DNA from: Candidatus Bathyarchaeota archaeon B26-2
GTDB lineage: Archaea; Thermoproteota; Bathyarchaeia; Bathyarchaeales; B26-1
DNA length: 48,845 bases
Direction: 5' to 3'
NCBI GenBank assembly: GCA_001593935.1
Contig: LUCE01000006.1
Location: forward strand, 1 to 48,845
Part shown: piece by piece, positions 1-48,845 of the stretch
Numbering within the stretch: position 1 is the first letter of the stretch
How the letters are laid out: every line of letters starts with the position of its first letter
Notes under the pieces: generated by a model
The model's database searches: none
What the model was told of the DNA's origin: nothing
What the model saw: only the letters and a program-made list of their open reading frames with translations
Program-made: the position numbers and the translations under genes

Positions 1-194
1 TATCTGTACATCTATAGATGAGAAGATAAAATACATACTTTGAACCTTCATTTACTGCGCTAGGCATACGGTTCTCTTCTATTATCCGATGGTCATGTTT
101 GAGGCTTCATCCCAGCTCCCCTCTACGTGATCTTTATGCCACAAAGTTTATGGGTTACCTTTGCGAAGTCCTCCAGTTAAGGGGAGCGATAAGG

Positions 195-749
195 TTGGCA
201 GTTTCAACTCTGGGCGAGATCTTGGAGAAAAAACTCAAGGTTCTGTTGGAGCTTAGGGGCTATAGGCTCTTAGAAAGGAAGGACTATGATGGAGGGGCCT
301 ACATCACTGTTGAACATAAGGATGAGAAGATTCTGATATGGGCCATCTCGAGCAGAACCACTGTGGGCAAGGATATGATCGTCAGGTTCAAGAAGAGAAT
401 AGACGAGGATGAGACCCTTAAGAGAGGCATAATCATAACGAACGGGAGATACACTGTCTCAGCCAAATCTGAAGCCCAGAAGGAAGGAATAGAGCTCATC
501 CCGCAGAACTTTCCGACCTTCAACGTATTCGAGCATGCACTCGTCCCAAAACATGAGATTCTCACCCCTGAGGAGAGGGAGGAGATATTGAAGAAGTATA
601 AGGTGAAACCCTACCAGATTCCCAACATCAGTGCCTCAGACCCCATAGTGAGGGTTATAGGAGCGAGGCCGGGCGACATACTTCGGATAACTAGGAAGAG
701 CCCGACGGCTGGAGTATACGTCTCATACCGTTACGTCGTCGAAGACTGA
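195..749 (+). CDS. rpoH: RNA polymerase subunit Rpo5/RpoH, full-length eukaryote-like Rpb5
   Basis: Subunit of DNA-directed RNA polymerase. The C-terminal ~70 residues (from about residue 113, HALVPKHEIL onward, ending in the SPTAGVYVSYRYV stretch) are the conserved Rpb5 assembly domain. About 110 residues precede it (LEKKLKVLLELRGYRLLER, then KRGIIITNGRYTVSA) and match in order and spacing the nuclease-fold N-terminal 'jaw' domain of eukaryotic Rpb5. Most archaeal Rpo5 proteins I know consist of the C-terminal domain alone (~80 residues). I chose TTG at 195 because GGGGAG lies 8 bases upstream; TTG at 99 and ATG at 150 are in frame but add residues unlike the family. No rpoB follows; the next gene is on the opposite strand. 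The subunit identity is firm, the start is not. Confidence 0.9.
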   Translation: MAVSTLGEILEKKLKVLLELRGYRLLERKDYDGGAYITVEHKDEKILIWAISSRTTVGKDMIVRFKKRIDEDETLKRGIIITNGRYTVSAKSEAQKEGIELIPQNFPTFNVFEHALVPKHEILTPEEREEILKKYKVKPYQIPNISASDPIVRVIGARPGDILRITRKSPTAGVYVSYRYVVED

Positions 750-767
750 GAACAAACAGCCGATTTT

Positions 768-1019
768 TCAGCCTTCCCTGACCGATTTGGTTCTCTCCTC
801 CCGAACCTCGTGGAGAATAACCAAGGCTTCACCGAAGGTTATACCCATCCTAACCGAGAGTTCCCGAGGGGTTATCTCAGGCTCCTCTGGTAGAATCCTC
901 TCGGAGACATAGGCTTTGTGGTAAGGATACATGCTCATGGCGTGAACGGTCTCAACCAAGACCGGCCAGAGCGGATTCTTCACGTAATCTTCAGGGTCAT
1001 CCTCCATGTTCGCACTCAT
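768..1019 (-). CDS. Small hypothetical protein with possible helix-turn-helix
   Basis: I do not recognise this 83-residue protein. The C-terminal half (ITPRELSVRMGITFGEALVI) reads like a helix-turn-helix of the winged-helix type, so a small DNA-binding protein is possible. The N-terminal half is acidic (MEDDPEDY) and then holds aromatic and histidine residues (MSMYPYHKAYV). I start at the ATG at 1019 because AGGTG lies six bases upstream; a GTG at 1028 is also in frame but overlaps that ribosome binding site. It converges with rpoH, 18 bases away. Confidence 0.6.
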   Translation of the reverse strand: MSANMEDDPEDYVKNPLWPVLVETVHAMSMYPYHKAYVSERILPEEPEITPRELSVRMGITFGEALVILHEVREERTKSVREG

Positions 1020-1110
1020 GAAGGGCACCTATTAGACTTTACAAACCAAACCCAAATATCTGTCCCCTCGCTCTCTCCTCGACCGGCTGAGACCAGCAAC
1101 GGCGTCGAAA

Positions 1111-1497
1111 TCACTCAGCCCTCTCAATCCTTACCAAGTCGCCGTCCTTAACCTTCTTGAAGACTCTAGGGTCGCCTACGACCTTTCCGAAGACGTTAAC
1201 GGGGCTGGCCGGCCTTATCTCGTCCCCTCGGCTTACCGGGGTTGGGCCGAAGAAGATGCAGAAACTGTTGCCTGGAGGCCAGTAACCTAGGTCTCCCAGC
1301 TCAACGGTCTCTTGAGGGTTCTCCTCCCCAACCTTCACGGGTATGGGAAAGTATATCTCGTCTCCCCAAGTTGCTGCGTGGGCCTCGATTGGTAGTGCTC
1401 TCCATACGGCCTCGGCAGTTTTAGGGTTCTTCTCCCAAGTGATCTCGGCCTCGACGGCTCCGGTAGCCTTCGTTATGATCTTTATCTTCTTGACCAT
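1111..1497 (-). CDS. Cyclophilin-like fold protein (TM1367/DUF369 type)
   Basis: A 128-residue protein of the prokaryotic cyclophilin-like family. Visible family features are the run WRALPIEAHAATWGDEIYFPIP near residues 32-54, the central LGDLGYWPPGNSFCIFFGPTP, and the closing NVFGKVVGDPRVFKKVKDG. The fold is that of cyclophilin, but prolyl isomerase activity has not generally been shown for this family, so the function is unknown. The ATG at 1497 has GAGATGA about 6 bases upstream. It is followed on the same strand by the small gene at 768-1019, roughly 90 bases away. Confidence 0.82.
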   Translation of the reverse strand: MVKKIKIITKATGAVEAEITWEKNPKTAEAVWRALPIEAHAATWGDEIYFPIPVKVGEENPQETVELGDLGYWPPGNSFCIFFGPTPVSRGDEIRPASPVNVFGKVVGDPRVFKKVKDGDLVRIERAE

Positions 1498-1628
1498 GCG
1501 GGTTCATCTCCATAAGTTAATCGGTACTCCTCCATAGTTCTGGCTGAGAGCCTAAAAATGTTGTGATTGTACTTTAACTCTTTCTCCGGAATGTTGTAAC
1601 TGGTCGTGCTTCATTGCCGATGAAAAGG

Positions 1629-1637
1629 TTTATATAA
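1629..1637 (+). promoter_or_regulatory. TATA box for the ABC exporter-DUF1854 pair
   Basis: TTTATATAA preceded by a purine-rich AAAAGG (BRE-like). The expected transcription start ~26 bases on lies near 1659, ten bases before the GTG at 1669, so the message should be nearly leaderless. Confidence 0.6.
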
Positions 1638-1668
1638 TACTTCCTAACATTGAGGGATTCTCGACAAG

Positions 1669-3954
1669 GTGGGGAGAATCCCCTTCGCGCGGCGAATAGT
1701 GGATATGTGCCCGGATGGAAGCCGAGCTCTCGTGGAGATTTCTGAAGATCTGAATGAAGAGTTACCGGATACCATCAAGACCTCCCTCAAGAGGCTGGGT
1801 CTAGGTGAGGCCCAAGTAGTGGTCTCTGGGGACATAAATCTTAAGAACAGGTATGGGAAGACATGGCTGATCTTAACTGATAGGTACCTCCTCATATACG
1901 ATCCTGAAGAGAGCGAGAAACCCGTAGTCAAGGTTGAACTCGACGAGATAAAGGAAGCCAACATACTGAGTTACGTAGGAAACAACGCCTTGAGGATTGT
2001 GACTTCTGACAGGAGTATAGAGGTCTTCCGCTTCACGAATAAAGTTAAACCAAAAGTAATGATGGCGGTAAGAGCCTTAAACTCGAACGTTGGAAACCTT
2101 GAAGAAATAGATATAGCCACCGTGGACGCCCCCTCACATAAGCGTAGGAGGTGCCCCAAATGTGGGCGAATGATTCCGCCTTGGATGGCAACTTGCCCCG
2201 CCTGCACAAGCAAGAGAAGGGTCATCGCTAGACTCCTTCACTACACCAGGATGCACCTACGCCTAGCTGTAGTCGGGTTCCTCTTGGCCACTTTCTTCAC
2301 GATTCTCGGCATGATCCCGCCATACTTGATGAAGGTGCTCATAGACGACGCCATAGGCGGCTCCAACATGACTCTACTCGGGTGGATAGTCATCACGCTG
2401 GTGGTCATATACCTCTTGAGAGCCATAGCATCCGCGGGCAGGACATACTTCCTTGGGAAGCTTGGTCAGAGCATCATGGTCCACCTAAGGAGACAACTAT
2501 ATGAACATCTCCAAGTCCTGTCGTTAAGCTTCTACGACAAGAACCAGACCGGTAGGATCATGTCTAGGGTGATGAGCGACACTGAGAGGGTTCAATACTT
2601 CCTAACTTGGGGTGTTCAACAGACTATCATGGACGGTGTGATGCTAATCTCGATAGCCATCATCCTCTTCACCATGAACTGGCAGCTAGCGATCATAGTC
2701 CTAACCCCGGCTCCAGTCCTGATCTTGGGAACGAAGATCTTCAGCCGCAAGATACATGGGGTCTACCATAAGGCTTGGAGGAGATGGGCTGACTTAAGCG
2801 CTATACTGGCGGACACCGTGCCCGGCATAGTCGTTGTTAAGGCCTTCACTCAGGAAGGTCGAGAGATAAGCAGGTTTAGGAGGAAGACGTACGAGCTCTA
2901 CGAGGCAAACCTAAGAATCCGGTATCTTGAAGGACTCTTCTTCCCGATGGTCGGCTTCATCATGACTCTTGGAGCTGTTGGAGTTTGGTGGATCGGCGGA
3001 AGCCAGATCCTTTCGGGAAATCTGACACTCGGCGTGTTAACAGCCTTCATCAGCTATACTTGGCAGTTCTACGGGCCTGTGGGGAGGCTAAGCAACCTCA
3101 GCAGCGTGCTCTTAAGGGCTACAACCTCGGCTGAGAGGATCTTCGAGGTTCTCGACACTAGGCCTGAAGTGCACGACGACCCGGACGCGATCGAGCTCCC
3201 GCCAGTGAAGGGTCACATAAAGTTCCACAACGTCTCCTTCACCTACGGCTCTGGGGAGACCACCTTGAAGAACATAAACTTGGAGATTAAGCCGGGGCAG
3301 AAGGTTGGGGTGGTGGGCCCGAGCGGAGCTGGAAAAACGACCTTGGTTAAGCTGATTCTACGCTTCTACGACGTGACCTCCGGCAAGATAACGATAGATG
3401 GCTACGACATACGTAAAGTTAAGCAGAGGTCCCTACGCCGTCAGATAGGCATAGTACTGCAGGAGCCGTTCCTCTTCAAGGGTTCGATAGCTGAAAACAT
3501 AGCCTACGGCAACCCTAATGTTCCTCCGGAGAAGATAATCGAGGCTGCTAAGGCCGCTAACATCCATGACTTCGTGATCTCGCTTCCAGAAGCCTACGAT
3601 ACCGATGTCGGTGAGAGGGGACACCGCCTCTCCGGAGGCGAGAAGCAGAGGGTCTCGATAGCGAGGGCCCTCCTCATGGACCCGCGCATACTAATCCTAG
3701 ACGAGGCTACGAGCTCCGTAGACACCGAGACTGAGAGCCTTATCCAAGAGGCCCTCGAGAGGCTGATGGAGAACAGAACCTCAATAATCATAGCGCATAG
3801 GCTCTCAACCCTAAGGAACGCCGACAAGATAATCGTCATCGACCATGGAGAGATAATTGAAGAGGGAACCCACGAGGAGCTCCTCAGACTCGGGGGTCTA
3901 TACAGCCGGCTTTGCAGGATGCAAACTGCGCTCGCCACGATACAGCAGAGGTGA
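1669..3954 (+). CDS. ABC exporter with N-terminal PH-like domain and zinc ribbon
   Basis: A 761-residue half-exporter. Order of parts: ~25-145, a beta-rich segment (TWLILTDRYLLIYDP) resembling bacterial PH-like domains; a zinc ribbon with Cys 162, 165, 176 and 179 (CPKC...CPAC); ~190-480, a six-helix ABC exporter membrane domain; ~515-750, the ATPase with Walker A GPSGAGKTT, signature LSGGE, Walker B ILILDEA and the H-loop IIIAHRLST. It probably works as a homodimer at the membrane; the substrate cannot be read from sequence. The 3' end overlaps the DUF1854 gene by four bases (GTGA). In bacteria, ABC proteins of this architecture paired with DUF1854 are named after cyanophycin metabolism, but I see no cyanophycin synthetase or cyanophycinase here. 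Confidence 0.9.
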   Translation: MGRIPFARRIVDMCPDGSRALVEISEDLNEELPDTIKTSLKRLGLGEAQVVVSGDINLKNRYGKTWLILTDRYLLIYDPEESEKPVVKVELDEIKEANILSYVGNNALRIVTSDRSIEVFRFTNKVKPKVMMAVRALNSNVGNLEEIDIATVDAPSHKRRRCPKCGRMIPPWMATCPACTSKRRVIARLLHYTRMHLRLAVVGFLLATFFTILGMIPPYLMKVLIDDAIGGSNMTLLGWIVITLVVIYLLRAIASAGRTYFLGKLGQSIMVHLRRQLYEHLQVLSLSFYDKNQTGRIMSRVMSDTERVQYFLTWGVQQTIMDGVMLISIAIILFTMNWQLAIIVLTPAPVLILGTKIFSRKIHGVYHKAWRRWADLSAILADTVPGIVVVKAFTQEGREISRFRRKTYELYEANLRIRYLEGLFFPMVGFIMTLGAVGVWWIGGSQILSGNLTLGVLTAFISYTWQFYGPVGRLSNLSSVLLRATTSAERIFEVLDTRPEVHDDPDAIELPPVKGHIKFHNVSFTYGSGETTLKNINLEIKPGQKVGVVGPSGAGKTTLVKLILRFYDVTSGKITIDGYDIRKVKQRSLRRQIGIVLQEPFLFKGSIAENIAYGNPNVPPEKIIEAAKAANIHDFVISLPEAYDTDVGERGHRLSGGEKQRVSIARALLMDPRILILDEATSSVDTETESLIQEALERLMENRTSIIIAHRLSTLRNADKIIVIDHGEIIEEGTHEELLRLGGLYSRLCRMQTALATIQQR

Positions 3955-4457
3955 ACCGAACCGTGAGCCCCCGAGACTTCTCTGTCAAGATTCTAGACCC
4001 GAGAAAGATCGAGATATACAGAGACAGTTACGGAGACCTCGTGTTGAGGATTGACGGGGTAGAACGTAGGCTCTCGAGGGTCGTGAGGGCGTTCCCAATA
4101 ACGATGCCTTGGCGTTACATAATCTTCATCGGCGAGGATGGGGAAGAGATCGGGGTACTGAAGAATGTCAAGGATCTGAACAACAGTTCCGCAACGGTTC
4201 TGCGGGAAGAGCTCGAGAAGAGATACTTCATCCCGAAGATAATCAAGGTCCACGACATAAGGGAGGAGTTCGGGGTTCTAGTGTGGAAGACAGAGACGGA
4301 TAGAGGACCGAGAACATTCGAGGTTACGAGCAGAAGGAACTTAAAGAGGATACCGGGCGGCCGCATACTCGTGAGGGATGGGGACGACAACATGTATGAG
4401 GTAGATTATAGACGTCTAGACAGACGCAGCAGAACACTAATCGACGAAACCTTCTGA
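3951..4457 (+). CDS. DUF1854 protein partnered with the ABC exporter
   Basis: A 168-residue DUF1854 protein. Family hallmarks in order: VVRAFPITMPWRYIIFIGEDG, EELEKRYFIPKI, the TETDRGPRTFEV strand, and the closing YRRLDRRSRTLID. I start at GTG 3951, which overlaps the exporter stop codon as GTGA; a TTG at 3912 gives an N-terminus unlike the family. Its tight linkage suggests a dedicated cytoplasmic partner of the exporter, perhaps regulatory, but the biochemical role is unknown. It is the last gene of the unit; nrdG converges on it 17 bases away. Confidence 0.85.
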   Translation: MNRTVSPRDFSVKILDPRKIEIYRDSYGDLVLRIDGVERRLSRVVRAFPITMPWRYIIFIGEDGEEIGVLKNVKDLNNSSATVLREELEKRYFIPKIIKVHDIREEFGVLVWKTETDRGPRTFEVTSRRNLKRIPGGRILVRDGDDNMYEVDYRRLDRRSRTLIDETF

Positions 4458-4474
4458 AATCTCTAATCCAAGCC

Positions 4475-5152
4475 TCAGATCCGCATTATCACTTCGTTTA
4501 CGTACTTTCTCATCACTTCTGCGAACTTGGCGATTTTATCGTTGGGGTAAGGTTGAATCTTGTTGAAGCGTTCATCTAGGGTGTCTCCGGGGATGAACTG
4601 TTGGAAGGCGAAGCGTTTCGCTCCTTTTACCAACTCACCCATCTTTGGTATGTCTTCATCCTCGATAATCTGTGGAACGATTGTGCTTCTAAACTCGTAG
4701 TCGGTCACTCCCTCCTTCAATATCTCAACGGTCTGCAAGTAACTGCCTATCTCCTTCGTTCCTAATAGTGTATACTTCTCCGGGGATGTCTTAACATCGA
4801 GAGCGACGTAATCAACGTATGGTAGGCATTCCAAGAGGACGTCTGGGAAGAAGCCGTTGGTGTCCAGTTTAACGGCGAACCCCTCATCCTTGAGCCTCCT
4901 CAAAAACTGCGGTAGGTCCTTATGGAGGGTTGGCTCTCCACCCGTTACGACGACCGCGTCAATATACTTCATCCTAGACCTCAAGATTTGGAGGACCTTT
5001 TCCTCTGAGAGGAAGGGGCCTCTAGGCTCTAAAACGAGCCTCCAGTTGTGACAGTAGGGACAACGTAGGTTACAGCCGGGTGTGAAGAGGACCGACGCTA
5101 CTCTATCTGGAAAATCTATGAAACTCGTCTTCTCGATCCCGCTGAACTTCAT
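4475..5152 (-). CDS. nrdG: Anaerobic ribonucleoside-triphosphate reductase activating protein
   Basis: Radical-SAM activase that installs the glycyl radical on class III ribonucleotide reductase. The CX3CX2C cluster motif is CNLRCPYC (Cys 27, 31, 34), followed by the VTGGEPTL segment that contacts S-adenosylmethionine. At 225 residues it is the longer archaeal form of the NrdG/PflA-like family. It lies seven bases downstream of nrdD on the same strand, so the two are almost certainly co-transcribed and act together. Confidence 0.93.
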   Translation of the reverse strand: MKFSGIEKTSFIDFPDRVASVLFTPGCNLRCPYCHNWRLVLEPRGPFLSEEKVLQILRSRMKYIDAVVVTGGEPTLHKDLPQFLRRLKDEGFAVKLDTNGFFPDVLLECLPYVDYVALDVKTSPEKYTLLGTKEIGSYLQTVEILKEGVTDYEFRSTIVPQIIEDEDIPKMGELVKGAKRFAFQQFIPGDTLDERFNKIQPYPNDKIAKFAEVMRKYVNEVIMRI

Positions 5153-5159
5153 CTCATTT

Positions 5160-7280
5160 TCACATGGAAGGCGTAGCCTTGAGAAGAACGCTCTCCTCGT
5201 AGGTCTTCCTGATGCTGAACTCGGACTGTTTCCCGTCGTTCCACTGGTTAACAGGCCTGAAGTACCCTACAACTCTGGAGTAGATCTCGCATGCAGCCCC
5301 GCACGCCGGGCAGACCTTCTTCTCTCCAGTTAGGTAGCCGTGGGTCGGGCAGATACTGAAGGTCGGCGTCAACGTGAAGTACGGGATACGGGACATCCAA
5401 GCTACCTTCTGCACCACGTTCAGAGCAGCCTTCCAAGAATACAGCCTTTCGCCTAAGAATATGTGAAAGACCGTTCCACCTGTGTAGAGGGGTTGAAGCC
5501 TATCCTGATGTTCCAAGGCTTCGAAGAGGTCTCCCCTGTAATCGACCGGGAGATGCGTTGAGTTCGTGTAGAAGGGTGCGGCGCCATCCTTGAGGTGCTT
5601 CTCGTTCGCCACAATTATGTCTGGATACTTCTCTTTATCTATCCTTGCAAGCCTGTAGCTCGTTCCCTCCGCCGGCGTAGCCTCAAGGTTATAAAGGTTC
5701 CCAGTCTCCTCCTGGAACTCCACAAGCTTGTCCCTCATGAACATCAGAATCTTCTCGGAGAATTTCACCCCTTCAGGCTCTGTAATGTCAAAACCGAACA
5801 TGTTAATCAAAGCCTCGTTCACGCCTACCAGCCCTATAGTCGAGAAGTGATTCTTCCAGTAGCATCCGAACCTCTCCTCGACCCCTCTGAGGTAACGCCT
5901 AGAGTACGGGTATAGACCCTTCCTTATGAACCGTTCGAGGACCTTTCTCTTCACCTCTAAGCAGCTCTTGGCTATCTCCATCATCCTCTCGAGGCGTTCG
6001 AAGAACTCGTCTTCATCTCTAGAGAGGTAACCTATCCTCGGCATATTTATCGTGACTACGCCTAAGCTCCCGGTTAGAGGGTTCGCCCCAAAGTATCCTC
6101 CGCCACGTTTACGCAGTTTCCTATTGTCTATCCGTAGTCTACAGCACATGCTTCTTACGTCTTCAGGGTTCATGTCGCTGTTCACGAAGTTGGCGAAGTA
6201 AGGAACCCCGTACTTCGCTGTCATCTCGAAGACCTTCTGCACCGCTGGCGAATCCCAGTTGAAGTCCTTGGTGATGTTGTATGTCGGTATCGGAAACGTG
6301 AAGATTCTCCCTTGGGCGTCGCCTCCAGCCATGACCTCCGCGAAGGCCATGTTAAGCATCTCAATCTCTTCTTCCATCTCTCCGTAGGTTCTGCCCTGAA
6401 TCTTCCCGCCGACCACCACGGGTTCGTCTCTCATGAACTCTGGAACTTCAAGGTCGAAGGTGAGGTTTGTGAAGGGAGTCTGGAACCCCACACGCGTTGG
6501 GACGTTCATGTTGAAGAGGAACTCTTGGATGGCTTGGACGACCTCCTTATAGCTGAGTTTGTCGTAGTAGATGAAAGGCGCCAGGTAAGTGTCGAAGTTG
6601 CTGAAGGCCTGCGCACCCGCAGACTCGCCTTGAAGCGTGTAGAAGAAGTTCACAACCTGTCCGAGCGCCGTCCTGAAGTGTTTCGCCGGTGTGCTACTGA
6701 TCTTGCCGGGCACTCCTCCAAACCCGGAGAGCAGTAGGTCGAGCAGGTCCCAACCCACACAGTAGGGCCCAAGCACACCCAAGTCATGGATATGTAAGTC
6801 TCCGTTTCTATGGGCTCTGCTTGCTTCTGGAGGATAGATCCTCCCAAGCCAGTACTTCGCGATAACAGTTGACGAGAGGTAACTGTTCAACCCCTGAAGC
6901 GAGTAGCTCATGTTGCTGTTCTCGCGGACCCTCCAATCCTCGATATTTATATAATGATCTACAAGGTCGAACTGACTTAGGAGAACAGCGAGCTCCCTCA
7001 AGTCTTGGTGCTGTTTCCTATAAAGTATGTATGCCTTAGCAACCTTAACTAGGCCGTTCTCGATCAGAACTTTCTCGACGACGTCTTGAATCTCCTCCAC
7101 TGTGGGAACTCCATCTTCGCCAAACCGTTGCTCGAGCTGGCGGATCGTCTGGGCGCCGAGTCTCTCAGCTAGGCTTCGTTCTCCTCCGCCGACGGCCTTC
7201 ACTGCCTTCCATATTGCGTTGACGATCCTCTCGCCATTGAAGGGAGCTAGTCTGCCATCACGTTTCCTAACATACTTCAT
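5160..7280 (-). CDS. nrdD: Anaerobic (class III) ribonucleoside-triphosphate reductase
   Basis: Makes deoxyribonucleotides under strictly anoxic conditions with a glycyl radical. The first ~95 residues are an ATP-cone allosteric domain (KYVRKRDGRLAPF). The catalytic barrel includes MCCRLRIDN and GANPLTGSLGVVTIN. The C-terminus has a metal site in which the usual first CxxC appears as CPTH (Cys644/His647), followed by CPAC (657/660) and an extra Cys664. The glycyl-radical loop is RVVGY, with Gly672. Full length at 706 residues. The start ATG is followed by a typical N-terminus. nrdG follows after seven bases. Being the only reductase in view, it supports anaerobic life but does not exclude others elsewhere. 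Confidence 0.96.
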   Translation of the reverse strand: MKYVRKRDGRLAPFNGERIVNAIWKAVKAVGGGERSLAERLGAQTIRQLEQRFGEDGVPTVEEIQDVVEKVLIENGLVKVAKAYILYRKQHQDLRELAVLLSQFDLVDHYINIEDWRVRENSNMSYSLQGLNSYLSSTVIAKYWLGRIYPPEASRAHRNGDLHIHDLGVLGPYCVGWDLLDLLLSGFGGVPGKISSTPAKHFRTALGQVVNFFYTLQGESAGAQAFSNFDTYLAPFIYYDKLSYKEVVQAIQEFLFNMNVPTRVGFQTPFTNLTFDLEVPEFMRDEPVVVGGKIQGRTYGEMEEEIEMLNMAFAEVMAGGDAQGRIFTFPIPTYNITKDFNWDSPAVQKVFEMTAKYGVPYFANFVNSDMNPEDVRSMCCRLRIDNRKLRKRGGGYFGANPLTGSLGVVTINMPRIGYLSRDEDEFFERLERMMEIAKSCLEVKRKVLERFIRKGLYPYSRRYLRGVEERFGCYWKNHFSTIGLVGVNEALINMFGFDITEPEGVKFSEKILMFMRDKLVEFQEETGNLYNLEATPAEGTSYRLARIDKEKYPDIIVANEKHLKDGAAPFYTNSTHLPVDYRGDLFEALEHQDRLQPLYTGGTVFHIFLGERLYSWKAALNVVQKVAWMSRIPYFTLTPTFSICPTHGYLTGEKKVCPACGAACEIYSRVVGYFRPVNQWNDGKQSEFSIRKTYEESVLLKATPSM

Positions 7281-7374
7281 CTTTGAGGACCTGCCCTCAC
7301 CACTTAATCTGGATGCTATCCTTCACCTTGATTTACAAATGGAAGTCGCGCAGAAATGTAAATAGTTAGACTTC

Positions 7375-7385
7375 TTATATAAATT
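7375..7385 (-). promoter_or_regulatory. TATA box upstream of nrdD-nrdG
   Basis: On the minus strand this reads AATTTATATAA in an A/T-rich stretch. Transcription would begin near 7354 and leave a ~75-base leader before nrdD. The rest of 7281-7542 is A/T-rich spacer with a weaker second TATA-like CTTTAAATAG near 7470-7480; no gene seen. Confidence 0.5.
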
Positions 7386-7542
7386 TTTGTATCAGAAACC
7401 CGTTCTAAAAAACCATCAAATATCGGCTTGATTGAGAAAAGGAAAGATTTTTCGGATTTTTAATTGCTATTTAAAGTAGGCTGTTTCAAGATACCTTTTC
7501 CTTGTGCACAGCCGCGCATCGGTGCTGATGGAAGTAAGTCCC

Positions 7543-8319
7543 TCATCTCCTAAGAAGCCTTTCTAGGTTTCCTCCCAGAATCTTCTCCTTACCCGTTGAG
7601 CTCAGGTTCAGTTCTCTTATTGTCTTTAGGTCGTATCTTATCTCCTTGACGCCGTTGTATGGGAAGTCGGTTCCATAGATGAGTCTGTCTTCTCCGATGA
7701 GATGCACGAGCTCCTCGACTTTCCTTGCGCCTATATACCAAGCCTTGTGGGTTCTCTCGTTTAGGCAGCTCGATATCCCGGCGTAGACGTTCCTCTTATC
7801 TAGGAGGAGGGCCAAGGCCTCGTTGTATAAGCCTCTGCCTCCAACATGCTCCACTATGATCTTCAGGTCTGGAAACGTGTACGCCACGTCGTCTAGGAGC
7901 AGTGGACGATACTCCATTAGGCGCCATCCGTGGACCCCCATGTGGAAGTCCAGTATAACCCCGAGTTCCTGAGCCTTGGAGTAGAAGCCGTAGGCTTCAC
8001 GGTCGTTAACTCTGAACCTTTGGATCGGTGGGTGGAGCTTCACTCCTAAGAGGCCTCGACGCCAAGCCTCTTCAAGTTTCTTCACCGAGTTGCGGGATAG
8101 AGGGTTAATACATGCGAACCCGACGACCTCCGGGTAGCTTGGTAGTTCTTCAGCTAACCACATGTTTGGGTCTCCTATGCTTGGGGGTGTCCACTCCTCA
8201 AAGGGAGCGAAAGCGACAGCTCTCTCGATGCCGCAGGCTTTCATGGTCTCGATGAGGATATCGAGGGTACCGTTTGCCTTCATGTTGGGAGGAAATACGT
8301 GGCAGTGGTTCACGAACAT
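7543..8319 (-). CDS. Amidohydrolase-2 family metal-dependent hydrolase
   Basis: TIM-barrel hydrolase of the amidohydrolase 2 family (relatives include decarboxylases and lactonases). Metal-site motifs: NHCHVF at the N-terminus (HxH), GVKLHPP, LDFHMGVHGW, IIVEHVGG, and the late aspartate in LIYGTDFPY. The substrate is unknown. A GTG at 8367 is in frame but sits upstream of the predicted transcription start: the TATA box is centred near 8379, placing the start near 8353. The ATG at 8319, preceded by GGGAG, is therefore preferred and gives 258 residues. It appears monocistronic. Confidence 0.83.
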   Translation of the reverse strand: MFVNHCHVFPPNMKANGTLDILIETMKACGIERAVAFAPFEEWTPPSIGDPNMWLAEELPSYPEVVGFACINPLSRNSVKKLEEAWRRGLLGVKLHPPIQRFRVNDREAYGFYSKAQELGVILDFHMGVHGWRLMEYRPLLLDDVAYTFPDLKIIVEHVGGRGLYNEALALLLDKRNVYAGISSCLNERTHKAWYIGARKVEELVHLIGEDRLIYGTDFPYNGVKEIRYDLKTIRELNLSSTGKEKILGGNLERLLRR

Positions 8320-8374
8320 TCCCGTTCTCCCTACTCTGAGAAGGTTCTTCTCATGTTCTACCAACACGAACTGC

Positions 8375-8384
8375 TTATATACTT
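8375..8384 (-). promoter_or_regulatory. TATA box for the amidohydrolase; decides its start
   Basis: Minus strand AGTATATAAG. It lies 8-17 bases upstream of the in-frame GTG at 8367, too close for that codon to be in the transcript, and fits initiation at ATG 8319. Confidence 0.6.
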
Positions 8385-8492
8385 AACGTAAGGTTCCTCC
8401 GAAAACTGTTGGTTTAGAGTTGCGGTTTACACTGGTTATTCTGAAAGGTCTTGGGAGAGGATTTGAGATTTTAGACGCAGCATTCTATCTCG

Positions 8493-9557
8493 TCATAATG
8501 TTAAGGCGGTCTCGTCTCTCTCTAAGTCTAGGCTTATCGTGTTCATTATCTCCTCTACCTTCTTCTCAACCAAAGGCTCGATCCTCTCGGAGAGGTAACC
8601 TTGCCGGATTCTCTCTTGGAGTTTGTCCCTATCTATCTCCATTATCTTTCCGTCGGGCCAGATGCAGATGTCAACCTCTAGGTCAACGTACCGTATCCCC
8701 CTTGGATACAGTTCCACCGGCGTGTTCAAGTTTATGTAAGTCCCTTTGTAGACACCGTTGCCCGAGAAGTATCTCGTTCTGAGGCTCCAGCCCCCAATCT
8801 TAAGGTCAGTTATGGCGTAGTCACCGGGCTCCTTCCTAGATTTCAACCCGTCGTATACGCCTCTCTTAACGAAGGTTCGGCGAAACCTTATGAGACCGGT
8901 CTCCTCCTCGAACTCCAAGATTCTTGGAGTGCCGAGGTGGAAGCACCGGCCATCTATCTTCACGTGTTCTATCTCTATAACGGAGCCGACGTGTGGATAC
9001 TCAGACCTTATAGTCTCCTTGAAGAGGGCCTCAACCTCCTCTTGGAGGTAGCCCTTCTCTAGGAGTCTCTCAGCCATCTCCAGCAGGGAGGATATCCTCC
9101 TCCCACACGCTTTATAATAATGGTGCCCATCAAGAGTCGGCCGAACCTTTCTCCTTATCGAGTCCAGCGTCCTCTTGGAGAGAGCTGGAAACTCTATATT
9201 GAGAGTAGCGACCATGTTGCTGGGGTTCTCAAGAGGAGTTTCCCCAATCTCTTCGGAACCCAGAACCGACCTTTCGATCTCGCGGAGGATTCTCCCCCTT
9301 ATAACGACGTCGTTGAGCGTGGACTTGAGGATCGAGGTTAAGAGGCGGAGGGAGCCGATGGAGCCGGTTGCATACACTCCTTGGCGGTCCATCCGATCAC
9401 GTATCTCGAGGTCCGGAGGTTCCCGACTTTCAGAAGAGACCTCAATCTTGAATCTCTCCTTGATCACGGCTGAGGGTTGAACTATCTTGAAACCTCGGTC
9501 GATGAGTAGTCGCGTCAGGGCCGTCGAGTATATGCCCCTGATCTTGGCCTTGAACAA
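8493..9557 (-). CDS. FAU-1-like RNase E/G-type ribonuclease with DUF402 domain
   Basis: Resembles the archaeal FAU-1 (AU-1) RNA-binding ribonuclease, which has been linked to 5S rRNA processing in Pyrococcus. The N-terminus (KAKIRGIYSTALTRLLIDRGF) is the S1-like start typical of the family; the C-terminal ~150 residues (from IEIEHVKIDG through YINLNTPVELYPRGIRYVD) are a DUF402 domain. At 354 residues it is shorter than the ~470 of the pyrococcal protein. A longer frame from 9614 would overlap rtcA; TTG at 9557, preceded by GGAGGAGG (11-base spacer), matches where the family begins. It follows rtcA directly, making an RNA-processing operon. Confidence 0.8.
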   Translation of the reverse strand: MFKAKIRGIYSTALTRLLIDRGFKIVQPSAVIKERFKIEVSSESREPPDLEIRDRMDRQGVYATGSIGSLRLLTSILKSTLNDVVIRGRILREIERSVLGSEEIGETPLENPSNMVATLNIEFPALSKRTLDSIRRKVRPTLDGHHYYKACGRRISSLLEMAERLLEKGYLQEEVEALFKETIRSEYPHVGSVIEIEHVKIDGRCFHLGTPRILEFEEETGLIRFRRTFVKRGVYDGLKSRKEPGDYAITDLKIGGWSLRTRYFSGNGVYKGTYINLNTPVELYPRGIRYVDLEVDICIWPDGKIMEIDRDKLQERIRQGYLSERIEPLVEKKVEEIMNTISLDLERDETALTL

Positions 9558-9579
9558 GGAAGTGGATGCCTCCTCCGGG

Positions 9580-10620
9580 TCAAGACGGCCTCTTGACGAT
9601 CCGGTATCTCCCATCGGTCTTCTCGGCGCGTATATCGACGCCTAGAATCTTCCGGGTTAACCAAATGTTCGTCTCTAGGTGGTCTGTCACGGTTCGCGTG
9701 AGGTAGGTTGAGCCTCCTTCGGCTAAGGCTATGTACGGGATCAGCATATCGGCGAGGTGGGTGTCGACGGTGGCTTCAGACTTCATCTCGGTGAGTAGGC
9801 TCTCAGCGGCCTCTCTCCCAACCGCCTCGCTTAGTTTCCTCAGTTCCCCTATCGCGTCGCTTCCGAGGAGAACTCCGCTGCTGGTCTCGGCCCATAGGAC
9901 GATGGAGCTTCCCTTCTGTAACGGATTAGAGAAGTCGTTGACGACCTTGATCATGGGATCGTATCCGTGAGGCTTTAAGTATTGGGCGGCGGCCTTGGCT
10001 TGGCGTTCTGCAACTCTTCTATCTGCCAAGAACGTGCATACCGAGACGCCTTGAACCTTCTCGACGGAGCCGAACTCTTCTAGGTTTATTGGTTTAAGCC
10101 TCTTGGTGGGTTGGACCTCCAAGTAGACCTCGCCCATGCCTTTCGGGTAGTAGCCGTATCTCTTAACCTCGATGGAGGCTTCTACTCCCATACGTCTAAG
10201 CGTTGGCACTAGCACGTACTTCATATAGTTTATCGTTGGTGCGTGTGAGACGTCGGTTCCGCCCTTCGAGATGCGGAGCCGAACGGTCCTCTTGGCGTAG
10301 ATGCAGAGTGGCAGAACGGTCATTATCAGCATAGGTATACTTCCAGCAGTCCCTATCTCAGCTTCGAAGTCGCCTCCCTCTATATCCCTAGGCTCAAACC
10401 AGAGCTCCAAGGAGCCCAGCGTAGCCCCCTTCAAATCAGCCCTACAGAGCCTAGCAGCAGTTAAGACGGCCTCGAGGTGTTGAGGCCTAAGTCCGGGTCT
10501 GCTACGTCTCTTCCTTATATTGTAGATGTGGAGAGGCTCCCCGGTTATCCCAGCCAAGGCTACGGATAGGCGTAGTATAGTTCCGCTTCCACTCTTCTGG
10601 CTTCCATCGATCTCGATCAA
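9580..10620 (-). CDS. rtcA: RNA 3'-terminal phosphate cyclase
   Basis: Converts RNA 3'-phosphate to 2',3'-cyclic phosphate using ATP via an enzyme-AMP intermediate. The N-terminal IEIDGSQKSGSGTILRLSVALA, the GLRPQHLEAV segment and GGTDVSHAPTINY are signatures of RtcA. The histidine that becomes adenylylated is in DTHLADMLIPY. Full length at 346 residues. Start is TTG, with GGGAGGGG upstream. The FAU-1-like nuclease gene follows after the stop, its ribosome binding site beginning within four bases. The promoter region is shared with the divergent gene at 10712. Confidence 0.95.
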   Translation of the reverse strand: MIEIDGSQKSGSGTILRLSVALAGITGEPLHIYNIRKRRSRPGLRPQHLEAVLTAARLCRADLKGATLGSLELWFEPRDIEGGDFEAEIGTAGSIPMLIMTVLPLCIYAKRTVRLRISKGGTDVSHAPTINYMKYVLVPTLRRMGVEASIEVKRYGYYPKGMGEVYLEVQPTKRLKPINLEEFGSVEKVQGVSVCTFLADRRVAERQAKAAAQYLKPHGYDPMIKVVNDFSNPLQKGSSIVLWAETSSGVLLGSDAIGELRKLSEAVGREAAESLLTEMKSEATVDTHLADMLIPYIALAEGGSTYLTRTVTDHLETNIWLTRKILGVDIRAEKTDGRYRIVKRPS

Positions 10621-10681
10621 GAACTCGGCTTCCCCTCCCGTTCACTGAGGAGAGATGCAAGGCTGAAGCATGTCTGACAGT

Positions 10682-10689
10682 AAAATAAA
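10682..10689. promoter_or_regulatory. Shared divergent TATA region between rtcA and the gene at 10712
   Basis: AAAATAAAT reads as a TATA element on the plus strand, with a start expected near 10711, making the gene at 10712 leaderless. The reverse strand ATTTATTTTA could serve rtcA with a ~37-base leader. One element may therefore serve both directions. Confidence 0.45.
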
Positions 10690-10711
10690 TGAGGAGGCAG
10701 AATAAAAGGTT

Positions 10712-11119
10712 ATGTTGGAGAAGAGTGGTTTCATGAGCGAGGAGAATCCAAGCATAGACGACCTATTGAGAAGGATAGACGATCTCCTCGAGGTTCTCAA
10801 GATCATCTCGGAAGACCTAAAGAACATCTCAGATGCTCTAAGAGGTGTAAAGCCCTCGGCTCTGGCTGCTCCATCGGTTCCTGAAGGTCTGGAGCCTAAA
10901 AGGCTCAGGACGATCGATGATGTTCAGAGGGCCTTCCCAAGGGACTTGGCGGGCATGTTATACTTCGAGGAGACGAGTGATTACATCCTCATAAGGCCGC
11001 GTCAATATCTCGGTTCGGAGAACTTCGCCAAGATCGCGTCTATCGTGAGGGATCAACTCGGCGGCGAGTATATAAGCGCGGGTAGAGAGTCGCACTTCAG
11101 GGTTTCACGTAAAACTTGA
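10712..11119 (+). CDS. Hypothetical coiled-coil protein
   Basis: A 135-residue protein I do not recognise. Residues ~12-48 (IDDLLRRIDDLLEVLKIIS and on) form an amphipathic heptad-like helix, probably a coiled coil. After a Pro/Ala linker (~50-65) comes a compact domain (TIDDVQRAFPRDLAGMLYFE, DYILIRPRQYLGSENF, IVRDQLGGEYISAGRESHF) that looks like an alpha/beta ligand- or nucleic-acid-binding module. An oligomeric cytosolic protein is likely. It precedes the lipid prenyltransferase gene by ~70 bases and may be co-transcribed with it. A second ATG at 10733 is possible. Confidence 0.6.
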   Translation: MLEKSGFMSEENPSIDDLLRRIDDLLEVLKIISEDLKNISDALRGVKPSALAAPSVPEGLEPKRLRTIDDVQRAFPRDLAGMLYFEETSDYILIRPRQYLGSENFAKIASIVRDQLGGEYISAGRESHFRVSRKT

Positions 11120-11190
11120 CGGCGCGTCTCGACGTGGTGACGTCGAAACTTCTTCCCTTCAACCTCCCAGAAAGGAGAAAGGTTTGGGTT

Positions 11191-12039
11191 ATGGGGCGGC
11201 TCATAGGTTTCGTTAGGATGATTCGGCCTGTAAACTGTTTAATGATGGGGTTCGCGGTCTTGGTTGGAGCCTCCCTTGTTGGAGCCGACGCTGGCTCATC
11301 TATGGTTGCGTCTAGGCTCATGCTGGGTTTCATAACAGCCTTCACCCTCACTGGGGCTTCTATGGCCATAAACGACTACTACGACAGGGAGATCGACAAG
11401 ATAAATGAGCCTAGCCACCCGATCCCCAGCGGCCTCGTCACGCCTTCCGAGAGCATAATCTTGGCTGTCCTCTTGACTGGGGTAGGTTTAACAACCGCTT
11501 TACTGACGAATCCTTCATGTCTGGCGGTTGCGGTGGCAGCGTGGGTTATAATGGTTCTCTACAACACAAGGGGGAAACGCACAGGGTTACCCGGGAACAC
11601 GCTCGTCAGCGCCTGTGTTGCTATTCCTTTCATCTACGGTAGCCTTCTGGCCGGAGGAGAACTCAAAGTGACGAGCATTATCTTTGCTGGGCTCGCCTTC
11701 CTCTCGAATACGGGTCGAGAGGTGACCAAAGGGATAGTGGACGTTCCCGGAGACAAGGCTAAGAACGTGAGGACAGTAGCGGTCTCTTACGGGGAGAGGG
11801 CGGCCGCTTACGTGGCAGCGCTCTTCTATATGGCCGCTGTCTTGTTGAGCGGTGTTCCGGTGATGCTGGGTTTGGTCTCTTTCTGGTTCATCCCTCCCGT
11901 GATTGTTGCAGACGTGGGTTTCGCTGCGTCCTCAGCTTGGCTTATCTATGAGCCGACGCGGAGGAACGCCAAAAGGGTGAAGAACCTCGTTCTGCTCTGG
12001 ATGATGTTGGGGCTTGTAGCCTTCTTTTTGGGAGGCTGA
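11191..12039 (+). CDS. Digeranylgeranylglyceryl phosphate synthase (UbiA family)
   Basis: Integral membrane prenyltransferase that attaches the second geranylgeranyl chain to glycerol-1-phosphate in archaeal ether-lipid synthesis. The two Asp-rich UbiA motifs are clear: NDYYDREIDKINEPSHPIPSG (split here as NDYYDREID, then NEPSHPIPSG) and REVTKGIVDVPGDKAKNVRT. About eight hydrophobic helices can be seen. The first M of a longer frame (11116) gives an atypical N-terminus; ATG at 11191 (MGRLIGFVRMIRPVNC) is where the family starts and has AAGG upstream, giving 282 residues. UbiA proteins vary in substrate, but this motif spacing fits the archaeal lipid enzyme. Confidence 0.87.
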   Translation: MGRLIGFVRMIRPVNCLMMGFAVLVGASLVGADAGSSMVASRLMLGFITAFTLTGASMAINDYYDREIDKINEPSHPIPSGLVTPSESIILAVLLTGVGLTTALLTNPSCLAVAVAAWVIMVLYNTRGKRTGLPGNTLVSACVAIPFIYGSLLAGGELKVTSIIFAGLAFLSNTGREVTKGIVDVPGDKAKNVRTVAVSYGERAAAYVAALFYMAAVLLSGVPVMLGLVSFWFIPPVIVADVGFAASSAWLIYEPTRRNAKRVKNLVLLWMMLGLVAFFLGG

Positions 12040-12121
12040 ACCAAGTAGCATCCTCTCCTTCCCTGAATAACCTTTTTTCCCTTATGGTTCCGCCGAGAGA
12101 TTGTTGGACCAAACTTTATTT

Positions 12122-12131
12122 TTTTATAAGG
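12122..12131 (+). promoter_or_regulatory. TATA box for the URO-D family gene
   Basis: TTTTATAAGG, centred ~34 bases before ATG 12160; transcription start expected near 12152. The preceding stretch (12069-12074) is a T-run that may end the upstream transcript. Confidence 0.55.
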
Positions 12132-12159
12132 TAGATTACTGTCTGGGGTCGGTGTTTCT

Positions 12160-13230
12160 ATGGAGATCGCTGAGAGGGTTTACGCTGTTTTAAGGGGAGA
12201 GATGCCTGACAGGGTTCCTCAACTCATCTACTCTAATCACCTCCCGAGGGGAAGTTTTGAACGTAGGATGAGGAGCATGGGCCTAGGCTTAGATGTGCGT
12301 TGCAGAGTCTACAGAACCTATACACCTAACGTTAAGACGGAGACCAGAACAGTGGGAGATTACATCTACACAGTGTATTCTACACCTCTAGGCAAGGTCT
12401 ACTCCAAGAGAAGGATCAATCTAAAGTTCCAGTTTCCGGGAGGAACATGGGTTGTGGAACACCCGGTAAAGAGGCTGGAGGACATCCAAGTAGTGAAGTT
12501 TATTGTGGATGACACTGTCTATGAGCCCTACTACGAGGTCTACAATCAGGTTGAGGAGGATCTTGGTGGAGACGGAGTTATAACATGCGGAGCCGATTAT
12601 ACGCCTCTCATGAAGGTTATAATAGGGTTCATGGGGTTCAGAAACTTCGCCCTCATGTATAGACGTAACCCCGAAGCCGTAGAAGAACTCATAGAGACCT
12701 TGGACAGGAAGTACATAGAGATGTACAAGGTCATAGCCAGGTCTCCAGCCCGCATAGTTAGGATAGGCGACAACATAGACGGCGTGATGATCTCCCCAAG
12801 CCTCTTCGAGAGGTACTGCCTACCATACTACAATAAGTATGCTGAGACGCTCAAGGAGGCTGGCAAGATCGTTATCTCCCACATGGATGGGAGGCTACGA
12901 AACCTCAAGGACTTAATAGCCAAAACGAGACTCGACGCCGTAGAGGCCTTCACGCCTCCCCCAATGGGGGACCTACCGGTCAAAGAAGCCCGGGAGACGT
13001 GGAAAGACAAGGTTATATGGATGAACTTCCCGGAAGAAGTCTTCTTAAGACCGGCTGAGCAGATAAGAGACTACACCCTGAAACTCCTAAAAGAGATGAC
13101 TCCAGGAACGGGCTACATAGTAAGCATAACGGAGGACGTTCCCCCAGAACACTTCAGGAAGGGCGTAGAAACTCTAACCGAAACTCTGCAGAGATACGGG
13201 GTTCTACCTCTAGACCCCAAACTGTTATGA
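12160..13230 (+). CDS. Uroporphyrinogen decarboxylase-family protein (methyltransferase-like)
   Basis: A 356-residue TIM-barrel protein of the URO-D superfamily, closer to the corrinoid-dependent methyltransferase branch (MtaA-like) than to true HemE in its N-terminus (RVYAVLRGEMPDRVPQLIY). MtaA-type enzymes bind zinc with HxC late in the barrel; here the corresponding segment is VISHMDGRL, with Asp instead of Cys, so metal binding may differ or be absent. No corrinoid protein or heme-synthesis gene is adjacent, so the substrate is open. It has its own promoter and is followed by a hairpin terminator candidate. Confidence 0.75.
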   Translation: MEIAERVYAVLRGEMPDRVPQLIYSNHLPRGSFERRMRSMGLGLDVRCRVYRTYTPNVKTETRTVGDYIYTVYSTPLGKVYSKRRINLKFQFPGGTWVVEHPVKRLEDIQVVKFIVDDTVYEPYYEVYNQVEEDLGGDGVITCGADYTPLMKVIIGFMGFRNFALMYRRNPEAVEELIETLDRKYIEMYKVIARSPARIVRIGDNIDGVMISPSLFERYCLPYYNKYAETLKEAGKIVISHMDGRLRNLKDLIAKTRLDAVEAFTPPPMGDLPVKEARETWKDKVIWMNFPEEVFLRPAEQIRDYTLKLLKEMTPGTGYIVSITEDVPPEHFRKGVETLTETLQRYGVLPLDPKLL

Positions 13231-13233
13231 GTG

Positions 13234-13260
13234 AACGCTCCTTGAGCGTTTCTTTCTATT
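13234..13260 (+). terminator. Hairpin and T-rich tail after the URO-D gene
   Basis: AACGCTC-CTT-GAGCGTT, a perfect 7-bp stem, is followed by TCTTTCTATT. It starts four bases after the stop codon. Confidence 0.5.
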
Positions 13261-13318
13261 CATTGATTTATATTAAACCAGACATGACTGAGAGAAAAAA
13301 GAGATGAAGAGCCCTTAT

Positions 13319-14533
13319 TTACGAGTTAAGGATTCCAACTTCTCTCAGTATCTCTTTGAACTCCTCGTCTTTCAGTGACGCTCTTCTACCCTCTTCATAG
13401 ATTGCTTTAACCCTACGTACGATTGTGCTTAACTGGTCTCTGTCGGGTTCCACGCCTGCAAGTTCTAGAATCTTATGTCTTATTATGGCTTTTCCTGAGT
13501 GCTTTCCTATGGTGAGTCTCCGTTTGTTCCCCACGAGCTCGGGTGGATAAGGCTCGTAGGTTAGAGGGTTGCTGAGAACTCCGTGGGTGTGGATGCCGGA
13601 CTCATGGGCGAAGGAGTAGTCGCCGACTATCGCCTTGTTCGGGGGGATCACGTATCCCGTAGCCTTACCAACAAAGTCCGCTATCTTCTTCAGTTTCTCC
13701 AGTCCCTTCTCGTACTTCTTGACACCGTGGTGCATGCAGAGGTTTATTATGACCTTCTCCGTCTCAGCGTTGCCAGCTCTCTCACCTATCCCTAGGAAGG
13801 TTGTGCTAGCGTAGATGCGTTCCCAAACACCGGACGCAGCTCGAATGGCCGCCAAAGTGTTCTCTACGGCGTTCCCGAAGTCGTCGTGAGCATGAATCTC
13901 AACGTCCCTAATCTTGGTCTCAGCCTTTATAGCCCTGATCTTGGCCGGTATCCCGTTGGGCAGAGGAGCATCGGGGTCGGAGAGTCCCACCCCCACAGTA
14001 TCGCATATCCGGTAGCACTCGGCACCCGCCTCGGCGACCGCGTCTATGAACCTCCGTTCAAAGCTCCACCTAGCCCTGGTGCTATCCTCTCCGTGGACGA
14101 AGACCCTCAATCCGTGGTCTTTAACAGCGTACTCTACAGTATCGACAACCCTCTCTAGGAGGTCCTCCTCAGCCTTCTTCGGCCATTTGGCCTTGAAGTG
14201 TATATGCGAGACTGGGTGTGAGATTCCGACCTCGTCGAAACCGCAGTCTACGGCGTCGTCTACATCCTCTTTGACGGCTCTACACCAACCGGCTATGCGA
14301 GCGTTGAGGCTCATGTCTTTTATGAGCTTTACAGCCTTCTTGTCGGTCTTGTGGTAGTGATGCAGCTCAATCCTCTCAACGCCGATCTCGTCTAGGAGGC
14401 GAGCTATCTCAGCCGTATCCTCAGGTGAGATAGCCAAACCCGGCATCTGAACTCCGTCTCTTAGAGTAGTGTCGTCGATCAGTGGCTCCGTCTTTAGGGG
14501 TATAACCTGAAAGTAGAACTCTTCCGGATTCAA
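13319..14533 (-). CDS. Homocitrate/isopropylmalate synthase-family enzyme
   Basis: Claisen-condensing acyltransferase of the HMGL-like superfamily (homocitrate, isopropylmalate, citramalate and Re-citrate synthases). Seen: the barrel start DDTTLRDGVQMPG, with Val where most synthases have Glu; metal-binding EIHAHDDFGNAVEN (HxH); the ...GIGERAGNAETE segment; and the family-typical SGIHTHGVLSNPLTYEP and GKHSGKAI. At 404 residues it lacks the C-terminal leucine-feedback domain of LeuA. It lies just downstream of, but is separately promoted from, glnA. Re-type citrate synthase feeding 2-oxoglutarate/glutamate, or homocitrate synthase for lysine, are the main options; I cannot choose from sequence. 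TTG start with GGTGG seven bases upstream; TATA (TTTAAATA) near 14589. Confidence 0.78.
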   Translation of the reverse strand: MNPEEFYFQVIPLKTEPLIDDTTLRDGVQMPGLAISPEDTAEIARLLDEIGVERIELHHYHKTDKKAVKLIKDMSLNARIAGWCRAVKEDVDDAVDCGFDEVGISHPVSHIHFKAKWPKKAEEDLLERVVDTVEYAVKDHGLRVFVHGEDSTRARWSFERRFIDAVAEAGAECYRICDTVGVGLSDPDAPLPNGIPAKIRAIKAETKIRDVEIHAHDDFGNAVENTLAAIRAASGVWERIYASTTFLGIGERAGNAETEKVIINLCMHHGVKKYEKGLEKLKKIADFVGKATGYVIPPNKAIVGDYSFAHESGIHTHGVLSNPLTYEPYPPELVGNKRRLTIGKHSGKAIIRHKILELAGVEPDRDQLSTIVRRVKAIYEEGRRASLKDEEFKEILREVGILNS

Positions 14534-14629
14534 CTGTTGTCCACCGCCAATTTTCCAAACTCTCTAAATAGAGGCTTCGACTATTATTTAAACTTTATTT
14601 TTCTTATGTATATGTTAAGGTTTTTTTGG

Positions 14630-14899
14630 CTATTCCGGAGGATGGAAGATCGATATCAAAGTCTCCGTGTGAACGACATTCGGATGCTGCTCAATCATCT
14701 CGTATATGATCTTCTTAAGCTCATTTAGCCCTGTTGCTTCTATGACCACGACCGCGTCGTATCTCCCTAAGACCGAGTTTGCCATCTTAACACCCTTTAT
14801 CCGCCTAGACCTCACGATCTCCTCTGATGTTCCCGGCTTCATTGTGACTAGGACGAAGGCCCTTATTGCCTTGCGGCGGAGGTCCTTACGTTTAGACAT
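14630..14899 (-). CDS. Stand-alone Lrp/AsnC ligand-binding (RAM) domain protein, copy 2
   Basis: An 89-residue protein consisting of a short basic N-terminus (MSKRKDLRRKA) and one RAM domain (IRAFVLVTMKPGTSEEIV ... GRYDAVVVIEA ... HPNVVHTETLIS), the amino-acid-sensing half of Lrp/AsnC regulators. It has no helix-turn-helix. RAM domains assemble as beta-sheet dimers and higher oligomers and bind amino acids at interfaces. It follows a paralogue and glnA on the same strand, so a sensor or modulator of nitrogen metabolism is the natural inference. Confidence 0.85.
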   Translation of the reverse strand: MSKRKDLRRKAIRAFVLVTMKPGTSEEIVRSRRIKGVKMANSVLGRYDAVVVIEATGLNELKKIIYEMIEQHPNVVHTETLISIFHPPE

Positions 14900-14921
14900 T
14901 GTCCCTTCGGCCCCTTTCCTC

Positions 14922-15158
14922 CTACTCCCCGGAGAGAGCTAGGAAAGTCTCCGTGTGGACGACGTCTGGGTCCCTCTCGACGAGCCTGTAGAGTATCTCC
15001 TTTATGCTATCGAGGTCCGGAGCCTCTATGATTATTATAGCGTCGAACCTGCCGTAGATCGAGTCCGCTTGGACAACCTCCTTGACCCTCTCCTTGATCC
15101 TCCTCACAACGTCCTCTGATGTTCCCGGCTTCGTCTCCATCATCACGTAGGCTCTCAA
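14922..15158 (-). CDS. Stand-alone Lrp/AsnC ligand-binding (RAM) domain protein, copy 1
   Basis: A single RAM domain without DNA-binding region: LRAYVMMETKPGTSEDVV, then GRFDAIIIIEAPD and DPDVVHTETFLA. I start at TTG 15158, because GGGAGGTG lies exactly seven bases upstream; an ATG at 15185, immediately after the glnA stop, is in frame but would read through that ribosome binding site. Product 78 residues. It shares TKPGTSE-like and VVHTET motifs with the next gene, so the two arose by tandem duplication. It probably responds to glutamine or another amino acid, which I infer from context only. Confidence 0.85.
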   Translation of the reverse strand: MRAYVMMETKPGTSEDVVRRIKERVKEVVQADSIYGRFDAIIIIEAPDLDSIKEILYRLVERDPDVVHTETFLALSGE

Positions 15159-15185
15159 TCCGATACACCTCCCTCTTCTAAACAT

Positions 15186-16667
15186 CTAATAATCGAGGTA
15201 CTTCATTATCTCCCATGGAGTTACATAGAGACAATACTGGTTCCAATCATTCATCTTATACTCTATGAAGGCATCGAATATATGGCTTCCCAAGGTCCGG
15301 TGTATAACCTCGTCGCTCTTCATCTCTTCCAAGGCATCCCTGAGAGTCGTCGGGAGTTCACCTATCCCTAAAGCGCGTCTCCTCTCAGGCGGCAACTTAT
15401 AGACGTCCTCATCAACGGGGTCGCCTGGATCAATCTTCCTCCTGACACCGTCCAACCCAGCCATCAAGATGCACGAGAAGGCCAAGTACGGGTTACACGA
15501 CGGATCGGCTGAACGGAACTCAACCCTCTTATAGGAGGCGAACTCCGCACCCTTATAATACACTGGAACCCTAACCAAGGCAGACCTGTTCCTTCTAGAC
15601 CACATTATGTAGATTGGCGCCTCGAAGCCGGGTACAAGCCTCTTGTACGAGTTCACGGTTGGGCAACAGACGGCTGTCAACGCCTTTGCGTGCTCCAAGA
15701 GCCCGCCGATGAAGTATCTCCCTGTCTGGCTCAGCTCTGCGTACTCATCCCCTTCGTCGTACATGGCGTTTTCTCCGCCCCTCCATAACGATGTGTGAAC
15801 GTGCATCCCGCTTGCGTTATCGAGGTAGACAGGCTTCGGCATGAAAGTCGCGATCATACCGTATCTCCTAGCGATGTTCTTGGCCACAAACTTATAGTAG
15901 ACAGTTCGGTCGGCTGTCTCGACGAGCTCCCCGTATCGAAAGTCTATCTCTATCTGGCCTGCAGTAGCGACCTCATGGTGATGCATCTCAACCCTGAAGC
16001 CAAAGCTGTCCTCAAGTATCGACGCAACCTCATTGCGGTACTCGATAGTTGTGTCCTCAGGGGGAGGCCTGAAGTAGGCCTCCTTCGGCCTTAAGATGAA
16101 GTTTCCAGGGGTTATCTCGGGTGATTTCGGGACGATTCTGGGGGCACCCCACGAGTCGCCCTCTCCGCCCTTAGGGCTGACCCACAGGTCCCAGACGAGG
16201 TGGGTCGGGTCTATCGATGAGAAGATGAAGTATTCCAGCTCAGGCCCGAAGTAGCCGGTGTACCCCATCTCTTCCGCTTCCTTTGCAGCTCTCTTCGCGA
16301 CGTAGCCTCTAGGACAGACCTCTGAGGGCTCTTTATCGCTGTAAGCCTCATATATGTCGCCTATTATGATGGCGCTCTTCTGCCTATCGTCGCTAGTCCA
16401 GGGGATCACGACCAGAGTCCTTGGGTCCGGCATGAGCAGCATATCCGACTCTTCAATAGACTTGAAGCCCCTCACTGAGGATCCGTCGAAGCCTATGCCA
16501 GCTTTGAAGGCTTTTCCAGAGATGTACTCTCTCGCTGGAACGACGACATCCTGCATTAGGCCTCTCATATCAGTGAAGGTGGAGTGTACCCATCGAACTC
16601 TATTCGTTTTGAGGTTCTCTATAGCCTTCTTCGTTGGGTCTGGCTTCTCCATGGGAGGCACATCCAT
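15186..16667 (-). CDS. glnA: Glutamine synthetase, type I
   Basis: Makes glutamine from glutamate, ammonia and ATP. Signatures: GIGFDGSSVRGF, the catalytic GPELEYFIF, MHHHEVATAGQIEIDF, the ATP site in FMPKPVYLDNASGMHVHTSLW, and EFRSADPSCNPYLAF. Length 493 residues, normal for GSI; a segment after EITPGNFILRPKEAYF is typical of archaeal forms. A tyrosine sits in VYKLPPE where enterobacterial GSI is adenylylated, but the surrounding residues do not let me say whether that control exists. It heads an operon with two RAM-domain genes. The promoter carries two inverted repeats, described separately. Confidence 0.96.
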   Translation of the reverse strand: MDVPPMEKPDPTKKAIENLKTNRVRWVHSTFTDMRGLMQDVVVPAREYISGKAFKAGIGFDGSSVRGFKSIEESDMLLMPDPRTLVVIPWTSDDRQKSAIIIGDIYEAYSDKEPSEVCPRGYVAKRAAKEAEEMGYTGYFGPELEYFIFSSIDPTHLVWDLWVSPKGGEGDSWGAPRIVPKSPEITPGNFILRPKEAYFRPPPEDTTIEYRNEVASILEDSFGFRVEMHHHEVATAGQIEIDFRYGELVETADRTVYYKFVAKNIARRYGMIATFMPKPVYLDNASGMHVHTSLWRGGENAMYDEGDEYAELSQTGRYFIGGLLEHAKALTAVCCPTVNSYKRLVPGFEAPIYIMWSRRNRSALVRVPVYYKGAEFASYKRVEFRSADPSCNPYLAFSCILMAGLDGVRRKIDPGDPVDEDVYKLPPERRRALGIGELPTTLRDALEEMKSDEVIHRTLGSHIFDAFIEYKMNDWNQYCLYVTPWEIMKYLDY

Positions 16668-16695
16668 TCAATAGAACCGTGTTTTATTGTATTTT

Positions 16696-16706
16696 TATAT
16701 ATAAAT
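16696..16706 (-). promoter_or_regulatory. TATA box of glnA
   Basis: Minus strand ATTTATATATA in a strongly A/T-rich stretch. Predicted start near 16675, eight bases before ATG 16667. Confidence 0.65.
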
Positions 16707-16716
16707 TTTTCGTTTA

Positions 16717-16732
16717 TGAATAAAAATATTCA
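16717..16732. promoter_or_regulatory. Inverted repeat O1 upstream of glnA
   Basis: TGAATA-AAAA-TATTCA, a perfect repeat (arms extend to ATGAATA/TATTCAT). Centre ~24 bp upstream of the TATA centre. Candidate operator or activator site with half-site TGAAT. Confidence 0.55.
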
Positions 16733-16749
16733 TTAATTGATGGAAATTA

Positions 16750-16763
16750 TGAATGAACATTCA
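16750..16763. promoter_or_regulatory. Inverted repeat O2 upstream of glnA
   Basis: TGAATG-AA-CATTCA, a perfect repeat with the same half-site TGAAT/ATTCA as O1. Its centre is 32 bp from that of O1, about three helical turns, so both would face the same side of the DNA. Confidence 0.55.
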
Positions 16764-16807
16764 GCAGCCAGAGTGAAAACTGTGGGATGCGCAGAGCTAT
16801 CTTCTTA

Positions 16808-17188
16808 TCATCCTTTATAGTTAATCTTCGTTGCGACCTTCTGAAGCGCCTCGTAATATTCGCCTGTCTCTATCTTCTCGCAGAGGTTTCCGAGGGCATC
16901 TTGGACGCTCCTAAAGTACTCTTTATCCTCTTCCGTTAGACTTCTATCTCGAAGCTCGGATGCCCTATTCCAGATTCCGAGGCCGGCCTCCTTGAGAGAT
17001 CGATATAAGATTCTGTGTTCAACCTCGATCAGCTGGGATGAGACGTCCCAAGCCAAGTCGATGAGGTCTTCCCCTATTCCTCTGATATTAGGGACGTCCC
17101 ATTTGAGCATATACCTCTCATTTCTTGTGAGAATCTCTCTAAGCCTCGTTTGGATAGTCTGGAGTATAGGTAGGAACCTCTCCATCAT
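16808..17188 (-). CDS. Hypothetical helical protein
   Basis: A 126-residue protein with no family I recognise. It is almost entirely helical by composition: leucine-, glutamate- and arginine-rich, with segments such as LPILQTIQTRLREILTRNERY and SSQLIEVEHRILYRSLKEA. It has no cysteines apart from one (NLCEKIE) and no membrane segment. Starts ATG ATG at 17188; a TATA-like CTTAAAGG near 17215-17224 would make it leaderless. It follows the hydrolase gene at 17264 on the same strand, but with its own promoter. Confidence 0.6.
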   Translation of the reverse strand: MMERFLPILQTIQTRLREILTRNERYMLKWDVPNIRGIGEDLIDLAWDVSSQLIEVEHRILYRSLKEAGLGIWNRASELRDRSLTEEDKEYFRSVQDALGNLCEKIETGEYYEALQKVATKINYKG

Positions 17189-17263
17189 CAACCAATCATA
17201 TAGGTGGCTGAATTAACCTTTAAGTTTTATCGTGGGTCAGCTTAGAGGCTGCCTTCCACGCTT

Positions 17264-17809
17264 CTACTTCACGAGTTTAAGGGCTTCCTTGAACTCTTGG
17301 GTTCCAGCCCTCCTCAGAAGTTCATATATCAACATCTCCGTTGAGGAGATTACGGCTCCGCTCTGCTTCATCCTCTCTATTCCAATAGTCTTGTCATCCT
17401 CCCTTCTCGAAGAGGTTGCGTCACTGACCACGCAGACGCTGTAACCCAAGTCAAGGCTCTCTATAGCCGTTTGGCTGACGCAGATGTGAGTCTCGATACC
17501 CGTTAGTATCAGAGTTTTTGTGTCCAACCTCTTCAAGGCCCTTATGAACCCTTCAGACCCGAAGCAGCTGAACTCCACCTTCTCTATCGGCTTGACCCTT
17601 AGGATGAGTTCCTTGATCTCCCTTATCGTAGCGCCTAGGCCCTTCGGGTACTGCTCAGTTAGAACGATCGGTATTCCCATGATCCTCGCGAACTTTATGA
17701 GTCTCCGCACGTTCTCGGAGACTTCTTCTCTCTTATGTATGTGTGGGAAGAGTTTCTCTTGGATGTCTATTATGATGAGGGTTGCTCCTTCCTTTGAGAG
17801 TAAGCCCAT
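17264..17809 (-). CDS. Isochorismatase-family cysteine hydrolase
   Basis: A 181-residue alpha/beta hydrolase of the isochorismatase/nicotinamidase superfamily. The Asp-Lys-Cys triad is visible: Asp in LIIIDIQEKLFP (residue 15), Lys in IEKVEFSCF (~79), and Cys in LTGIETHICVSQTA, preceded by the usual cis-peptide region. It most resembles the small YcaC-like hydrolases of unknown substrate; the zinc ligands typical of nicotinamidase are not evident. ATG 17809 is preceded by GGTGAGGA. It stands alone, 290 bases from the divergent hydrogenase operon. Confidence 0.85.
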   Translation of the reverse strand: MGLLSKEGATLIIIDIQEKLFPHIHKREEVSENVRRLIKFARIMGIPIVLTEQYPKGLGATIREIKELILRVKPIEKVEFSCFGSEGFIRALKRLDTKTLILTGIETHICVSQTAIESLDLGYSVCVVSDATSSRREDDKTIGIERMKQSGAVISSTEMLIYELLRRAGTQEFKEALKLVK

Positions 17810-18035
17810 CGGCGTTCCTCACCGACTCAGCATTAGATTCGTCAAGATATAAGTGTGCGCCTTGCTCGAACCTTGTTCAACGGAGTCTCTCATGAAATTA
17901 TTTACGTCTACACCTCCATCACATGGATAGCATTACAAGGATGTTACAAAGACATTTAATCGGTTTCGTTTAATGTATATAGGCTTACCTTCACGGGAGA
18001 TGAAAGGGGCACGATAGTCGGTGCGACAAAGAAAA

Positions 18036-18046
18036 GGTATTTAAGT
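18036..18046 (+). promoter_or_regulatory. Promoter of the hydrogenase/complex I-like operon
   Basis: GGTATTTAAGT, TATA-like; start expected near 18067, giving a ~33-base leader with GGTGGAGGGG at 18079-18088 before ATG 18100. A second TATA-like GTATATAGG lies near 17974-17982. Nothing else is seen in 17810-18099. Confidence 0.55.
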
Positions 18047-18099
18047 TTCGTTGAAACATTAAGGAAATCTAGTATCTCGGTGGAGGGGAATTAAGAAAA

Positions 18100-18453
18100 A
18101 TGGAGATTCTTAACCTCGTTTTATCATTGCCATTCATATTTTTCTCAGCTTTTCTTGTAAGCTCCATTTTATACATTATTGGTTTGAAAATATCCCCGAA
18201 AGTTAAGGATATAAATAAAAAGTCTGGTAAGTTCTCGTCGTATGCTTGTGGAGAAGACTTGTCCGCAAAGAAATTTCAAGTGAACATTCAAAGGTTCTTT
18301 CTCTACGTTACCTACTTCATGATCTTCGACATCTCAGCATTCATGTTAGGCTTATCCTTCAACGTTAGAGGAATCTACCCAATCTTATTCAGCGCTGTGA
18401 TCGCATTGAGCCTACTCATGATCGTTCCCGTCATCAGGGGGAAAGAACGATAG
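18100..18453 (+). CDS. nuoA: Complex I-like membrane subunit A
   Basis: A 117-residue protein with three predicted membrane helices (~5-28, 65-86, 90-110). The loop after helix 1 has the diagnostic SSYACGED motif of NuoA/FpoA. In complex I this subunit lines the path between the quinone site and the first proton channel. It opens the A-B-C-D-H-I cluster. A true NuoA homologue is not usual in classical Ech or Mbh hydrogenases, which makes its presence beside a [NiFe] large subunit informative. Confidence 0.92.
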   Translation: MEILNLVLSLPFIFFSAFLVSSILYIIGLKISPKVKDINKKSGKFSSYACGEDLSAKKFQVNIQRFFLYVTYFMIFDISAFMLGLSFNVRGIYPILFSAVIALSLLMIVPVIRGKER

Positions 18454-18455
18454 GA

Positions 18456-18875
18456 CTGATAAGTTGGGCGAGGTCAAGTTCCCCTTGGGTTTTACATTTC
18501 AACTCCGGATCATGTAACGGCTGTGACATCGAGTTCGTCGCCTCAAAGGCGCCCAAGTTCGACCTTGAAAGGTTCGGAATACTCGTCAAAGGAAGTCCGA
18601 GACACGCAGACATACTCGCCGTCACGGGCCCCGTAACCAAGCAAGCCAAGAGCAGACTTATCCGCATCTACCAACAGATGCCTCAGCCAAAATACGTGAT
18701 CGCCATCGGATCCTGCGCCATCAGCGGTGCGCCCTTCAACGGTTCCTACAGCCTATGCGAGGGAGTTGACAAAGTAATCCCTGTCGACGTCTACGTGGGA
18801 GGATGCCCCCCGAGACCAGAGGCGATCATAAACGGCATATTGAGGCTCATCGAGAGGATGAAGGGCGAGAAGTGA
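18456..18875 (+). CDS. nuoB: Hydrogenase small subunit / NuoB-like, near-cognate start
   Basis: Carries the proximal [4Fe-4S] cluster. The frame reads SPWVLHFNSGSCNGCDIEF: CNGCDIE is the form found in group 4 membrane hydrogenases, where complex I has a CC pair. Further cluster Cys are in IGSCAISG (~87) and GGCPPRP (~117), and GSPRHADILAVTGPVT is conserved. The frame is intact back past the nuoA stop but contains no ATG, GTG or TTG before Met75 at 18678. CTG at 18456, ten bases after GGGGGAAAG, or ATA at 18450 overlapping the nuoA stop, must start it, unless there is a sequence error. The coordinates assume CTG. It overlaps nuoC as TGATG. Confidence 0.85.
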   Translation: MISWARSSSPWVLHFNSGSCNGCDIEFVASKAPKFDLERFGILVKGSPRHADILAVTGPVTKQAKSRLIRIYQQMPQPKYVIAIGSCAISGAPFNGSYSLCEGVDKVIPVDVYVGGCPPRPEAIINGILRLIERMKGEK

Positions 18876-19342
18876 TGGCGGCATTAAACCTAAACCGGAT
18901 AAGGAGGCGGCTAAAGGGTAGAGTTCAAGAGGTGTTTGTTCAGAGAGAGAGAAGAATCTTCATCAGAGTTGCCGAGGAAGACCTCAGAGAAACCGTCAAG
19001 ACCCTAATCCGGTTAGATGGGTTCAACCACTTGGCTACCATCACAGGGGTCGACATCGGACCCGCGATTGAACTAATCTACCATATAATCTATAAAGACG
19101 CCGTTGTCTCCCTCAAGGTTCAAGTCCCGAAAGAATCTCCAGTTCTGCCGACAATCACCGACTTGATTCCGGGCGCGGTCTTCTATGAGCGGGAGATTCA
19201 AGATCTCCTAGGTGTGAAGTTTGAAGGAAACTCGAGTTCATCACTCTTTATTCTACCCGATGGTTGGCCAGATGGAGTTCACCCTCTCAGAAAGGAGTGG
19301 ACACTGGGAAGAATCTCCAAGAAGGTGAGGAGGCTATGGTGA
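18875..19342 (+). CDS. nuoC: Complex I/hydrogenase subunit C
   Basis: Hydrophilic 30-kDa-type subunit (155 residues) that ties the large subunit to the cluster-bearing module. The family signature is near the end: YEREIQDLLGV, LPDGWPDGVHPLRKEW. The ATG at 18875 overlaps the nuoB stop as TGATG; a longer frame from 18803 reads nuoB sequence and is rejected. It overlaps the start of subunit D by seven bases. Confidence 0.9.
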   Translation: MAALNLNRIRRRLKGRVQEVFVQRERRIFIRVAEEDLRETVKTLIRLDGFNHLATITGVDIGPAIELIYHIIYKDAVVSLKVQVPKESPVLPTITDLIPGAVFYEREIQDLLGVKFEGNSSSSLFILPDGWPDGVHPLRKEWTLGRISKKVRRLW

Positions 19343-20511
19343 AGGCGATCGATATACCGTTTGGGCCGCAGCATCCAGCTCTGGAGGAACCTATAAACTT
19401 CACCTTCGAGGTTGAGGAGGAGCGCGTTGTCGATGTTAAGATTCGCCTGGGCTACATCCATAGGGGGATCGAGAAGCTGGCCGAGAACCGAACTTATCAT
19501 CAAAACGTCTACCTCGTTGAGAGGATATGTGGAATCTGCTCATTCGCTCATACTACATGCTATACTCAAGCAGTTGAAGAACTCTTAGGCGTCGATATAC
19601 CCGAGAGAGCTAAGTACATAAGGACGATCTTCTGTGAGATGGAGAGGATTCAAAACCATTATCTGTGGCTAGGTTTTACCGCGAAGGCGATGGGCTTCGA
19701 GACCTTATTTATGTATACTTGGAGAGACCGGGAGGCGATGCTGGAGGTTCTGGAGATGATCTCTGGAAAACGGGTGAACTACGGGATGAACACGATAGGA
19801 GGAGTACGCAGAGACATAACCGGCAAGATGGTCGAGAGGATGGAAGAGCGACTCAACTACCTCGAGGAGAGGGCGAACTACTACAAGAAGGTATGCACAA
19901 AAGAACGGTCGATCCTAAAAAGAACGGTCGGTGTAGGAATGCTGGAGCCAAGCGACGCCTTAAACCTATGCGCCGTAGGCCCAACATTAAGAGCGAGCGG
20001 CATACCTCAAGACGTTAGAGCTGACGAACCGTACGCGGCATACGGCGAGATTCCCTTCAGAGTCGTCACCTATGACGGCTGCGATGTTGCAAGCAGAATC
20101 CTCGTAAGGATCGATGAGATTATTGAAAGCGTAAAGATGATAAGACGTGCGTTGGATGGGATGCCCCAAGGACCCATCAGGGTCAAGGTTCCAAAGAATG
20201 TCCCAAAAGGCGAAGCGGTCAGCCTTGTTGAGGCGCCGCGAGGAGAGGACCTCCATTACCTGAGGTCCGACGGAAGCGATAGACCGGCACGTTTGAAGGT
20301 CAGAGCTCCTACCCTAGCAAACCTCCCATCTCTTCGCAAGATGCTCAAGGGTGTCAACATTGCGGACATACCAATCGTTATAGCCGGGATCGATCCTTGT
20401 CTAGCATGTATGGAGCGGGTTATACTGGTTGATACAAAGAGTAAGAAGGGTCAGGCATGGAGCGGTGAGGAGTTGTGGAGGTACGCCAACGAATGGTACA
20501 GAGAGAGCTGA
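19336..20511 (+). CDS. nuoD: [NiFe]-hydrogenase large subunit, group 4 (NuoD-like)
   Basis: Catalytic subunit of a membrane-bound H2-evolving hydrogenase. Both nickel-binding motifs are complete: ERICGICSFAH near the N-terminus (Cys65, Cys68) and DPCLACMER near the C-terminus (Cys355, Cys358). NuoD of complex I has lost these cysteines, so this is a hydrogenase and not a quinone-reducing subunit. Other family blocks: FGPQHPALEEP, RLGYIHRGIEKLAE, LFMYTWRDRE, NTIGGVRRDI. Length 391. Thirty residues follow the last motif, as in Ech/Mbh types. ATG 19336 has AAGGTGAGG upstream; a frame from 19264 is rejected. No maturation genes (hyp) or processing protease are in view. Confidence 0.93.
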   Translation: MVKAIDIPFGPQHPALEEPINFTFEVEEERVVDVKIRLGYIHRGIEKLAENRTYHQNVYLVERICGICSFAHTTCYTQAVEELLGVDIPERAKYIRTIFCEMERIQNHYLWLGFTAKAMGFETLFMYTWRDREAMLEVLEMISGKRVNYGMNTIGGVRRDITGKMVERMEERLNYLEERANYYKKVCTKERSILKRTVGVGMLEPSDALNLCAVGPTLRASGIPQDVRADEPYAAYGEIPFRVVTYDGCDVASRILVRIDEIIESVKMIRRALDGMPQGPIRVKVPKNVPKGEAVSLVEAPRGEDLHYLRSDGSDRPARLKVRAPTLANLPSLRKMLKGVNIADIPIVIAGIDPCLACMERVILVDTKSKKGQAWSGEELWRYANEWYRES

Positions 20512-21449
20512 TGGCTATACTTGAAGTCTTCTTTTTCCCCGGCTTCCTCTTCCTCTTCTCTTTAGCGTTCTTCATAGAATGGTTCGACCGGAAATTGGTT
20601 GCAAAGTTTCAGAACCGTTATGGGCCGCTGTATGTAGGGCCGAAGGGAATCCTCCAGCCTATCGCGGACTTTCTCAAGCTCCTCTCAAAGGAGGATATCA
20701 CACCGGCTATGGCCGATAAGGTTCCCTTCGCTCTCATACCGCTCTTGATGCTTACCTTCTCGATGACACCTTTATTCTGTATCCCGATAACCGGCTCTTC
20801 AGCTCTAATCTCGTTCGAAGGAGACTTGATAGTGGTAATGTTCATAATGACGCTCACCGCTCTCCTCTCGTTTTTAGGCGCTTGGGTCTCAACGAATCGT
20901 TTCAGCACAATAGGAGGGGTCCGAACGGGCCTACAGATGTTCGGATATGAGGTCCCGTTAAACATTGTGATGATCGGGCCGGCTATCGGAGCTGGTAGCC
21001 TCTCTATAAGCGGAATCGTTGAGTGGCAGAGTCGAGGAGTCTGGTTTATAATGACGCAGATACTGGGCTTCGCGGTCTTCTCGTTATGTCTCTTGGCGCA
21101 TCTCCAGAGGGTTCCGTTCGATATACCAGAGGCTGAGACTGAGATTGTGGCCGGATGGCTTGTTGAGTTCAGCGGTAAGAAACTGGCCCTCATAAGACTT
21201 GCAAAGAACTTCGAGCTCGTCTTGGCGGCTTCCCTTATGGTGTCCCTTTACTTAGGAGGGCCGACGGGAACCCTGCTGCCCAACCCATTAACGTTCCTAA
21301 TAAAACTTGTCTTCTGTACATTTATCCTCTCAAACTTGAGAGCTCTCTTCGCGAGATACCGGATTGACCAGTTTCTAGCTGCCGCGTGGAAGTATCTGAT
21401 ACCGCTTGCGCTTCTGCAAATATCTTTAGTTGAGGTATCACTGTGGTGA
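20511..21449 (+). CDS. nuoH: Complex I-like membrane subunit H
   Basis: Connects the peripheral arm to the ion pumps. About eight membrane helices in 312 residues. Family motifs: EWFDRKLVAKFQNRYGP, GPKGILQPIADFLKLLSKEDITP, and PFDIPEAETEIVAGWLVEFSG. The acidic residues in these loops form the entry to the quinone/proton channel in complex I. ATG 20511 overlaps the preceding stop as TGATG. Confidence 0.94.
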   Translation: MAILEVFFFPGFLFLFSLAFFIEWFDRKLVAKFQNRYGPLYVGPKGILQPIADFLKLLSKEDITPAMADKVPFALIPLLMLTFSMTPLFCIPITGSSALISFEGDLIVVMFIMTLTALLSFLGAWVSTNRFSTIGGVRTGLQMFGYEVPLNIVMIGPAIGAGSLSISGIVEWQSRGVWFIMTQILGFAVFSLCLLAHLQRVPFDIPEAETEIVAGWLVEFSGKKLALIRLAKNFELVLAASLMVSLYLGGPTGTLLPNPLTFLIKLVFCTFILSNLRALFARYRIDQFLAAAWKYLIPLALLQISLVEVSLW

Positions 21450-21454
21450 TCTTG

Positions 21455-21793
21455 ATGGCGATGGAAGATGAACTGCTTGAGAGTCTCAAGAAGAAGCCGG
21501 TAACTCTACGCTTTCCCTACGAACGGGCCCGGCCAGAGGACAGGATGCAAGCTAAAGTCACCTGGGAGATCGAGAAGTGTATAGGCTGCAATCTCTGTGT
21601 CAAGGTATGTCCATCAAACGCCATAAAACTGATTGGGAGAGGCCGGAAGGCCGAGATAAGATACCATGTCGGCCGATGTCTCTTCTGCGGTGAATGCGTA
21701 GACGTTTGTCCGACAAAGGCTATACAGACCACAAAGGAGTTCGAGTTGGCGTTCACGAAACCCGAGGAGATGATCCTCGAGTTTAGGAGGTAA
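21455..21793 (+). CDS. nuoI: Two-[4Fe-4S] ferredoxin subunit I
   Basis: Electron-transfer subunit of 112 residues with two CxxCxxCxxxCP motifs (CIGCNLCVKVCP at 42-52, CLFCGECVDVCP at 75-85). It would pass electrons from a soluble donor, most likely ferredoxin, to the NuoB-like subunit. No NADH- or F420H2-binding subunit (NuoE/F/G or FpoF) is in the cluster. Start taken at ATG 21455, six bases after the nuoH stop; GTG 21443 and ATG 21461 are alternatives. Confidence 0.93.
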   Translation: MAMEDELLESLKKKPVTLRFPYERARPEDRMQAKVTWEIEKCIGCNLCVKVCPSNAIKLIGRGRKAEIRYHVGRCLFCGECVDVCPTKAIQTTKEFELAFTKPEEMILEFRR

Positions 21794-21973
21794 GCCTGCC
21801 ACTTACATAGGTTGAGATGTATGTACCGATAATGAGAAGGATGGCCGCCGTCGGATGACCAAAAAATGTACACACCCACTAAGGCCTCTAAATTCAAGAG
21901 AAAATAAGGCTGAAAAAGCCTCGAATCTTAAAGAGTCACTCGATTAGATAGTATAACAAAATCGCTTAAAAAG

Positions 21974-21982
21974 ATAAATATA
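21974..21982 (+). promoter_or_regulatory. Internal promoter before the L-M-J-J-K-N half
   Basis: ATAAATATA in a 255-base A/T-rich gap (21794-22048). Start expected near 22004, leaving a ~45-base leader with GAGGGAG at 22034-22040. A short near-repeat, GGCATTAA, occurs twice at 21991-22009. No gene is seen in the gap; a weak hairpin AGGCT-GAAAA-AGCCT near 21909-21923 could end the upstream transcript. Confidence 0.5.
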
Positions 21983-22048
21983 CACTAAAAGGCATTAAAA
22001 TGGCATTAAGTACCCGAACATTCACCGAGAAATGAGGGAGATAATACG

Positions 22049-24133
22049 CTGCTTCCTTACGCTCCGTGGCTCTCTTGGATAGTTCCCGCTTGTGGAGCCC
22101 TACTCACGCCGGTCTTCGGTTCGTTCCACGTAACTAGAAAGTTCAGGGATCACCTAGCTATAACATCCATAGGGTTGACCGTTCTCTTCTCTTTATCGAT
22201 GGTGCCCGAAGCTCTCAGCGGCGAAGTCATCGATCTACGACTCTCCCCACCGCCTGTTGAGATCGGAGTTTTAATAGACCCTCTAAGTGTGCTTATGGCG
22301 ATCGTTGTAAGCGTCATCGGCCTCTTCGTCACGATATTCTCCTCCGGATATATGCATGACGACCCGAGTTTAACCAGGTTCTGGTTCATTATGCAACTCT
22401 TCATATCCGGATACGTCCTGCTCGTTTTGGCGGATAACTTCTTACTCATGTTCATCGGATGGGAGATCGTTGGGTTATGCTGCACCTACCTCACATCCTT
22501 CGAGTATAAGAAGAGGAAAAAAGCACACTTGGGTTTGAAGGTCAACAATATTCTTCGAGTGGGGGACGTAGGATTACTCATCTTCATCTTGGCCCTTTAC
22601 GCTTATTCGAACCCACATACCTTCAATTTTGTGGAGTTATCTAAAGACGACAACTTGATTATTCAGTTGTCTAGGTCCGGCCTATTACTCGTCATTTCAC
22701 TCATGTTCCTCGGCGGCGTCGTGGGTAAGGCTGCTCAATTTCCGCTGCATGAGTGGTTGCCCGACATGTTAGTGGGTACGCCTTCGTCCTCTAACGCCTT
22801 GACCGAATGCCTCGCGGGGCCTTACCTTATGGCTAGGGCTCTACCGATCTTTCGCGAGGCGTACGTCTCCGGATTCAACGAGCTCTCTCACTTCTTCTTA
22901 GCCGTGGCGTGGGTTGGAGCTATCACAGGGTTCGTTGCGGCTTTGACAGCGACTGCGCAGAGGCATCCCCAACGAGTTATGGCCTACTCCATCTCAAGCG
23001 TCATCGGCTACATGTTGACGGCCCTCGGTTTAGCCGGGTTAAACAGCAGCATGACGTCGGGTTACTTAGCGGGAACAATCATACTCACCATTGACGCCTT
23101 CGTCTCGGCGTTGCTGATCCTCTCCACAGTCTTCGTCTCTTACGCTGTCAGATCGGAGGATCTGTACAATATGCGTGGGTTCAGAAGTAGACTTGTACAT
23201 CGTGGAATGGAGATCGCTGTCTTCGCCATGATAAATGTTCCTCCCTTCAGCGGCTTCTGGCTCAGCAACTGGGTTCAAACATTGGCTTTGGAACTCACTA
23301 ACAGAACTTACGAGTACGGGCAGGAGATTCTGGTCCGTTCGGGCTACGGGCTGTTCACCCTCCTCATATTAACCGGCGGCGTCTCAGCCTTTTACGGGCT
23401 CAGACTGATGGGCCTCATCTTCAGTAAAGGTTCCCTTCGAAAGAACGTTAGGGAGGTTCCCAAATCGATGCGTATCTCCTTCTCCGGCTTACTCTTGGTA
23501 ACCGCGATATTGGACATCTCTGTACCCCTACTTATTCCCGTCTTCAACGGATTCTTCCTACCGGTCGTTCGTGAGATGATCTTCCCCAGCGTCTTCGAAG
23601 TGTTGATTTACATCATTCCTTCAATAAGCACCGTCATGACGATTATCGCGTTGTTGATCGGTGGTTACATCTCACATCAACTTTACATATCCCATAAGAT
23701 CGATCCCGAAGAGGTTATGAAAAAGTTCCCGTTTTTGACAAAGATTCATGCTTTCCTCCTTAACCGTTGTTACATCGACGCCTTGTACTACAAAGTTGCG
23801 TATCATGCAATCGGTCTATCGAGAAGCCTCTATAAGGGCGTTGAGATGGAGGGCATAAAGATGTTCAGGATCAGGGGGATAAACGAGTTTTTCGATATCT
23901 CTGTGAGATGGCTGAGCTCGCTTTCGCGGTGGATTTATCCCTCAATAGAGCTTGGGTGTTTCGAGAAGTTCAACCAGAGAGTGGTGGAGAGCGTAACTAA
24001 AATCTCTGGAAGAATGCGGGAGGTCCAGACTGGAGTCCTATCTTATAACATGTTAATGATGTTGTTCGGCACAATCATGCTGGCGCTCTTACTCTTCATG
24101 TTTGGAGGAGGCTATGCGGGGGCACACTTATGA
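22049..24133 (+). CDS. nuoL: Antiporter-like ion-pumping subunit L, CTG start likely
   Basis: Large Mrp/NuoL-type pump with ~15 membrane helices and a long C-terminal extension with an amphipathic helix. Motifs: NFLLMFIGWEIVGLCCTYLTSF and QFPLHEWLPDMLVGTPSSSNALTE (given in pieces: QFPLHEWLPDML, PSSSNALT). The first canonical start in frame (TTG 22175) would remove the first membrane helix. The frame extends to 22010, and LPYAPWLSWIVPACGALLTP begins at CTG 22049, eight bases after GAGGGAG, exactly where the family starts. I therefore propose CTG initiation, 694 residues. It overlaps subunit M by four bases. Confidence 0.88.
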   Translation: MLPYAPWLSWIVPACGALLTPVFGSFHVTRKFRDHLAITSIGLTVLFSLSMVPEALSGEVIDLRLSPPPVEIGVLIDPLSVLMAIVVSVIGLFVTIFSSGYMHDDPSLTRFWFIMQLFISGYVLLVLADNFLLMFIGWEIVGLCCTYLTSFEYKKRKKAHLGLKVNNILRVGDVGLLIFILALYAYSNPHTFNFVELSKDDNLIIQLSRSGLLLVISLMFLGGVVGKAAQFPLHEWLPDMLVGTPSSSNALTECLAGPYLMARALPIFREAYVSGFNELSHFFLAVAWVGAITGFVAALTATAQRHPQRVMAYSISSVIGYMLTALGLAGLNSSMTSGYLAGTIILTIDAFVSALLILSTVFVSYAVRSEDLYNMRGFRSRLVHRGMEIAVFAMINVPPFSGFWLSNWVQTLALELTNRTYEYGQEILVRSGYGLFTLLILTGGVSAFYGLRLMGLIFSKGSLRKNVREVPKSMRISFSGLLLVTAILDISVPLLIPVFNGFFLPVVREMIFPSVFEVLIYIIPSISTVMTIIALLIGGYISHQLYISHKIDPEEVMKKFPFLTKIHAFLLNRCYIDALYYKVAYHAIGLSRSLYKGVEMEGIKMFRIRGINEFFDISVRWLSSLSRWIYPSIELGCFEKFNQRVVESVTKISGRMREVQTGVLSYNMLMMLFGTIMLALLLFMFGGGYAGAHL

Positions 24134-25614
24134 TTCCGCATACAGCCCTACTCGCGACGATCGTACCCGGACTCTTCGGGGTTATAATCTACATCGTTCA
24201 GAAATACGTAGGAAAGTTTATCGGATGGATATCTACGGCCGTTGCTTCCTTGTCCCTTGTCCTAATCCTGAGCATGATTAAGCCTGTCGTCGACAGCTAC
24301 AATAACGGACAGAACTCCCTCGTCTTTGTATATCCGTGGATAAGCCCGATCGACATCAACTTCGGTTTCCTCATCGATATGGTTAGTTTCCCTGTAGGTT
24401 TCATCATCGCCTTAGTCAGCACTCTCTCATGTCTCTACTCAGTCAAGTACATGGAGAATGAACCCAACCAAGCCAGCTACTATGCTAATCTACTGATCTT
24501 CATGACGGGCATGATTGGAGTTGTCTTCTCATTAAACCTCATCCAGTTTTATCTCTTCTGGGAGTTGATGCTCATCCCATCCTATCTCTTAATAGCGCAG
24601 TGGGGTACATCTAGAAGAAGGCTGAGCATAGGGTTCAAATACTTCATATTCACGCATATGGGAGCCCTCTTTATGCTCTTGGGGATACTCTCCATCTTCT
24701 CTTACACTGCGACCTTCGACCTTACGGAGCTGCCTTCAAGGTCGAGCTCCATCTCGCCAAGTATGGCCCCGGTAATCTCGATTCTCCTACTGCTAGGCTT
24801 CTTCGTCAAGATGGCTGTCTTTCCGTTTCACACGTGGCTGCCGGACGCCCATTCAGAGGCCCCAACACCCATCAGCGCGATGCTCTCCGGCGTGATGATA
24901 AAGTGCGGAGCTTACGGCATAGGGAGAATCCTATTGACGATCTTCAGCCAGAGGATGGTTCAAACATCCGATTACCTGTTAACCCTAGGAATAATCACGA
25001 TGATCTATGGGGGGCTAATGGCCCTAGCACAGACGGATATAAAGCGGCTATTAGCCTACTCAAGCATAAGCCAGATGGGATACATAGTCTTCGGGTTCTC
25101 AACAGTTTCCACTTTAGGAGTCATGGGAAGCCTACTACACATAATTAATCACGCAGTCTGTAAAGCGCTCCTATTCATGTGCGCGGGGTCAATAATACAT
25201 CAGACAGGCACACGGAGCATCAGAAAGATGAGCGGACTCATAACGAAGATGCCGGTGACAAGCTTCGCGTCCCTAATCGGCATCTTCAGCTTAGCCGGAG
25301 CGCCTCCGTTAAACGCCTTCTGGAGCGAATGGATGATCTTCGGCGGAGGCCTCGCAGCCGAGAAACCCGCCTTCACTTTCCTAGGTGTGGCGAGCACGAT
25401 GATTACCGCAGGTTATCTCCTCTGGTTCGCGTGGAGAGTCTTCTTCGGTCCTCTTCCCAAAAGATTGAAGGATGTTGAGGAATCCCCTCCCTTGCTGCTG
25501 GTCCCAATAATAACGCTGGCCTCGATATCAGTTATATTGGGCCTCTGGCCAGGGCTGATGCTGGGGTTCATCGCGCCGGCAGCAGAGTTCTTGTCAAGTT
25601 TCAAGGGTTCTTAA
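24130..25614 (+). CDS. nuoM: Antiporter-like ion-pumping subunit M
   Basis: A 494-residue pump of the NuoM/FpoM type with ~14 helices. Diagnostic: the glutamate in FYLFWELMLIPSYLLIAQWG, the conserved lysine in GFFVKMAVFPFHTWLPDAH, and HSEAPTPISAMLSGVMIKCG. It is closely related to the two other pumps here, with M-type loop features. ATG 24130 overlaps the nuoL stop (ATGA). Confidence 0.92.
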   Translation: MIPHTALLATIVPGLFGVIIYIVQKYVGKFIGWISTAVASLSLVLILSMIKPVVDSYNNGQNSLVFVYPWISPIDINFGFLIDMVSFPVGFIIALVSTLSCLYSVKYMENEPNQASYYANLLIFMTGMIGVVFSLNLIQFYLFWELMLIPSYLLIAQWGTSRRRLSIGFKYFIFTHMGALFMLLGILSIFSYTATFDLTELPSRSSSISPSMAPVISILLLLGFFVKMAVFPFHTWLPDAHSEAPTPISAMLSGVMIKCGAYGIGRILLTIFSQRMVQTSDYLLTLGIITMIYGGLMALAQTDIKRLLAYSSISQMGYIVFGFSTVSTLGVMGSLLHIINHAVCKALLFMCAGSIIHQTGTRSIRKMSGLITKMPVTSFASLIGIFSLAGAPPLNAFWSEWMIFGGGLAAEKPAFTFLGVASTMITAGYLLWFAWRVFFGPLPKRLKDVEESPPLLLVPIITLASISVILGLWPGLMLGFIAPAAEFLSSFKGS

Positions 25615-25625
25615 GGTGAGAGAGA

Positions 25626-25859
25626 TTGATTGAACTCGTCTTGATCGCCGCCGCCATCGTCTTGGCGATTCTCGCAGTTGAGCTAAAGAGCCTTCTCCAA
25701 TCGGTTGTCTGCCTCTGCGGCATGTGCATCGTCTTGGGCGTTCTCTTCGGAATCTTGAACGCGTTATATGTGATGGCGTTTCAGCTCTTGATCTATGCGG
25801 GGGCAACTATGGTCCTCTTTCTCTCGGTGGTTATGCTCACGGAGAGAGATGAAGAATGA
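25626..25859 (+). CDS. nuoJ1: Subunit J, N-terminal half as a separate gene
   Basis: 77 residues with three hydrophobic helices, matching the first part of NuoJ (GILNALYVMAFQLLIYAGAT is the pi-bulge helix region, shown here as ALYVMAFQLLIYAGA). In Methanosarcina Fpo, J is likewise split in two. TTG start with AAGGTGAG upstream. Overlaps J2 by four bases. Confidence 0.85.
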   Translation: MIELVLIAAAIVLAILAVELKSLLQSVVCLCGMCIVLGVLFGILNALYVMAFQLLIYAGATMVLFLSVVMLTERDEE

Positions 25860-26134
25860 ATGAGATGTGGTTAAAGCTCAGTGGAGCGTTGCTGGTGGCG
25901 GGGGTTGCCTACCTCTTCCTCTCGGCCGTTCAAGGCTTCACGCCTTTCGAGTACTCGATCTCTCCTCTCGGCGATTCGTTGGTCTCGACGGAGAAGGGGA
26001 TAAGCCTCGCCGTGAGCTATACTCTCTGGGATAAACGTTCCTTAGATGTGATCATATTGGCGTTGCTGCTCTTCGTAACGTCCGCCTGTTGCGCGGTCAT
26101 TCTAGGTCACAGAGAGGCTCAGAAGGGTGGGTGA
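25856..26134 (+). CDS. nuoJ2: Subunit J, C-terminal half as a separate gene
   Basis: 92 residues with a helix at each end (~8-27 and ~66-85) and a polar middle (EYSISPLGDSLVSTEKG). It matches the C-terminal part of NuoJ. The gap between the helices and the position between J1 and K support this. ATGA overlap with J1. Confidence 0.78.
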   Translation: MNEMWLKLSGALLVAGVAYLFLSAVQGFTPFEYSISPLGDSLVSTEKGISLAVSYTLWDKRSLDVIILALLLFVTSACCAVILGHREAQKGG

Positions 26135-26449
26135 TTGCTACCGTTAAGTTATTACATGGCGTGTTCAGTGATTCTTTTCCTCATAGGTCTCTACTGCCTC
26201 ATCTTTAAGAGGAACATGATCAGACTTTTGATGGCTTTAGAGATAATGATGAACGCTGTGAACCTAAACTTTATCGTCCTCTCAAGTTACGTTGTTGAAG
26301 GGTCTGTCCATCCGTTAGCCCATGTCTTCGCGATATTATCAATCGGGATCGGTGGATGTATAATCGCCCTAGGCCTAGTGATTACGCTCTACGCCTACAG
26401 ACATTATGGAACCTTAGATGTGAGAGAACTGAGGAGGCTCAAACACTGA
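26135..26449 (+). CDS. nuoK: Complex I-like membrane subunit K
   Basis: 104 residues, three membrane helices. It carries the membrane-embedded glutamate of helix 2 (LLMALEIMMNAVNLNF), needed for proton transfer in complex I; the third helix has FAILSIGIGGCIIALGL. TTG start directly after the J2 stop, with GGGTGG upstream. Overlaps subunit N by one base. Confidence 0.92.
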   Translation: MLPLSYYMACSVILFLIGLYCLIFKRNMIRLLMALEIMMNAVNLNFIVLSSYVVEGSVHPLAHVFAILSIGIGGCIIALGLVITLYAYRHYGTLDVRELRRLKH

Positions 26450-27912
26450 TGTTCACTCCCTTATTGGATACATTAATCTTCTTCGTTTTAACAACACCAC
26501 TGATGGGTCTGGTGGGAGGAAGAATTAAACATGAGAAGCGTATAGTGGAGGTTTACGTCATATCAGCTCTCATCTTCTCCTTGGTGTTGATCCCCTTGTT
26601 CTACTCCGAAGTCTTGAAGGAGGGTAGCACTTTGATTGTCGGTTGGGGTTCTCCTCAGCCGGAAGGAGCATTCCTAGAGATTGACACGCTCAGCATATTC
26701 ATGGCTGTAATCTACCTGACCATAGGTCTTATGGCTTCAATATTCTCCACCCGAGAATTTGAACGAGAAGACACGACGGGATATTATACTATCCTTTTGG
26801 GGATGATAGCCGCGATGATCGGCATAGTCTTCTCCGGAGACCTCTTCACCCTATTCATCTTCTGGGAGGCCATGTGTATCTGTTCCTATGCCCTCGTCGC
26901 ATTTAAGAGAGAGCGATGGGAATCCATCGAAGCCAGCTACAAGTATCTAATCATGAGCAGTGCTGGAAGCATAACCATGCTCTTCGCCTTTTCGTTCCTA
27001 TATGGCCTGACAGGAACCTTAAACATATCATATCTCTCCGTAGGCTTGGCGAGAACGGAGGGAAACCCGATCATGTTAGTGGTACTCATCATGCTCCTCA
27101 TCGGTTTCGGTCTACAAGCAGGCATGTTCCCCTTCCATACGTGGCTACCGGACGCCCATATGGCTGCACCCAGCTCAGTGAGCGCCGTCCTTTCAGGGGT
27201 TATGGTGAAAGTGGGGGCTTACGGCCTTATCAAAGTCCTTTTAACAATATTTGCCCCGATGTACGAATCGTGGAGGGTTACCCTAGCCGTCTTTGCTGTC
27301 TCAACCATGTTCGTCGGCAACCTCTCAGCTTTGTTACAGGACGACGTAAAGCGTCTCTTAGCGTTCAGCACCATCGCTAATACCGGCTACATTCTTCTAG
27401 GGATCGCCACAGGTTCACAGAGAGCCTTGACTGGGAGCCTCTTCCATGTAATGAATCATGCGGTCGTTAAGGCTCTGCTCTTCCTCTGTGCTGGAGCGTT
27501 CATCCATAAAACGGGAACCAGAAGCCTAAAGGAACTCGCTGGAATCAGAAGATCGATGCCCATAACTGGCACGCTGTTCATAATTGGTACATTATCGTTA
27601 GCCAGCATCCCGGCTTTGAACCTTTTCTGGAGTGAAATCTCGATAATAACGGCGGGCTTAGAGGCGGGGATGCCCATATTCTCTCTTTTAATGGTCGTAA
27701 ACTTGGTTTTTTCAGCGGTCTACTGCCTCCGCATGATCCAGACACTCGCCGTAAAGAAGGAAACACCGACCTCGAAGAAGGCTGAGGAAGCATCCCTGCC
27801 GATGCTTATACCCATCCTAGCCTTAGGTCTCCTCTCCATCTTGATCGGAGTTTACCCCTCTCCCTTCCAAACCTTCGCGGAAGAGGCCGCTAAAGCAGCC
27901 TTAAAGCAATAA
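26449..27912 (+). CDS. nuoN: Antiporter-like ion-pumping subunit N (third pump)
   Basis: 487 residues, ~14 helices. The essential glutamate is in LFIFWEAMCICSYALVAF and the conserved lysine near GVMVKVGAYG; MFPFHTWLPDAHMAAPSSVSAVLSG is the channel motif (cited in pieces). By position it is the N-type pump, though its sequence is close to M-type pumps. It completes a set of three pumps (L, M, N), as in complex I and Fpo, and ends the operon. ATG 26449 overlaps the nuoK stop (TGATG); a frame from 26356 lies inside nuoK and is rejected. Confidence 0.9.
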   Translation: MFTPLLDTLIFFVLTTPLMGLVGGRIKHEKRIVEVYVISALIFSLVLIPLFYSEVLKEGSTLIVGWGSPQPEGAFLEIDTLSIFMAVIYLTIGLMASIFSTREFEREDTTGYYTILLGMIAAMIGIVFSGDLFTLFIFWEAMCICSYALVAFKRERWESIEASYKYLIMSSAGSITMLFAFSFLYGLTGTLNISYLSVGLARTEGNPIMLVVLIMLLIGFGLQAGMFPFHTWLPDAHMAAPSSVSAVLSGVMVKVGAYGLIKVLLTIFAPMYESWRVTLAVFAVSTMFVGNLSALLQDDVKRLLAFSTIANTGYILLGIATGSQRALTGSLFHVMNHAVVKALLFLCAGAFIHKTGTRSLKELAGIRRSMPITGTLFIIGTLSLASIPALNLFWSEISIITAGLEAGMPIFSLLMVVNLVFSAVYCLRMIQTLAVKKETPTSKKAEEASLPMLIPILALGLLSILIGVYPSPFQTFAEEAAKAALKQ

Positions 27913-27925
27913 AAATCAACAATTT

Positions 27926-28144
27926 TTACCATTCAAGATCGGTCTCTGAGATTTCCCGCCAGCAAGATCGGCATATCGGTCTCTTCTTCCCTTTATAAAC
28001 TATGTATAACTCTATGTCTGGGCTTCCGCAATTTGGGTTCCATGGGTTTTGACAGTGTTCCAGTTCGGTCCTCGGTTCCTTAAGCCGGCTGATCCACATG
28101 TTCACCTTTAACGTTAAGTCTTCAATCTTCTGGATGGCTGTCAA
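27926..28144 (-). CDS. Small Cys-rich (zinc-binding) hypothetical protein
   Basis: A 72-residue protein with four cysteines that can bind zinc: EHCQNPWNPNCG and, after a charged hairpin, RPICRSCWREI. The N-terminus (TAIQKIEDLTLKVNMWISRL) is helical. Function unknown. TTG 28144 is chosen because a TATA-like CATAAACTTA near 28170-28179 predicts transcription from about 28148, nearly leaderless; ATG 28099, preceded by AAAGGTG, is the alternative. It converges with the hydrogenase operon, 13 bases away. Confidence 0.6.
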   Translation of the reverse strand: MTAIQKIEDLTLKVNMWISRLKEPRTELEHCQNPWNPNCGSPDIELYIVYKGKKRPICRSCWREISETDLEW

Positions 28145-28239
28145 GGCAGGGTCAGTCTAGAATAGTATCTCCTAAGTTTATGGATTATGAACGGAGAATC
28201 TATATTCCTATTTCGAGACGTATTCGCCTCCTAGGAGGT

Positions 28240-28464
28240 TCATCTACCTCTCATCTTGGAGCAGCTGTACAGAATAAGACTGGTGAGCGGTAATCCGCCG
28301 AACCAGATGGTGAGGAACGCTGTGAACGTCCAATCTAGCATCCAAGCAATCATTAATGGGGCTACGGGAATCACCCAGCAGACAGCCATCAAATAACCGA
28401 GGCTCAACAACATCGAGACCGTTAAAGTGGCCAGCTCAGAGCTTGGACGCTCATCTCTCTGCAT
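28240..28464 (-). CDS. Small membrane protein, hypothetical
   Basis: 74 residues with two hydrophobic helices (about 12-43 and 47-67; ATLTVSMLLSLGYLMAVCWV, then TAFLTIWFGGLPLTSLILYS) and a short basic tail. Family unknown. ATG 28464 follows AAGGGGG; a TATA-like CTTAAATAAG lies at about 28503-28513. Confidence 0.55.
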   Translation of the reverse strand: MQRDERPSSELATLTVSMLLSLGYLMAVCWVIPVAPLMIAWMLDWTFTAFLTIWFGGLPLTSLILYSCSKMRGR

Positions 28465-28790
28465 CCTAGGGCCCCCTTGTTTTGCTTCTCTCTCCCCATA
28501 TCGCTTATTTAAGGGTTGATAATATCCCTCGATAGCGCCTCTTATTTAGTCCCAAGAAGTGAGAGGTTAATCTCCAGTCTGGTTGTAAAGAACGCTGTCA
28601 ATATGCATCCTGTCAAAGGGGAGCCTTTCAAGATTTTACATTAAACAGCTAACGGCTCATCCCTGTGAAAGAGGCCGTATAGATCAACGCGGTGGAGGAT
28701 CGACAGTTCCCTTCTAGGCCTCTAGTCAACAACCCATAAATATAGAGTTGTCAACCCTTTTACTGTAGTTAGACTGTTTGGGGTGGTCAG
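28465..28790. other. Intergenic region with two divergent promoters
   Basis: 326 bases without a gene I can support. It holds the TATA-like element of the small membrane protein (near 28505, minus strand) and that of the sugar isomerase-like gene, CATAAATATAG at 28735-28745 (plus strand; start near 28766, 25-base leader). The middle (28560-28700) shows no tRNA, box C/D or long reading frame. Confidence 0.5.
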
Positions 28791-29630
28791 TTGAAGATAG
28801 GTTTTCTCGTCGGTGGACAACTCGGCAACCTCAAGGAGACCGTTAAGTGGGCGTCAGCCCACGGATTCAAGGCCTTGGAGATCAACACCCGTCCAGGTAG
28901 CCCCCTCATCGATCCCGAGAAGATACTGAAGCGTGGCACCAAGGAGGTCAAGGACACCCTCAAAGATAAGGATGTGATAATCTCCTGCTTAACATGGTGT
29001 CCGAATAACATGGACCCGAACCTAGAGGCCCGGAGGAGGAACAACGAGCACGTCAAGAAGATGATCGAGGCGGCCGCCCAGCTTGAGGTCCCGGTGATCA
29101 GCACATGGATTGGGAAGGTTCCGGGGACCCTAGACGAGAATATGGAGGTCTACGCCGAGGTATGGCCATCCATAGTTGAACACGCCGAGAGATACGACGT
29201 CAAGATAGCGATCGAGAACTGTATGGGAAACATCGCCTACAGCCCTTACATATGGGAGAGGATGTTCGAGATCATTCCCTCTAAGAATCTCGGGTTGAAC
29301 TTCGACCCTTCGCATCTCGTCTTCCAATTCATAGACTACCTTAAAGCTGTGAGGAGGTTCGGCAGCCGAATCTACCACACTCACTGCAAGGACACGGAGG
29401 TTCTCCGGTGGAAGCTCTCTTGGGTCGGTTACACCGGGAAGGGCTGGTGGAGGTTCAGAATCCCCGGTCTCGGCGACATAGACTGGAAACGGTTCATCTC
29501 TGCGTTGCAGGACCAAGGCTACGACTACGCCCTTAGCATAGAGCATGAAGACCCGATCTATCACGGGGTTGAAGGCTTCAAGGAAGGCCTACTCATCGGG
29601 ATCAGGTACCTATCACAGTTTCTACCGTAA
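28791..29630 (+). CDS. Sugar phosphate isomerase/epimerase-like TIM barrel
   Basis: 279-residue xylose isomerase-like TIM-barrel protein. Metal-site residues follow the family pattern: Glu in VKIAIENCMG, Asp in LNFDPSHLVF, His in IYHTHCKDTE, and Glu in ALSIEHEDP. The natural substrate is not predictable; relatives include inosose and sugar epimerases. TTG start with GGGGTGG six bases upstream. It seems to be transcribed alone. Confidence 0.85.
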   Translation: MKIGFLVGGQLGNLKETVKWASAHGFKALEINTRPGSPLIDPEKILKRGTKEVKDTLKDKDVIISCLTWCPNNMDPNLEARRRNNEHVKKMIEAAAQLEVPVISTWIGKVPGTLDENMEVYAEVWPSIVEHAERYDVKIAIENCMGNIAYSPYIWERMFEIIPSKNLGLNFDPSHLVFQFIDYLKAVRRFGSRIYHTHCKDTEVLRWKLSWVGYTGKGWWRFRIPGLGDIDWKRFISALQDQGYDYALSIEHEDPIYHGVEGFKEGLLIGIRYLSQFLP

Positions 29631-29819
29631 TGGAGTCGATCCCTCAGCTCTCATCATGGGGGAGTTCTCCCGGTCTCCCCATCTTTTTATTAAAGATTCG
29701 CCGAAAAGAGAGTGCGTGTTTAATCGTTGTTTGTTAGGCCTGTTTCTCTAATGTGTCAATCGATGATGAGAAGGTTTTAATTGGAGTAGCCGTATCTTAT
29801 CTGGGGTTGTGGAGGGTTT

Positions 29820-30164
29820 ATGGTTAGCTCTAGAGTTAGGGTTAAGGTTTCTTCCGTTACTGGGGTTCGTGATCCTGAGGGGAGAGAGGGGTACCGAATC
29901 GAGTTCGTCGAGGTCAGGGAGAAGCCTCCCGTTGTGATGATGACCTCTCCTGAGGTTCCTAAGGAGATAGGCCGCATGGTCGTCCAGATAAGCAGAGGAA
30001 TCCAGAAGTCCTTACCTGGAGGAAGCGTCAGACAATATGAGCTACGGAAGATCACTTTGATGTTCACTGCTGAAGAGTTAGAGGCCTTTGAACTGAAACC
30101 CTATCCAAACAACATCTACGAACTCATAATATCGAAGGGAAACCTCTCCTTCAAGAAGGTATGA
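29820..30164 (+). CDS. Conserved hypothetical protein, 114 residues
   Basis: Soluble, mixed alpha/beta protein. Visible blocks: RVRVKVSSVTGVRD, YRIEFVEVREKPPVVMM, PKEIGRMVVQISRGIQKSLP and LMFTAEELEAFELKPYPN. I do not recognise a characterised family with confidence. Size and layout recall arcadin-1, encoded beside crenactin in some TACK archaea, but no actin or other arcadin gene is nearby, so I would not name it so. ATG 29820 is preceded by GGAGG. Confidence 0.6.
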   Translation: MVSSRVRVKVSSVTGVRDPEGREGYRIEFVEVREKPPVVMMTSPEVPKEIGRMVVQISRGIQKSLPGGSVRQYELRKITLMFTAEELEAFELKPYPNNIYELIISKGNLSFKKV

Positions 30165-30302
30165 AAGAGGAAGAGTAAACAGTAGTCCACGACGGTTCTG
30201 AAGGATAGTTCTAAACTTGGTACTGTGGACGTTTAGTTTTTGCTTCACGCCTGTCTTGTGCGTTCTAAGACCGTCCTTTAAGTTGCAGTAATCTTTTAGA
30301 CA

Positions 30303-31373
30303 TCAGATTATTGGGTATGGAAACGAGTATCCGCTCTTGTGGTATTCGCCTACTATGGGTATATCTGTCCCGCAGTTCAGGCAACGCATCTCTTTCGTTA
30401 TCCTCCACCTGATTACTTCGAAGCCGTACCGCTTTATCAGAATCTCCCCGCAGTTCGGGCAGTACGTATTTTCGTATCTGTGCCCCGGAACGTTGCCGAG
30501 ATAGACGTAGTTGAGCCCAGCCTCACGCGCCGCTTCATACGCATCCTCGAGAGTCTTTATCTCGGTCGACGGGATGTGGTTCATCTTGTAGTCCGGATGA
30601 AACCTCAAAAGGTGGAAGGGCGTATCCGCGCTTAGGTTCTCCCTTATCCAAGCTGCGAGTTCACTGATCATCTCCATCGAGTCCCCGAACTTCGGCACCA
30701 CCAGGTTCGTAACCTCAATGTGGATACCACGCCGCTTCATCTCCTTGAGCGCCTCGTAGATGGGCTCAACCGATGGCACCGCCGAGAACCTCTTGTAAAA
30801 TTCCGGGTCTCCTCCGCCCTTGAAGTCGACGGTGGCAGCGTCCAGGTAGGGTGCTATCGCCTCGACGGCCTCCGGGGTCATGTAGCCGTTCGTGACGAAG
30901 GTGTTGAAGAACCCCCTCTCATGGGCTAGACGAGCCGTATCATAGGCATACTCAAAGAAGATCGTCGGCTCGGTGTAAGTGTAACTTATGCCGTGAGCAC
31001 CGTATCTCGCGGTTAGTTCAATAACCTTCTCCGGGGGGATGTTCCGACCTGTGATCTCCTCCTCTTGGCTGATAACCCAGTTGTCACAGAACTGGCATCT
31101 GAAGTTGCATCCCACGGTCGCTATGGACATGACCAGCGCCCCGGGATGGAAGTGGGAGAGCGGCTTCTTTCCTATAGGGTCGACTATGGCTGAACACGCC
31201 TTGGCGTAGTTCAAAGGGTAGAGCTTTCCATTTAGGTTCTTCCGAACCCTACAGAACCCTAAACTTCCCCTTTTGATTAAGCATCTTCTTGCACAGAGAT
31301 TGCACCTAACATCATCATTCTCGAGCCGATCGTAGAGCATAGCCTCTCTCATAGACATCTGCTCCACGATCAT
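30303..31373 (-). CDS. AmmeMemoRadiSam system radical SAM enzyme
   Basis: 356-residue radical-SAM protein of the PflA-like group known from AMMECR1/Memo-linked clusters. The N-terminal Cys pattern is CNLCARRC...GFCRVR. The SAM cluster motif is CNFRCQFC (CX3CX2C), within the ATVGCNFRCQFCDNW block. It ends with a zinc ribbon, CPNC ... CLNC. Neither AMMECR1 nor Memo genes are in the window, so it lacks its usual partners here; the reaction is unknown even in better-studied species. ATG 31373 is assumed; because the TATA-like element lies at ~31394, ATG 31358 or 31352 could be the real start. Confidence 0.88.
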   Translation of the reverse strand: MIVEQMSMREAMLYDRLENDDVRCNLCARRCLIKRGSLGFCRVRKNLNGKLYPLNYAKACSAIVDPIGKKPLSHFHPGALVMSIATVGCNFRCQFCDNWVISQEEEITGRNIPPEKVIELTARYGAHGISYTYTEPTIFFEYAYDTARLAHERGFFNTFVTNGYMTPEAVEAIAPYLDAATVDFKGGGDPEFYKRFSAVPSVEPIYEALKEMKRRGIHIEVTNLVVPKFGDSMEMISELAAWIRENLSADTPFHLLRFHPDYKMNHIPSTEIKTLEDAYEAAREAGLNYVYLGNVPGHRYENTYCPNCGEILIKRYGFEVIRWRITKEMRCLNCGTDIPIVGEYHKSGYSFPYPII

Positions 31374-31384
31374 AGAAGGAACAT

Positions 31385-31403
31385 TAAAGGATTTATTCCT
31401 TTA
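31385..31403. promoter_or_regulatory. Palindrome over the promoter of the radical-SAM gene
   Basis: TAAAGGATTTATTCCTTTA: perfect 7-base arms around a 5-base centre. On the minus strand its centre gives the TATA-like AATAAATCC, so a protein bound here would block TBP. Candidate operator. Confidence 0.45.
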
Positions 31404-31539
31404 GTAGCTGATAACGTTCGGAACCCGCTCGGTTTGATTCTTGACTAAGTAATCTCTCCACGTTTACTTTATTCGTCGCGGCCACGTGAATGTCGCTCAA
31501 TCCCCGCGAGTTTTAGACGCAAAACTTTCTTTACTCATC

Positions 31540-32502
31540 TTAGGTCAGAGATGATTCCTCTCCAAGTTTCGTGTATACCCAGACATCGTTGTAGAGTACC
31601 TCCCCGAATCCTCCGAGAAGCCATATGCCACCCCTGTAAACTAGGCATGCCGGCGCGTGGCGTACAGGCCAAGGTGTCCCTTCAATCTCGTGCCAAATTC
31701 TTCCGTCGACTGAGTACCAAACATCGTTTCTGTTCCCGTGGTGGTAGCCGGCTATTACCCACATCTTATCGTCGTACACGACCGAGCAATGGAAACGCCT
31801 AGCCATCCACTTCGCAGTCTCCACAACTCTATGCCACTCCACACCATCGCTAGAACACCAAACGTCATTGTAATCGACAACTGTGTTGTTTGGGTATGCC
31901 TCATTGTAGACTCCGCCACCTATCACCCAAATCTTGTCGTCGAAGACTACAGATGTATGCATGGCTCTACTACCCCAATCAGCCTCGTCGGTAACGAGCT
32001 CCCACTCTCTTCCATCCCTCGACGTCCACACCTCATTGTTATGGAGGTAGTTCGCCGCGTCGAATCCACCCATCAGCCAGATTCGGTCCTCATACACTAA
32101 GGCGGTAGCTGCTCCACGCGGGCTCCACGGAGCCTCATCCGTGACCATTCGCCAACTCTTCCCGTCGCTGGAGCACCAAACGTCGTTGTAAGAGACTTGC
32201 GCATCAGGTTTGAGCTTGGTTATCCCTCCCATAACCCAAATCTTGCCCTTGTACACTATGGTGCAGAGCAGGTTGCGTCCATTCCAAGGAGCAGAGCTCG
32301 TCACTCTATGCCAGTTAACACCGTCGCTGGAGCACCAGACATCGTTCACGCGTTCAGGAGTGTAGCCTCCAAGGAGCCACATCTTGCCGTTGAAGATGAC
32401 GGAGCCCATAGAGTCCCGCCTGCTCCAATCAGCCCCTTCGGTCACAAGTCTCCAAAAGCCTTTCACCGAACACCCGAACTGTCCGGAAGGTTGAATCTTC
32501 AT
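31540..32502 (-). CDS. Six-repeat Kelch beta-propeller protein
   Basis: 320 residues made of six Kelch repeats of about 45-55 residues, each with the IWVMGG-type strand followed by YNDVWCSSDG and a W (e.g. KMWLLGGY ... NDVWCSSDGVNW). Repeats begin near residues 17, 65, 117, 167, 223 and 271. Such six-bladed propellers bind proteins or sugars. There is no signal peptide or membrane segment, so it should be cytosolic, which is uncommon for prokaryotic Kelch proteins. Repeats are very similar, suggesting recent internal duplication. ATG 32502 follows GAGGAG. It has no obvious partner gene. Confidence 0.85.
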   Translation of the reverse strand: MKIQPSGQFGCSVKGFWRLVTEGADWSRRDSMGSVIFNGKMWLLGGYTPERVNDVWCSSDGVNWHRVTSSAPWNGRNLLCTIVYKGKIWVMGGITKLKPDAQVSYNDVWCSSDGKSWRMVTDEAPWSPRGAATALVYEDRIWLMGGFDAANYLHNNEVWTSRDGREWELVTDEADWGSRAMHTSVVFDDKIWVIGGGVYNEAYPNNTVVDYNDVWCSSDGVEWHRVVETAKWMARRFHCSVVYDDKMWVIAGYHHGNRNDVWYSVDGRIWHEIEGTPWPVRHAPACLVYRGGIWLLGGFGEVLYNDVWVYTKLGEESSLT

Positions 32503-32625
32503 ATCTCCTCTGTCATCTGAGCGGAAGCATCACATAAAAGTCTAATTCATCCTCGAGACAGCGGACAATTATTTCTCTGCCCGAGCATAGGAGGGGGCTA
32601 CAAGCTTTAGTTATCTTTGAGAATG

Positions 32626-34353
32626 TTATTCAAAGACTTGGAGTTGACTCTCGTAGAGTCTGTAGTAGAGGTTTCTCTTCGCCATCAACTCTCGGTGGGT
32701 TCCTATCTCTCTAATCTCTCCACGGTCTATGACGGCTATCTTGTCGGCCATCTTTATGGTTGATAGTCTGTGGGCGATTATTATTGTTGTTCTACCTTTG
32801 ATTACTTTGGCTAGAGCTCTCTGAATTTGGGCCTCAGACTCGCTGTCTAGGGCTGAGGTTGCCTCGTCGAATATTAAGATTCTTGGATTACGCAATATAG
32901 CCCTAGCTATGGCTATCCTCTGGCGTTGGCCACCGGAGAGGGTGCAGCCTCTCTCTCCTACAACACTCTCGTAGCCCCTCTCTAAGGACAGGATGAAGTC
33001 GTGAGCGTTCGCTATCTTTGCAGCCTCGATGATCTCTTCGTCCGTTGCGTCGGGTCTCCCCACCGCTATGTTGTCCCGGATCGATATGGGGAAGAGGAAA
33101 GGGTCCTGAGGAACGATTCCTATCTGCCTCCTAAGCGAACGGGCATTAACCATCCTTATGTCGATCCCATCTATCATCACTCGACCGGAATTTGGGTCAT
33201 AGAAACGCATTATAAGATTCACTATCGTCGACTTCCCAGCCCCGCTGGGGCCGACTAGGGCTAAAACCTCGCCCGGCTTGACCTCTAGATTCACGTTTCT
33301 CAAGACTACTTGGCCATCCTTGTATCCGAAGGACACGTTCTCAAACCGTATATGTCCTTTTATGGGCGGCATCTCCCTGGCGGAATCCTCGATGAGCTCA
33401 GGCTTCTCGTCGAGTATCTCGAAGACCCTCTGACTGGCGGCTATCGACTGTTGCCAGCTTACCCAGGTCTGAGCTATAGAAGTGAACGGGCCGGTGACGG
33501 TCATTATGTAGATGAGGAAGGCTATGACTTGGCCAACGCTCAGAACTCCACTTATAACAAGGTTTCCCCCGTACCAGACCGCCGACAGAATCGAGAGTTC
33601 GGCTAGAAAGCCTACGAGTGCGCCGAAGAAAGATGAGGTTCTGAATACATCCTTTGCCGCTCTAACAGTTTTATCGATTTCATCTCTAAACATTCGTAGG
33701 GTTAGTCTCTCCAAGACAAACGCTTTTATCAGCCTTACTCCCGAGAGGCTCTCTTGGATGAATGTGCTCACATCGGCCAGACGCTGGTGGAAGATCATGG
33801 TCCTATCCTTAATCTTGGCTCCGGCCTTGCTCATGATCGGCGGTATCGCTAGGAGAGGAGCAACAGCTAAGAGGGCGAGCCTCCACTCTATCAAGAAGAT
33901 TATTGAGACTCCCACAATAAGCGTCAGAACTTGCCTCACAACGTTTATCATATCTCTTGTCACAGCGTTCTGAACAGCGTTTATATCATTAGTCATGCGG
34001 GACATGATCTCGCCGATCCGCCTCCGCTCGAGGAATCTCAACGAGAGCCTCTGGAGATGCTCGTACATGCGGACCCGCAAGTCGGCCATGACGAGTTGAC
34101 TGGTTGTGGGCAGCAGGTATTCCCGTCCGAAAGAGGTTATAAACTCAAGCGAGAAGAGCGTTAGTAGGAGCATAGCCACCCCGTTTAAGGCCTCTACATC
34201 TCTGGTCTGTATGACCGAGTCGATTATGTTCTGCATGAGCAGAGGTAGAACCATCGATAGAGCGACACCGACGACCATACAGAACGCGGACAGCAGAACC
34301 CTACCTAAGTAAGGTTGCAGAAACCTCAATAGCCGGAAAAGGGTGCCGGGCAT
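32626..34353 (-). CDS. ABC exporter, permease-ATPase fusion (MsbA/MDR type)
   Basis: Half-transporter with six helices (to about residue 310) and an ATPase domain with Walker A GPSGAGKST, Q-loop GIVPQDPFLF, signature LSGGQRQR, Walker B ILIFDEA and H-loop IIIAHRLST. It lacks the PH-like and zinc-ribbon extensions of the exporter at 1669. Probably a homodimer exporting lipid or drug-like molecules, but the substrate is not visible. I start at ATG 34353 (575 residues): a TATA-like TTTTTAACC near 34388-34396 places transcription near 34366, downstream of the in-frame codon at 34416, and GGAGA precedes the ATG. Confidence 0.92.
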   Translation of the reverse strand: MPGTLFRLLRFLQPYLGRVLLSAFCMVVGVALSMVLPLLMQNIIDSVIQTRDVEALNGVAMLLLTLFSLEFITSFGREYLLPTTSQLVMADLRVRMYEHLQRLSLRFLERRRIGEIMSRMTNDINAVQNAVTRDMINVVRQVLTLIVGVSIIFLIEWRLALLAVAPLLAIPPIMSKAGAKIKDRTMIFHQRLADVSTFIQESLSGVRLIKAFVLERLTLRMFRDEIDKTVRAAKDVFRTSSFFGALVGFLAELSILSAVWYGGNLVISGVLSVGQVIAFLIYIMTVTGPFTSIAQTWVSWQQSIAASQRVFEILDEKPELIEDSAREMPPIKGHIRFENVSFGYKDGQVVLRNVNLEVKPGEVLALVGPSGAGKSTIVNLIMRFYDPNSGRVMIDGIDIRMVNARSLRRQIGIVPQDPFLFPISIRDNIAVGRPDATDEEIIEAAKIANAHDFILSLERGYESVVGERGCTLSGGQRQRIAIARAILRNPRILIFDEATSALDSESEAQIQRALAKVIKGRTTIIIAHRLSTIKMADKIAVIDRGEIREIGTHRELMAKRNLYYRLYESQLQVFE

Positions 34354-34497
34354 ACTCCTTTCTCCAAGAAACTTCCCACTAACTAAGGTTAAAAATCTTT
34401 TCGGAAGTTCCGTCAAACTGTCTCGCTTAGACGGCGTTCCTTAAATCTTTCCCTTTGGAATCCTACGATTGGGGGTCCTAGCCTTCTTTTGGGAATT

Positions 34498-34902
34498 CTA
34501 GGAGTGACCGTGTTCTTCTTCTGGTGGTTTTTTCAAAATCTCGGTGCGGCCTCTCTCTTTTAGGCTTTCGGCCCCCTTAAGCCTGTTGTGGAAGCACGTC
34601 TCTTCGCCGAGGTGGCACGCTACACCCTTCTGCTCAACAATAAAGATTAGGGCGTCTTGGTCGCAGTCGATTAGGATGTCGAGCACCCTCTGGACGTTCC
34701 CAGAGGTCTCGCCCTTCATCATAACCTTGCCCTTGGACCTCCTAAAATAATGAGCATAACCGGTCTCCACAGTCCTCTTCAAGGCTTCTCTATTCACGTA
34801 AGCCAATGTCAAAACCCTCAAAGAGCGGTAGTCTTGGACGACTACCGGTATCAGACCGCCTCCCTTCTCGAAGTCTAGGCTTTCAATCTCCAAGGTTCTC
34901 AA
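34498..34902 (-). CDS. hisI: Phosphoribosyl-AMP cyclohydrolase
   Basis: Third step of histidine synthesis: opens the adenine ring of PR-AMP. Conserved motifs: [30 protein letters not shown], the metal-binding [19 protein letters not shown] (Asp and Cys ligands) and a later Cys-His (EETCFHN). Length 134. The HisE domain (PR-ATP pyrophosphatase) is not fused and no hisE is in the operon. TTG start overlaps the hisF stop as TTGA. Last gene of the operon. Confidence 0.95.
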
Positions 34903-35702
34903 AGCCTTACTGGTACCCCCTTATCGTGCAAGAACCCCTTGACCAAGGGTATCGGATACTTATTATAATGGAAGACCGAGGCTGCAAGTGCAGCGTCGGC
35001 GCCTCCAACCGTGAATGCCTCCAAGAAGTGTTCAGGTCTCCCAGCGCCCCCACTTGCGATTACCGGTATCCTTACGAGCTCCGAGATGTTCCGCGTAAGT
35101 TCTAGGTCATACCCGTCCTCGGTTCCGTCCTTATCCATCGAGGTGACTAGGAGTTCTCCTGCCCCGAGGTCGGCGACAGTCTCAGCCCACCGAAGTGCAT
35201 CGAGGCCGGTCGGCTTCCTCCCCCCATAAGTATAGACCTCGAACCAGCAGGCGCCCTCATCGGATTGGACGACGACCCTGTCCGGCCTGACCTCGTATCT
35301 CCTTTTTGCGTCTATAGCGACGACGACGCATTGCCTTCCGAAAGTCTCGGAGAGCTCTCTCACGAGCTGAGGCCTCTCGACGGCGGCAGTATTCACCGAG
35401 ACCTTATCGGCCCCGCTGCAGAGAACCATCCTAGCGTCCTCGACGCTCCTTATCCCTCCACCGACAGTGAAGGGTATGTTCAGCTCAGCGGCAACCGCCC
35501 TAACAACCTCCTTGAGAATCTCCCGCTTCTCCGGGGAGGCCGTTATATCCAAAAAGACGAGCTCGTCCGCCCCTTCGTCACTGTACCGTTTCCCCAACTC
35601 CACAGGGTCACCTGCATGTCTAAGGTTGACGAAATGGATTCCTTTAACAACCCTCCCGTGGTCCACATCTAGGCAGGGGATTATCCTCTTAGCCAGAACC
35701 AT
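34899..35702 (-). CDS. hisF: Imidazole glycerol phosphate synthase, cyclase subunit
   Basis: TIM-barrel partner of HisH; makes IGP and AICAR using ammonia delivered from His[17 protein letters not shown] carries the first catalytic Asp; the second is in [15 protein letters not shown]. Phosphate-binding loops GGGIRS and SGGAG are present. 267 residues, full length. GAGGAGAGG precedes ATG 35702. Overlaps hisI by four bases. Confidence 0.97.
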
Positions 35703-35710
35703 CCTCTCCT

Positions 35711-36436
35711 CTACCTCCCGTCGACCTTTAGGGCGTCCCTTAAGGTTAAGTGCCCCTCGTATAGGGCTGTCCCGATGATCACTCCGTGGACCCCAACCCT
35801 CTTGAGGGCAACTATGTCATCGAGGCCCTTAACTCCGCCCGCCGCTATTAGATGCGCATCCGGGTGGGAGTTACGGATTCTGGACAGGGTCTCGATGTCT
35901 GGCCCCTTCATGGTTCCGTCTTGTGAGACCGAGGTAACCAAGAAGAGTCTGACGCCCATGCCCAAGAACTTGGTTAGAGCCTCCCCTATCTTAAGCCTTG
36001 CGGCCGCTTTCCAACCTCTAACCAGAACCTCTCCCTTTAAGTGATCTAGAGCGACGACTATCCTATCACTGCCGTACTCTCTTATGAGTAACTCAACGGT
36101 CTCCGGTCTCTCAAAGGCCATGGAACCCAAGATCACTCTCTGGGCGCCATCCTCTAAGAGGCCTCGAGCGGCCGAGAGGCTCCTTATTCCCCCGCCGACC
36201 TGAACCGGAACCTCGAGTGCTCCGATGATCTTTCTCACGGACTCTAGGTTGCTTCCAAGCCCGAGGGCAGCATCCAAGTCGACTACGTGGATCAGGTCGG
36301 CTCCTTCCTGGCTCCACTTAAGGGCGACCGAGAGAGGGTCGCCTAGATGTCTATAGTTTCTCCGGATCTTTGGGTCTCCCCTAACCAGTCTGACAACCTC
36401 ACCGTTCATTAAGTCTACGGCTGGAATGATCTCCAT
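35711..36436 (-). CDS. hisA: ProFAR isomerase
   Basis: 1-(5-phosphoribosyl)-5-[(5-phosphoribosylamino)methylideneamino]imidazole-4-carboxamide isomerase, fourth step. [16 protein letters not shown] holds the catalytic base Asp, and [15 protein letters not shown] the acid Asp; QVGGGIRS and AAGGVKG bind the phosphates. 241 residues. ATG 36436 lies six bases after the hisH stop, with GAGATGA upstream. Confidence 0.96.
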
Positions 36437-36442
36437 AAAGAC

Positions 36443-37051
36443 TCATCTCTTAACGATCTTGGCAAAGTTTAGGAGAATCCTAGCTCCGGGCGCCCCGGAT
36501 TTCTCGGGGTGAAACTGGGTGCTGTAAACATTTCCCTTGGCGACGACGGAGGCGAACTCAACTCCATATCTCGTCTCAGCCACAACAACCTCTCGGTTCC
36601 TCGGTTGGGCATAGTACGAGTGGACGAAGTATAAGTAGGAGTCTTCGTCGACTCCGTCGAGGAGCGGGCTCCACTTTAGTATATTCAACGTGTTCCAGCC
36701 CATGTGGGGGGTCTTAACATCGTCGGGAAGCTTGAGAACCTCTCCCTCAAGAAGGCATAGACCCTCACCTGGACTCTCTTCGCTTCCCTCAAATAGTAGC
36801 TGCATGCCCAAGCATACACCAAGAAGGGGAACCCCCTCATCAACGATCCTTGTTATGACGTTCTTGAAGGGTCTTATGTTCTCCGAGGCCGTCCTGAAGT
36901 TTCCAACCCCGGGAAGCACGACGGCGTCGGCTTCAAGTAGCCTATCAGGCGACTTGGCAACGTGTACGTCCAGGCCGGCTCTCTTGAGAGCGCACTCTAT
37001 GCTGAAGAGGTTCCCAACTCCATAGTCGACTATGACGGCTTGCGGGATTAT
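36443..37051 (-). CDS. hisH: IGP synthase glutaminase subunit, no canonical start codon
   Basis: Class I glutaminase supplying ammonia to HisF. The triad is intact: Cys in LLGVCLGMQ (~80), His and Glu in TQFHPEKS (~181, 183); the oxyanion loop LPGVGNF is present. The frame continues upstream of the first canonical codon (GTG 36919) with QAVIVDYGVGNLFSIECAL, the universal HisH N-terminus, up to the hisB stop. There is no ATG, GTG or TTG in this 44-codon stretch. ATA at 37051 or ATC at 37048, right after GGGGG, overlap the hisB stop and are the best candidates, unless a base is miscalled. Coordinates assume ATA, giving 202 residues, the normal length. Confidence 0.88.
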   Translation of the reverse strand: MIPQAVIVDYGVGNLFSIECALKRAGLDVHVAKSPDRLLEADAVVLPGVGNFRTASENIRPFKNVITRIVDEGVPLLGVCLGMQLLFEGSEESPGEGLCLLEGEVLKLPDDVKTPHMGWNTLNILKWSPLLDGVDEDSYLYFVHSYYAQPRNREVVVAETRYGVEFASVVAKGNVYSTQFHPEKSGAPGARILLNFAKIVKR

Positions 37052-37623
37052 ATCACCCCCTTGGAACTAGGTATGCCCTTTCTTCTAGGGTCCAGAGAGA
37101 CCGCTTGCCTAAGTGAGAGGGCCAGAGCCTTGAAGGCTGCCTCAACCTTGTGGTGGTCGTTCACTCCGTAATGGACCCACAGGTGCACGTTGGCCTTTAG
37201 GGACGTGGCTAAAGTCTCTAGGAAGTGGTATATGTCCTCCCTAGGCATATCCTCTATGGCTCCACCTTCAATCTTCAGATCGATCTTTGAGTACGGCCTG
37301 CCTGATAGGTCTATGGCTGCGGACGCTAAGGAGCAATCCATCGGAACAGTAGCGTACCCGAACCTCCTTATCCCAGACGCGTCTCCTAAAGCCTCTCGTA
37401 TGGCCCTTCCCAAGCAGATCGCCACGTCCTCGGTCAAGTGGTGCTTCAAGTCTCCCTCAGCTCTGACCGTCACGTCTATCAAGCTGTGGGCCGCCAAGGA
37501 CGTCACCATGTGTGCACAGAAGGCTGCGTCCATCTCGACCTCGGCTCTGCCTGAACCGTCGAGGTTCACCCTGACGTAGACGTTGGTCTCCTTGGTCTTT
37601 CTAGAGAGTTCGGCGGACCTCAA
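37048..37623 (-). CDS. hisB: Imidazoleglycerol-phosphate dehydratase
   Basis: Sixth step; manganese enzyme. Metal-binding motifs of the two half-domains: AHMVTSLAAHS with DLKHHLTEDVAICLG, and WVHYGVNDHHKVEAAFKALA. The usual LDHML is replaced by CAHMV, keeping the His ligand. 191 residues. TTG start overlaps the stop of the HAD gene by adjacency (TGATTG). No phosphatase domain is fused, unlike enterobacterial HisB. Confidence 0.94.
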   Translation of the reverse strand: MRSAELSRKTKETNVYVRVNLDGSGRAEVEMDAAFCAHMVTSLAAHSLIDVTVRAEGDLKHHLTEDVAICLGRAIREALGDASGIRRFGYATVPMDCSLASAAIDLSGRPYSKIDLKIEGGAIEDMPREDIYHFLETLATSLKANVHLWVHYGVNDHHKVEAAFKALALSLRQAVSLDPRRKGIPSSKGVI

Positions 37624-38841
37624 TCACTGTCCCCTCCTAGACAACTCCAGTATGGAAGGTAGCTCGTTCACGGTAGGTAGCACGACATCACAACGCGCCG
37701 CGAGGAAATCCCTTAAGGTCGCATCCCTCGGAGGAGAGTGGTAGTAGACCCCCACGAAAAGGAATCGTGGGTCACGTTCTCTAGCCTTCTCAACGGTAAG
37801 AGCGTCCTCCATAGAATCCCCAACATAGACGGCGTAGCTGAAGGGTTCAAGAGACCTAGCCGACCTGAAGAGCGAGAACGGGTTAGGCTTCTTGAGACTT
37901 ACAGATACACCGCTTTTCCGCGAGGCTTCAAGCTCAGCCCTAAAGACCTCATCGTAGAAGACCAAGGCTTCTGGATTGAACCTCTCGAGGAGGTTACCCA
38001 AGATGTACTGAGCCGGTCTCAAGAAGCTCCCCGAAGCGACACCGAACCTAGGCCCTTCGAAGAGCTCCTCCAACACGTCAAGGGTCTCAGGTTTTATTAT
38101 AACCTTCTCCAAGTCGATCAGGCCGCGTTCCCTCCTGTTGAATCTGGGCTCTTGTCCGCAACTCTCCTTGAAGAGTTTAGGCCCTCGGAAGAATTCTTCG
38201 AAGACTGTTGAGATTACGCTCTCCCCGATTCCCCCGGGATATCTCAGAAACCTCTTCATCTCTCCGTATAGGCGGCGGATATCCCCGTTGGACTTCGGGT
38301 CGCTTCTGAGTTTCCTGTCCACCGACTCTATCCCGTCCTCGTCTAGGGCTTCGGCGAACCTCACCAGTTCGTCACCCAAATCTTTGAGGAACGCGTTACT
38401 TATTTCTTCTATGATAGGTCTACGGGTTACACGTTCCCTTATCGTCCTGAAGGCTTCGAGTGGGTCTTTAAAGCGTCCGGGGGATTCGATGTATCTCTTG
38501 AAGGTTTCCCAGAAACTTCTAGGTAGGCGACTTATCGTGAACATCAAGATCGCGTATGCTAGGTCCCAGTCGCTATTGAAGCCTCCGCTTCTCTTGAAGG
38601 AGATTATGACTTCGTTCGAGATTACGCCTTTGGGGAGAGTGATCCCGGTTAAGCCTTCTAGGATGTAGGCCACGGTCTTGGCTATGGCCATGTTGTAGGA
38701 GTTTCTGGCATCTATGAGGACTCCGTCGCAGTCAAAGATCGCGGCGTTGACCGCCTTTAACTGGTTTAGGACGCTCTTCTTTACGTAGGCTTCTCCGAGG
38801 TCGCTTACGTCCAGTTTTATGTATGAATCGTCTACACGCAT
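37624..38841 (-). CDS. HAD-superfamily phosphatase in the his operon (candidate histidinol-phosphatase)
   Basis: 405 residues. HAD motifs: I, AIFDCDGVLID (nucleophile Asp37, Asp39); II, VASGSF; III, the Lys of KKPNPF; IV, VYVGDSMEDAL. Between motifs I and II lie more than 200 residues, far larger than an ordinary HAD cap, including charged stretches such as NRRERGLIDLEK. Placed between hisC and hisB, just where histidinol-phosphate must be dephosphorylated, and no other phosphatase gene is in the operon. I therefore propose it performs that step; this is inference. It overlaps hisC by ten bases and abuts hisB. Confidence 0.85.
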   Translation of the reverse strand: MRVDDSYIKLDVSDLGEAYVKKSVLNQLKAVNAAIFDCDGVLIDARNSYNMAIAKTVAYILEGLTGITLPKGVISNEVIISFKRSGGFNSDWDLAYAILMFTISRLPRSFWETFKRYIESPGRFKDPLEAFRTIRERVTRRPIIEEISNAFLKDLGDELVRFAEALDEDGIESVDRKLRSDPKSNGDIRRLYGEMKRFLRYPGGIGESVISTVFEEFFRGPKLFKESCGQEPRFNRRERGLIDLEKVIIKPETLDVLEELFEGPRFGVASGSFLRPAQYILGNLLERFNPEALVFYDEVFRAELEASRKSGVSVSLKKPNPFSLFRSARSLEPFSYAVYVGDSMEDALTVEKARERDPRFLFVGVYYHSPPRDATLRDFLAARCDVVLPTVNELPSILELSRRGQ

Positions 38842-39962
38842 GTTTCGATTATCCCCCTTAGAGATTTGATGAAACGCTCCATCATTGGGCGAGGTGCCAC
38901 CGTGACTCTGATACAGTTCTCCAAGTTTAGGACCCGCCCTATATTCCTCACTATTATTCCTCGGTTTAGTAGTCTCCGGTAGGCTTCATCCGAGCTCACA
39001 CTCGAGAGGTTCATGAGGACGAAGTTCGTCTCGGAGCTGAACGGTTGAACTCCATCTATCTCCTTCAACCTTCTTATGAGGATTGCTCTCTCCTCTCTGA
39101 GGGTCTCGATCCTCCCCTTTATGAAGTCGACGTTTCTCAGAAGTTTTATACCCATCCTTAGGGCTATCGATGAGACGGCGTAAGGCATCTGAAACCTCTC
39201 CCTCAGAATCGAGGAGATGTCCACGCTCGAGACTGCGTAGCCCAATCTCAATCCAGCTATGCCGAAGACCTTAGAGAAAGTCCTAAGAACTATGAGGTTC
39301 TCGTACTCTTCGGTTAGGTCTATCGTTGAGTACCTAGCGAAGTCGGCATAGGTCTCATCTAAGACAACGAGCCCGTTGAAGCCCTCTACGATCTCTCTGA
39401 CAGCCTCCCGCGGAAACTGGTTGGCTGTGGGGTTATTAGGCGAACAGATGAAGAGCACCCTCGCCCTCTCGATCTCGACTGAACGGAGCATCCGCTCAAC
39501 ATCTAGAGAGAAGTCTTCTCTCAACGGTACCGGCACATAGCGGGCTCCTCCCGTTCTCGTAGCCCTCTCGTATATGGCGAAGGTCGGAGCTATCGAGAGG
39601 ACTATGTCACCTCGCCTCAAGAAAGCATGCACGATCAGCTCGATTATCTGGTCGCTCCCAGACCCCAAGACTATCTGATCATGGTCGACGTTGAGGTGCT
39701 TTGCCAAGGCCTCCTCCAGCTCAACCCGTTCGTCTCTAGGATAGAACCGGGGATCGACCTCGTCGACGACCTCCTTTAGGAGGCTCCTCAAGAAATCTAG
39801 TGGAACGAAGAGGTTCTCGTTAGAGTTCAGTTTGAGTATGCTCGAAGGGTCTACTCCGAGCTTCCGAGCTAGCCTCTCCGATGTGACCCCGACATCGTAC
39901 TTGTTGAGGCTTCTAGCCTCTTCGAGGAGCATCTTTAGCCAGCCTATCCTCCGTTCATTCAA
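38832..39962 (-). CDS. hisC: Histidinol-phosphate aminotransferase
   Basis: PLP enzyme of fold type I; converts imidazole acetol phosphate to histidinol phosphate. Seen: LNSNENLFVP near the N-terminus, the substrate-binding Tyr in YPRDERVELEEALA, LFICSPNNPTAN, VLDETYADF, and the PLP lysine in RTFSKVFGIAGLRLGY. 376 residues. TTG 39962 overlaps the hisD stop by four bases. Confidence 0.95.
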   Translation of the reverse strand: MNERRIGWLKMLLEEARSLNKYDVGVTSERLARKLGVDPSSILKLNSNENLFVPLDFLRSLLKEVVDEVDPRFYPRDERVELEEALAKHLNVDHDQIVLGSGSDQIIELIVHAFLRRGDIVLSIAPTFAIYERATRTGGARYVPVPLREDFSLDVERMLRSVEIERARVLFICSPNNPTANQFPREAVREIVEGFNGLVVLDETYADFARYSTIDLTEEYENLIVLRTFSKVFGIAGLRLGYAVSSVDISSILRERFQMPYAVSSIALRMGIKLLRNVDFIKGRIETLREERAILIRRLKEIDGVQPFSSETNFVLMNLSSVSSDEAYRRLLNRGIIVRNIGRVLNLENCIRVTVAPRPMMERFIKSLRGIIETCV

Positions 39963-41257
39963 CCCTTGAACCTCTCCTCTACAGATAAGGCATGGTTTGG
40001 GAGGCCCTCCGCTTCAGCCAAGGCTCTTATTGCATCCCTAACCTTAGAGAGTCCCTCCCTAGAGCACTTGACGATGTTCAACCTCTTAACGAAGTCTAGG
40101 ACCGAGAGGCCTGAATAGACTCGTCCGAACCCGCCTGTCGGAAGGACATGGTTGACTCCGAGGCAGTAATCGCTTGCCGAGGCAGGGGTGTACCTTCCTA
40201 TGAGCACGAGTCCGGCGGCGTTGATCCTCTCAGCGACCTCTAGAGGTTCATCTACCATAACCTCTAGGTGTTCCGGTGCAAACTCGTTCACGAAGGAGAT
40301 GCACTCATCGAGGTTCCTCAAGACCAAGATCAACCCGTTTCTTGAGAGAGCCTCCTCAACAGTTCCCGCTCGGGGCGACGACCGGACAACCTTCTCGAGT
40401 TCCCTCTGAACCTCGTCCGCAAGCCTACTGGAGACCGTGACCAAGATCGAGTATCCCCAGACTCCATGCTCAGCCTGAGAGACCATGTCCAAGGCCACAA
40501 GCCTAGGGTCAGCTGACTCGTCGGCCAGTATGAGGACCTCGCTTGGGCCTGCTGGGAGGTCTGTGGCGATGTCTCTCGAGACTAGGAGCTTAGCGGCTAG
40601 GACGAAACGGTTTCCCGGCCCCACGACCTTCTCGACGGGCCTTATCGAGCCTGTTCCGTACGCTAGGGCTGCTATCGCTTGGGCTCCTCCAATCATGTAG
40701 ACCTCGTCCGCGCCGCAGATGTCACTCGCCACGAGGGTTATGGGTTCAACCTCGCCTCTCTTCTTCGGAGGAGTACAGACCACAACCCTTGGAACTCCCG
40801 CTACCTTCGCTGGAGTAACCGTCATGACGACTGTGCTCGGGTATGAGGCTTCTCCTCCCGGAACGTAGCATCCAACGCTTCTAAGTGGTCTAGTTCGGCT
40901 GTACACCTCTACGCCTTCGTACTTGACCTCGAAGTTCAGCCGCTCCAGTAGGTTCTTCTCAAAGAGTTCAACCCTGCTCTTGGCAAGTTCGATGGCTGAA
41001 ATCTGTTCTTCGCTCACAAGATCGTAAGCCCTTGCTACGTCTTCTTCTGTCACTTTTAGGCGGTCGGCCTCCAAGGAGACACCGTCGAACTTCTCAGTGA
41101 ACTCGATCAAGGCTGAGTCACCTCGTTCCTTCACGGTTTCGATTATTCTCCGGACTTGGACTTCGAGGTTGGATGGAAGAGATCCTCCGATTCTGACTTG
41201 TCTCTCTTCGAGCAGGTCCTTAGGCGGTGCCGAGGTTCTCCGTATTTTAAGCTTCAT
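39959..41257 (-). CDS. hisD: Histidinol dehydrogenase
   Basis: Zinc enzyme oxidising histidinol to histidine in two NAD-dependent steps. Motifs: VGCYVPGGEASYPSTVVMTV, KVVGPGNRFV, DLPAGPSEVLILAD, the zinc ligands in DMVSQAEHG, and the catalytic Glu-His pair in NEFAPEHLEV; GVNHVLPTGG is near the C-terminus. 432 residues from ATG 41257 (MKLKIRRTSAPP). A frame from 41287 adds ten residues read from hisG sequence. Overlaps hisG by eleven bases. Confidence 0.95.
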   Translation of the reverse strand: MKLKIRRTSAPPKDLLEERQVRIGGSLPSNLEVQVRRIIETVKERGDSALIEFTEKFDGVSLEADRLKVTEEDVARAYDLVSEEQISAIELAKSRVELFEKNLLERLNFEVKYEGVEVYSRTRPLRSVGCYVPGGEASYPSTVVMTVTPAKVAGVPRVVVCTPPKKRGEVEPITLVASDICGADEVYMIGGAQAIAALAYGTGSIRPVEKVVGPGNRFVLAAKLLVSRDIATDLPAGPSEVLILADESADPRLVALDMVSQAEHGVWGYSILVTVSSRLADEVQRELEKVVRSSPRAGTVEEALSRNGLILVLRNLDECISFVNEFAPEHLEVMVDEPLEVAERINAAGLVLIGRYTPASASDYCLGVNHVLPTGGFGRVYSGLSVLDFVKRLNIVKCSREGLSKVRDAIRALAEAEGLPNHALSVEERFKG

Positions 41258-42254
41258 CTCTCGCTCGTTTCTCCTCTCGAGCATCACTCGGCGTTACCTG
41301 ATCTAGCAAGAGAACTTGTCTAGGCTCGTAGACGACGAGTCCTTGGGCGAGCCTCCTCAGTGTGGGCAGACACTCCAAGAAGAGGTCTCGATCTATAACT
41401 GTGTTCACGGAGTACCATCCTTTCTCCGAGAGCGGTGAGATCGTAGGCCTCTTCAGGGCTGGTAGGCTCTTCAAGAGTTCTTGGAGGTTCTCCTCGGAGA
41501 CGTTGACGAAGATGTGGAACTTCTTCCTTCCGTCGACGACTCCTTTTAGGAGAGTTAGTATGTCGTATATCTTCTCTCTCTTCATTGGGTCTTTAAGGGA
41601 GTCTCTGTTCGCGATTAGGACTGCTGTAGACTCCATTATAGTCTCGACGGCCTTGAGGTTGTTCTCTTCGAGTGAGGTCCCGGTCTCGACGACGTCGACG
41701 ATTGCATCCGCGTCCTCAGGGGGCTTCGCCTCGGTGGCTCCAAAGGAGAGGTAGATGCTGACCCGTTCGTTTACACCCTTTCTCCACCACGGGGTCACCA
41801 GGAGCGGTTCTGAACCTTGGAAGAACCTCCTATAAACCGGGTTCCTCTTAATGTACTCTGACGTGACGTTTAGATATTCGGTGGACACCCTCACGTTTCT
41901 ACCCTTCGGTATGAACATCTCCAACAGGTCTGAGAGGGAGTTGATCCTCCTCCAAGATTTGGGGACAGCCAGAACCAGTCTAACCTTAGAGTACTCTAGG
42001 TCTAGGAGGACCTCGACGTCTGAACCTGTCTCCTTGACCCAATCTAAGCCTGTTATGCCCACGTCCTGCAGTCCTTCTCCGACGGAGACTGGGATCTCTT
42101 GAGGCCTCAGAACCTTCAACTCGATGTTTGGGTCGTTTATTGCCGGTCGATACGTTCGCTCTCTGCCGGAGATTGTGTATCCTGCCTGCTCAAGTATCTC
42201 GAAGGTAGCTCTCTCGAGATGTCCCTTCGGTACGGCGAACTTGACCTTCACCAT
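41247..42254 (-). CDS. hisG: ATP phosphoribosyltransferase, long form
   Basis: First, feedback-inhibited step of histidine synthesis. VKFAVPKGHLERATFEIL opens the catalytic part; VVETGTSLEENNLK is the PRPP-binding loop. The C-terminal ~80 residues (KKFHIFVNVSEENLQELLK, WYSVNTVIDRDLFLE) are the ACT-like histidine-binding domain of the long form, so no HisZ is needed. 335 residues. It heads the his operon and is preceded by an unusually structured leader. Confidence 0.95.
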   Translation of the reverse strand: MVKVKFAVPKGHLERATFEILEQAGYTISGRERTYRPAINDPNIELKVLRPQEIPVSVGEGLQDVGITGLDWVKETGSDVEVLLDLEYSKVRLVLAVPKSWRRINSLSDLLEMFIPKGRNVRVSTEYLNVTSEYIKRNPVYRRFFQGSEPLLVTPWWRKGVNERVSIYLSFGATEAKPPEDADAIVDVVETGTSLEENNLKAVETIMESTAVLIANRDSLKDPMKREKIYDILTLLKGVVDGRKKFHIFVNVSEENLQELLKSLPALKRPTISPLSEKGWYSVNTVIDRDLFLECLPTLRRLAQGLVVYEPRQVLLLDQVTPSDAREEKRARDEA

Positions 42255-42289
42255 CTCTTACGCATCTCCAAACCCCTTGTTTGATGTAG

Positions 42290-42479
42290 AATGTTGCCGA
42301 GGCAACCGTGAACCGGGGGTAACGTAAGCCCGGACGAGGTTATGAGCCAGAAAGGAGAGCTTTAAGGTTTGGGGTAACTTGAACCTAAAGAAATTGGAGG
42401 TCACCGCGGGGCTAACGGACCTAGCGCGGATGAACGTAACCGCCCCTTGTGAACTCGACCCCTCACTTCACATCACTGC
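42290..42479 (-). ncRNA. Candidate structured leader RNA of the his operon
   Basis: From the predicted start near 42479 to about 42290 the transcript could fold into consecutive hairpins (window coordinates): 42449-42471 (GTGAA/TTCAC), 42426-42443 (GCGG/CCGC), 42404-42429 (CCGCG/CGCGG plus GCTA/TAGC), 42360-42390 (CTTTAGGTT with one bulge), 42313-42333 (CCGGG/CCCGG) and 42293-42306 (GTTGCC/GGCAAC). The second and third share bases 42426-42429 and exclude each other. Several loops contain GTTAC followed by C's. I recognise no known RNA class. A leader that senses histidine state, or an independent RNA, are both possible. Confidence 0.4.
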
Positions 42480-42500
42480 CTTACAGTGAAATGTCGATCT

Positions 42501-42510
42501 AGATATAAGT
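42501..42510 (-). promoter_or_regulatory. TATA box of the his operon
   Basis: Minus strand ACTTATATCT; start expected near 42479. A perfect inverted repeat, CACTG-CCTTA-CAGTG (42474-42488), overlaps the predicted start site and could be an operator. Confidence 0.45.
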
Positions 42511-42625
42511 CTTTCTGTGTGCATCGAGGCAACGTCTGGGAGTTGATTCCAACTAAACTTCCGTCGACTGAACCTTTCGCTTGAGCGGAAATGAGTCCAA
42601 TAATGAAGAGAGGAAGAGACGGTTA
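42511..42625. other. Intergenic spacer between his and lpl promoters
   Basis: Together with the leader region this makes a ~420-base gap without a protein gene (42255-42678). I see no gene or RNA motif in this part. Confidence 0.4.
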
Positions 42626-42647
42626 TTTTTATTAAAGGCAGATAACC
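42621..42647 (+). promoter_or_regulatory. lplB-lplA promoter with flanking inverted repeat
   Basis: TATA-like TTTTTATTAAAGG (42626-42638) sits between GGTTAT (42621-42626) and ATAACC (42642-42647). Start expected near 42658. AAGGTGAAGG at 42664-42673 precedes ATG 42679. Confidence 0.5.
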
Positions 42648-42678
42648 AATATCTTCTCCCATTAAGGTGAAGGTTTCC

Positions 42679-42963
42679 ATGGGTAGGGCAGCCTATAAGG
42701 TTGAAGGCGGCAAGCTCATAAAGGTTCAACTTGAAGAGAGGGATGGGAGGATCGAGAAGGTTAGGATCATGGGCGACTTCTTCCTCCATCCCGAGGATTT
42801 GATAGAGGAGATTGAGCGGGACCTCGTTGGGAAAGCCCTAGAGGAAGGGGTCCTAGCCTCATCCATAGAGGCTTTGATTGAGGAGAGGGGAGCAACTTTA
42901 CTAGGGGCTTCCCCACGGGACATCGCGAGGTGCATAATCATGGCCAGCGAGGAGGGCCGTTAG
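42679..42963 (+). CDS. lplB: Lipoate-protein ligase accessory (C-terminal) subunit
   Basis: 94-residue separate version of the LplA C-terminal domain, as in Thermoplasma LplB. Recognisable: YKVEGGKLIKVQLEE, IRIMGDFFLHPED-like (seen as VRIMGDFFLHPEDL), and the closing SPRDIARCIIMA. It is required with LplA for activation or transfer of lipoate to acyltransferase or GcvH proteins. ATG 42679 is preferred to GTG 42667, since the ribosome binding site lies between. lplA follows two bases after its stop. Confidence 0.87.
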   Translation: MGRAAYKVEGGKLIKVQLEERDGRIEKVRIMGDFFLHPEDLIEEIERDLVGKALEEGVLASSIEALIEERGATLLGASPRDIARCIIMASEEGR

Positions 42964-42965
42964 AT

Positions 42966-43736
42966 ATGGTTGAGAAGTGGAGGCTACTCGACACAGGGTT
43001 GAACGATGCCTTCTACAATATGGCTTTGGATGAGGCAATCTCGGTCGCTAGGTCTAAGAACCTCGTCCCGAACACGGTGCGCTTCTTCAGGTGGGAGCCT
43101 TCAGCCGTCTCGATAGGGTATTTCCAGAGCATGGAAGACGAGGTTGACTTGGCCGCTTGTGAAAGGATGGGCGTCGACTACGTTAGGAGGGTGACGGGTG
43201 GCGGAGCCGTCTACCACGATAGAGACGGAGAACTCACATACAGCCTGATCGTGAAGGAGGACCACAGGCTGATCTCTAGGGACGTGCAGAAGACGTACGA
43301 GGTTCTCTGCTCAGGTCTTGTGAAGGGGTTGAGGCTCCTAAAGGTTCCAGCCGAGTTCAAGCCGATTAACGATATAGTGGTCGGTGGAAAGAAGATATCC
43401 GGGAACGCTCAGACGAGACGGTTCGGGGTCGTTCACCAACACGGCACCATACTCAGAGATGTAAACCCGTCTTTGATGTTCACTCTGCTGAAGGTTCCGA
43501 GCGAGAAGATACGTGACAAACTGATAAGGGCCGTAGAGGAGAGGGTGACTTCCATAAACCGGTATCTGGGGAGGGAAGTCAGTTTTGAGGAGTTGAAGGC
43601 TGCTCTGAAAAGGGGTTTTGAAGAGGCCTACCGTGTGGAGCTTGTCCCCGGGAACCTTACGGAGTTCGAGGAGCGGCTTGCCTCGAGGCTTAAGGCTGAA
43701 AAATACTCTACGCGAGAGTGGAACTTTAAGAGGTAA
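42966..43736 (+). CDS. lplA: Lipoate-protein ligase A (catalytic subunit)
   Basis: 256-residue ligase of the BPL/LPL fold. Motifs: RFFRWEPSAVSIGYFQ, YVRRVTGGGAVYHDRDGELTYS (RR(V/P)(T/S)GGGAVYHD is the family signature) and the catalytic lysine in DIVVGGKKISGNAQTRR. Forms a two-part enzyme with LplB. Start ATG 42966; a frame from 42930 reads lplB sequence. The 3' end overlaps the convergent gene by 11 bases. It implies lipoylated proteins in this organism, although no lipoate-dependent complex is in the window. Confidence 0.93.
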   Translation: MVEKWRLLDTGLNDAFYNMALDEAISVARSKNLVPNTVRFFRWEPSAVSIGYFQSMEDEVDLAACERMGVDYVRRVTGGGAVYHDRDGELTYSLIVKEDHRLISRDVQKTYEVLCSGLVKGLRLLKVPAEFKPINDIVVGGKKISGNAQTRRFGVVHQHGTILRDVNPSLMFTLLKVPSEKIRDKLIRAVEERVTSINRYLGREVSFEELKAALKRGFEEAYRVELVPGNLTEFEERLASRLKAEKYSTREWNFKR

Positions 43737-44643
43737 CGACCGCGACTCTCACTTCTTCAGATAATTCTAGGTTTAGTGCACCGGGTTTGGGAGGAACGAC
43801 CTTAACCAGTGGCCTGCCAGAGGGATACAAGTAGAGAGAGAATCCTACTTTCACTCCCCCCAATAGGAGACGGAATCCGCTACACTCAGCAAGCCCTGTC
43901 TTCCCGAAGACACTCTTAAGGACCCCTATGGGTGCACCGCAGAGCTTAACGACCCCGCCCAAAGACGGCTCATGGCTCGTGTGAATCCCGAACCAGCCGT
44001 AGTGGGGAACCCCGCCGTCGAGAATTCCTCGAGAACCGTTGACATCAACGGGTAGACCGTATTTGCAACTATTTTTCAGAACGATTAGGGAATACTCTCG
44101 CCTAACCTTGACTACGGTTCCTCTGAGTTCTCTTGGAGGCTCTGTGTCGAGGCTTTCGATGTCGTTGAGCAACAGTGTCCTCTTAATCTTGAATCCGCCT
44201 CGAGCTCTTATCGGATCTTGAGGGTCTCTAACCTCAACGTGGACGTGGGGGTCCGTCCAGAAGTCAAAGTATCCAGACCTTAAGAGAAGCCCTAACTCTT
44301 GACCCGGCTCAACAAAACGTCCGGGCTCAACGGTCGGCTTGACATGTAATATCTTGACCATCCTCTTCGGGTTTTCCACACTCCGGATAAGGGTCACATA
44401 ATCAAACTTGGAGGCTTCGAACTCCCTCCTGTCTGGACACCTAACCTTCCTTATCTCGGATACTCTACCCAGAACCGGTGAGGAGATAATCTCCCCGAAC
44501 TCTTTAGGCATGTATATGTCGACCCCGCTGTAAGTCCGATGCGCTATGTACGGGCTGTTAAAGAAGGAGAACACTCCATCGGTCTGACAGTAGATTGTGA
44601 CGCCCTCTGACTCTGCCACAGGAACGATCTTCGTGGTGGACAT
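43726..44643 (-). CDS. M23/LytM-fold metallopeptidase-like protein, probably cytosolic
   Basis: 305 residues. The first ~150 hold a lysostaphin-type zinc site: H-x6-D in YIAHRTYSGVDIYMP and HxH in DPHVHVEVRD, with the beta-barrel GRFVEPGQELGLLL segment between them. The remaining ~150 residues (LRGTVVKVRREYSLIVLKN, GILDGGVPHYGWFGIH) are not recognised. There is no signal peptide and archaea lack murein, so the true substrate cannot be cell-wall peptide cross-links as in bacteria. ATG 44643 is chosen since the TATA-like ACAATAAACC (44687-44696) predicts transcription near 44664; GTG 44700 lies upstream. Confidence 0.72.
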   Translation of the reverse strand: MSTTKIVPVAESEGVTIYCQTDGVFSFFNSPYIAHRTYSGVDIYMPKEFGEIISSPVLGRVSEIRKVRCPDRREFEASKFDYVTLIRSVENPKRMVKILHVKPTVEPGRFVEPGQELGLLLRSGYFDFWTDPHVHVEVRDPQDPIRARGGFKIKRTLLLNDIESLDTEPPRELRGTVVKVRREYSLIVLKNSCKYGLPVDVNGSRGILDGGVPHYGWFGIHTSHEPSLGGVVKLCGAPIGVLKSVFGKTGLAECSGFRLLLGGVKVGFSLYLYPSGRPLVKVVPPKPGALNLELSEEVRVAVVTS

Positions 44644-44965
44644 CCCGCGCGGACCCGTTGGCCTTATACCGAACGCACACAAAAAAGGTTTATTGTTCAC
44701 TTTCGTTACTGAATCCTCTCCAAGGATAATAGCGCATTAAGTACGCCAAAGAAGCCGATCAACCGGGCCGTCGGGGACCTCAATCAGAAGAACGTCTTCC
44801 GGCCTTCTGGGGAGATGAAGAAGAGAGTCGCCAGCAAGACGAGCTAAACTAAACAGTTCTTCTCTTGCAGTAATGCCCGGATTAATCTCTCACATATCGT
44901 AGTGTGGAGGCGCGCGTAAACCTATTTAGGTTGGTTCAGTCTCTCTCTGGGAGTGGTGATGGCTG
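44644..44965. other. Divergent intergenic region
   Basis: 322 bases between the M23-like gene and riboflavin kinase. It contains the two promoters described. In the middle (44740-44900) I see no gene, repeat or RNA motif. Confidence 0.4.
44919..44932. promoter_or_regulatory. Palindromic operator candidate over the riboflavin kinase promoter
   Basis: AACCTATTTAGGTT, perfect six-base arms about a TT centre. The core CTATTTAGG doubles as a TATA-like box; start expected near 44952, 14 bases before TTG 44966. A likely autoregulatory site for the HTH-bearing kinase it precedes. Confidence 0.55.
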
Positions 44966-45691
44966 TTGGACCCGTCGGCTGTCGAGAGAAGCCTCCATAG
45001 ATACTTCTTCATCTTGTATAGGTTGGCTGAGATGGGCGCATACAACCGGACGATCAAAGCATCCACTGAGTTCTTGGCCGAGAGGCTGGGTGTCTCGCAG
45101 CAGACAGCCTCACGTTACCTCATCGACCTCGAGAGGATCGGGTGGATAAAGAGAACCACAACAGTTCAAGGAACCCTTGTCCGGCTCTCCGAGGAGGGAA
45201 AGACACAGCTTAAAAGGGTTCACTCCGGCTTAAGCATGATCTTAGAGGCCCAGTATCCGCCTTCTCTAACCATAGAGGGCGTAGTCTTCAGCGGGCTTGG
45301 AGAAGGCGCCTACTACGTGACCAGAGAAGCCTACCGGAGACAGTTCATCGAGAAGCTAGGTTTCGACCCTTACCCAGGTACCCTAAACCTAAAGTTGACC
45401 TCTGATTATGATGTTAAGGCTGTGGCTGAGCTCGACGCTTACCCAGCGATTGAGATAAGCGGATTCAGGAACGCGGATAGAACCTACGGCCCGGTTAGGT
45501 GCTTCCGCGCGCTGATAAATAACCGGGAGAAGGGCGCGGTCGTCATGGCTTTAAGGAGCCACTACAACAGGTCGGTCCTCGAGGTGATAGCGCCCGTCTA
45601 CCTGCGTGGCAAACTCAAGCTGAAAGACGGAAACAGGGTTAAGGTGACAGTCTTCGTTGAGGTGGAGAAGCCAGAGAGCGAGCAGGGTTAA
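44966..45691 (+). CDS. ribK: CTP-dependent riboflavin kinase fused to HTH regulator (RbkR type)
   Basis: Two-domain protein of 241 residues. Residues 1-~90 are a winged helix-turn-helix (FLAERLGVSQQTASRYLIDLERIGWI). Residues ~100-240 are the archaeal riboflavin kinase (DUF120): VVFSGLGEGAYYV, the FDPYPGTLNLKL motif, RTYGPVRCFRALI, and a C-terminal strand RVKVTVFVEVE. It makes FMN from riboflavin with CTP. Kinases with this N-terminus (RbkR) also act as repressors of riboflavin genes. TTG start with GGTG upstream. It converges on ribL, the next enzyme of the pathway, with a 13-base gap. Confidence 0.93.
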   Translation: MDPSAVERSLHRYFFILYRLAEMGAYNRTIKASTEFLAERLGVSQQTASRYLIDLERIGWIKRTTTVQGTLVRLSEEGKTQLKRVHSGLSMILEAQYPPSLTIEGVVFSGLGEGAYYVTREAYRRQFIEKLGFDPYPGTLNLKLTSDYDVKAVAELDAYPAIEISGFRNADRTYGPVRCFRALINNREKGAVVMALRSHYNRSVLEVIAPVYLRGKLKLKDGNRVKVTVFVEVEKPESEQG

Positions 45692-45704
45692 GATGAACTG
45701 CCTT

Positions 45705-46184
45705 TCATCTCTTCCTCTCCGCCCGCCCATACTGCTCGACGATCTTCATCTTTATCTTCGTTGAACTGTTGAGATTCTCCTCACTGAACCTCCCTATCCG
45801 GACGACCTTTATGTTCAGGTTCTTATCTCTTATCAGCCGACGTAGTTTATCCTCTATCCCCTTCTGATCGTGTCCAACAGCGATTACGTCCGGCTTAACC
45901 CTCTCTACAACCTTATCCATATCCATCTCCTCGTATCCTAGTAGAGCCTCATCTACGACCTTCAAAGCCTCGACTACGGCCCTCCGTTGGTTCTCAGGCA
46001 TTATCGGCCGGCTTCCCTTCAGCCTCTCAACAGTCTTATCCCTCGCCACCACGACGACGAGCTTCGCATCCTCGCCTCCAGCCTTCTTCGCCTCAGTTAA
46101 GTAATACACGTGTCCGTAATGGAGAAGGTCAAACGTCCCGGTGGCTAAGACAACCCTCCTCTTAGAGGCCTTCCCGCATCCCAT
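45705..46184 (-). CDS. ribL: FAD synthetase, archaeal RibL type
   Basis: Nucleotidyltransferase that adenylylates FMN to FAD. VLATGTFDLLHYGHVYYL has the HxGH motif; VVARDKTVERLKG and the later SSTKIKMKI (S/TSTKI) motif complete the active site. 159 residues. ATG 46184 follows GGGGTGA; a frame from 46211 lacks a ribosome binding site. It is third in the dphB-DUF357-ribL operon and faces riboflavin kinase tail to tail. Confidence 0.93.
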   Translation of the reverse strand: MGCGKASKRRVVLATGTFDLLHYGHVYYLTEAKKAGGEDAKLVVVVARDKTVERLKGSRPIMPENQRRAVVEALKVVDEALLGYEEMDMDKVVERVKPDVIAVGHDQKGIEDKLRRLIRDKNLNIKVVRIGRFSEENLNSSTKIKMKIVEQYGRAERKR

Positions 46185-46229
46185 ATCTTCACCCCAGTAC
46201 TTTCCTCTCATCCATACGCATTCACGACT

Positions 46230-46484
46230 TCACCAAGAGAACTCGAGGAGGCCTAACATCCTAAGGGAGTCGAGCAGACCCTCAGCGTAAGCCACAGACG
46301 CCAAGCTCGTCCCAGACATCCCCCTCTCCAAGTAGAACCTCGCGTCCTCTAAGTATCTCTTCGCCTCCTCTATAACCTCCATAACCGCCTCTTCTTCTAT
46401 CGTAGGGCGTTGAACTCTAATCATGTTTCTGAGTACACGTTCTGTCTTAAAGATGTATCTGGAAGCCATCTCCTCGACGTTCAT
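46230..46484 (-). CDS. DUF357 family protein
   Basis: 84-residue helical protein of the archaeal DUF357 family: RVLRNMIRV, EEEAVMEVIEEAKRYLEDARFYLE, SLASVAYAEGLLDSLRMLGL. In many archaea it is encoded beside RibL-type nucleotidyltransferase or other translation-related genes, as here. Function unknown. ATG 46484 overlaps the dphB stop by four bases. Confidence 0.88.
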   Translation of the reverse strand: MNVEEMASRYIFKTERVLRNMIRVQRPTIEEEAVMEVIEEAKRYLEDARFYLERGMSGTSLASVAYAEGLLDSLRMLGLLEFSW

Positions 46485-47326
46485 GTTACCATCCCCCTGA
46501 TATCCTCCGGAGCCCCAGCTAAGGTTATCAAGGCCTCAGCCTCGACGAAGTGAAGCCTCCCCGCAGGAAATATAAGTGTATGGGGCGGCGGCCCAAAGTT
46601 GTACTCCATCAGTCTCTCGACGTAATCGGCCTTTACGACAGCATCGTCGGAGCCAGCCCTGGCGACGCCGATGGCTAGGCTTCTAGACGTGACCGCCCTA
46701 AGCCTCTTCCTCTTCTCGACTTCGAAGAGGGCTCTCAAGCCCTCCTTGACGGTCATGAACTTGCTCTCTTCAACCCTAATATCTAGGAAACAGAGGGTGT
46801 GGAGGTCCCTCACCTTGTTCTCGTAGATAACCATATACGGTGTCTCGTAGACGAGGCTTGGCTCGGGGAAGGGCACTGTGACGTTCTTTCCGAACCTGTA
46901 GTTCTGGAGTCCCGAGAGGCCTATGGCGGCGGAGAGGATTGAGGCTGCGTGGATTACTCGGGTCTTTATTCCACGCCTTTCGGCTCTCAGCCTTAAGTCA
47001 ATGTGTGTGGTTGCGATGAGCGGGTCTCCCGGAACGAGGAGGACGACTCGGGACTCTTCAGCCCTTTCGAGGATGGGTTCACTGCCCTCCTCCTCTATGA
47101 GTCTCCTACCTACGACGTGGACTTCTTTACCTATAAGGTTCTGAAGGTTCTCTAGGGATAGCCCCCTCATGAGACTCGTGTAGAGTTCAGCGTAGACAAC
47201 ATCCGCTCTCCTAGCTGCCTCGACACCCTTAAGCGAGATATCCAGCTCATCGAAGAGCCCTAAACCGACGAAGGTGAGTTCCCCCAAGCCGAGATTGAAC
47301 CCTCCTCTACCTCTAAACCCCTCCAT
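46481..47326 (-). CDS. dphB: Diphthine synthase
   Basis: SAM-dependent methyltransferase that builds diphthamide on the conserved histidine of elongation factor 2. Family blocks: LTFVGLGLFDELDISLKG, VVYAELYTSLM, LVPGDPLIATTHIDLRLRA, IHAASILSAAIGLSGLQNYRFGK and, near the end, LIFPAGRLHFVEAEAL. The frame begins at 47392, but the predicted TATA-like CTAATAACC near 47382-47390 puts transcription downstream, so ATG 47326 is used (281 residues); TTG 47287, after GAGGAGGG, is also plausible and closer to the usual length. The operon continues with DUF357 and ribL. Confidence 0.93.
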   Translation of the reverse strand: MEGFRGRGGFNLGLGELTFVGLGLFDELDISLKGVEAARRADVVYAELYTSLMRGLSLENLQNLIGKEVHVVGRRLIEEEGSEPILERAEESRVVLLVPGDPLIATTHIDLRLRAERRGIKTRVIHAASILSAAIGLSGLQNYRFGKNVTVPFPEPSLVYETPYMVIYENKVRDLHTLCFLDIRVEESKFMTVKEGLRALFEVEKRKRLRAVTSRSLAIGVARAGSDDAVVKADYVERLMEYNFGPPPHTLIFPAGRLHFVEAEALITLAGAPEDIRGMVT

Positions 47327-47429
47327 GAATACTTCTGCGGAGAATATTAGGTTAATGCTCGGAGGCGTCGAAACAAAAAGGTTATTAGCCATTCTGTTAA
47401 GTAACCTTATCGGCTACTAAGATTCCGGC

Positions 47430-47562
47430 GGGCCCGTAGCTCAGCAAGGCAGAGCGGCGGACCGACTTTCACCGACCTTCCGTAAGCCGGGTCGAGGCTC
47501 TTAACATCCCTAGACTGAGGGAGACCCGTAGGTCGGGGGTTCAATTCCCCCCGGGCCCGCCA
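47430..47562 (+). tRNA. trnK: tRNA-Lys (CUU) with two introns, CCA encoded
   Basis: The mature molecule is assembled from three exons: 47430-47460, 47497-47503 and 47524-47562. Acceptor GGGCCCG/CGGGCCC, D stem GCTC/GAGC, anticodon stem GCGGG/CCCGT, loop CTCTTAA (anticodon CUU), variable AGGTC, T arm GGGGG-TTCAATT-CCCCC, discriminator G and encoded CCA. Intron 1 (36 nt, 47461-47496) lies in the anticodon stem at 30/31, equivalent to 29/30 because of a shared G. Intron 2 (20 nt, 47504-47523) is at the canonical 37/38. Without removing both, neither the stem nor U33 can form. I did not verify the bulge-helix-bulge motifs. A TATA-like TTAAGTAA lies ~30 bases upstream. Confidence 0.88.
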
Positions 47563-47675
47563 CACCTTGCCAACTTACTCCGATCTGAAGATGTAACAGC
47601 GTGGTTCAAGCCTCATACCTCACGGCTCTAGATGGGTTGTGGGAAACAATCGCTTAGCAGAGGGCTGCGAACCAC

Positions 47676-47690
47676 CTTAAATATATATAA
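47676..47690 (+). promoter_or_regulatory. TATA box for the terminal sugar isomerase-like gene
   Basis: CTTAAATATATATAA; start expected near 47710, leaving a ~36-base leader with GGAGGTG at 47733-47739. Confidence 0.6.
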
Positions 47691-47745
47691 TGCAAGGAAT
47701 CAAAGGTTTCTTAAGAGTCTGATCTGTCGAATGGAGGTGCAGACT

Positions 47746-48845
47746 TTGAAGTTCTCGAGTTTCGAGAATTATGGCCTCGAATTACCCTTCGGCGAGGAGG
47801 TTATCCCGAAAGCGGGCCATCCGGTTCCGGGTACATCCTTTATCGACATAAGGTCTCAAGCGTTGAGGCTCTCCCCGGAAAAGTTTTTGGAGCGGCTTAA
47901 GAAGCCTTACGAACCAAAGTTTTCGGCCGGTATCTGGTTCTTCGGAGGCACGAGCTCGAGGTTCCACGTACCCTACAAAGATGAACTAAGCGTAGAAGAC
48001 CGTTTAGAGATAGCGGGCGAACTGGCCAAGTACGGTCTCAAGGCCGTCGAAGCCCATTATCCCTGGGAGATAAACGAGGATAATATCCACCTCTATAAAG
48101 AATTGGAGAAACGGCACGGTGTCAAGGTCTCCGTGGTGGGTGGAATCGGAGGAGACTTCCGGCAGAAGGACGCCCAGTTCGGCACCATATCAAGCCCAAT
48201 AAGGGAGGTAAGGGAGAAGTACCTCGAAGCCACCATAAGAGGATTAGAGCTCGCCAAGGAACTGAAAGCCCTAGCCGTATGCTGGCCAGGTATAGATGGG
48301 TATACCTATCCGTTAGGAACACTCTTCTACGATATGTGGGACAGGTTCGAGGCTGCGATGGCCAAGGCGATGGATGAGGTTCCGGGAGTTAGGGTAGCCA
48401 TCGAACCGAAGCCTTACGAACCGGCTATAAACAACATCTATAGAACCACAGCGGACGGCATATTGATGGCGAAGGACGTTGAGTCCCGATTGAGGAATCC
48501 TAAGAACATAAAGTTACTCAGTGAGGGCCACGCGTTGGTCGCCCTAAACCCGGAGGTGGGACACGTCAGAATGGGATTCGAGGACGTCGCCTACGCCTAC
48601 GCCAGAGTGCTCAGAGAGGCTAGATTAGCTCATGTTCACCTGAACAGCCAGCCCCTCGGCAACTATGACCAAGATCTAAACGTCGGGGTTGTAGCACCAG
48701 AAACCGTTGAGGCGCTGCTCTTCGTCTTGAGACTCTACGGCTACACCGGTTATCTGGGGATAGACATAAACCCGGAGAGGATGCCCGTGCAGGTGGCTCT
48801 GGCGAATTGCTTCAACGCCGTCTACTTGGCGAACGGGATAGTGGA
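47746..48845 (+). CDS. Xylose isomerase-like TIM-barrel protein, 3' end beyond window
   Basis: Open to the window edge, 366 codons seen. Blocks resemble the xylose/rhamnose isomerase superfamily: KFSAGIWFFGGTSSRF, EAHYPWEINEDN, AVCWPGIDGYTYP, VAIEPKPYEPAINNIY (the ExKPxEP metal site), HVHLNSQPLGNYDQD and GIDINPERM. Genuine xylose isomerase is close in layout, but the NPEVGHVRM segment differs from the usual NxEANH, so the sugar is uncertain. TTG 47746 is taken as start since GGAGGTG lies six bases upstream; ATG 47731 would overlap that site. Confidence 0.82.
   Translation, partial: MKFSSFENYGLELPFGEEVIPKAGHPVPGTSFIDIRSQALRLSPEKFLERLKKPYEPKFSAGIWFFGGTSSRFHVPYKDELSVEDRLEIAGELAKYGLKAVEAHYPWEINEDNIHLYKELEKRHGVKVSVVGGIGGDFRQKDAQFGTISSPIREVREKYLEATIRGLELAKELKALAVCWPGIDGYTYPLGTLFYDMWDRFEAAMAKAMDEVPGVRVAIEPKPYEPAINNIYRTTADGILMAKDVESRLRNPKNIKLLSEGHALVALNPEVGHVRMGFEDVAYAYARVLREARLAHVHLNSQPLGNYDQDLNVGVVAPETVEALLFVLRLYGYTGYLGIDINPERMPVQVALANCFNAVYLANGIV

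Follow-up and report, generated by a model that had tools for sequence, protein, structure and literature searches.

The hisG leader of Candidatus Bathyarchaeota archaeon B26-2 raises the question of how a stretch of this kind could act on the gene that follows it. hisG, the first gene of the his cluster, encodes ATP phosphoribosyltransferase and lies on the minus strand (41247-42254) of the window, by which we mean the whole 48,845-nt stretch of contig LUCE01000006.1 that was analyzed. The gene was assigned by NCBIfam TIGR00070 (above cut-off) and by the Pfam domains HisG and HisG_C, and its best named relative is found in Candidatus Bathyarchaeota archaeon B26-1 (88% identity). A TATA-like box (CTTATATC, 42502-42509, minus strand) for the hisG transcript is separated from the gene by a leader of ~210 nt, which runs on the minus strand from about 42480, the probable transcript start, down to 42255. 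The first-pass annotation had described this leader as a row of stem-loops unfamiliar from archaeal his genes. It was rightly singled out and the leader is present as described, with short inverted repeats that can be drawn by hand, but the stems do not rise above chance (see below). Divergent from hisG, beginning at 42667, lies a lipoate-protein ligase gene pair (42667-43736, plus strand), in which the C-terminal domain is encoded by a gene of its own (Pfam Lip_prot_lig_C) that precedes the catalytic gene. Elsewhere in the window (47430-47559, plus strand) Rfam gave a 130-nt tRNA match that was missed by ARAGORN, as expected of an intron-containing archaeal tRNA gene.

Reading the leader as coding sequence revealed a short open reading frame (ORF) on the minus strand (42401-42466), whose start coincides in position with the start codon of orthologues. 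It begins with GTG, encodes VRGRVHKGRLRSSALGPLAPR and ends at a TGA (42403-42401); a Shine-Dalgarno (SD)-like AGTGATG, which presumably assists initiation, lies 5' of the start (42471-42477, minus strand; RGTGRTG or GGAG-like in orthologues). Two similar elements follow on the same strand, which we regard as putative frameshift units. Unit 1 (42449-42463) reads AGG GGT CGA GTT|CAC, i.e. an SD-like stretch, a spacer, a slippery GTT and a His codon, and unit 2 (42430-42444) reads GGC GGT TAC GTT|CAT and is read in frame only by a ribosome that has slipped once by +1 at unit 1. Two codons past the His codon of unit 2 the intermediate frame is closed by a TAG (42421-42423, minus strand), at which a ribosome would end upon failure of the second slip. 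The final frame, reached after two +1 slips, spans 42258-42431 on the minus strand with 57 open codons and terminates at a TAA (42260-42258), leaving 3 nt to the hisG ATG. The "GTTACC-like" repeats noted earlier correspond in part to this tandem unit (..GTTCAC.. and ..GGTTACGTTCAT..), which is conserved in orthologous leaders.

In orthologous hisG upstream regions the conserved block keeps a constant distance to the TATA box, which lies 44-50 nt upstream of unit 1. A sequence-only model of the block had matches in 76 of the order's 163 genomes, almost always a single one in each, and all leaders examined among these matches were located upstream of hisG. The conserved unit can be written as RGNGAY-NNN-NTT-CAY (SD-like stretch, spacer codon, slippery NUU, slow His codon), with identical SD-like spacing in both units, the SD-like stretch being defined by its sequence. 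Unit 1 begins directly after the start codon (ATG in 48, GTG in 18, TTG in 11 and CTG in 1 of 78 leaders), so that its CAY is read as His at codon 6 of the short ORF. Thus 77 of 78 leaders start with ATG, GTG or TTG, and the sole CTG leader carries an in-frame TTG one codon upstream. The ORF comprises 12-26 codons among orthologues. Unit 1 exhibits an NTT codon in the P site (GTT 64, ATT 13, CTT 1) and CAT or CAC in the A site in all 78 leaders, and NTT-CAY was likewise found at unit 2 in 73 of 73 two-unit leaders. While the encoded residue varies (GTT, ATT, CTT, TTT), the P-site codon invariably ends in T, and this is the base required for re-pairing by one position. In Bathyarchaeia the two units are spaced by 19 nt; as 19 equals 1 modulo 3, the CAY of unit 2 is a His codon solely in the +1 frame.

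For the frame test, 78 leaders were read from the start of the short ORF and a +1 slip was applied at each NTT|CAY. Without a slip none of the 78 leaders read through to hisG, with exactly two slips 71 of 78 arrived there, and with exactly one slip five did (L059, L061, L062, L132, L162), which are exactly those with a decayed unit 2. The two exceptions were L125 (stop at -21) and the duplicated leader L099. L170, which has a stop at -19, also departs from the general rule. In L099 (hisG leader of genome G159) a tandem duplication of ~126 nt breaks the final frame, making it the single large exception. The stop of the intermediate frame lies 0-2 codons after the His codon of unit 2 in 69 of 73 leaders. 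With one representative per genus the predicted final frame was open in 20 of 20 genera and each of the two other frames in 0 of 20, for which a joint shuffle null gave ~1e-24. Stops of the final frame cluster about the hisG start (commonest positions +10, +5 and +11).

Within leader family f7 the downstream region contains stops at 0.7% of the codons in the final frame compared to 9.3% and 8.7% in the others, and His codons amount to 0.1% (2 in 1,566) compared to 2.1% and 2.8%. The final frame of this family shows no codon-position bias, which indicates that it must be readable by His-starved ribosomes while the product itself is immaterial. Outside f7 the avoidance of His is weak (1.5%), and the window's own final frame contains 2 His in 57 codons. 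A long third-frame ORF starting from its own upstream GTG was considered and rejected; it is open in f7 and blocked by TAA elsewhere, though the downstream part stays open. Two slips account both for the open third frame of f7 and for the TAA-blocked leaders.

Other families of the phylum possess one unit each, and in nearly all of them hisG is reached via the +1 frame (L171-L177, L185-L187, L218, L219); inspection of the sequences showed that two-unit leaders recur in L184 and L201. Reading by hand further revealed that HisG itself is encoded in the +1 frame in L193, L194 and L209. This frame lacks an ATG, GTG or TTG start in L194 and L209, both of which may contain assembly errors; most surveyed genomes are metagenome assemblies. 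L209 carries ACC-CAC instead of NTT at the site, where re-pairing to CCC would also be allowed.

We consider it likely, with a probability of roughly 0.88, that the hisG leader works as a translational switch that senses histidine and is composed of two programmed +1 frameshift units in series. Initiation would occur at the GTG at 42466, and the ribosome would encounter the slippery GTT followed by CAC with the G-rich, SD-like stretch lying a fixed distance behind it. With plentiful charged tRNA-His it would continue in the 0 frame and terminate once 21 codons have been read. Under scarcity of His-tRNA the A site would stay empty and the P-site tRNA could move from NUU to UUC, placing the ribosome in the +1 frame, where unit 2 would pose a second identical choice and a failed slip would lead to termination within two codons. 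After two slips the ribosome would enter the third frame, open up to the hisG start and ending overlapping or beside the ATG, and its arrival would promote hisG translation by coupling and/or protect the transcript from factor-dependent termination. We infer the ribosomal slip, its dependence on scarcity of the cognate aminoacyl-tRNA and the way in which arrival raises hisG expression. Two units in series would provide a low background and a steep response. Since hisG in the window has its own ATG, HisG could formally be made without the slip, whereas TrpE appears to depend on it.

Genome-wide pattern searches, in which a TATA-like box had to precede a cassette, found cassettes of the same kind before other genes of amino acid metabolism. 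Only matches with the cassette in a leader were used; ordinary matches within genes were also obtained (L252, L262, L266, L267, L279, L282). The most extensive set precedes trpE, where 56 of 57 genomes in the order-wide survey had a TGG (Trp) cassette in the correct frame. A blind pattern search picked up TGG cassettes before trpE in 12 genomes, where the +1 frame encodes full-length TrpE. The P-site codon is NTT in 56 of 56 trpE cassettes, and the SD-like stretch is weaker (G-rich RGG-DAY). In 31 of 56 cases the trpE frame contains no ATG, GTG or TTG ahead of the conserved ILES motif, and the same holds for L275, L280 and L283; in genomes without such a start, production of TrpE seems to require the slip. 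The genomes compared here establish, at the level of sequence, that units, frames, stops and cognate codons recur in many of them and that another start is absent for trpE. The sole surveyed trpE leader without a cassette (L331, genome G082) carries CTTGAC in place of CTTTGG.

Genes for tRNA-Cys are preceded by a TGC or TGT cassette in five genomes, the tRNAs being confirmed by ARAGORN, and the window's own genome is the sixth: on its contig C51 (L375) a leader reading ATG AGG GAT AAC GTT TGC (encoding MRDNVCPTTSKSVNEVP and a stop) lies before tRNA-Cys(GCA). In L255 the tRNA-Cys gene is followed by SepCysS. The +1 frame of the Cys cassettes extends over 41-97 codons, sometimes through the tRNA-Cys gene (L255, L256, L251, L257, L265), which suggests control via transcript survival or termination and not via translation. 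As the target is untranslated, these cases hint that shielding from termination contributes. Furthermore, leuS (leucyl-tRNA synthetase) carries a CTC cassette with the gene in the +1 frame in two genomes (L253, L254), and proS has the Pro codon CCA in the slow position in one genome (L165/L286), which was reached via a weak model match.

Two further leaders were noted in the window's own genome. On contig C37 (L369) ATG GGG TAT CGC TTT ATC GAG TGA (MGYRFIE and a stop) has an Ile codon in the slow position, and its +1 frame continues for 499 open codons into a LeuA/citramalate-synthase-like enzyme; the case is ambiguous, as a GTG of the same +1 frame lies seven codons upstream. On contig C44 (L371) ATG GGG AAT CGC CTT GGC TAG (MGNRLG and a stop) follows AAGGAG, with a Gly codon in the slow position and a +1 frame, 306 codons long, whose product resembles a carbon-nitrogen hydrolase; it may be due to chance, the TTG of CTTGG being in that frame.

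From the genes collected so far (His, Trp, Cys, Leu, Pro) it appears very probable that a general +1 frameshift cassette with a cognate codon at the start of the message, which can be re-targeted, serves Bathyarchaeia and related archaea as a charged-tRNA sensor for amino acid synthesis, tRNA and tRNA-synthetase genes, with the his leader stacking two of them for a sharper response. The closest known relative in design is the bacterial prfB (RF2) +1 site, AGG-GGG-UAU-CUU-UGA, which consists of an SD-like AGGGGG, one spacer codon, CUU and a slow UGA. In analogy, the hisG unit RGG-GAY-NNN-NUU-CAY places an SD-like stretch at fixed spacing before a re-pairable P-site NUU and a slow A-site codon. 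As in prfB, the 0 frame is short, the +1 frame carries the putative functional continuation and the logic would be self-correcting. In contrast to RF2, which uses UGA to sense RF2 itself, the slow codon of the archaeal cassettes is a cognate sense codon (CAY, TGG, TGC/TGT, CTC or CCA in the A site) that would sense charged tRNA before genes other than prfB. Further differences are the two units in series with a coupled downstream gene at hisG and the several amino acids that are served.

Among other explanations, a classical leader peptide, in which stalling at the His codon of the short ORF alters RNA folding or access to the SD without any frameshift, has the most in its favor, given that the ORF with its His codon is conserved in all leaders and that stalling upon starvation is the known logic of his attenuation. 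Like the bacterial his and trp leader-peptide attenuators (Rfam His_leader and relatives), the hisG leader places a short ORF with a cognate codon before a biosynthetic gene, and starvation is expected to increase expression. Unlike in these attenuators, each unit carries a single His codon, there is no terminator/antiterminator pair and the output would be a change of frame: the conserved part of the start-frame ORF contains one His, at codon 6, and no His run in 78 of 78 leaders, and neither a terminator-like site nor alternative terminator/antiterminator hairpins were found in the leader. Although the ORF is real, synonymous change was not significant in a column-permutation test (42 of 300 permutations as good), and for this reason the peptide itself does not appear to be what is conserved; a plain leader peptide was rejected on this ground. 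Stalling alone moreover leaves unexplained the invariant NTT, a unit 2 in another frame with a nearby stop, an open final frame that tracks the number of units, and trpE in the +1 frame without a start. We therefore regard this explanation as improbable. The earlier guess of an attenuator-like action points in the right direction with respect to the outcome; the means would be the reading frame with its two tandem +1 units and not stems.

Still less probable is a structured RNA, i.e. a riboswitch or hairpin attenuator with mutually exclusive stems that senses histidine, AMP or PR-AMP, as the first-pass annotation had proposed. Short stems can be drawn, but the minus-strand fold of -72.1 kcal/mol equals that of shuffled sequences (-71.7 kcal/mol; z -0.07; 92 of 200 shuffles as stable), and the plus-strand fold gave z -1.34. 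Rfam yielded no match to the leader, T-box included, at the gathering threshold or at E<=10, and RNAalifold on 48 aligned orthologous leaders returned only -1.5 kcal/mol, leaving neither a covarying aptamer structure nor any conserved fold to which exclusive stems or a ligand-binding riboswitch could be attributed. The hand-drawn stems around both repeats fall out of register across species. Bases 42426-42429, which two stems had been claimed to share, lie directly 3' of unit 2 and adjoin the stop of the intermediate frame. RNase P or another known RNA was dismissed as well, with the RNase P RNA located elsewhere and the Rfam search negative, and so was the idea that the units pair with an anti-element farther downstream or with the start of hisG (mean z: unit 1, -0.88; unit 2, 0.05). 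A structured RNA would predict neither frame-specific openness nor the His codons nor cognate codons at other genes.

What speaks for RNA structure beyond drawable stems is a loose pairing in f7, where a stretch ~65 nt before hisG matches unit 1 with 6.9 of 9 pairs compared to 6.7 upon permutation (4 of 5000 permutations as good), a weak signal from one family. In these leaders (L105, L113, L115, L137 and others) a conserved ..TTAGGCGCAAYCCC.. is complementary to GGGATTGCG of unit 1, and some matching changes occur, e.g. in L141 and L094. This stretch might tune slipping. With the T-box the cassette shares the principle of one device re-targeted by a change of codon before amino acid synthesis and aminoacyl-tRNA synthetase genes. 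The T-box, however, senses by binding of tRNA to the leader RNA and the cassette would do so via the ribosomal A site, and neither a Stem I specifier loop nor an antiterminator T-box sequence was detected by Rfam.

A DNA operator, with a repressor on the two direct repeats 19 bp apart just 3' of the transcription start, was considered for the conserved blocks ~10 bp apart, the similarity of the repeats and their fixed distance from the TATA box, and was abandoned as extremely improbable after the frame, stop and cognate-codon tests, as it explains neither start codons, stops, open frames and in-frame 3-nt deletions (L059-L062) nor A-site codons matching the amino acid of the downstream gene (trpE, leuS, proS, tRNA-Cys).

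Frameshifting within leader ORFs has precedents, since telithromycin induces it in the ermC leader, and a frameshift in pheL has been treated as incidental (PMC5009743). As in these cases, a slip in the hisG leader would let ribosomes continue and affect the downstream gene; in contrast to the drug-induced or incidental events, sites, frames and stops are conserved at hisG and the cognate amino acid would serve as the signal. That ribosomes shift frame at codons read by a starved tRNA has been laboratory knowledge for decades. According to a 2016 review of frameshifting, no example was known in which such hungry-codon frameshifting serves starvation-specific products (PMC5009743), and a 2021 review of archaeal recoding lists a single reported programmed frameshift, of the -1 type (PMC8211752). 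A search of open-licence papers for frameshifting at hisG or trpE found nothing relevant. Conservation of the present candidate sites extends across many genera and several amino acids, and trpE is seemingly slip-dependent in many genomes.

The cassette would account for trpE genes that seemingly have no start codon and would allow gene calls in Bathyarchaeia to be corrected, and it offers simple, portable starvation sensors. For the archaea that carry it, it would represent a counterpart of attenuation and T-boxes in which the reading frame may be sensor and switch at once.
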